DNA of 33,826 nucleotides. It comes from Sulfuricurvum sp. (GTDB taxonomy: Bacteria > Campylobacterota > Campylobacteria > Campylobacterales > Sulfurimonadaceae). The position numbers and the translations under genes were made by a program. The stretch spans positions 1 through 33,826 of the forward strand of contig NZ_JAHFAQ010000006.1 in assembly GCF_023250475.1 (NCBI RefSeq), given 5' to 3'. Of the stretch, positions 1 to 33,826 are shown piece by piece; position 1 is the stretch's first letter, and every line of letters begins with the position of its first letter. Below the pieces are notes generated by a model. The model was not told the DNA's origin, made no database searches, and worked only from the letters and a program-made list of their open reading frames with translations.

Positions 1-1134
1 TTAACGCGTAGCGATAATACAATAACGCGTCGCAAGCAGAATGACGAGGGGGCCTTTAGAGTATTCGGTGCGGAGGGGAGCTATTCGAAAGCGTTGAGTG
101 AGCATTTTATTAAAACAGGAGTTGAGATGAAGCGTCTGCACCAGCGTGACGATGTTGTAGACTATCTGAACGGTGTAGTGAATACCGATGATCATCAACG
201 TTTGCGTGAAGACAAAGGCGCATTGTATATTCAAGATGAAATTACAATCGGCGAAAACATAATTCTCACCCCGGGCCTTCGATTCGAGCGATCTTTACGA
301 CAATTTGATCAGACCGTGGCCACTGATTACGTCGCCCCCTCTCTCCATGCCCTCTACAAACTCAGTGAGAACGATAATCTCCGTGCAAGTATCGCTAAAA
401 CGGTAAAATTGCCCCGATTGGACGAACTTTCCGACTCACTGGACAGCACGCTTGATCAGAATGATCTGAATCATCCCGATGTGACCGGAAATCCGAATCT
501 CAAAGAGGAATCGGCGCTCAGCTATGAACTGCGTTATGAACACTTTTTTGAGGATAAAGGGATCGTGAGTATCGGAGGTTTTTATCGCGACATCAGTGAT
601 AAGATCGAAAAGCTGACTACATTGGAAGCAGGGCGATATGTAGAACGTCCTTATAACTCGGGTCAAGGAGAATTGTGGAGCCTCGAACTTGAACTTAAAA
701 AATCGCTTGATTCGTATGTGAACGGTTTGGGAGTTTTTGGTAATGCGACGTTTCAGGACTCATCCCTGGTCAGTAATGGGGTGAAACGAACGATTAAAGG
801 GACGAATGATTACCTTTACAATATCGGGATCGATCATACTCTCAAAGAGTATCGTTTGACGTACGGAGCAGCGTACCGCTACGTCAGCGGATATGATGAT
901 CCGATGGATGAGCGCGGTATCGCCGAATCCCAAGCAGGATACGGAACTCTTGATCTGTATGCGACCAAACGGCTGAATCCGACCTATAAACTGGGGCTTA
1001 ATCTTAAAAACATTACCTCTTCTACGATCACTACTACCTCAAAGCGCTATGTTGCCGGGGTTCTCAGCGAAACTCAGGTTGACCAAGAAAATTCAAAATT
1101 TCATTTTCTTGTCACCCTTGAGGGGCGTTGGTAA
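1..1134 (+). CDS. TonB-dependent outer-membrane receptor, 3' part only
   Basis: The frame is open from base 1 to a TAA at 1132-1134 and encodes 377 residues, so the gene starts outside the window; the in-frame TTG at 94 is not its start. The visible part is the C-terminal beta-barrel of a TonB-dependent receptor: alternating hydrophobic strands, a barrel motif GNPNLKEESA followed by a tyrosine-rich strand, and a last strand ending in an aromatic residue (LEGRW), the usual signal for outer-membrane insertion. The plug domain, TonB box and signal peptide lie upstream. The substrate cannot be told from the barrel alone; a ferric siderophore or other metal chelate is inferred from the neighbouring siderophore receptor, PiuC-type protein and exbBD-tonB. 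Confidence 0.85.
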   Translation, partial: LTRSDNTITRRKQNDEGAFRVFGAEGSYSKALSEHFIKTGVEMKRLHQRDDVVDYLNGVVNTDDHQRLREDKGALYIQDEITIGENIILTPGLRFERSLRQFDQTVATDYVAPSLHALYKLSENDNLRASIAKTVKLPRLDELSDSLDSTLDQNDLNHPDVTGNPNLKEESALSYELRYEHFFEDKGIVSIGGFYRDISDKIEKLTTLEAGRYVERPYNSGQGELWSLELELKKSLDSYVNGLGVFGNATFQDSSLVSNGVKRTIKGTNDYLYNIGIDHTLKEYRLTYGAAYRYVSGYDDPMDERGIAESQAGYGTLDLYATKRLNPTYKLGLNLKNITSSTITTTSKRYVAGVLSETQVDQENSKFHFLVTLEGRW

Positions 1135-1144
1135 ATATTTCACT

Positions 1145-1178
1145 ATTAATGATAAAGGGATTTTTCCCTATCGTTAAT
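1145..1178 (+). terminator. Hairpin after the first receptor gene, candidate terminator
   Basis: Eleven bases after the stop codon, an inverted repeat pairs ATTAATGATAAAGGGA with TCCCTATCGTTAAT around a TTTT loop, with one G-T type pair and a two-base bulge. It is AT-rich and has no clean T-tract after it on the plus strand, so it may be a weak or bidirectional terminator, or a processing hairpin. It separates the two receptor genes. Confidence 0.45.
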
Positions 1179-1208
1179 CAAAACTTAGTATTTACAATTT
1201 ATATATTT

Positions 1209-1227
1209 AATAATGCTTATCACTATT
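1209..1227. promoter_or_regulatory. Fur box
   Basis: The 19-mer AATAATGCTTATCACTATT matches the classical Fur consensus GATAATGATAATCATTATC at 14 of 19 positions by hand count. It ends inside the -35 hexamer of the promoter that precedes the siderophore receptor, so iron-loaded Fur bound here would block RNA polymerase. A second, weaker match (12 of 19) lies at 1264-1282, over the predicted transcription start. Binding is inferred from sequence. Confidence 0.65.
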
Positions 1228-1254
1228 GACATTGGCGCTTGGATAAGTTATATT
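1226..1254 (+). promoter_or_regulatory. Sigma-70 promoter of the siderophore receptor
   Basis: A perfect -35 box TTGACA (1226-1231) and a -10 box TATATT (1249-1254) are separated by exactly 17 bases. The predicted start near 1261 gives a leader of about 90 bases. A full -35 box is notable because most -10 boxes in this window have none. The promoter overlaps the Fur box at 1209-1227, so iron repression is expected. Confidence 0.7.
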
Positions 1255-1263
1255 TCTACAAAT

Positions 1264-1282
1264 GAAAGTAATTATCAATTGC
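1264..1282. promoter_or_regulatory. Second, weaker Fur-box-like site
   Basis: GAAAGTAATTATCAATTGC matches 12 of 19 positions of the Fur consensus, including the central ATTATCA core. It starts just after the predicted transcription start, a common place for an additional Fur dimer. Lower confidence than the upstream box. Confidence 0.4.
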
Positions 1283-1285
1283 TTT

Positions 1286-1330
1286 TAGCCAGCCAAAGCT
1301 TTCTTCTCCTTTTAAGCCTGTAGCCAGCCA
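1286..1330 (+). repeat. Direct repeat of a 10-mer in the receptor leader
   Basis: The sequence TAGCCAGCCA occurs at 1286-1295 and again at 1321-1330, 35 bases apart, both inside the predicted untranslated leader of the siderophore receptor mRNA and upstream of its Shine-Dalgarno. Its role is unknown; possibilities are a regulator binding in tandem or a small-RNA target. Confidence 0.5.
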
Positions 1331-1353
1331 CTTCCAAAATTTAAGGAGTGCCT

Positions 1354-3651
1354 ATGGCCTATCATAACCGTTTTTTACATTCGCAAATGCTCCCGATCGG
1401 AGCTATGCTTCTCAGTATGAGTGCAAGCTCATTATTGGCAAACTCAGCCGATTCCAATGCTACGATTAAAGCCATTGATATCCAAGAGACAGTAGAAATA
1501 GAACTTCCTCGCTATCAGCCGGGTGTTTCTAAAACTGCTAAAACCGGGCAATTGGCTCATGACGTACCTCAAGCAATTACGGTAGTAACGAAAGAGTTGT
1601 TGCATGATAAATCTGAATTTACTCTAAAAGAGGCGCTTAGTAACGTATCAGGGCTCACTTTTAATGCGGCAGAAGGCGGACGTATCGGAGACAATATGAA
1701 CTTGAGAGGTTTCTATACTTTCGGTGATTTATATCTTGACGGTATCCGTGACGTCGCTCAGTATAACCGTGATACGTTTAATCTCGAATCAATTGATGTT
1801 CTGCGCGGGGGTGCGGCGATGTTATTCGGTCGTGGTCAAGCGGGTGGGGTTATCAATCAGGTGAGCAAAGATGCGGAAGCTGAAAATTTTGGCAAACTCT
1901 CGATCACTGCCGGCACGGATGACTATAAACGTACTTCAGCTGATGTGAACGTGATGCTAAACGATACGACAGCATTTCGTCTCAATGCAATGGGAATGGA
2001 TTCTGGAAGTACCCGCGATGATGTTTATAACGAAACGGTCGGAATTGCGCCGACGATGACGTTTGGACTTAATACCGATAATGAGTTCAGTTTATCCCAT
2101 TATTATTTGAAAACCCATATTACGCCCGATTACGGAGTTCCGTTTGACAGTGCGACTAAAAGACCTGCCGATGTAGGAAACAAAGTATTTTATGGATTTA
2201 CAGATGACTATGAAGATAATCGCGTCAATATCACAACTGCTAGTTATACCCATAAGTTCTTTAAAGATACACGGATTCGTTCCGTGATTCGTCATGCCGA
2301 TTATCTCCGTGATAACTGGGCAACTGCGCCGGGTGGATATGATACGACCAATGGGGCGGATGATACGATTACCAGAGGGACAAAAGGAAACGGTGCAAAA
2401 GAGAAAACCGATACATGGCAAAATGATTTTACGACTCAGTTTGAAGTCCTCGGATTGAAACATGAAGCATTGGTCGGAACCGAATTTTTACGTGAAGAAC
2501 AAGTACGATGGGGACATGACGGATTGTCAACCTATTATCCTAATATATCTTTGGCTAATGGGCCGGCTAATGGACTTGCGGCGGTTCCGACGAATGGGCA
2601 ACGGGCATTGGCAAACAATGGAATCTGGTATCAGTATGCAACGACAGGTACACGATGGGCAGCGTCGATGCCAACCACAGCTGAATCAGGTTCAACGCTT
2701 CCGGATGCCTATAAATCGGTATATGGCAATAAAGAACGCAATATAAGCGGCGGGTACAAAGGACGTACGTGGGCAGTGTATGCACAGGATATTGTTGAAA
2801 TCGCACCGAGTTGGAAAGTCATGGCAGGGTTTCGTAAAGATTGGCTAAACATGGATTATTTTACGGGAGCGAATATGGTGCAAAATGGAGAACTCCATTT
2901 TAACGAGATGAGTTACCGTGCCGGATTATCGTATCAGCCGAATAAACAATACCATTATTATCTTTCTTGGAATAATTCGTTTAATACGACAGGAGATCTG
3001 TACTCTTTTTCCAATGTGTATGCTCCTGAGCGAAGTAAAACGTATGAGCTTGGTGCGAAATTTGAACTCTTTGAAGGAGATCTTTCCTTACGTACAGCAA
3101 TCTACCGTACGATCAAAGAGTGGGAACGCAATACTGATGTAGCAAGTGCATCCAGTAATCCGATCCTTTCAAAAGAGCGTCATACGGACGGTATCGAATT
3201 CGAGGTTGCAGGCCGTATCAACGATAACTGGGATGTATTTGCAGGCGTCGCATTTATGGATCCGGAAGTGGATGCAGTCGCTCCGGGCAAAGATGATATG
3301 TACATTGGTCAAAAACCGCCGAATTCAACCGATTACACATTTAATCTCTGGACAACCTATAAGCTTGGTAGCGGATGGAAGATCGGTAGTGGAATCGAGG
3401 GTAAAGGAGAGCGTGCTGTTTACAGCTATGCAAATGAAAGTGCGTCCAATGTATTTAATCCGAATATCGCACCCAGTTATATTCGTTATGACGGAATGAT
3501 CTCCTATACACAAAAGAATTACGCTGTTCAGCTTAATGTGAAAAATCTTTTGGATACCGTTTATTACGAATCGGCCTATATCAACGGAGGATTTGTTGTT
3601 CCGGGAACCGGACGTACCGCACAGGTGACGTTAGACTATAAGTTTTTTTAA
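1354..3651 (+). CDS. TonB-dependent siderophore receptor (Fiu-like)
   Basis: A 765-residue outer-membrane ferric-siderophore receptor. The ATG at 1354 is chosen because AAGGAG (1343-1348) sits five bases before it; a GTG at 1348 would overlap that ribosome site. Residues 1-29 form a signal peptide with a likely cut after LLA. The plug (about 60-165) carries the family marks DVPQAITVVT, LRGF, YLDGIRD, VLRGGAAMLFGRGQAGGVIN; the rest is the barrel, ending in YKFF. A short acidic stretch near residues 45-50 (ETVEIE) could be the TonB box. The plug resembles the catecholate receptors Fiu/FiuA, and the PiuC/YbiX-type gene next door repeats the fiu-ybiX pairing of E. coli. The exact siderophore is not known. 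Expression should be iron-repressed through the Fur box upstream. Confidence 0.93.
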   Translation: MAYHNRFLHSQMLPIGAMLLSMSASSLLANSADSNATIKAIDIQETVEIELPRYQPGVSKTAKTGQLAHDVPQAITVVTKELLHDKSEFTLKEALSNVSGLTFNAAEGGRIGDNMNLRGFYTFGDLYLDGIRDVAQYNRDTFNLESIDVLRGGAAMLFGRGQAGGVINQVSKDAEAENFGKLSITAGTDDYKRTSADVNVMLNDTTAFRLNAMGMDSGSTRDDVYNETVGIAPTMTFGLNTDNEFSLSHYYLKTHITPDYGVPFDSATKRPADVGNKVFYGFTDDYEDNRVNITTASYTHKFFKDTRIRSVIRHADYLRDNWATAPGGYDTTNGADDTITRGTKGNGAKEKTDTWQNDFTTQFEVLGLKHEALVGTEFLREEQVRWGHDGLSTYYPNISLANGPANGLAAVPTNGQRALANNGIWYQYATTGTRWAASMPTTAESGSTLPDAYKSVYGNKERNISGGYKGRTWAVYAQDIVEIAPSWKVMAGFRKDWLNMDYFTGANMVQNGELHFNEMSYRAGLSYQPNKQYHYYLSWNNSFNTTGDLYSFSNVYAPERSKTYELGAKFELFEGDLSLRTAIYRTIKEWERNTDVASASSNPILSKERHTDGIEFEVAGRINDNWDVFAGVAFMDPEVDAVAPGKDDMYIGQKPPNSTDYTFNLWTTYKLGSGWKIGSGIEGKGERAVYSYANESASNVFNPNIAPSYIRYDGMISYTQKNYAVQLNVKNLLDTVYYESAYINGGFVVPGTGRTAQVTLDYKFF

Positions 3652-3659
3652 GACCATAC

Positions 3660-3678
3660 CTCCCCCTGCGGGAGTTTT
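3660..3678 (+). terminator. Weak intrinsic terminator or attenuator
   Basis: CTCCC and GGGAG pair around a CCTGC loop and are followed by TTTT, nine bases after the receptor stop. The stem is only five pairs and the T-run is short, so part of the transcription probably reads on into the dioxygenase and exbB-exbD-tonB genes, giving more receptor than downstream message. Confidence 0.45.
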
Positions 3679-3732
3679 GCAGTTAGAGGATTTTAGTCTT
3701 TTAACTTCAAAACTTAGGCAAAGGAAATAAAC

Positions 3733-4416
3733 ATGTTACTCCATATACCCAATGTCCTCACCTCTGAACAGGTAGCACAATGCCGTGAACTCCTTACCTC
3801 CTCGACGTGGGTGGACGGGAATGTTACCAGCGGGACACAGGCGGCAAAAGCCAAAAATAATTTGCAGCTTCCCGAAGAGTCTGAAGCGGCTGTAGCGTTG
3901 CAAAAAATTGTGTTAGATGCCCTGAGCAATAACGCACTGTTTTTTACGGCAGCATTGCCGAAAAAGATTTTTCCTCCGCTATTTAACTGTTATACGGGTG
4001 AATTTAATACGTTTGGAAACCATGTTGATAATGCGGTTAGAACGATGCGCGGCGGCGGTAAACGGGTGCGTAGTGATCTCTCGTTTACCCTCTTTTTCTC
4101 CGATCCCGAAGAATATGACGGAGGAGAGTTAGTGATCGAGGATACCTTCGGTTCGCAAATTGTCAAACTTCCGGCAGGGGATTTGGTACTTTATCCCTCT
4201 TCGAGCGTTCATCGGGTTGAACCTGTGACACGCGGAGCACGTATTTCATGCTTTACGTGGCTGGAGAGCATGATTCGTGAGACAGACCGACGACGGTTGC
4301 TGTTTGATTTGGATATGTCGATTATGGCGTTTCGTGAGCGGTTAGGGGATGATGAGGATACGGTTAAACTTACAAGTATTTATCATAATTTACTCCGTAC
4401 ATGGGCAGATACTTAA
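3733..4416 (+). CDS. PKHD-type Fe(II)/2-oxoglutarate hydroxylase (PiuC/YbiX family)
   Basis: A 227-residue cytoplasmic dioxygenase of the PiuC/YbiX family, whose usual length is about 225. The iron triad of the double-stranded beta-helix is visible as H97 and D99 (NHVDNAV) and H160 (SSVHRVEP); R170 ([10 protein letters not shown]) is placed to bind 2-oxoglutarate. The stretch [10 protein letters not shown] is also typical. Homologues sit next to catecholate siderophore receptors and are iron-regulated; a role in modifying siderophores or releasing iron from them is proposed for the family but the substrate is not settled. An AAAGGA site precedes the ATG. It lies between the receptor and exbB, so it likely belongs to the same Fur regulon. 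Confidence 0.9.
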
Positions 4417-4444
4417 TCAATAAAATAACATAAAGGAAAAAGAA

Positions 4445-4867
4445 ATGGAAGAGTTAAAGTTAGTCGTCGATTATGCGACCTTGGGTATTTTAGGTGTAAT
4501 GAGCGTCATAGCGTTTGCGTACGGAATCGAGCGATTTTTTTACTATCGTTCAGTAAAAATAGAGGATTATGAGACAAAAAACAAAGCGGAAGCGGAACTT
4601 TCAAAAAATTTGACAACGATTTCCGTGATCGGTTCGAATGCTCCCTATGTTGGATTACTCGGGACAGTTTCAGGGATTATGGTGGTTTTTTATGAGATTG
4701 GACAAAGTGGCGGAATGGAACCTACAGCTGTCGTTATTGGACTTTCTATGGCACTTAAAGCGACGGCATTAGGATTGTTGGTCGCGATCCCTTCGATCAT
4801 GATTTACAGTGCATGTTTGCGAAAAATGGATTTATTGATGGGAGAATGGGAAGATGCGCGCGCTTAA
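4445..4867 (+). CDS. exbB: ExbB, short form of the TonB energy-transducing channel subunit
   Basis: A 140-residue inner-membrane proton-channel protein of the MotA/TolQ/ExbB family. Three hydrophobic segments are visible: about 11-29, 62-85 (APYVGLLGTVSGIMVVF) and 98-122 (ALKATALGLLVAIPSIMI); the second and third carry the family signatures. It is much shorter than E. coli ExbB (244 residues) and resembles the compact Helicobacter-type ExbB, with a short N-terminus and a reduced cytoplasmic loop. AAAGGA lies upstream of the ATG. The end overlaps exbD by 14 bases. With ExbD it converts proton-motive force into TonB movement for the two receptors upstream. Confidence 0.93.
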   Translation: MEELKLVVDYATLGILGVMSVIAFAYGIERFFYYRSVKIEDYETKNKAEAELSKNLTTISVIGSNAPYVGLLGTVSGIMVVFYEIGQSGGMEPTAVVIGLSMALKATALGLLVAIPSIMIYSACLRKMDLLMGEWEDARA

Positions 4868-5237
4868 ACGAGTGGAAGGGATCAATGTTGTCCCTCTCAT
4901 CGATGTTGTTTTGGTTCTTTTGGCGATTGTTCTGACCATTTCCACCTTTGTGGCGTCGGGAGCCATTAAGCTCGATCTTCCCAAAGCCGCCAGTGCTCTG
5001 CAAACACCGCCGCAAAAGATCGAAATTGCCATCAATGAGAACGGATCACTCTTTTGGAATGGTAAAGCAATGATGCAAAAAGAGTTAGTCGCGCAAATAT
5101 CGAGATTAAACCGTGATACAAGTATAAGCATTTTGGGAGATAAAAAAGCATTTTTCAACGATTTTATTTTTATACTCGATCAGCTAAAGCTTCAAAAGAT
5201 TGAAAAAATATCAATTGTGACGAAGAGGGAGTCATGA
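4854..5237 (+). CDS. exbD: ExbD, TonB-system accessory protein
   Basis: A 127-residue ExbD/TolR family protein with a short cytoplasmic N-terminus, one membrane helix (about 13-34) and a periplasmic domain. The proton-carrying aspartate is D17 in the motif NVVPLIDVVLVLL, matching D25 of E. coli ExbD. The start lies 14 bases inside exbB and its GGGAG ribosome site is part of the exbB coding sequence, so translation is coupled. The end overlaps tonB by four bases (ATGA). Confidence 0.93.
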   Translation: MRALKRVEGINVVPLIDVVLVLLAIVLTISTFVASGAIKLDLPKAASALQTPPQKIEIAINENGSLFWNGKAMMQKELVAQISRLNRDTSISILGDKKAFFNDFIFILDQLKLQKIEKISIVTKRES

Positions 5238-5929
5238 AAACAAAGCGTTCATTTCTCTTTTCTCTGTTGCTGCATGCAGGAATTTTTACCGGAGCGGTCG
5301 CACTCTCTACTCTGATAAAAGAGGAGAAAGAAGAGGAGATAGTTTTAGAGCTCTCTCTTGATTCTGCGGCACAGATACAGCCGGTTTCTACAGTGCTATC
5401 TTCTAAAAAAATGACATTATCCAAAAGCATTGCACCATCTACAGATGAGATTATTGAAAAAACTGAACCTAAACCGCTCATACAAAAAACTGAGTCTCTC
5501 CAGATGTTTCCAAAAGAAGTGATTGAAGATCCTAAACCTACGCTAACTGCTCAAACGACATCGATGCAGATTCCTGCGAAAGAAACCGTATTTGCATCGA
5601 ATCCACCAATTTTAGCACCTCAAAGTATCAATATTGAAGAGCAGTATTTGGATGATCATCTCTCGACTATACGGGACTTACTCGTCAAATACCGTAAATA
5701 TCCTTCACAAGCGGTTCGTTTAAAACAAGAAGGCGCGGTGCAAGTGACATTTCGTCTCAAACAAAACGGCGAAGTTGAAGATATCCGAATTATCGGAAGT
5801 TCAGGTTATGAACTTTTGGATGGTGATGCGATGGCCTTGGTACAAAAAACATCAGAATATTTCCCAAAACCGCCTAAAACGATTCGTATTACCGTCCCTT
5901 TAAACTATGTATTAAAAGTCCGTACATAA
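5234..5929 (+). CDS. tonB: TonB energy transducer
   Basis: A 231-residue TonB. Residues 7-26 form the membrane anchor with the essential Ser-x-x-x-His pair visible as S10 and H14 (SLLLH). A long periplasmic spacer follows, rich in Lys, Glu, Pro and Thr rather than the classical Glu-Pro/Lys-Pro repeats. The C-terminal domain (about 140-231) carries the YP-type motif YRKYPSQAVRLKQEG, then VQVTFRL and the GDVED-like turn NGEVEDIRIIGSSG, the part that grips receptor TonB boxes. The start overlaps exbD by ATGA, so the three proteins are made together and energise the siderophore receptors encoded upstream. Confidence 0.95.
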   Translation: MKTKRSFLFSLLLHAGIFTGAVALSTLIKEEKEEEIVLELSLDSAAQIQPVSTVLSSKKMTLSKSIAPSTDEIIEKTEPKPLIQKTESLQMFPKEVIEDPKPTLTAQTTSMQIPAKETVFASNPPILAPQSINIEEQYLDDHLSTIRDLLVKYRKYPSQAVRLKQEGAVQVTFRLKQNGEVEDIRIIGSSGYELLDGDAMALVQKTSEYFPKPPKTIRITVPLNYVLKVRT

Positions 5930-5966
5930 CTGACGTCTAAATAATTAAACTTAAAACGTCAAGTTA
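5927..5966 (+). other. Inverted repeat after tonB
   Basis: The arms TAACTGACGT (5927-5936) and ACGTCAAGTTA (5956-5966) pair with one bulged A around a 19-base AT-rich loop. The left arm includes the tonB stop codon. There is no T-tract, so it is a poor intrinsic terminator; it may be an mRNA end-protecting hairpin or a protein site. Confidence 0.35.
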
Positions 5967-6011
5967 TCGATGATTCATTAACTGTTTGTAGGTTAAGATA
6001 GGTAAGATTTT

Positions 6012-6017
6012 TAGAAT
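6012..6017 (+). promoter_or_regulatory. Candidate -10 box for the small membrane protein
   Basis: TAGAAT lies 21 bases before the start codon at 6039, with a strong AAGGAG ribosome site at 6027-6032 between them. No clear -35 box is present, as is usual for this phylum. If used, the small gene could be expressed independently of tonB. Confidence 0.4.
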
Positions 6018-6038
6018 ATCATTGCTAAGGAGATACCT

Positions 6039-6236
6039 ATGAAAGACAATGAACCGACGCTCGAATCCATTGAAGATTACAATACATTAAAAGGCTCTAA
6101 AAAACGGGTCGTATGGACCGTTATTATTGCGGGACTATTAGTCGGAATAATGTTTGTTGCGGCTAAGAGCTATTATGGCAGTGTAAACGATTCTATCCCT
6201 TTGCAGGACGCTATCGGTAAAGTTCCCGTAAAATAA
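6039..6236 (+). CDS. Small single-pass membrane protein, unknown function
   Basis: A 65-residue protein not assigned to a family. It has an acidic N-terminal tail (1-18), a positively charged flank (GSKKR, 19-23), one membrane helix at about 24-42 (VVWTVIIAGLLVGIMFVAA) and a short tail of about 20 residues containing YYGS and a proline pair. The charge pattern predicts the N-terminus in the cytoplasm. The start is supported by a strong AAGGAG seven bases before the ATG. It follows tonB by 109 bases and precedes a membrane protease. Possible roles are an accessory of the TonB complex or an unrelated membrane peptide; nothing in the sequence decides. Confidence 0.65.
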   Translation: MKDNEPTLESIEDYNTLKGSKKRVVWTVIIAGLLVGIMFVAAKSYYGSVNDSIPLQDAIGKVPVK

Positions 6237-6270
6237 TGGTAAAATCACGTTTTTTTTACCAAGGAATTGT

Positions 6271-7515
6271 ATGATAGCAACCGTTATAGGTATTTACACA
6301 CTCTTTATTTTTATCAGGCTCTATGTAAGCGTTATGCAGATCGGTTATATTAATCAGATCAAGCGTAAAGGGGCCGTTTTAATGGGTGAGAAAGAGTATC
6401 TTGATGCGGCGGCTTACGCCGTAGCCAAAGAGAAACTTGGGATGGTGGAAACATTTGTCGAATTTTTACTTTTCTTAGTCTGGATGGGCGGAATGATGGC
6501 GTGGTTGGATAGTGCGTTAGCGATAGAGAGCGAAGCCCTTCATACGATCATTGCAGTGATCGGCATGGTTATCATTAATGCACTGGTTCAGCTCCCTTTT
6601 GGGTGGATCGCTAAATTCAAAATCGATGCGCAATACGGATTTAACCGCTCCAGTGGGGCTCAATTTATCAAAGATACCCTTGTCGGCACTGTTTTGACGA
6701 TTGTTATCGGAAGTTTGATTGTTTGGATAGTTTCGATGATCATTACGTCGAGTGAGCTGTGGTGGCTGTGGAGTTTTGCATTTATTTTTGCCGTAGTGAT
6801 TGCAATCAATATGTTTTTCCCCACCATTCGAGCCCTTTTCTTTGATAAAGTGACTCCCCTTGAAAACGGTGAGTTGCGCGAAAAAATCGAAGAGTTGATG
6901 AATAAAACGGGGTTTGTGAGCAGCGGTATATTTGTGAGCGATGCCAGCAAACGTGATGCGCGCTTGAATGCTTATTTTGGCGGATTAGGAAAAACCAAAC
7001 GGGTTGTATTATTTGATACGCTGATTGAAAAACTCTCTCCGAGTGAACTGATAGCGGTATTGGGACATGAGCTTGGGCACTTTGCCCACGGTGATCTGTA
7101 CAAAAATATTGCGATGGTGGGGGTAATGCTCTTTGGAATGTTTGCTGTTTTCGGGAACTTGCCGGAGACGCTTTACCTGGAACTCGGTGTATCACAATCT
7201 CCGCAGATCGTGATGATGCTCTTTATCCTTCTCCTTCCGGTCGTTAGTTTTATTATGATGCCGCTAATGGGGATGATGAGCCGTCATAACGAGTATGAAG
7301 CCGATCGGCGCGGTGCGGAACTCGGCGGTGCGGAACATTTGGTGAATGCCCTTAAAAAATTGGTTGCAGAAAATAAAAGCTTTCCACTCTCTCATCCATT
7401 GTACCGATTTTTCCATACGACCCACCCTCCTGTCGTTGATCGTCTTCGTGCCTTGGGCTATGATATTCGTGCTACGGTTGATGAAGGATATCCTGATCCA
7501 TGTCCAAACGATTAA
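6271..7515 (+). CDS. M48-family membrane zinc protease (Ste24/CAAX-protease-like)
   Basis: A 414-residue integral membrane metalloprotease. The zinc motif HELGH is at residues 266-270 (VLGHELGHFAHGD), with the third ligand in the later EYEADRRGAELGG stretch, the pattern of peptidase family M48. Several hydrophobic helices (about 1-22, 58-80, 88-110, 136-158, 166-188, 280-302, 314-332) fit the Ste24 type rather than the shorter HtpX. The N-terminal Ste24 extension includes AQYGFNRS. In bacteria the family is thought to act in membrane-protein or lipoprotein quality control; the substrate is unknown. AAGGAA precedes the ATG, and TAAAAT at 6240-6245 is a possible -10 box. The end overlaps prmC by 16 bases. 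Confidence 0.92.
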   Translation: MIATVIGIYTLFIFIRLYVSVMQIGYINQIKRKGAVLMGEKEYLDAAAYAVAKEKLGMVETFVEFLLFLVWMGGMMAWLDSALAIESEALHTIIAVIGMVIINALVQLPFGWIAKFKIDAQYGFNRSSGAQFIKDTLVGTVLTIVIGSLIVWIVSMIITSSELWWLWSFAFIFAVVIAINMFFPTIRALFFDKVTPLENGELREKIEELMNKTGFVSSGIFVSDASKRDARLNAYFGGLGKTKRVVLFDTLIEKLSPSELIAVLGHELGHFAHGDLYKNIAMVGVMLFGMFAVFGNLPETLYLELGVSQSPQIVMMLFILLLPVVSFIMMPLMGMMSRHNEYEADRRGAELGGAEHLVNALKKLVAENKSFPLSHPLYRFFHTTHPPVVDRLRALGYDIRATVDEGYPDPCPND

Positions 7516-8333
7516 AAGAGCTTCACGAAGAGATCGCGCAAATTCTGAAAGGGGTTGTCGAATCTCCGCGGCGAGAAGCGGAACTTTTGCTGATGGCGTA
7601 CCTTCAAAAAGATCAGCTTTTTTTTATTACTCATCAAGAGGACGTGATCGACGACAATGATCCAAAACTGTGTGAGTGGATAGAGATGCGCAGACGGAAT
7701 GTACCTCTTGAATATCTGACCAATCGTGTCAGTTTTTACAGCAGAGAATTTTATATCGATGAGGGTGCATTGATCCCTCGTCCAGAGACGGAACATCTGA
7801 TCGATGAGGTACTGGCGCGAGTATCTGCAGATAAAGCGGTTACGGTTGTTGAAGTAGGGGTAGGGAGCGGTATTATTTCGATACTTCTTGCCTTGCATCT
7901 TCCTGCGGCACGCTTTATCGCTGTCGATATCTCTCCCAAAGCGTTAGCGGTAGCTCGCCGTAATATCGAGTCGTTTGGTCTTTTGAACCGGATTGAACTG
8001 CGAGAGGGAGATTTGCTTTCGTGCATTGAGGAAAAAATAGACGTATTGGTTTCCAATCCACCTTATATCGCCCATAATGCACCATTAGAAACCAATCTTT
8101 CGTATGAGCCGCAAAACGCCCTTTTCGGGGGAGAGATCGGCGATGAAATTATTTGCCGTTTGTTGGATGCGGTCTATGAACGCCGTATTCCCCTTTTTGC
8201 CTGTGAGATGGGATACGATCAACGCCTAAAAGTGCAGGAATATCTAAAATCTTTTGCGGTACAATCGTTGGATTTTTATACCGATTATGCCTCGTTTGAT
8301 CGGGGATTTGTATTAAAGGCTCTTCATGAATAA
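7500..8333 (+). CDS. prmC: PrmC, release-factor glutamine N5-methyltransferase
   Basis: A 277-residue methyltransferase that modifies the GGQ glutamine of peptide-release factors. The helical N-terminal release-factor-binding domain spans about 1-85; the Rossmann domain carries the S-adenosylmethionine loop VVEVGVGSGIISILLA, an acidic residue in VDISPKAL, and the catalytic NPPYIA motif with N186-Y189. PRPETE before the Rossmann fold is also characteristic. Length fits the family. It starts 16 bases inside the protease gene and overlaps the next gene by 8 bases, so the set is cotranscribed and translationally coupled. Confidence 0.95.
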   Translation: MSKRLKELHEEIAQILKGVVESPRREAELLLMAYLQKDQLFFITHQEDVIDDNDPKLCEWIEMRRRNVPLEYLTNRVSFYSREFYIDEGALIPRPETEHLIDEVLARVSADKAVTVVEVGVGSGIISILLALHLPAARFIAVDISPKALAVARRNIESFGLLNRIELREGDLLSCIEEKIDVLVSNPPYIAHNAPLETNLSYEPQNALFGGEIGDEIICRLLDAVYERRIPLFACEMGYDQRLKVQEYLKSFAVQSLDFYTDYASFDRGFVLKALHE

Positions 8334-8805
8334 AAAAGCTGTTATTGATGTTCTTTATCTTTTATTGATCGCTATGACGGCAGGTGCCGTTTTGGTTTTA
8401 GGGGCATTTGTTGCCGCCGTTGTTTTTCACTCCGAGCTGTATTTGACCTTGCCGATCTTATCGCGGTATGAAGAGGGAAAAATCATGGGTGAAATTTTTC
8501 ACCGTTTTACCTATTGGGCCTATTTTATGACTGTTATTATTGCACTCTACGAAGTCTCCCGCTACAAAGTGATGCAGATCGATAAAGTTGCCATTTTAAG
8601 CGCATTGGGCTCCATCGGGACTCTTCTGTTATTCAGTGCCGTGTATACCCCTAAAATTTTAGAATATCAAGCAAAGGGTGAGGCAGCAATCGATGAATCC
8701 TTTGAAGCACTCCATAAAGCGAGTGAAATTGATTTCAAAATCCTGTTAGTGATGTTATTGGTTCTATTTTGCCGACGAGCTTATGTGATGGCGGTTAAAA
8801 AATGA
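8326..8805 (+). CDS. DUF4149-type four-helix membrane protein
   Basis: A 159-residue inner-membrane protein with four predicted helices (about 7-32, 62-80, 88-106, 136-152). The small-residue-rich first helix, the FHRFTYWAY stretch and the overall layout match the DUF4149 family (TMEM205-like) as I know it; no function is established. It overlaps prmC by 8 bases and the following ATPase gene by 4 bases (ATGA), so it is made with both. Coupling to the MlaF-type ATPase is suggestive but DUF4149 is not a known MlaE permease. Confidence 0.8.
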   Translation: MNKKAVIDVLYLLLIAMTAGAVLVLGAFVAAVVFHSELYLTLPILSRYEEGKIMGEIFHRFTYWAYFMTVIIALYEVSRYKVMQIDKVAILSALGSIGTLLLFSAVYTPKILEYQAKGEAAIDESFEALHKASEIDFKILLVMLLVLFCRRAYVMAVKK

Positions 8806-9554
8806 TCCGGTTTGAAAATGTAACCAAACGTTTCGGAAAACGAGAGATTCTCAAAGGTGTTAATCTTGAGATCGAAAGAGGAAAAACGACGGTCATTTTT
8901 GGTGTATCGGGGGGAGGCAAATCGACGATAATCAAACATATTGTCGGACTTCTCAAGCCCGATAAGGGAACGATCACGATCGATGGAATACGGGTTGATA
9001 ATGCCGATGAGACGACCCTGCGTGCCATCCGGACAAAGGTTGGATTTTTGTTTCAAAGCGGTGCATTGTTTGACAGTATGAACATCCGTGAAAATGTTGC
9101 ATTCCCGATGCTCGAACATCAAAAGCTTAGTATAAAAGAGCTAGAGTATAAAATTGATGAGAAGCTGACGATGGTTGGGCTTGATCCCAAAATTGTCAAG
9201 TCGCTTTATCCCGAAGAACTGAGCGGCGGTATGCGCAAGCGTGTCGGTTTGGCCCGCACCCTTGCACTGGAACCGGAGGTTATTTTATACGATGAACCGA
9301 CATCGGGACTTGATCCTGTCACCAGTGATTTTATTACCCAAATGATCTGCCGTCTGCGTGAAGAGATCGGAATGACCTCTATCCTTATCAGCCATGATAT
9401 CGCCGAGAGTTTTAAAGCAGGGGATAATTATGCGATGCTTTTTGACGGTGTAATCGTCGAGTCGGGAGATAAAGAATCGTTTCGCAATTCACCCAATGCG
9501 GTAGTTCAGCAATTCATCCATGCACGTTCTGAGGGGCCGATAGCGTTTCATTAA
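8802..9554 (+). CDS. MlaF-type ABC transporter ATP-binding protein
   Basis: A 250-residue ATPase of the MlaF/Ttg2A group, which drives phospholipid exchange between the membranes together with MlaE and MlaD. Walker A is GVSGGGKST (34-42), the signature LSGGMRKR (140-147), Walker B VILYDEP with D164-E165, and the switch histidine is in ILISHDI. The G-M-R-K-R signature and the FQSGALFDSMNIRENV segment are typical of MlaF. No mlaE or mlaD gene is present next to it, so it must work with a permease encoded elsewhere or with another partner. The stop codon overlaps the minus-strand J-domain gene. Confidence 0.9.
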   Translation: MIRFENVTKRFGKREILKGVNLEIERGKTTVIFGVSGGGKSTIIKHIVGLLKPDKGTITIDGIRVDNADETTLRAIRTKVGFLFQSGALFDSMNIRENVAFPMLEHQKLSIKELEYKIDEKLTMVGLDPKIVKSLYPEELSGGMRKRVGLARTLALEPEVILYDEPTSGLDPVTSDFITQMICRLREEIGMTSILISHDIAESFKAGDNYAMLFDGVIVESGDKESFRNSPNAVVQQFIHARSEGPIAFH

Positions 9555-9841
9555 CGCCCTCCAAACTTCTTTGCCCACCACTCTTGCGGAGTGAGTGTTT
9601 GCTCTTTCAAAAAATTTTCATCCAGATTGTATTCGTAGTTTCCACAGTATTCGAGCAGTATCGCATAGGCTTCGTTGATTTGGGTACTCATTGTATGCGC
9701 TGTATCGGTATCATTGGGATGTTTGTCGGGATGCCATTGCTGCATCATATTTTTATATCGGATTTTGATGTCGGAGAGGGTAGCTTTGTCGCTCAGGCCA
9801 AGGAGCGTTTTGGCCTTTATGAGCGTGTCAAACGAGAGCAT
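9551..9841 (-). CDS. J-domain (DnaJ-like) protein
   Basis: A 96-residue protein that is little more than a J domain. The DnaK-activating HPD tripeptide is at residues 37-39 (QQWHPDKHPND), between two helices, and INEAYAILLEY forms helix III. There is no glycine/phenylalanine or zinc region, so it is a specialised co-chaperone, not housekeeping DnaJ. It lies 11 bases downstream of ftsZ on the same strand and is likely the last gene of the ppiD-ftsA-ftsZ transcript. Its gene ends within the stop codon of the convergent mlaF-like gene. Confidence 0.88.
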   Translation of the reverse strand: MLSFDTLIKAKTLLGLSDKATLSDIKIRYKNMMQQWHPDKHPNDTDTAHTMSTQINEAYAILLEYCGNYEYNLDENFLKEQTLTPQEWWAKKFGGR

Positions 9842-9852
9842 GGAGAGAGGGC

Positions 9853-10995
9853 TTAGTCTCTTTGTTGACGCATAAATGTCGGAACATCAAGGAAATCTTC
9901 CGTATAGTCACCATTGGCAACCATTGCCGGACGAACAACAACGCGAGGTTTCACAACACTAGCTGCTGCGGCAACTGCTTCTTTGTTTTCGAATTCACAG
10001 TTATTAATTCCCTGAGCCGCTTTTTTCTCAAAACCGGTAGCAACAAGGGTGATACGGATAAAATCTTTTGCCAATGACTCATCGGTCGTCGTACCGAAGA
10101 TAACATCCGCTGATTCGTCAACGCTGTTATGGACAACGTCCATCGCCGCAGAGAGTTCCATAAACGGAAACTCAGGGTGCATGCTGAAGTGAACCAATAC
10201 TCCGAGCGCACCGTTAACAGACATATTATCAAGCAATGGAGATTCGATAGCGTTTTTGATCGCTTCGTAGGCTGCATTTTCGCCTTTGTATTCGCCTACA
10301 CCCATAAGAGCCAAACCACGGTGGCTCATAACAGTTTGTAAGTCGGCGAAGTCAAGATTGATATCATTATCGCCGCTGGCAAGGATAACACCCGAAGTTC
10401 CGCTAACGGCGCGAGCAAGTACGCTGTCAACGATTTTAAAGCTCTCTTTGATTCCGAGTTTCGGATCAATAATTGAGAGGAGTTTATCGTTCGGGATAAC
10501 GACGATACAATCGGATTCGTTTTTAAGCTCTTGAAGACCATCTTCTGCAAGTTTAAGACGTTTTTTCCCTTCAAAAGAAAAAGGCTTTGTTACGACCGCA
10601 ATGGTCAATGCACCGACATCTTTTGCACATTTAGCAATAATGGGAGCCGCACCGGTACCGGTACCGCCGCCGAGACCTGCCGCAACGAAAACAATATCAG
10701 CACCCTCTAGAGCACGTGTCAAAGCTTCATAACTCTCAATAGCAGATTCTTTGCCCACTTCGGGCTTCATACCCGCACCCAAACCTTTGGTCAGTTTTGC
10801 ACCCAATTGGATTTTGGTCGCCGCAGAACCTTGTTCCAAAACTTGGGCATCGGTATTTGCGATAATCAATTCAATTCCCGGAATTTGCTCTTTAAGCATA
10901 TATCCGATCATATTACCGCCGCCGCCGCCGACTCCGACTGCTACGATGCGCGCTCCCGTGAGAGTTGTTGATTCTTCAATTGAAAATGGTTCCAT
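9853..10995 (-). CDS. ftsZ: FtsZ, tubulin-like division GTPase
   Basis: A 380-residue FtsZ, full length. The GTP-binding tubulin signature GGGTGTG is at 109-115, the nucleotide loop GVGGGGGN at 21-28, and the T7 synergy loop NLDFADL later in the GTPase core. After a short linker the conserved C-terminal peptide appears as [10 protein letters not shown], the binding site for FtsA. It forms the Z-ring at mid-cell. It follows ftsA by 18 bases with a GGAGCAAGC-type ribosome site before the ATG, so it is cotranscribed with ftsA. Confidence 0.98.
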
Positions 10996-11013
10996 GCTTG
11001 CTCCTTGACGTGA

Positions 11014-12420
11014 TTAAAATAGTTGAGTTGCCCAATTCCAAAACTTGGAAATAGGGTTGGGTTGATCGTTTTCGACAGGTTTGTTTGATCCGATATTGAC
11101 CATTTTCGCCGTTTCGGCAATCTTCTCTTCCTTGACCGGAGGCGTTGAGGCCGTCGGTGTAGGAGTAGAAGATGCCGGTGTAATAGGCTCAAATTTCGGT
11201 GCTTCTTCGGGGAGTGAGCCGGTATGTGCAGCCGACTCTTCTCCGGCATGACGCATGCGACGGTTAACGTCGATCTCATAGGCAGTGTAGCCATCCGCTA
11301 GATATTTTATTAATCCGACCGCTCCCGAATAGGAAGGATCTCGAAGGGTATCGAATAGACCGCCGACATCGGTCGGTTTGGCAAGACGCACTGGCATATT
11401 GTCTAAAATGGCAACGGCAAGTTCACGCAATCCTTCGATTTTGGTAAAGCCTCCGGTGAGGACGACTCCTGCACCCATATGTTCTTTTAAACCGCTTTTT
11501 TCAATTGATTGGGCGATAATCATTAATGTCTCTTCTACCCGTGCATAGATAACGTTATGGACGACTTCGAGAGAGACTTCATGGCTGGACGTTTCATCAC
11601 CGATAACCGGAAGCTCGATGAGATCATTGCTCGGTGCGTAGAGGGAACCGTAGGTTATTTTGACATTGTCAGCCGTATGCAGCGGGGTATGCAATGCCAT
11701 GGAGAGGTCATTGGTAATATGATTTGAACCGACACCGAGGAAATCGTTATATCGGATAGCATGACCTGAGTGGATAACGATATTGCTCGTATTTCCACCC
11801 ATATCAACGACGGCTGCTCCCAGTTCTTTCTCATCGGAATTGAGAACGGCGATGGCGGATGCGTATCCGCTGAGGACAACACTCTCAACATCGACACCGG
11901 CCGCTTTGACCGCTTTGCGTAGATTGTTAAGATTCGATTTTTGGGTCGTGATAATATGGGTTTCAACTTCCAAGCGTGCGGCATTCATCCCGAGAGGATC
12001 TTCAATAAAATCCTGATCGTCTACTTTGAAGTTGTACGGAAGGGCATGAAGCACTTCAAATTCATTGGGGATGTTAGCATTATACAATGAGGTGTGCATA
12101 ACGCGCTGGATTTCATTGAGGGTGATCTCTTTATTCGGGATATTGACAATACCGCTGGAATTTAAACTTTTTGTATAGGCACCGGAAATCGTGACGATTG
12201 CACTGCGCAGTTCTGTTCCGGCAACCCTTTTGGCATCATTGAGTGCACTTTTGATGGATTTGGATGCAAGCTCTATGTTGGTGATGCTCCCTTTGCGAAG
12301 CCCTTGTGCTTTTGCGATACCGGCTCCGATAATTTGTGCGTTGTTATCGTCATCGATTTCCGCGATAAGCGCACAAATTTTGGTTGAGCCGATATCAATG
12401 GCTAAAACGGTTCGTTTCAA
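11014..12420 (-). CDS. ftsA: FtsA, actin-like Z-ring membrane anchor
   Basis: A 468-residue FtsA. The actin-fold phosphate loop is AIDIGSTKICA near the start, with a second phosphate motif VDMGGNTSN and the adenosine motif VVLTGGFTKIEG. The core ends near residue 390; after it comes an unusually long, Pro/Thr/Ser-rich linker (about 395-450) and a final amphipathic helix ISKFWNWATQLF, the membrane-targeting sequence. It tethers FtsZ filaments to the membrane. The ATG lies one base after the ppiD-like stop, giving a ppiD-ftsA-ftsZ operon. Confidence 0.97.
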   Translation of the reverse strand: MKRTVLAIDIGSTKICALIAEIDDDNNAQIIGAGIAKAQGLRKGSITNIELASKSIKSALNDAKRVAGTELRSAIVTISGAYTKSLNSSGIVNIPNKEITLNEIQRVMHTSLYNANIPNEFEVLHALPYNFKVDDQDFIEDPLGMNAARLEVETHIITTQKSNLNNLRKAVKAAGVDVESVVLSGYASAIAVLNSDEKELGAAVVDMGGNTSNIVIHSGHAIRYNDFLGVGSNHITNDLSMALHTPLHTADNVKITYGSLYAPSNDLIELPVIGDETSSHEVSLEVVHNVIYARVEETLMIIAQSIEKSGLKEHMGAGVVLTGGFTKIEGLRELAVAILDNMPVRLAKPTDVGGLFDTLRDPSYSGAVGLIKYLADGYTAYEIDVNRRMRHAGEESAAHTGSLPEEAPKFEPITPASSTPTPTASTPPVKEEKIAETAKMVNIGSNKPVENDQPNPISKFWNWATQLF

Positions 12421-12421
12421 A

Positions 12422-13888
12422 TCAAATCCCCTCTACATAGATTTCAACTGGGTACTTGCTCTCAAGCGCTTTAATCAGCCCTTGATCCAACAAACTCCCT
12501 TTGAGCTTGAGTACGGCACTTCCATCCGCTAATGTTTTATCTTGAAGCAACTTTTGTTCCAAAACGTTATACATAATCACATTTCCGCTCTCTAAAGTGA
12601 TAAAACCTTGTTTTTGTTTGGAACCAAACAGTTTTGTCAAAAATTCTGATCCCTCAGGTGCACTCAATCCCGCTATTTTAGCGCTGTCTTTGCGTGTTAG
12701 AAAATCAGAAGAGGTGCCGCTGAATGTTTTATAACTGTTTTGGGCTAACTCTTGAAGTTTGTTTTTTTTAGCTTCGGCTGTATACAGAGCAATAACATCC
12801 GTTTTGGCCTCTTCATAGGTTTTAGTACGGGCAGGATTCATTTTGTCGAGTTTGACGATGATATAGTTGTTCCCTGCTTTACGAGGTTTGAGGAAAGGTT
12901 TTTGATCATTCAGTGTCATAATCTCTTTGGTAAGCTCGGGAGTAAACGGGGAAGTATCGGAAGTAACGGTTGCTTTTTGAGGGGTTATTCCCGATTTGAG
13001 AGATCCTTTTTTATAATCAATATAGAGACGAAGCGCCTCTTTTTCAGTTGCTTTATCATTAAGTGCGGAAACGATCATCGGCTGCGCATCGCTTAGCGCC
13101 AGCACTTTTCCTGCCGGATCTTTAAGCATTTGACGGTTCATATCATAATAGTCGCTAATCTCTTTGGCTGATGGAGTTGTTGTAACCGGTGATTGCGTTA
13201 CATAGCTGATCTCAAAGTTCGGGGATGTTTTAAATTCACTTGAACGTTTTGCCCACAGTGTTTTGAGCTCGGCATCGTTTGGTACAAGTGAGATCATGTT
13301 CGGGGTAAGTATTTTATAGTTGATTTTGTCCGATACACCCAGAGCATCGGCGATTGCATTTTCTTCAATCGGTTTTGAACCTGAAGAGAGAAGGTAGAGT
13401 GTTTTTTGGATCAATAGCTCTTTTTTCATCGATTCTTCATATTCTTTGATGCTCAAGCGGTTTTGTTTTAGTACTTCGGCATACACCGCTTTATCAAATG
13501 TCCCCTCTTTGGCAAAAGCAGGCTGAGCTTTGATGACGTTCCAAAGTTCTTGGTCTGTTACGATCATTCCGTAGCTGTTTGCGAGGTTGAGGACTAATGC
13601 CTGGTTGACCAATTGGCGAAGGGCCTGACGTTGAAGCCCGAATTGCTTCGCCTGTTTTTCGTCAAATTTCCCTTGGAAAAGCTGATTGTATTGGTTGAAT
13701 AGGTTCGAATAGCTTTTTTGAAGTTCTGCAGAAGTGACCGAGATATCTCCTACTTTGGCAACGGAACCCGCTTTGTCTCCGTAGTTGTATTGTCCCCATC
13801 CGACGAATCCGGCTCCGATAAAAGCGATCGTGGAGATCCAGATTGTGATGACCAAGTATTTTCGATGGCGCTGCATCCAAGTAATCAT
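12422..13888 (-). CDS. PpiD/SurA-like membrane-anchored peptidyl-prolyl isomerase
   Basis: A 488-residue periplasmic folding factor anchored by one N-terminal helix (about 11-31, YLVITIWISTIAFIGAGFVG). A SurA-N-like helical chaperone domain (about 40-175) contains LRQLVNQALVLNLA and IVTDQELWNVI; the remaining part includes a parvulin-like region that is weakly conserved and then an extra C-terminal domain. The layout resembles PpiD of E. coli and the homologue beside ftsA in Campylobacter and Helicobacter. Isomerase activity cannot be judged by eye; chaperone action is safer. It is the first gene of the minus-strand division operon. Confidence 0.87.
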   Translation of the reverse strand: MITWMQRHRKYLVITIWISTIAFIGAGFVGWGQYNYGDKAGSVAKVGDISVTSAELQKSYSNLFNQYNQLFQGKFDEKQAKQFGLQRQALRQLVNQALVLNLANSYGMIVTDQELWNVIKAQPAFAKEGTFDKAVYAEVLKQNRLSIKEYEESMKKELLIQKTLYLLSSGSKPIEENAIADALGVSDKINYKILTPNMISLVPNDAELKTLWAKRSSEFKTSPNFEISYVTQSPVTTTPSAKEISDYYDMNRQMLKDPAGKVLALSDAQPMIVSALNDKATEKEALRLYIDYKKGSLKSGITPQKATVTSDTSPFTPELTKEIMTLNDQKPFLKPRKAGNNYIIVKLDKMNPARTKTYEEAKTDVIALYTAEAKKNKLQELAQNSYKTFSGTSSDFLTRKDSAKIAGLSAPEGSEFLTKLFGSKQKQGFITLESGNVIMYNVLEQKLLQDKTLADGSAVLKLKGSLLDQGLIKALESKYPVEIYVEGI

Positions 13889-13917
13889 ATTAAACGATCC
13901 TGTTGTAAAATTCAGAT

Positions 13918-13923
13918 ATTCTA
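13918..13923 (-). promoter_or_regulatory. Candidate -10 box for ppiD-ftsA-ftsZ
   Basis: On the minus strand TAGAAT lies 30 bases before the ppiD-like start, followed by an AGGAT ribosome site. No -35 box is recognisable. This 117-base gap between divergent genes must hold the promoters in both directions. Confidence 0.45.
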
Positions 13924-13978
13924 TTCACTTTACCATTAAACTTGGATGAAAATAGGTCATAACTAACAGATGTTATCA

Positions 13979-13984
13979 TAAAAT
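13979..13984 (+). promoter_or_regulatory. Candidate -10 box for bioA
   Basis: TAAAAT sits 22 bases before the bioA start with an AGAGG ribosome site at about 13995-13999, which would give a very short leader. No -35 box is visible. Confidence 0.4.
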
Positions 13985-14005
13985 AATCAACATTAGAGGA
14001 TTCCA

Positions 14006-15301
14006 ATGAACAATTTAGAGATATCGGCACGGGATTTGAGTGTTTTATGGCATCCGTGTACCCAAATGAAAGATCACGAAACGATCCCCCTTATCCCTAT
14101 TTCCAAAGGGGAAGGGGTATATCTATATGATTTCGAGGGGAATCGCACCATTGACGCGATCAGCAGCTGGTGGGTCAATATTTTCGGCCATTGCAACCCT
14201 TACATCAACCAAAAAATCAAAGAGCAGGTAGATAGACTCGAACATGTAATTTTGGCAGGATTTACCCATGAGGGGATTGTGAGACTCTCTGAGCGGTTAG
14301 TAGCTCTTTCTCCGGAAGGGCTAACACGCTGTTTTTATGCTGACAACGGCTCCAGTGCGATAGAAGTGGCACTGAAAATGTCCTATCACTCACACAAAAA
14401 CAAAGGGGAAGAGAGAGGACTGTTTGTCTCTCTAACCGACAGTTATCACGGAGAGACGCTGGGAGCTCTTTCGGTCGGCGACGTGGCACTGTACAAAGAG
14501 ACGTATGAACCGTTGCTGATCCGTTCCGTTCAAACACCCTCGCCGGATAATCAGAGTGTCGAGGCGGCTTTGGACGCGGCCAAATCGTTTGAACAATTGC
14601 TCCGTGATCGGGGAAGTGAGATCGCAGCACTGATTGTCGAGCCGTTAGTGCAGGGGGCAGGGGGGATGAGGATGTACCATCCCGCTTTTTTGAGCGAAAC
14701 CAAACGGTTGTGCGAAGTGTACGGAGTCCATTTTATCGCCGATGAAATTCTGGTCGGATTCGGGCGGACGGGGAGTATGTTTGCGTGCGAACAAGCCAAC
14801 ATCACCCCCGATTTTTTAGTCCTCTCCAAAGGGCTTACCGGAGGGTACCTTCCTTTGTCGGTTGTTTTAACGACCGAGACGGTATACGGATCTTTTTATT
14901 GCGATTACAACCCTGTCCGTTCCTTTCTCCACTCCCACAGTTATACCGGCAATGCGTTGGCATGTGCGGCGGCCAATGCGACTCTCGATATCTTTGAATC
15001 GGAAAATGTGATAGACAAAAACCGTGTTACCATTGCCGCTATGGCTGAGGAATTGAAACGTTTTGTCTCATTGCCGAGAGTCAAAGAGGTACGTCAATGC
15101 GGGATGATTGCGGTGATTGAACTGGAGGGGTTTGATCCAAGTGAACGTATCGGATTGAAAATCCATCAGCTCTGTATGGCGCAAGGCGTTTTGATACGTC
15201 CTCTGGGAAGTGTTATTTATGTCATGACCCCCTATGTTATTAAGCCGGATGAATTGAAGCGTGTTTTTGATGCAATTGAATCGGCTCTCGGTAACATTTA
15301 A
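14006..15301 (+). CDS. bioA: BioA, adenosylmethionine-8-amino-7-oxononanoate aminotransferase
   Basis: A 431-residue PLP enzyme of biotin synthesis that converts 7-keto-8-aminopelargonate to 7,8-diaminopelargonate. The N-terminal WHPCTQMKDH motif is specific to BioA among class III aminotransferases. The PLP lysine is K275 in LSKGLTGGYLPLS, preceded by the Asp of IADEILVGFGRTG; SWWVNIFGH forms the substrate-pocket stretch. No other bio gene is nearby. Its position beside the ppiD-ftsA-ftsZ cluster recalls the Helicobacter order, so this is a conserved local arrangement. Confidence 0.96.
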   Translation: MNNLEISARDLSVLWHPCTQMKDHETIPLIPISKGEGVYLYDFEGNRTIDAISSWWVNIFGHCNPYINQKIKEQVDRLEHVILAGFTHEGIVRLSERLVALSPEGLTRCFYADNGSSAIEVALKMSYHSHKNKGEERGLFVSLTDSYHGETLGALSVGDVALYKETYEPLLIRSVQTPSPDNQSVEAALDAAKSFEQLLRDRGSEIAALIVEPLVQGAGGMRMYHPAFLSETKRLCEVYGVHFIADEILVGFGRTGSMFACEQANITPDFLVLSKGLTGGYLPLSVVLTTETVYGSFYCDYNPVRSFLHSHSYTGNALACAAANATLDIFESENVIDKNRVTIAAMAEELKRFVSLPRVKEVRQCGMIAVIELEGFDPSERIGLKIHQLCMAQGVLIRPLGSVIYVMTPYVIKPDELKRVFDAIESALGNI

Positions 15302-15324
15302 AGCTGTTATTAGTGAGTATTGGC

Positions 15325-15330
15325 TATTAT
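15325..15330 (+). promoter_or_regulatory. Candidate -10 box for rsmH
   Basis: TATTAT, running directly into TATAAG, lies about 28 bases before the rsmH start in the 56-base gap after bioA. The -35 region is not recognisable. Confidence 0.35.
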
Positions 15331-15357
15331 AAGGGCTAATAAACTCAAAGGTCGCTC

Positions 15358-16281
15358 GTGCAAGAAACTCCCCATATCCCTGTTCTTTACCGAGAGGTGA
15401 TTGAAGCGTTTTCTCCGTGTAAAGAGGGGATTGTGATTGATTGCACGATGGGATACGGAGGACACTCTTCGTTATTGCTGGATAATAATCCCACATTATC
15501 ACTGATCGGGATCGATCAAGACCCTACGGCCATTGCCTTTTCTTCCAAACGGTTGGAACCTTTCGGTACGCGTGTGGAAATCCGTCGCGGACGATTCTCC
15601 GAGGTTGCTCACGAGGCAATTGGGGAAAAGGGGGAAAAGATTTGCGGTATTTTAGCCGATATAGGGGTGTCATCACTGCAGCTTGATCAGCGGGAACGGG
15701 GATTTTCGTATGAGAGCGATACGCTCGATATGCGGATGAACCCCGATGCTCCTCTGAGTGCTTCAGAGGTTGTCAATGAGTATTCCCAAAGTACATTAGA
15801 GACTATTTTACGTGAATACGGTGAAGTGACAAATGCCCGTAAAGTGGCGGAAACGATTGTGCAGCGGCGACCTTTCAGCTCAGCAAAAGAGCTTTCGAAC
15901 GCAATTTTTCATCTGATGCCGAAGGGGAAAAAGATTCATCCCTCTACGCTGGTGATGCAGGCGATTCGGATCGAAGTGAATGATGAATTGGGTGAGCTGA
16001 GACGGCTATTGGATGCGATTGAATCCTCGAGCCTCAGACATTTACGCGTAGCGATCATTACGTTTCATTCGCTCGAAGATCGGATCGTCAAAAACCGTTT
16101 CACAAAATGGGGAAAAAACTGTATTTGCCCTGATGATGCGATGCGATGTACCTGCGGGAATAAGAATGCGATCGGCAAGGTTGTAACCAAAAAGCCGTTG
16201 ATTGCCCAGGATGACGAGCTGCGTGCAAATTCACGGAGCCGAAGCGCTAAACTAAGAATTTTTGAAATACGAAGAGATTGA
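15358..16281 (+). CDS. rsmH: RsmH (MraW), 16S rRNA cytosine-1402 N4-methyltransferase
   Basis: A 307-residue methyltransferase that modifies C1402 in the ribosomal P site. Family marks are HIPVLYREV at the start, the cofactor loop DCTMGYGGHS, GIDQDPTA, LADIGVSSLQLD, ERGFSY and the C-terminal ITFHSLEDRIVK. The GTG at 15358 is chosen because the conserved HIPVL stretch begins five residues in and an AAAGGT site precedes it; no ATG lies near. As in most bacteria it is followed by an FtsL-like gene, here six bases on. Confidence 0.96.
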   Translation: MQETPHIPVLYREVIEAFSPCKEGIVIDCTMGYGGHSSLLLDNNPTLSLIGIDQDPTAIAFSSKRLEPFGTRVEIRRGRFSEVAHEAIGEKGEKICGILADIGVSSLQLDQRERGFSYESDTLDMRMNPDAPLSASEVVNEYSQSTLETILREYGEVTNARKVAETIVQRRPFSSAKELSNAIFHLMPKGKKIHPSTLVMQAIRIEVNDELGELRRLLDAIESSSLRHLRVAIITFHSLEDRIVKNRFTKWGKNCICPDDAMRCTCGNKNAIGKVVTKKPLIAQDDELRANSRSRSAKLRIFEIRRD

Positions 16282-16287
16282 TAAATC

Positions 16288-16566
16288 ATGAGCGAAAAAC
16301 TCGATATTTTAGATGAGACCCAGCACATACTCAGTCCCCAAGATTCAATGGGGCCGCTTTTTTTGCGGAATGTTTTCGTGGGTATTTTTCTAGTTCTGGT
16401 TATCGTATTTCCGAAGATATTTATCAATACTCAAATCTATTTCAAAAGCCGTGAAATTTCAACACTCAGTCATGAACACGATGCACTTTTGGAAGAAAAT
16501 CGACTTATACGGGCGAAAGTGGAGTCGATGAAATACAAAAATCAGGTCTTGGATACTCTTTTTTAA
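16288..16566 (+). CDS. FtsL-like small division protein (probable)
   Basis: A 92-residue bitopic membrane protein: cytoplasmic tail 1-27, one helix at about 28-47 (NVFVGIFLVLVIVFPKIFI), then a periplasmic coiled coil (about 52-88) with leucine/isoleucine heptads such as ISTLSHEHDALLEENRLIRAKVE. FtsL and FtsB of the divisome have this build and FtsL normally follows rsmH, as here. FtsL sequences diverge strongly, so the assignment rests on topology and position. The divisome genes ftsA and ftsZ lie 3-6 kb away on the other strand. Confidence 0.72.
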   Translation: MSEKLDILDETQHILSPQDSMGPLFLRNVFVGIFLVLVIVFPKIFINTQIYFKSREISTLSHEHDALLEENRLIRAKVESMKYKNQVLDTLF

Positions 16567-16664
16567 GAGAGCTCTTCACATCTTCTAAAATATACTAATT
16601 TAATCCAAACTCTATTCCATTGCTCTATCGTATTATCTATCGAATCAAATAAGAATTCTGGTGG

Positions 16665-16670
16665 TATAAT
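16665..16670 (+). promoter_or_regulatory. Extended -10 promoter of the haem/quinone operon
   Basis: A perfect TATAAT preceded by TGG (extended -10) lies 32 bases before the DUF2018 start; a GGAGA ribosome site follows. It is the clearest promoter in the 135-base gap after the FtsL-like gene and probably drives the run of nine genes to 25256. Confidence 0.65.
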
Positions 16671-16701
16671 CCCCGACTTAAATTGATACTTTGGAGATAC
16701 A

Positions 16702-16986
16702 ATGTATAATCTGTTTGAAGACGAAGACGATATTTTCCAAGGTTCACCGAAAAGTAAATTTATGGATATCGTTTTTAACGCCAACCGCGATTTGGTTCAG
16801 AATGAATTAGAGCGTTTGATGACCCGTTTAGCGGCGATGGAAGTGATGTTACAAGAGACTCACGGAGAGCAAGAGATTGATCGTGTGATTAAGTCGATGG
16901 AATTTGAGCGTGCCGATGAGATCGATATGATGGCTAAAAATTTGTACATCATTTCGGTCGGAAACGTATTGACCCAAAACGAGTAG
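16702..16986 (+). CDS. DUF2018 family protein (HP0242-like)
   Basis: A 94-residue, charged, helical cytoplasmic protein without signal or membrane segment. From memory of the family, the pattern IFQGSP-SKFMDIVFNANRDL, NELERLM, the acidic FERADEIDM segment and the closing VGNVLTQNE match DUF2018, whose member HP0242 of Helicobacter pylori forms an intertwined, pseudo-knotted homodimer. The family is restricted to this phylum and its function is unknown. The neighbours also match: in H. pylori HP0242 lies beside an exported protein, a polyprenyl synthase, hemA and proS. It is first in the operon. Confidence 0.82.
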   Translation: MYNLFEDEDDIFQGSPKSKFMDIVFNANRDLVQNELERLMTRLAAMEVMLQETHGEQEIDRVIKSMEFERADEIDMMAKNLYIISVGNVLTQNE

Positions 16987-16988
16987 TC

Positions 16989-17399
16989 TTGAAAAACTTT
17001 TTTCTATTCTTGATACTCGGTGTATTCTTTTCATTGGATGCGGCGGCGTGGAGAGAATCGAAAAGTTTTATGCTAAAAAAAGATGAGTTGGTTAAAATTC
17101 TCATCAAGAGTGAAGGGCAAGAACGGCTTTTGAACTTTCGATGGACACTCTATACCGATAAAGGTTTAGTTGTTCATGAGAGTTTTGACCGAATTGTCGG
17201 ACAGCATGTTTTGTATACGGGCTATACGAACCAAAGCTTTCGAAAAGTCCTTTTGCCTTCTAAGCGAAGCCAAAAAGATGTTCCTTATGTTCTTGTCGTT
17301 TTTAAAAAATTCGATGAGGGGAATGCGACGGCGCAAATGGATCTCTTTTTATTTGATAAAGAGAGCCGAATCGTGTTGGATTATTTAACTAAGAAGTGA
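16989..17399 (+). CDS. Exported protein of unknown function
   Basis: A 136-residue protein beginning at a TTG three bases after the DUF2018 stop; no ATG fits, and the following signal peptide (about 1-19, NFFLFLILGVFFSLDAAA) supports this start. The mature part has beta-type alternation (LLNFRWTLYTDKGLVVHESFD, HVLYTGYTN) and ends in LFLFDKESRIVLDYLTKK. No catalytic motif or cysteine is visible. It is placed between DUF2018 and the polyprenyl synthase as in Helicobacter, so it is a conserved lineage-specific protein, probably periplasmic. The stop overlaps the next start (TGATG). Confidence 0.75.
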   Translation: MKNFFLFLILGVFFSLDAAAWRESKSFMLKKDELVKILIKSEGQERLLNFRWTLYTDKGLVVHESFDRIVGQHVLYTGYTNQSFRKVLLPSKRSQKDVPYVLVVFKKFDEGNATAQMDLFLFDKESRIVLDYLTKK

Positions 17400-18298
17400 T
17401 GATAGGAATGTTGGAAACTGTAGAAACCCTTATTGCCAGATTGATCGATGAAATCGATTATCCTCATGCCGCAGAACTTTTTAAAAAACTCTCGGGCGGA
17501 AAACGTCTTCGGGCACGGCTGATATTGACTATCGCCCCCGAAGCTGCCACAGCACCGTTGCTCGGTGCGATCGTAGAGCTGATCCATGCGGCAAGTCTGC
17601 TCCACGATGATGTGATCGATGAAGCGCAGCTCCGACGAGGAACCCCTTCGGTCAATGCGACAGAGGGGTCCAAAACCGCTATTATGCTCGGCGATATCCT
17701 CTACTCCAAAGCCTTCAGCTCTCTCACGTCATTTGATCCTTCTATTGCTCGTGCCGTTGCCGAATCGGTTACTCGTCTCTCGATCGGAGAGATGATGGAC
17801 GTCTCTATGGCGGAATCGTTTAATACCGACCGTGAGCTCTATCTGAAAATGCTTTATCTCAAAACGGCGACACTCATTGAAACGTGCGCTTACAGTGCCG
17901 CCATATTAGCAGGTAAAGATGCTCAGGCTCATGCCACATACGGAAAAAATCTCGGATTGGCTTTTCAAATCGTTGATGATATTCTGGACATTACCGCTGA
18001 TGAAGCGACACTGGGGAAACCTTCTCTGAATGATTTTTCCGAGGGAAAAGTGACATTGCCGTATATCGATTTGTACGAGCGGCTGGGAGAGGAAGAAAAA
18101 GAGCGGTTAGTACAGTCTCATGGAAAAGTTCTTAATAAAGAAGAAAAAGGGTGGATCCGCTCCAAAATGGATGAATTCAAGGTCATCGAACGCTCTTATG
18201 AGCATGCCGGTGCGTTATGCGATGAAGCGATCTCAGTGATCGGTGAAAATGCGGCACTACGTTCCATCATCGAAACCGTGATTAAAAGAAGCCATTGA
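17399..18298 (+). CDS. Polyprenyl diphosphate synthase (IspA/IspB family)
   Basis: A 299-residue trans-prenyltransferase that condenses isopentenyl diphosphate with an allylic diphosphate. The first aspartate-rich motif is DDVID at 70-74, followed by RRGTPSVN; the second is DDILD at 193-197. GGKRLRARL gives the isopentenyl-binding residues. The start is set at the ATG that overlaps the previous stop as TGATG; GTG 17396 and ATG 17408 are alternatives. The residue before the first motif (LLH) lacks the bulky aromatic pair that limits short-chain enzymes, so a long-chain product for the menaquinone tail is likely, in keeping with the ubiD-like gene downstream. Confidence 0.9.
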   Translation: MIGMLETVETLIARLIDEIDYPHAAELFKKLSGGKRLRARLILTIAPEAATAPLLGAIVELIHAASLLHDDVIDEAQLRRGTPSVNATEGSKTAIMLGDILYSKAFSSLTSFDPSIARAVAESVTRLSIGEMMDVSMAESFNTDRELYLKMLYLKTATLIETCAYSAAILAGKDAQAHATYGKNLGLAFQIVDDILDITADEATLGKPSLNDFSEGKVTLPYIDLYERLGEEEKERLVQSHGKVLNKEEKGWIRSKMDEFKVIERSYEHAGALCDEAISVIGENAALRSIIETVIKRSH

Positions 18299-19590
18299 TG
18301 CACTATTTAATTGTTAGTTTTTCGCATAAAAATTCGACGCTAGCCATACGGGAAAAGCTTGCATTTGTCGATGAATCGGCTCGGATACGAGCGATGGAAA
18401 CATTAAATACCAATCCGTGTATCAGCGAATCGATGATCCTCTCCACCTGTAATCGCGTCGAAATTGTATGCAGCTGCAGTGATACCCAACTTGCGAGTGC
18501 GGCGTTATTTGAACTCCTTTCAAGCCATTCAGGACTTAGCTCTCATGAACTTCACGAGCGTGCCGATGTGTTTGATGATGAGGGGGGAATCCATCACCTT
18601 TTCAGCGTAGCGAGTTCGCTTGATTCGATGGTCGTCGGGGAGACACAGATCGCCGGTCAGCTCAAAGATGCCTATAAACTCTCGGCTGATAACGGATTTT
18701 CGGCACAAAAAATCGGACGAGCCATGAGCTATGCCTTTAAATGTGCCGCCGATGTGCGCAATGCAACCAATATCTCTTCCAAACCCGTCTCCGTTGCCAG
18801 TGTCGCCGTAGCGAAGGTCAAAGAGTCTGTGGGGGACGTAAGCGGCAAAAAGGCGCTGGTGATCGGCTCAGGTGAGATGTCGGTGATTACCTGTAAGCAT
18901 CTCAGTGCCCAAGGGGTCGATGTAACGGTGATGAACCGTACTTTTGAAAAGGCCGAAGCCATCGCGTCAGAGTGCAATGCGCGCGTCCGTTCATTCGAAG
19001 AGCTTGCTTATGCCATCAATGAAAACGAGCTGTTATTTACAGCAACGGGCTCGCTTACACCGATTATTACCGATGATATGATCAAACCGACTTCGTTTGA
19101 GCGGTATTGGTTTGATATGGCGGTTCCCCGTGATATCGAATGCGATTCGGCTCTTTGGTCTATTCGTCTTTTTTATGTGGACGATCTCAAAGAGATCGTG
19201 AGTGAAAACATCGCATTGCGTGAGGATGAAGCCAAGCTCTCCTATGTCATCATCCGCCGTCATGTAATAGGATTTTTTGAATGGCTGAAAACGCTCTCCA
19301 TCGAGCCTTTGATTAAAAATATGTATCTCAAAGCTTCAAATGCCGCATTCCAAGAATCGACGCGTGTTATCGAAAGCGGTTATGTCCCGAAAGAGTATGA
19401 ATATGCCGTTCATAAAGCAACGCTTCAGGCATTAAAACGTTTTTTGCACCCTTTTGCCGAACGGATGCGTGACGGTTCCGATCCGATGCGCGTGGATGCT
19501 TTGATCGAATCGATGAGTTTTTTAATGAATCAAGAGGAAGGCTCTGATCTCTCCCAAACTTCGTGTACCTATTACCCTAAAGGAAAATAA
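18298..19590 (+). CDS. hemA: HemA, glutamyl-tRNA reductase
   Basis: A 430-residue enzyme that reduces glutamyl-tRNA(Glu) to glutamate-1-semialdehyde, the first step of C5-pathway haem synthesis. The catalytic cysteine is C51 in STCNRVEI. The substrate domain includes [23 protein letters not shown], and the NADPH domain [14 protein letters not shown]-terminal helical dimerisation domain completes the usual length. The ATG at 18298 overlaps the previous stop as TGATG; a TTG at 18295 is a less likely start. The stop overlaps proS by one base. hemC is four genes further on in the same transcript. Confidence 0.97.
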
Positions 19591-21293
19591 TGCGTTTTAC
19601 TAAAGCCTATATCCCAACAACTAAAGAAGCTCCGAAAGATGCCCAGCTCCCTAGTCATATTTATCTCTCCCGTGCCGGATTTGTAACGCAGGTAGCTGCC
19701 GGACTGTATAATTTTTTACCGATGGGTAAGCGGGTATTGCGCAAAATCGAAAATATTATTAACGAAGAGATGGCAGCGTGCGATGCTCAAGAGGTCGATC
19801 TCAGTTTTGTTACCCCTGCAGAGTTATGGGAAGAGAGCGGACGAATTGAGAAATTCGGCAAAGAGCTTCTCCGTTTCCGTGACCGTAAAGAGAACCTTTT
19901 TGTCCTCGGACCTACCCATGAAGAGATGATGGTGAATATCGTCCGTAACCGTGTCACGAGCTATAAACAGCTTCCGATTAATTTGTATCAGATCAAAACT
20001 AAATTCCGTGATGAAGCGCGTCCGAGATTCGGGCTGATGCGCGGACGCGAGTTTGTGATGAAAGACGGCTACAGCTTTCATGCTACAACGGAAGATTTGG
20101 ATCGTGAATTTGATGCAATGGAAGCGGCGTATAAACGGATTTTGGAGCGTTTGGGACTTGAATTTCGCGTGGTTGAAGCGGACAGCGGTGCCATCGGGGG
20201 TACGGGTTCAAAAGAGTTGATGGTTCTCGCCGGAAGCGGTGAGGATACCCTCGCAGTATGTGATACGTGTGAATACGGTGCGAATGTCGAAGCCGCACGC
20301 CGCGCGCCACGCAGTGCGATCCCTGAAGCGCCGAGTGCCGATTTTGCCCGCTTTAAAACGCCGAATGTCAAATCGATCGAGGATTTGAGTAATTTTTTCC
20401 ATGTTGATCCATACTATACGCTCAAAGCGGTTGTTCAGCGTGCGGTGTATACGGAGGGGAGCGAACTTGTCTGTTTTTTCCTTCGCGGATGTGACGAACT
20501 TCAAGAGGTAAAAGCACGAAACAGTGTCAGTGCGATCGATTTGGTAGATGCAACCGAAGCGGAGTTAATAGAGATCGGTTTGGTTCCGGGATTTATCGGA
20601 CCGCTTGATCAAGAGAAAATCCGTATTGTAATGGATAATGATACGAAGGGTGCGACTGCAATGTTTTGCGGTGCAAACGAAGCCGATTACCATTTTGTCG
20701 GGGTAGATCTGAGTGTCATGAATGAAGCCCATTTTGCTGATCTCGCAAGCGTTCAGGAAGGGGATGGATGCCCTCATTGTAACGGTAAGATCCTCCATAC
20801 CAAAGGGATTGAAGTCGGACATATTTTCAAACTCGGAACCGTTTACTCTGCACCGCTGAAAGCGGAGTTTTTGGATGAAAACGGACGAAGCCAGCCGTTC
20901 ATCATGGGAACCTACGGAATGGGTGTCAGCCGTCTGGTCGCTGCCGTCATCGAACAGCACCATGATGAAAAAGGGTGTATCTGGACTCACGCAACAGCTC
21001 CGTATCTGGTCAACGTAATGGTCTCCAATATCAAAGAAGAGTCCCATATGGCTTATGCCGAAGAGCTTTATGGATCATTGCAAGCTCGGGGTATCGAGAC
21101 GATGCTGGATGATCGTAAAGAGCGTTTCGGGTTTAAAATGTCAGATGCCGAATTAATAGGCTTCCCTTTTACGATTATTATCGGAAAAGAACTTGATAAC
21201 GGGTTAGTTCAGATTATGGTGCGTGCCACCTGTGAAATGATTACCGTCAATGCGGCGGACGTACTCAGTAAAATCGAGGAATTGTCTCGATGA
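19590..21293 (+). CDS. proS: ProS, prolyl-tRNA synthetase
   Basis: A 567-residue class II synthetase of the bacterial long type, with an editing (INS, YbaK-like) domain at about 225-390 between motifs 2 and 3. Motif 1 lies near the start ([14 protein letters not shown]), motif 2 is [21 protein letters not shown], motif 3 [22 protein letters not shown] and the C-terminal anticodon-binding domain are present. It shares one base with the hemA stop. A synthetase next to hemA, itself a tRNA-using enzyme, is a conserved order in this phylum. Confidence 0.97.
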
Positions 21294-21697
21294 TCTATTT
21301 TTTGATCTATCTTTTTCTGGAAGTAAGTCTCACAGTTGAGATCGCTTCACGAATCGGTGGATTAGCCACTTTTTTAGAGATTGTCGGAAGCGCGTTTTTC
21401 GGGATATTCATTCTAATGAATTTTCGTCACGCTTTAGCAGAAAATCTTGATGCGCTTCGGACACGACAAATCGATATGCAGGGATTTTCGAATCGAAATA
21501 TATTGGGATTATTGGGAGCGATTCTCCTTATTCTCCCCGGATTTTTATCCGATGTTATCGGTATACTGATGCAGTTTTTTCTCGTAGTGACACTGATCAT
21601 TAACCGATTTACGCGAAAATATCAACCACCAACCCAACCAAAGGACGATCATGTCATTGATGCTGAAATTATCGAGCACACTACTGCTCTGCGCTAG
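21290..21697 (+). CDS. FxsA family membrane protein
   Basis: A 135-residue membrane protein with hydrophobic segments at about 1-13, 20-45, 65-100. The sequence [19 protein letters not shown] at the start and [21 protein letters not shown] further on are the FxsA signatures (E. coli FxsA, named for suppressing F exclusion of phage T7). Cellular role unknown. It overlaps the proS stop by four bases, and its last 47 bases also encode the start of the DsbC-like protein. Confidence 0.88.
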
Positions 21698-22487
21698 TCT
21701 TATGGCGGCAACGGATGCCGAAGTCATCACTTTTTTAAAAAGTGGGATCGGCAGCAACCCAAATATCACAAATTTGCAAGTCGATGTAAGCGGTAAAAAA
21801 AATATTGCGTCGATGAGCGGATGGCAAGCCTATTTTATGAAAATTGAGGCGGACGTAAAACAGGGGAATGATATTCGTCATATCAACCAAAACGGCACCT
21901 ATTTTGTCAACGGTAATGTTATCGCGCCAGAATTGATCAACTTAAAAACCGGCGAGCGTTACAATGATACGGTAACTCCTGATTTTAGCAATGCCTTTTA
22001 CACCAAGAGTAATCGTATCAGCGGTGAAATAACCGCCCCTCAAAAAGTTGCGATTTTCTCTGATCCTTTGTGCCCTTTTTGTCGCCGTTATGTCCCTGAA
22101 GCCCTCTCCTATATGGCAAAATATCCTAAAACGTTTGCCGTTTATTATTACCACTTTCCTCTTTCCGGATTGCATCCTGCGGCGGTTACGTTGACCAAAG
22201 CGGCGATTGCGGCTGAACAAGACGGTATTGACAATGCAGTGCTTACCCTTTATAAAGTGGATATCAATGCGAGCGAAAAGGACGAACAAAAAATTCTTAA
22301 CGCTTTCAATAAAACTTTCGGAACAAAGATTGATAAAGAGGATATCCGCCGCTCATCCGTCATTAAACAATTTCAGTTTGATCAAAATGTAGCAGAATCG
22401 ATGATGGTATCCGGTACTCCGACCGTCTTTTTTAACGGACAAAAAGATCCTTCAAAAACAAAATACAAAGACGTAAAGGTTAAATAA
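21651..22487 (+). CDS. Periplasmic DsbC/DsbG-like thiol-disulfide protein
   Basis: A 278-residue exported thioredoxin-fold protein. Residues 1-19 form a signal peptide ([15 protein letters not shown]). The N-terminal part (about 22-110) resembles a dimerisation/DsbC-type domain; the active site is C141-P-F-C144 in FSDPLCPFCRRYVPEAL, and the cis-proline is in VSGTPTVFFNG. An isomerase, reductase or oxidase role is possible; CPFC alone does not decide. A thiol protein beside haem synthesis would fit c-type cytochrome maturation, which needs reduced CxxCH cysteines, but this is inference. AAAGGA at 21640-21645 supports the ATG at 21651 inside fxsA. Confidence 0.85.
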   Translation: MSLMLKLSSTLLLCASLMAATDAEVITFLKSGIGSNPNITNLQVDVSGKKNIASMSGWQAYFMKIEADVKQGNDIRHINQNGTYFVNGNVIAPELINLKTGERYNDTVTPDFSNAFYTKSNRISGEITAPQKVAIFSDPLCPFCRRYVPEALSYMAKYPKTFAVYYYHFPLSGLHPAAVTLTKAAIAAEQDGIDNAVLTLYKVDINASEKDEQKILNAFNKTFGTKIDKEDIRRSSVIKQFQFDQNVAESMMVSGTPTVFFNGQKDPSKTKYKDVKVK

Positions 22488-22490
22488 TTG

Positions 22491-23432
22491 ATGAAAAAAC
22501 TCACCATCGCAACACGCGGAAGCAAACTTGCCCTCTGGCAGTCCAATCACATCAAATCGGTGATCGAATCACAATTTAGCGATGTTGAAGTGGAACTCAA
22601 AATTATTATCACTTCGGGAGATAAAATTTTAGATGTTCCTTTGGCCAAAATCGGGGGGAAAGGGCTTTTCCTTAAAGAGATCGAAGAGTCTATGCTCCGT
22701 GGAGAGGCACAGATGGCAGTTCATTCGCTTAAAGACGTTCCTACGGTGATGCCGGAGGGATTGTTACTCTCAGCGATTACGGTGCGCGAGGATGTCCGTG
22801 ATGCCATGCTCAGTGAAAAGTATCCTGACATTATTTCGCTTCCTCAAGGGGCGGTAGTGGGTACTTCTTCATTACGGCGTCGTATGCAGCTCGCACTGCA
22901 GCGTCCCGATTTGGTGATCAAAGATTTACGCGGGAATGTCGATACCCGTATCCGAAAGCTCAAAGATGGAGAGTTTGATGCGATTATTCTTGCGGCAGCT
23001 GGGATTAACCGTTTGGGCTTTTCGGATTTGGTGAAATATTTTTATCCGATACCTCTCGATGATATGCTTCCGGCAATGGGGCAGGGAGCTCTTGGAATCG
23101 AAACGGTAAATGAGCCGTGGGTTCTCGAAATTGCGGCCTTTTTAGAAGATGCTGACAGCCGTATCGAGACAACGATTGAGCGAGGCTTTGTCGATACATT
23201 GCAAGGTGGGTGTCAGGTTCCTATCGGAGTGAGTGCCCGAGTTCAGCCAAACGGAGAAGTGATTGTCCGTTCAACGCTCGGCATGCCAGATGGGTCTGAA
23301 GTGATGGGAGATGAAATTGTTGTTTTAAAAGAGCAAACCGAGCGTGTCGGTGAAGCAATGGCGGAGCGTTTGATTACCCGGGGTGCGATGGAACTGCTGC
23401 ACCGGGCTGAAGCTATGGCAAATAAGGGTTAA
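22491..23432 (+). CDS. hemC: HemC, porphobilinogen deaminase (hydroxymethylbilane synthase)
   Basis: A 313-residue enzyme that joins four porphobilinogens into hydroxymethylbilane. ATRGSKLALWQ opens the protein, HSLKDVPT and GTSSLRRRMQL bind the substrate chain, and the dipyrromethane cofactor cysteine is C241 in LQGGCQVPIGV. ATG 22491 is chosen over the adjoining TTG at 22488 because the conserved start is KKLTIATRGS. It stands three bases after the Dsb-like gene and four before ubiD, in the same operon as hemA. Confidence 0.97.
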   Translation: MKKLTIATRGSKLALWQSNHIKSVIESQFSDVEVELKIIITSGDKILDVPLAKIGGKGLFLKEIEESMLRGEAQMAVHSLKDVPTVMPEGLLLSAITVREDVRDAMLSEKYPDIISLPQGAVVGTSSLRRRMQLALQRPDLVIKDLRGNVDTRIRKLKDGEFDAIILAAAGINRLGFSDLVKYFYPIPLDDMLPAMGQGALGIETVNEPWVLEIAAFLEDADSRIETTIERGFVDTLQGGCQVPIGVSARVQPNGEVIVRSTLGMPDGSEVMGDEIVVLKEQTERVGEAMAERLITRGAMELLHRAEAMANKG

Positions 23433-23435
23433 ACT

Positions 23436-25256
23436 GTGACATTAGAAAAAACAATCGATCTTCTTCACGAAAAAGGGGAGTTGCGTATTATTGACACCCC
23501 TTTGGATATTAAACTCGAAATTCCTCATTTGGCGTATGCCGAGGTAAAGAAGGAAAACGGGGGGAAAGCACTCCTTTTTACCCATCCCGTTGATAAAGCT
23601 ACGGGTCAAAAATTTGATTTCCCCGTTGTGATGAATCTGTTCGGTTCATACCGTCGCACAGAGATTCTTTTCGGTCGAGAGATAGAGGGGGTAGCGAGTG
23701 AGATTGAAAAACTACTTCACATGAAACCGCCTCAAGGGTTTAAAGAAAAAATCGGAATGCTCGGCGATTTGTTCGCGATGAAAGATATGTTTCCTAAAAA
23801 ACTTAAAACACGCGGAAGCTGTCAAGAGATCGTAAAGCAAGGCGATGAAGTAAATCTTTATGACTTGCCTATTTTAACGACGTGGGAAGAGGACGGCGGT
23901 CCGTTTATTACGATGGGGCAGGTCTATACCCAAAGTCTGGACGGAGCTCTAGTCAATTTAGGGATGTACCGTTTGCAGGTGTATGACAAGAACCATTTGG
24001 GGATGCATTGGCAGATCCATAAGGACTCTTCCCACTTTTTTGATCAGTATCAGCGCGAGTGGAAAAAAATGCCCGTCACCATCGCTATCGGTGGAGATCC
24101 TCTCTATACCTGGTGTGCGACGGCTCCATTGCCGTACGGTGTCAATGAATTGCTCTTGTACGGTTTAATTAAAAAAGAGTCTCCGAAGCTCGTTGAATCG
24201 TTGACCACGCCGCTTTTTATTCCCGAAGATGTCGATTTTGTGATCGAAGGGTGGGTGGATACCGCAAAACTTCGGGTTGAGGGACCTTTTGGCGATCATA
24301 CAGGGTATTACACACTGAAAGAGTTTTATCCCGAGTTGGAAGTGAGTGCGATAACTCACCGCAAGACACCGTATTATCTGGCTACGGTCGTCGGAAAGCC
24401 GCCGTTGGAAGACAAATATATGGGATGGGCGACGGAGCGGGTATTCTTGCCGTTACTCAAAACCAATGCGGCCGATTTAATCGATTATCACATGCCGGAG
24501 AACGGAGTGTTTCATAATCTGATTTTAGCTAAAATGAAACCTCTCTACAAAGGACATGCCAAGCAGTTTATGCATATTTTTTGGGGTTCGGGGCAGATGA
24601 GCTTTGTTAAGCATGCGTTGTTCTTCGGAGAAGATGCCCCTAAGTTGAATAATTATGAAGCTCTTGTGACCTATGCCTTGAATCGCTTTCTTCCAAAGTG
24701 TCTCTTTATCTCGGAAGGGATAACCGATGCACTGGATCACTCCAGCCCCGAATCGCTCGTCGGCGGAAAACTCGGAATCGATTTTACGGCATCGTATTCA
24801 CCGATTGCTCCTGAATCGATTGACAGCTCTGTATTATTGGAAAAAGTACGTGCCCTTATCCCTGAAGTGACGGGACTTACACAGTATATGCGACATACCC
24901 TTAATCCGATAACGGTCATAAGCGTTAATAAAACCCGTTCTCTCAAAGCTTATTTTAGTGCTTTGGAAGCGTTTAAATCGGTATTGCGTATCGTTGTGTT
25001 TGTGGATGAAGCTAAAAACGATATTCACAACCCTTATATGCTTATTTGGAGGGTAACCAATAATATGGATGCCGCTCGTGATATATACCGTTCGGAGGCT
25101 ATTGTCGCAATAGACGGTACGATGAAAACGGCAGTAGACGGATATGAGCGCGAATGGCCGGGGGATGTCGAGTGTACCCCCTCTGTTGTGGAACATCTTA
25201 AAGCTCTTTCTCTTTGGGATTTAGATCCGAAATTAGAGAAAAAATACCAGCTCTGA
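23436..25256 (+). CDS. UbiD-family menaquinone biosynthesis decarboxylase
   Basis: A 606-residue prenyl-FMN-dependent decarboxylase. The UbiD signatures are visible as TTWEEDGGPFITMGQ, NLGMYRLQVYDKNHLGMHW and VEGPFGDHTGYYTL, the last holding catalytic acidic residues. It is longer than E. coli UbiD (about 500) and matches the menaquinone decarboxylase group found with the futalosine route, which this phylum uses. It would act on the prenylated naphthoate intermediate, whose side chain comes from the polyprenyl synthase of the same operon. It starts at GTG 23436 after an AAGGG site. Confidence 0.9.
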   Translation: MTLEKTIDLLHEKGELRIIDTPLDIKLEIPHLAYAEVKKENGGKALLFTHPVDKATGQKFDFPVVMNLFGSYRRTEILFGREIEGVASEIEKLLHMKPPQGFKEKIGMLGDLFAMKDMFPKKLKTRGSCQEIVKQGDEVNLYDLPILTTWEEDGGPFITMGQVYTQSLDGALVNLGMYRLQVYDKNHLGMHWQIHKDSSHFFDQYQREWKKMPVTIAIGGDPLYTWCATAPLPYGVNELLLYGLIKKESPKLVESLTTPLFIPEDVDFVIEGWVDTAKLRVEGPFGDHTGYYTLKEFYPELEVSAITHRKTPYYLATVVGKPPLEDKYMGWATERVFLPLLKTNAADLIDYHMPENGVFHNLILAKMKPLYKGHAKQFMHIFWGSGQMSFVKHALFFGEDAPKLNNYEALVTYALNRFLPKCLFISEGITDALDHSSPESLVGGKLGIDFTASYSPIAPESIDSSVLLEKVRALIPEVTGLTQYMRHTLNPITVISVNKTRSLKAYFSALEAFKSVLRIVVFVDEAKNDIHNPYMLIWRVTNNMDAARDIYRSEAIVAIDGTMKTAVDGYEREWPGDVECTPSVVEHLKALSLWDLDPKLEKKYQL

Positions 25257-25264
25257 GGCTCTTC

Positions 25265-25286
25265 TTCCCCTTGACTTAGAGGGGAA
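25265..25286 (+). terminator. Hairpin after the ubiD-like gene, candidate operon end
   Basis: TTCCCCT (25265-25271) and AGGGGAA (25280-25286) form a seven-pair GC-rich stem around an eight-base loop, nine bases after the stop. No T-tract follows, so it may end transcription with Rho or protect the message. Confidence 0.45.
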
Positions 25287-25292
25287 AACTTA

Positions 25293-25312
25293 AGCAATAT
25301 ATTAGAATTGCT
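25293..25312. promoter_or_regulatory. Palindrome overlapping a -10-like box
   Basis: AGCAAT (25293-25298) pairs with ATTGCT (25307-25312), and the sequence TAGAAT at 25303-25308 lies within it. It could be an operator for the cytochrome gene. A second TAGAAT at 25337-25342 lies closer to the start and would give a leader of about eight bases. Confidence 0.3.
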
Positions 25313-25356
25313 AAAGTAGTATTAATAACATAGATATAGAATAGGAATAGATTCCA

Positions 25357-25692
25357 ATGCGCACCTTTTATGCTACAGTAGCAGTTATATTTTTAGCCGG
25401 TTTGTCCACTCTTAACGCGGCCACATACAAAGGGCAAAAAATTTATATCGAGACGTGTAAAGAGTGTCACGGCGGGGGGCAGGCGTTAGCCGGATCCAAA
25501 AAACAGCGTGCATGGGCAAAAGTGATGGAAAATGACGGTGACAAATTAGCCCAAATTCATCTGAATTCCAAAAAAGCAGAAGCTTCATGGCCTTATTTTA
25601 ATAGTCGAACCTATAGTAAAAACGCTAAACATCTGGAAGATTTTTTGGTTGAATATGCAGCCGATAGCGGAAATGTTCCTGCCTGTAATTAA
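25357..25692 (+). CDS. Small exported c-type cytochrome
   Basis: A 111-residue protein with a signal peptide (1-21, cut near LNA) and one haem-binding motif C34-K-E-C37-H38. The mature part is about 90 residues. A distal axial ligand cannot be fixed; M57 or H68 are possible. The repeated lysines and the closing cysteine (PACN) are notable. It resembles small periplasmic monohaem cytochromes of this phylum, likely an electron carrier to a terminal enzyme. It has its own promoter region and terminator, although it follows the haem/quinone operon. Confidence 0.85.
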   Translation: MRTFYATVAVIFLAGLSTLNAATYKGQKIYIETCKECHGGGQALAGSKKQRAWAKVMENDGDKLAQIHLNSKKAEASWPYFNSRTYSKNAKHLEDFLVEYAADSGNVPACN

Positions 25693-25703
25693 TCAAATCT
25701 TCA

Positions 25704-25728
25704 CGTCCCCGAGGGGATGATTTTCTTC
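25704..25728 (+). terminator. Intrinsic terminator after the cytochrome
   Basis: CGTCCCC and GGGGATG pair (one G-T pair) with a tight loop, directly followed by ATTTTCTTCT. Stem and U-rich tail together make this the best intrinsic terminator in the window. Confidence 0.7.
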
Positions 25729-25743
25729 TAAACCAAACTTCGC

Positions 25744-25749
25744 TAAAAT
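25744..25749 (+). promoter_or_regulatory. Candidate -10 box for argH-osmC
   Basis: TAAAAT lies 28 bases before the argH start, with CGGAGA as ribosome site. No -35 box is visible. It follows the terminator at 25704-25728, consistent with a new transcript. Confidence 0.5.
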
Positions 25750-25777
25750 ACCCTACTTAACACTATTCGGAGATACC

Positions 25778-27163
25778 ATGGAAAAGATGTGGTCCGGACG
25801 TTTCACACAAGATGCGTCAACCCTTTTGGAAAAATTTAATGCCTCGATCATGTTTGATCAAAAACTTTACCGTGAAGATATCGAAGGTTCAATCGCGCAT
25901 GCACAAATGTTGGCTCATCAAGGGATTTTAACCGATGAAGAGCGTATCTCAATCGAAAAAGGGATGGCTCAGGTGCTCAGTGAAATCGAGTCGGGTGTAT
26001 TCGAATGGAAAATCGGTGACGAAGATCTTCATATGGCAATTGAAAAACGGCTCACCGCTATCATCGGCGAAGCGGGAAAAAAACTTCATACGGCGCGCAG
26101 CCGTAACGATCAGGTCGCTCTTGATTTTCGTCGCTACGTACTCCGCAAAAATCGTGAGATTGTGGAACAGATTAAAGCTCTAATGGAAGTCGTTGTTGAT
26201 ATTGCCCGCGATCATACGTCAACTTTGTTGCCGGGTATGACTCATCTGCAGCACGCACAGCCGATTAACTTTGCATTCCACCTGCTCGCCTATGTCTCTA
26301 TGTTCAAACGTGATTGTGAGCGTTTTGAGAGCAGTGCGGAACGTAATAATATCTCTCCGATCGGATGTGCCGCACTCGCCGGGACACCCCACAATATCAA
26401 CCGAGAAATGACGGCGAAAAGCCTCGGATTTGATTCGGTAAGTATCAATTGTCTCGATACGGTGAGCGATCGCGATTTTGCCTTGGAGATTTTGTTTAAT
26501 ATCTCGACGCTCATGATGCATATTTCCCGTCTGGCGGAAGAGATTATTATGTGGTCAAGTTATGAATTCCGTTTTGTGGAACTTTCCGATCAGTATTCTA
26601 CCGGAAGCTCTATCATGCCTCAAAAGAAAAACCCCGATGTTCCTGAACTTCTTCGCGGCAAAACGGGCAGAGTATTCGGAAATCTTATGGGACTTTTGAC
26701 CGTAATGAAAGGGCTTCCTTTAGCTTACAACAAAGATACGCAAGAGGATAAAGAAGGGGTGTTTGACAGCGTTGAAACGGCTGAAATCTCTCTCGAAATT
26801 CTCCGTGAAGCCCTCAAAACTATGACCATCAAACCTCATAATATGGAACGTGCGTGTAAGCTTGGGCATCTGTCCGCTACCGATTTGGCCGATTATCTGG
26901 TTGAGCATTGCGGTGTACCGTTTCGTGAAGCGCACCACATTACCGGACGTGCGGTTGCCCGTGCCGAAGTACTCGGAATTGATCTAAGCGACATCGCGTA
27001 TTCGGAACTTCATGCGATTGATGATCGTATCAAAGAGGATGTTATCGCGTACTTGGGGATTGAGCACTCGATGAATGCTCGTACGTCTCAGGGGGGAACC
27101 GCACAATTGCGTACTCTGGAACAAATTATCTATTTTGACCATTATCTTAAGGATATCCGATGA
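25778..27163 (+). CDS. argH: ArgH, argininosuccinate lyase
   Basis: A 461-residue enzyme that splits argininosuccinate into arginine and fumarate. The N-terminal [21 protein letters not shown], the [14 protein letters not shown] stretch with the catalytic His, and the superfamily signature [11 protein letters not shown] (276-286) are all intact. Length matches the family. Transcribed from a -10 box at 25744 and overlapping osmC by ATGA; no other arg gene is near. Confidence 0.97.
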
Positions 27164-27624
27164 AAATCACCGTCTCTCACCAAGACGCAATGCGTTTTGA
27201 AGCCAAAACCGAAAAAAACAGTTTTATTATCGATTGTCCCCAAATCTCGCCGATCGAGTATTTTTTAAGCGGGATTATTACGTGCAGTGCGACCGATGTC
27301 GTAATGCTCCCTAAGCAGCAAGGATATGAGGTTAAAAATCTTGAAGTTTCGGGAGAAGTGGTTCGCAACGAGTCTGCACCGCGCAAGTTCAATGCTCTTC
27401 ATCTAGAATACCGATTTGAATCCGATGTGGACGATACACTTGCTGCACGCTGGGTAATGGCGAGTTTGGAGACCTACTGCTCAACGATCAATACGATTCG
27501 TGACACCACGGCGATCACTTACACGATTATCCATAACGGCAATATAATTCGTGAAAATGAAAAAATGATCAGCGGCGGTGGGAGCAGTGTCGATTTCGGT
27601 GCATTGCAAGGGTGTAATGCGTAA
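27160..27624 (+). CDS. OsmC/Ohr-family protein
   Basis: A 154-residue OsmC-fold protein of the YhfA-like group. The two redox cysteines of peroxide-reducing members are C42 ([15 protein letters not shown]) and C107 ([10 protein letters not shown]); both are present, so thiol-dependent hydroperoxide reduction is possible. The C-terminal GGGSS tail is unusual. It is translationally coupled to argH, a link without an obvious metabolic reason. The downstream gap holds a REP-like pair. Confidence 0.88.
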
Positions 27625-27633
27625 TCTGTTTTC

Positions 27634-27692
27634 GATTCCGTGTCGAGCACGGAATGACGAAATATTGTCATCCTGAACTTGATTCAGGATCT
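27634..27692. repeat. REP-like palindromes in inverted pair (BIME-like)
   Basis: Two palindromes of the same design face each other. Unit A (plus) has stem TTCCGTG/CACGGAA with loop TCGAG (27636-27654) followed by TGACGA. Unit B, read on the minus strand, has stem ATCCTGAA/TTCAGGAT with loop TCAAG (27670-27690) followed by TGACAA. Both share GAT-stem-TCRAG-stem-TGACRA, and the centre AATATT is itself palindromic. It lies between the convergent osmC and HIT genes, where it could also act as a bidirectional transcription end. Confidence 0.75.
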
Positions 27693-27705
27693 TAACTCTT
27701 TACAA

Positions 27706-28062
27706 TCAAAAAAAGTCTTTTGGATCAGCATCGGCAAAATGGCCCCATTTGAGCTTCGCTCCGCCGAGGATGTGGAAGTGCAGGTGTCCTACTTCCTGAG
27801 CGCCGTTTTCGCCGATATTACTGATGATACGGTACCCGCTCTCATCAATTCCGCACGTTTTGGCGACCTCTTGCATAAACGTTGACATTCTCCCCATCAC
27901 ATCACCCGGAATATCGTTGAAACTTTGATAATGCGCTTTCGGGATTGCTAAAACATGAACGGGCGCTTTTGGATTAATGTCATGAAACGCATAAAATTCT
28001 TCGTTTTCAGCTACGGTATTGGAAGGGATTTCTTTATGAATTATTTTACAGAAAATGCACAT
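27706..28062 (-). CDS. HIT-family nucleotide-binding protein
   Basis: A 118-residue histidine-triad protein. The triad HLHFH is at 93-97, with the zinc pair C2-x-x-C5 and the HINT-type stretch NPKAPVHVLAIPKAHY. It probably hydrolyses purine nucleoside phosphoramidates or AMP-linked substrates. ATG at 28062 is chosen because an ATGAGG site lies before it; the in-frame ATG at 28074 overlaps that site. It is divergent from pheS, an order seen in other Campylobacterota. Confidence 0.93.
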   Translation of the reverse strand: MCIFCKIIHKEIPSNTVAENEEFYAFHDINPKAPVHVLAIPKAHYQSFNDIPGDVMGRMSTFMQEVAKTCGIDESGYRIISNIGENGAQEVGHLHFHILGGAKLKWGHFADADPKDFF

Positions 28063-28085
28063 GTTTAACCTCATTTTTTTATGCT

Positions 28086-28091
28086 ATTGTA
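28086..28091 (-). promoter_or_regulatory. Candidate extended -10 for the HIT gene
   Basis: On the minus strand TACAAT is preceded by TGC, an extended -10 arrangement, 24 bases before the HIT start. Confidence 0.45.
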
Positions 28092-28135
28092 GCACATGGA
28101 TAATCGCTTGAAGCAATTTATAAAAGAGTTTTGAC

Positions 28136-28141
28136 TATAAT
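28136..28141 (+). promoter_or_regulatory. Candidate -10 box for the pheS operon
   Basis: A perfect TATAAT lies 82 bases before the pheS start. A second box, GATAAT at 28175-28180, is closer. The TTTCA half-site array lies between and beyond them, so which start is used may depend on a bound factor. Confidence 0.5.
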
Positions 28142-28144
28142 ATA

Positions 28145-28197
28145 TTTCAAATTGAAAGCACTTTCAGAAATAGTGATAATATATTTTAAAGCTTTCA
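28145..28197. promoter_or_regulatory. Array of TTTCA/TGAAA half-sites upstream of pheS
   Basis: Two perfect palindromes overlap: TTTCAAATTGAAA (28145-28157) and TGAAAGCACTTTCA (28153-28166). A further GCTTTCA occurs at 28191-28197. Half-sites therefore fall at 28145, 28153, 28162 and 28193, between and after the two -10-like boxes. This looks like an operator or alternative-hairpin leader for pheST; the binding factor is unknown. Confidence 0.45.
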
Positions 28198-28222
28198 CAA
28201 AACCATCAATGGAGACTCTATT

Positions 28223-29215
28223 TTGCAAGAGTGGTATGACGCTATAAAATCGGCCGACTCGATAGATAAAATCGAAGAGATCCGAATCGCCGTTTTCGGA
28301 AAAAAAGGGATTATGAACGCTGAGTTCGCCCGTATGAAAGACATTCCCGATGCTGAAAAAGGGACGTTTGCTAAAGAGCTTAATATCCACAAAGAGGGAT
28401 TAAACGCTTTGTTGGTGGATCGCAAGCTTTTCCTGGCGATGGAACATTTGCAAGCGACGATGAAGGCAGAAGCGATTGACGTTAGTCTTTATTCTACCGA
28501 CACGGAGCGCGGGTCGCTGCATCCGGTGATGGAGACGATGGATCGCATTGTCGAGTATTTCGTCGCTATGAATTTCTCGGTACAAACAGGGCCGATGGTA
28601 GAAGACGATTTTCATAATTTTGAAGCGTTGAACCTTCCGAAATACCATCCGGCGCGCGATATGCAGGATACCTTTTATTTCAAAGATTCGATGCTGCTTC
28701 GTACCCATACCTCGCCGGTACAAATCCGCACGATGCTCTCTACGCAGCCGCCGATCCGGATGATTGCTCCGGGTGCGGTATTCCGACGTGATTACGACAT
28801 CACCCATACTCCGATGTTTCATCAGGTGGAGGGGCTTGTCGTTGAAGAAGCGGGGAAAGTTTCGTTCGCCAATCTCAAATTTATCCTTGAAGATTTTCTT
28901 AAAACGATGTTTGGGGATGTTGAAGTCCGTTTTCGACCGAGTTTCTTTCCGTTTACGGAGCCATCGGCCGAAGTCGATATCAGCTGTATTTTTTGTGCAG
29001 GAGAGGGTTGCCGTGTTTGTTCAAAAACGGGGTGGCTGGAAGTACTCGGATGCGGTATTGTCGATCCGAACGTCTTTAAAGCGGTCGGTTATGAGAATGT
29101 CAGCGGCTATGCGTTCGGTTTAGGGGTTGAGCGGTTTGCGATGCTGATACACCGAATCGGCGATTTACGCTCTTTGTTTGAGGGAGATACGAGATTATTG
29201 GAGCAGTTTAGATGA
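28223..29215 (+). CDS. pheS: PheS, phenylalanyl-tRNA synthetase alpha chain
   Basis: A 330-residue catalytic subunit. The start is a TTG at 28223, set by GGAGA at 28211-28215, seven bases upstream; an ATG at 28209 is out of frame. Class II motifs are visible: motif 2 around [12 protein letters not shown] and [22 protein letters not shown], and motif 3 [12 protein letters not shown] four-cysteine knuckle-like segment ([12 protein letters not shown]) lies near residue 256-265. The helical N-terminal tRNA arm is short. It overlaps pheT by four bases and forms the alpha2-beta2 enzyme with it. Confidence 0.97.
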
Positions 29216-31542
29216 TCGTAACAAAAAATTGGTTAAACGAATGGATCGATCTTACTGACGTCAGTACGGAGCTGTTGCTTAAAACATTAAATTCGATCGG
29301 CTTGGAAGTGGATCGGCATGATGCCATCCACGTGGCTGATGGGGTTGTCGTAGGGTTTGTCGAAAAATGTGAAAAGCATCCCGATGCCGATAAGCTCAAT
29401 GTGTGTCAAGTCAATGTGGGTAAAGAAGTGCGTCAAATCGTGTGCGGCGCATCCAATGTCCGTGAAGGTATTCATATCGCATTGGCCACCGTCGGTGCGG
29501 AACTTCCGGGCGGCTTAAAAATCAAAGAGGCAAAATTGCGCGGTGTTGATTCACACGGCATGATCTGCTCCGCCAAAGAGATTGGGCTCCCCTCTATGGG
29601 CGAGGGGATCATGATCCTCGATGCGAGTATCGGCGAATTGGTATTGGGTCAAAATCTCAATCAATACGGTTTATTCAATGATGATGTCATTGAGATTGAA
29701 TTGACCGCCAACCGCGGTGACTGTTTGAGCATTCACGGTGTTGCGCGTGATTTACGAGCGGCGTTGTCACGGCCGCTTCGTGAGAAGAATGTCAAAGATG
29801 ATCAAGAGGGGCGCTTGGGTATCGGACGCATTTTGCAGCTGCAGCATACCGAAACATTTAATGCCGCTCTTTTATTCGGTGCGGTAGAGGTTAAAGAGCT
29901 CAGTGTCCCTTTGATCATTTCACTCCGTTTAGCGATTATTGAAGAGGTCTACACGACAGCAGTGGATGCAGTGCTCAAATATGCAACGCAAAGTACGGGT
30001 GTTATTTTACGCGCTTACCCATTTGAAAAATTCGGCGATGTAGAGAACAAAGGGATTATCACCCTTGAGACGGATGAAAACGGTTATGCCGCATTGTACG
30101 GCAAAGAGAAGCTCTCCGTGATCGGAGTTTCCCAAGAGAAAGAGGCCCATTTTGGTGCGAATGAAGGACTAGCGGTTATTGAAGCGAGTTATATTGCTCC
30201 GGATGTTGTTTCTCAAAAAATGGGAGAGAAAAAAGTTCCGAGTTGCCCCCACTATTATCGAACCTCTCGAGGAAGTGAACCGTCAATCGAGATGGGTATA
30301 CGCTATGCGGCAGAACTGTTCGAGAAATATTCGTCTTCACAAGTGTACGGGGGAAATATTGAGCTGACAAGTTCATACGAACCTCGCATCATCAGTATGG
30401 TTGAAGCGGAATTTGAATCCTTTATCGGTCTTAAAATCGATAAAACGCGTATTACGCAGATATTTAAAAATCTCGGGTTAGATATCGGCAAGCCGAAGGG
30501 ATCGACATTCGCTATTTCGGTACCGAAGTTCCGTCACGATATCGTGAACAAACAAGATATTATTGAAGAGGTTGTCCGTATTGTCGGAATCGATAATATC
30601 CCTTCCAAGCCGCTTGTTTTTGCGGAAGCGAACCAAATGAGCGATGATTTGGCAGAGTACAGAAAGACACGGCTCTATCGTCACCGTGCGGCACAAAGCG
30701 GATTTTATGAGTCGGTCCATTTTGTTTTCAATGAACGCGTACAAGTTGAAAAATTCGGATTTGTCTGTACCGAAGCTTCAAAAGAGCTTTTGAACCCGAT
30801 TACGGCGACGTTTGATACTCTTCGACCGACGCTTTTGATGGGCCTTTTAAATTCGGCTTCGGCAAATGTCAAAGTGAATCAAAAGAAAATCGCTCTGTTT
30901 GAAACGGGGATGGTTTTTAATACGGATCGCCAAGAATCAAAACATATCGGCTTTATTGTTTCGGGTGCGATGGAGAGCGAAAAAATTGCCAATGCAGGCA
31001 AACCTGCCGTGATCGATTTTGCCTCATTTACCAAGCTGATTGCCGATGTGTGCGGCTCCTTTGAATTGGTTTCTCATACACCTACTCATTCTTTGGCTCA
31101 TCCGTATGTTTGTGCTAAAGTATTTATTAACGGTGCCGAAGCAGGAGAACTTTTCCGTCTTCATCCGCAAGTCGAAGAGGAATTTGATCTTCCCCAAACG
31201 TTTATGTGCGAACTTAAAATGGATACTCTGCCGTATGCTTTGATTGAAGCACAACCGTATTCAAAATATCAAGCATCGTACCGGGATTTGAGTGTTATTA
31301 TTTCGAAAGAAGTGCGTTATGAGACGATTAAAGCCGTCATTGAAAAACACTCTTCGGCACAGGTTCGACGATTTTATCCTGTCGATCGTTATGTCTCAGA
31401 GAGTTTAGGCGAGCAGATGAGTCTAACGCTTCGTTTTGTCCTTCAATCGGATGAAAAGACGTTGGAAGAAGAGGATATCAATGCCGCTATGGAGTGGATA
31501 CTCAGCGGTCTTAGAGATGAATTGGGCGCAGGTTTGAGATGA
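29212..31542 (+). CDS. pheT: PheT, phenylalanyl-tRNA synthetase beta chain
   Basis: A 776-residue subunit. After the N-terminal [11 protein letters not shown] comes an EMAP-II-like tRNA-binding domain (about 40-150, [31 protein letters not shown]), then the B3/B4 editing region (about 200-390), the B5 domain (about 400-475), the pseudo-catalytic core and a C-terminal anticodon-binding domain (from about 690, [16 protein letters not shown]). The length is normal. The editing segment is somewhat diverged: the usual B3/B4 motifs are hard to recognise by eye. Start and stop overlap pheS and aroA. Confidence 0.95.
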
Positions 31543-32816
31543 TGTCCGCCAAGGTTTATTCTGCACAGCCGTTTGAATTTAAAAGCGATGCGATTGCACC
31601 CGATAAATCGATTTCGCACCGATGTGCGATGTTTGCTGTTTTAGCCGAAGGGGAAAGTCGGATCGAGAACTTTCTTCGCGCCGAAGATACTCTCAATACT
31701 CTGAAAATCGTAGGTCATCTTGGAGCTGAAATCAACGATGACGGATCGGTGATTACGATTCGATCAACGGGTATACACGAAACATCTGAAATTCTCGATT
31801 GTGGAAACTCCGGTACCGGGATGCGTCTGTTTTGCGGACTCCTCTCTTCGGCAGAGGGACATTTTGTCTTGACGGGAGATGAATATCTTAAACGCCGTCC
31901 GATGAAGCGGGTGACTCAGCCGTTGCGTTCCATCGGAGCCAAATTGGACGGACGCAATAACGGTGATCTTGCTCCTCTCTCCATTCGTGGCGCATCTCTC
32001 AAAGCATTCGATTATGTCTCTCCGATCGCTTCGGCGCAGGTCAAAAGTGCGATGATTTTAGCCGCTCTTCGCTCCGACGGTGTCTGTACGTTCAAAGAAC
32101 CGGAGCGTAGTCGTGACCATACGGAACGAATGTTATCGGGCATGGGCGCAACGCTTCATATGGATGGTCTATTGACTAGAGTTTGGCCTTTAGAAAAACC
32201 GTTAGAACCTTTAAATATACGTGTTCCAGCCGATCCATCGAGCGCTTTTTTCTTTGCGGTCGCTGCGGCGATCACCCCAAACTCAACGGCAGTTATCGAA
32301 GGGGTAATGTTGAATCCGACCCGCATCGAAGCATTCAAAGTGCTAGAAAAAATGGGTGCGGATATTACCTACACCCCCACTAGTGAACGTTACGAACTTA
32401 TCGGAACCATTACGCTCAAGTACGCTCCGCTCAAAGGGGTTGTTGTCGAAGAGAATATCGCTTGGCTGATCGACGAATTGCCTGCACTCTCTATCGCAAT
32501 GGCGTGTGCCGAGGGGAAAAGTATCATTAAAAATGCCGAAGAGTTACGTGTTAAAGAGTCTGACCGAATTAAAACGGTTGTTGATAATCTCAATCTTTGC
32601 GGCATAGAGACGGAAGAGTATCCTGATGGATATGCCGTTGTCGGAGGCGAGCTTAAAAGTGCGGTCGTGAACAGTTTCGGTGATCACCGTATTGCGATGA
32701 GTTTTCTTATTGCGGGTCTTAAATGCGGTATGGAGGTAGAGGATATCGAGTGTATCAATACCTCGTTTCCGAACTTTTTTGAACTTTTGGGGATGTGTAC
32801 AAAGGTCGAGCGATGA
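31539..32816 (+). CDS. aroA: AroA, 5-enolpyruvylshikimate-3-phosphate synthase
   Basis: A 425-residue shikimate-pathway enzyme joining shikimate-3-phosphate and phosphoenolpyruvate. [11 protein letters not shown] near the start, [12 protein letters not shown], the LKRRPMKRV loop and [11 protein letters not shown] with the catalytic Asp are present. The residue following the GNSGTG glycine run is not a proline, so it reads as a normal class I/II boundary form; class not assigned. ATG 31539 or ATG 31542 may be used; both lie at the pheT stop. Its product pathway ends in phenylalanine, the substrate of the synthetase encoded upstream. Confidence 0.96.
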
Positions 32817-33643
32817 AAATCGTTTTAGCGGAGAGCTACGGATTTTGTTTCGGTGTGAAAAGGGCAATAAAAATTGCCGAAGAGAACCGAAATTCATCAA
32901 CATACGGCCCGCTAATTCATAATGCCAACGAGATAGACCGTCTCAAAAATGATTTTAACGTTGCGTTGAGTGAAAATTTGGAGAGTTTTAAAGCGGGAGA
33001 CACCGCGGTAATCCGTACTCATGGGATTCCGAAGCAAGAACTCTCTACTCTCAACGAACGTGATGTAAACGTCATTGATGCAACGTGCCCTTATGTGACA
33101 AAACCGCAGCAGATCTGTGAAGAGATGAGTGCATTGGGGTATGATATCGTCATATTCGGAGATGAAAGCCATCCTGAGATCAAAGGGGTGAAAAGCTATG
33201 CGATCGGCAATGTTTTTGTCGTCAACAGCCCCAGCGAAATCGAGGGTTTGCGATTGCGGGAAAAAGTAGCGACCGTAGCCCAAACAACCCGAAAAATTGA
33301 AGAGTATCAGCAAATCATTGGGAAGCTGATGGCAAAGCATAAAGAGGTTAGGGTATTCAATACTATCTGCAATGCAACCTTCGACAACCAAGACGCCGTG
33401 CGTGAATTGGCACAACAGGCCGATGTTATGATCGTTATAGGGGGTAAAAACTCTTCCAATACCAAACAGCTCCACTCTATTGCAAAAGAGTATTGTCGTG
33501 ATAGCTATCACATTGAAAGTCAAAACGATCTGCAGTCTGAATGGTTTTTGGGTAAAAATTTCTGCGGAATCAGTGCTGGAGCTTCTACTCCTGATTGGAT
33601 TATTGAGGATGTTATTACGGCAATCAAAAAGATTGACAACTGA
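32813..33643 (+). CDS. ispH: IspH (LytB), HMBPP reductase
   Basis: A 276-residue iron-sulfur enzyme of the non-mevalonate pathway that makes isopentenyl and dimethylallyl diphosphate. The three cluster cysteines are C12 ([10 protein letters not shown]), C92 (DATCPYVTK) and C186 ([11 protein letters not shown]); THGIP and SHPEIKG also match. ATG 32813 overlaps the aroA stop as ATGA and is preceded by AAAGGT; an upstream ATG at 32795 would add six unconserved residues. Its products feed the polyprenyl synthase at 17399. Confidence 0.97.
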
Positions 33644-33651
33644 TATGCCGT

Positions 33652-33826
33652 GTGAAATTTAACTCTTTTTTTCTCCTCTTAATTCTATTCGCATCACTTA
33701 GCGGAGATGAGACGCTCTTTGCTGCATTGGAAAAGAGCAGTGTCACCGGATATGCAAAAATGATGTACGTGCATGACGAGCGAATCTCTCCCAAACTCGA
33801 TCAATCAACTTTCGGAATCGGCGGAA
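33652..33826 (+). CDS. Exported, probable outer-membrane porin-like protein, 5' part only
   Basis: An open frame from GTG 33652 runs off the window end after 58 codons. Residues 1-18 read as a signal peptide (FFLLLILFASLSGDE) and the next part (VTGYAKMMYVHDERISP, FGIGG) looks like the first strands of a beta-barrel porin of the Opr type seen in this phylum. The start is uncertain because no good ribosome site is visible; an ATG at 33645 is out of frame and closes after five codons. In Helicobacter and Campylobacter, rpsA follows ispH instead. Confidence 0.6.
   Translation, partial: MKFNSFFLLLILFASLSGDETLFAALEKSSVTGYAKMMYVHDERISPKLDQSTFGIGG

Follow-up and report, generated by a model that had tools for sequence, protein, structure and literature searches.

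A probable tail-to-tail pair of CGTC-tagged REP elements between convergent OsmC-like and hinT-like genes of a Sulfuricurvum genome

What is the pair of short inverted palindromes that sits between two convergent genes in a Sulfuricurvum genome, and how did it come to lie there? The pair is found at positions 27634-27691 of the window, by which we mean the whole stretch of 33,826 nucleotides that was analysed. A preliminary description, made from the letters alone, had taken it for two diverged, inverted copies of one REP-like design around an AATATT centre, possibly dispersed by a Y1 transposase and used as a bidirectional transcript end. Its coordinates proved right to the base, and so did the inverted arrangement around AATATT, with both copies being exact matches to a single pattern. 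The REP-like design held up as well; what that description lacked is the exact class. We consider the pair very probably a tail-to-tail heterodimer of CGTC-tagged REPs with the geometry of family 2 of Di Nocera, De Gregorio and Rocco (2013; PMC3733652), and one which was inserted, or has grown, on this lineage. The features of the locus are as follows.

27160-27624, plus strand: OsmC-like gene, an open reading frame with sub-cut-off matches to NCBIfam OsmC models (E 3e-10)
27625-27705: gap from stop to stop, 81 bp, derived by comparison with relatives whose stops are 0-3 bp apart
27634-27658, minus strand: REP unit 1, with tag CGTC, stem ATTCCGTG, loop CTCGA and tail C; exact pattern match
27659-27666: spacer GAAATATT between the two inward-facing tags, with AATATT at 27661-27666
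27667-27691, plus strand: REP unit 2, with tag TGTC, stem ATCCTGAA, loop CTTGA and tail C; exact pattern match
27706-28074, minus strand: HIT-family (hinT-like) gene, an open reading frame with sub-cut-off matches to NCBIfam HIT models (E 7.5e-26)

Each unit is 25 bp long and, read from the tag, consists of GTC, an 8-bp stem arm (AT and six variable bases), the loop CTYGA, the other stem arm and a final C. Both units match GTCATYCNNNNCTYGANNNNGRATC exactly and are the sole matches in the window at 0-2 mismatches; with up to 3 mismatches the window holds five, a count reached by 0 of 100 shuffles. The stems of the two partners are unlike (TTCCGTG versus TCCTGAA), and the C of the 3′ tail is followed by GAA in unit 1 and by TTA in unit 2, while other copies end in CTAA, CTCA, CCAG or CCAT. 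A hairpin is predicted for each unit on either strand, and the 82-nt region folds better than its dinucleotide shuffles on both strands (z of -3.5 and -4.0). The OsmC-like and HIT-family genes run towards each other, and the pair lies 9 and 14 bp from their stop codons. The 3′ end of the OsmC-like gene itself, at 27599-27622, can form a potential 10-bp hairpin followed by AATCTGTTTT and was scored as terminator-like, in a scan whose total was not above chance; the LQGCNA protein end encoded there is kept in nearly all of the OsmC-like orthologues shown.

The design is dispersed, as had been proposed. In the window's own genome (2.17 Mb in 185 contigs, 94.95% complete), GTCATYCNNNNCTYGANNNNGRATC matches 18 times when up to 2 mismatches are allowed, and the reversed control 0 times; a few of the weakest of the 18, among them C10:7132, C50:3071 and C134:15457, resemble chance hits. 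A wider pattern, GTCATNNNNNNCTYGANNNNNNATC, has 12 exact copies there, so the pattern is by no means unique in the genome. Across 41 genomes of the genus it has 396 exact copies, with 1 match for the control; 32 of the 41 genomes are occupied, and the number per genome ranges from 0 to 56. Matches to the unit at up to 1 mismatch were found in 22 of 25 congeneric genomes, compared with 0 of 16 from other families of the order. No Rfam family was matched above its threshold, the best score being 20.9 bits where the gathering score is 48, and a literature search with the sequence strings of the units returned no paper on such repeats, as judged by title.

Beyond the window's own genome, the exact 25-mer of unit 2 is present in at least 112 stretches of other genomes, 57 of which carry, in addition, units not identical to the query. 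Of the named records in this set, three titled Sulfuricurvum align with loci of the genus at about 76-82% DNA identity over 0.9-2.3 kb, and two titled Sulfurimonas at 64-71% over 0.3-2.2 kb. Among the matches listed, the record titles point to about 14 phylum-level groups, which we take to include Pseudomonadota, Bacteroidota, Campylobacterota, Elusimicrobiota, Spirochaetota, Ignavibacteria, Melainabacteria, several groups of the candidate phyla radiation, Armatimonadota, Thermotogota, Actinomycetota, Dehalococcoidia, Dadabacteria and delta-proteobacterial lineages. Some of these assignments may be wrong, because most of the carriers are metagenome bins; the clearly named isolates among the matches listed belong to Pseudomonadota and Bacteroidota. 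Six loci from other bacteria (L123, L159, L160, L162, L164 and L183) carry the units as regularly spaced, head-to-tail tandem series. One of these is chromosome 2 of Vibrio comitans (L164), whose five tandem units contrast with the inverted dimers of the Sulfuricurvum genus. Spread by phages or plasmids was considered and set aside, with 0 phage records and 1 plasmid record, from Sulfurovum mangrovi, over 34 matched bp; a viral contig collection held 6 stretches with the unit.

The unit hairpin is under constraint. In a set of 26 units (22 distinct) from the window's genome and the genome labelled G042, hand-chosen to span the stem types, 98.9% of the cells are paired and changes on both sides are seen in 7 of the 8 pairs. 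The stem covariation score is 0.578, compared with 0.152 in shuffles, none of which reached the observed value in 500 trials, and sliding the partner by a single column lowers the pairing to 30-42%. Tag, loop and tail are nearly constant across the units, and the stem varies by compensated pairs.

The copies lie mostly in gene gaps, which again agrees with what had been proposed. Under gene calls made by a simple longest-ORF method, which also served for the gap-structure sets described below, the 44 clusters of G042 comprise 23 in co-directional gaps, 13 in convergent gaps, 2 in divergent gaps and 6 inside open reading frames. Convergent gaps are enriched in this genome: they make up 13 of the 38 intergenic clusters, compared with 31 among the 286 junctions sampled (P 0.0004 by Fisher's test, and P 0.0007 when the comparison is with gaps of at least 30 bp), where the sample regions were hand-picked at round coordinates away from the listed units, a choice that may lower the sampled convergent share. 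The 12 clusters of the window's genome divide into 6 convergent, 4 co-directional, 0 divergent, 1 within an open reading frame and 1 at a contig end.

Two-unit clusters are mainly head-to-head. Head-to-head clusters outnumber tail-to-tail ones by 3 to 1 in the window's genome and by 17 to 3 in G042, and the window's own dimer, with its tags inside, is of the rarer tail-to-tail kind. The 51 exact head-to-head dimers, from 13 of the 41 genomes, are heterodimers without exception, where within-genome permutation would predict 5.1 homodimers (P 0.0024); counted on the 28 distinct stem pairs, the deficit is 0 versus 1.5 expected and is not significant (P 0.20). A 3-bp spacer is found in 22 of the 51, with the form TNA in 21 of the 22. 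Two candidate rules for the choice of partner were rejected. Loop-loop complementarity fell at the middle letters, which match in 30 of 51 dimers versus 26.6 expected (P 0.13). A special stem-pairing rule had been suggested by stem position 6, which matches between partners in 4 dimers versus 17.9 expected; this signal may be the copying of a few dimers, because it is no longer strong on the 28 distinct stem pairs (4 versus 8.0 expected, P 0.06).

A separate observation concerns the loops. The 17-18 bp sequence CACGTGCCCTTTRGGGTA, or one near it, sits precisely between the CTT and the GA of the CGTC loop in four units, no two of which share a stem (L055 at 1470, L261 at 1076, L293 at 1387 and L302 at 2582). 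A degenerate form is found in L257 at 4123 (minus strand). In L068, at 1452 (minus strand), the sequence occupies the loop of a palindrome of another kind. In all, 6 of 14 regex matches in 1.7 Mb are loop-located, and the viral contig collection gave 0 matches to the insert. Either a nested element with these loops as its target or a long-loop subfamily may account for it.

The history of the pair can be read from the orthologous junctions. Of the 39 loci that gave a main hinT match we examined 38 and kept 23; 14 were excluded because they did not have the partner, the synteny or a gap below 400 bp, and L070 because of an apparent overlap of 246 bp. Nine of the 23 syntenic junctions are empty: 0 or 3 bp separate their stop codons. 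The nearest scorable relatives (G052, G041 and G023), which fall in the clade of the window's genome in a four-protein tree, have their stops 3 bp apart; G004 and G017 of the same clade were left unscored. Because the orthologous junctions of these nearest scorable relatives are empty, the 81-bp gap of the window is derived on this lineage. A 65-bp relative of the dimer, with 92% identity, is present at a different place in G004, beside what we take from its translation to be a biotin-carboxylase-like gene, which is what a mobile composite would lead one to expect. Neither a mechanism of insertion nor a duplicated target was found for the pair.

The other 13 filled orthologues hold palindromes which, assigned by eye, belong to several types: CGTC-1 with CGTC-3-like units (3), a TTCG...CGAA type (3), a GGGCTT type (2), a hairpin ending in GGGTAG (4) and one more type (1). 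When seven junction states are placed on the 23 tips, 13 changes are needed, compared with a mean of 13.2 for shuffled labels (P 0.59), and the turnover of the junction is fast, because the changes on the tree are no fewer than with shuffled labels. At ten further loci (L063, L065, L066, L073, L077, L079, L080, L081, L087 and L273), OsmC and hinT are separated by 590-1412 bp, part of it evidently coding, which stands in place of a palindrome.

Is a hairpin generally needed at such junctions? A second junction (B), between a gene for 277 amino acids and an Mrp-like gene, gave 29 loci, 23 of them syntenic, with L306 set aside as a paralogue. All 23 syntenic gaps fold at -10 kcal/mol or better on both strands, by way of short plain hairpins in some and of CGTC or other repeats in others. 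The third, fabI-like junction (C; 30 loci of 40 genomes) has gaps from 3 bp to 270 bp and a similar variety of palindromes. The second and third junctions were picked for the presence of a unit in the window's genome. Junction D is an overlapping convergent one that lacks a unit. Filtering of its 30 loci, from 40 genomes, left 17 syntenic cases, of which 11 are shorter than 20 bp and some of the others hold other palindromes. In nine unselected convergent gaps of G042 the structure is no stronger than in other gaps. The idea that convergent gaps are structured in general was given up, since its apparent signal came from a set dominated by junctions chosen for holding such elements; a general need for a hairpin is likewise unsupported, because the nine unselected gaps have no excess and 9 of the 23 OsmC-hinT junctions do without one.

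Some junctions are re-used by different palindromes. One may go further and propose that some convergent 3′-3′ junctions of the genus are exchange sites, gapless in some species and occupied in separate lineages by hairpin repeats of at least six palindrome types, namely CGTC-2, CGTC-1 with CGTC-3-like, TTCG...CGAA, GGGCTT, the GGGTAG-ending type and another, but we regard this as a tentative reading that is probably too strong. If it were true, hairpins of unrelated origin would be interchangeable as 3′-end structures, and the 17-18 bp element in hairpin loops would amount to a second layer of mobility.

A different account of the pair would make it a REP or REPIN of the classical sort, mobilised by a Y1 transposase of the RAYT type that is still resident or was lost recently. 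A hairpin whose tag is left unpaired at one end, and dimers of inverted units, do recall the GTAG REPs; Y1_Tnp matches above cut-off are found in 18 of the 41 congeneric genomes, and a mover that acts in trans, or was lost later, is conceivable. However, the window's genome, which is 94.95% complete, was searched for the RAYT-type Y1 gene suggested by the preliminary description and has no Y1_Tnp match at E <= 1. Copy number does not differ with Y1 presence across the 41 genomes (P 0.81); G005 and G024 carry 30 and 48 copies with no Y1 match. Nor was a unit found in the stretches around 15 Y1 matches, where L111 has one weak, chance-like match of 10 of 13. Six of the 177-aa RAYT-like Y1 genes of the genus, which start with MGRSRYK, were inspected (L101-L103, L105, L107 and L108). 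Palindromes of type CTCGTTCCCAAGCTCCAGCTTGGGAATGCATA lie beside them: a CTCGTTCCC...GGGAATGCATA-type palindrome stands on both sides in 5 of the 6, and downstream only in L101. These genes seem tied to another repeat family, because their flanking palindromes are of the CTCGTTCCCAAGCTCCAGCTTGGGAATGCATA type and differ from our unit. The missing Y1 link is in line with the 2013 paper, which states that CGTC repeats have no dedicated transposase and likewise found no flanking one (PMC3733652). Dispersal by a Y1 transposase, a part of the earlier account that failed, is on this evidence quite improbable.

It could also be held that the pair is a bidirectional intrinsic terminator of the two genes rather than a mobile repeat. 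The convergent position just past both stops and the hairpins on both strands speak for it, as do the plain short hairpins that stand at the second junction where other species have CGTC dimers. Against it, no terminator-like site, meaning a GC-rich hairpin with a U-tract behind it, was found at 27634-27691 on either strand, and there is no U-tract; about 400 copies are dispersed in the genus, 6 of the 44 G042 clusters lie inside open reading frames, and nine orthologous junctions have no element. We therefore think a terminator unlikely, if less so than a Y1-moved REPIN. As for a bidirectional transcript end, the position fits, but the pair has no site resembling an intrinsic terminator. Short palindromes are common in gene gaps, and chance has to be counted among the explanations; it is ruled out in practice, and retains a negligible probability, given the 396 exact copies versus 1 for the control, the covariation, and the recurrence of the 25-mer in other genomes.

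We return, then, to the CGTC-tagged heterodimer. It would have been inserted, or have grown, between the stop codons of the OsmC-like and hinT-like genes after the split from the nearest relatives. The units may spread by a process that needs a single-stranded hairpin; recognition of such a hairpin is suggested because tag and loop are conserved with compensated stems. At this junction they presumably survive because a stop-to-stop site tolerates them. Once there, they would give each of the convergent transcripts two hairpins at its 3′ end. Such hairpins may impede 3′ exonucleases or read-through, although they would not be terminators of the canonical U-tract kind. Because there is no U-tract, a barrier to 3′ exonucleases or to the converging polymerase is favoured over intrinsic termination, and we hold a putative 3′-end effect and plain tolerance to be about equally probable. 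The pair is most likely a selfish repeat, a fresh occurrence of a kind already described, which is tolerated and perhaps used as a 3′-end hairpin.

Several points make the locus worth following. The genus is a tractable setting, with widely varying copy numbers and with empty and filled sites at one and the same junction, and its Y1 genes can be set aside as flanking partners of the units. The repeated refilling of OsmC-hinT by unrelated palindromes offers a testable route to the role of repeats at transcript ends. The two points to pursue are this refilling of one convergent junction and the short insert in hairpin loops.

Among known systems, the GTAG REPs and REPINs with their RAYT resemble the present units in the short hairpin, the tag on one side, the inverted dimers and the extragenic sites. 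A REPIN dimer is made of two near-identical REPs. The Sulfuricurvum units differ in the CGTC or TGTC tag, in a genome without a RAYT, and in dimer partners with different stems.

The closer comparison is with the CGTC repeats, whose 2013 account describes a CGTC or TGTC tag, a stem of 8-9 bp starting with AT and a loop of 4-5 nt, with compensated stem variants and inverted dimers, heterodimers being common in families 2 and 3 (PMC3733652). In the parts of that account which deal with location and distribution, the repeats are found close to stop codons, in gaps whose genes converge or run in the same direction, and five phyla are listed for them; the main text names Sulfurovum NBC37-1, of the same phylum as our genome, and has 0 occurrences of "sulfuri" (PMC3733652). 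What propagates these REPs, and why dimer partners differ, was left open by its authors (PMC3733652), and later work on a mover of CGTC repeats was absent from the literature matches listed. The Neisseria dRS3 and the Rickettsia RPE-4 and RPE-6 elements are placed in the same super-family (PMC3733652), but they belong to CGTC-1 and CGTC-4, with a 4-nt loop or a 9-bp stem. In the nomenclature of that paper, a dimer with its tags inside is tail-to-tail and is called rare, and the 3′ tail is mostly CCA (PMC3733652). The dimer of the window is of this tail-to-tail kind, unlike the usual family 2, and its 3′ tail is not clearly CCA. In all else that we compared, it is like family 2: an unpaired tag at one end, CGTC in unit 1 and TGTC in unit 2; an 8-bp, AT-led stem with a 5-nt loop in both units, the eight pairs being supported by covariation; dispersed copies with compensated stems and, in the genus, mainly head-to-head heterodimers; and sites near stop codons in convergent or co-directional gaps, away from all 15 Y1 matches.
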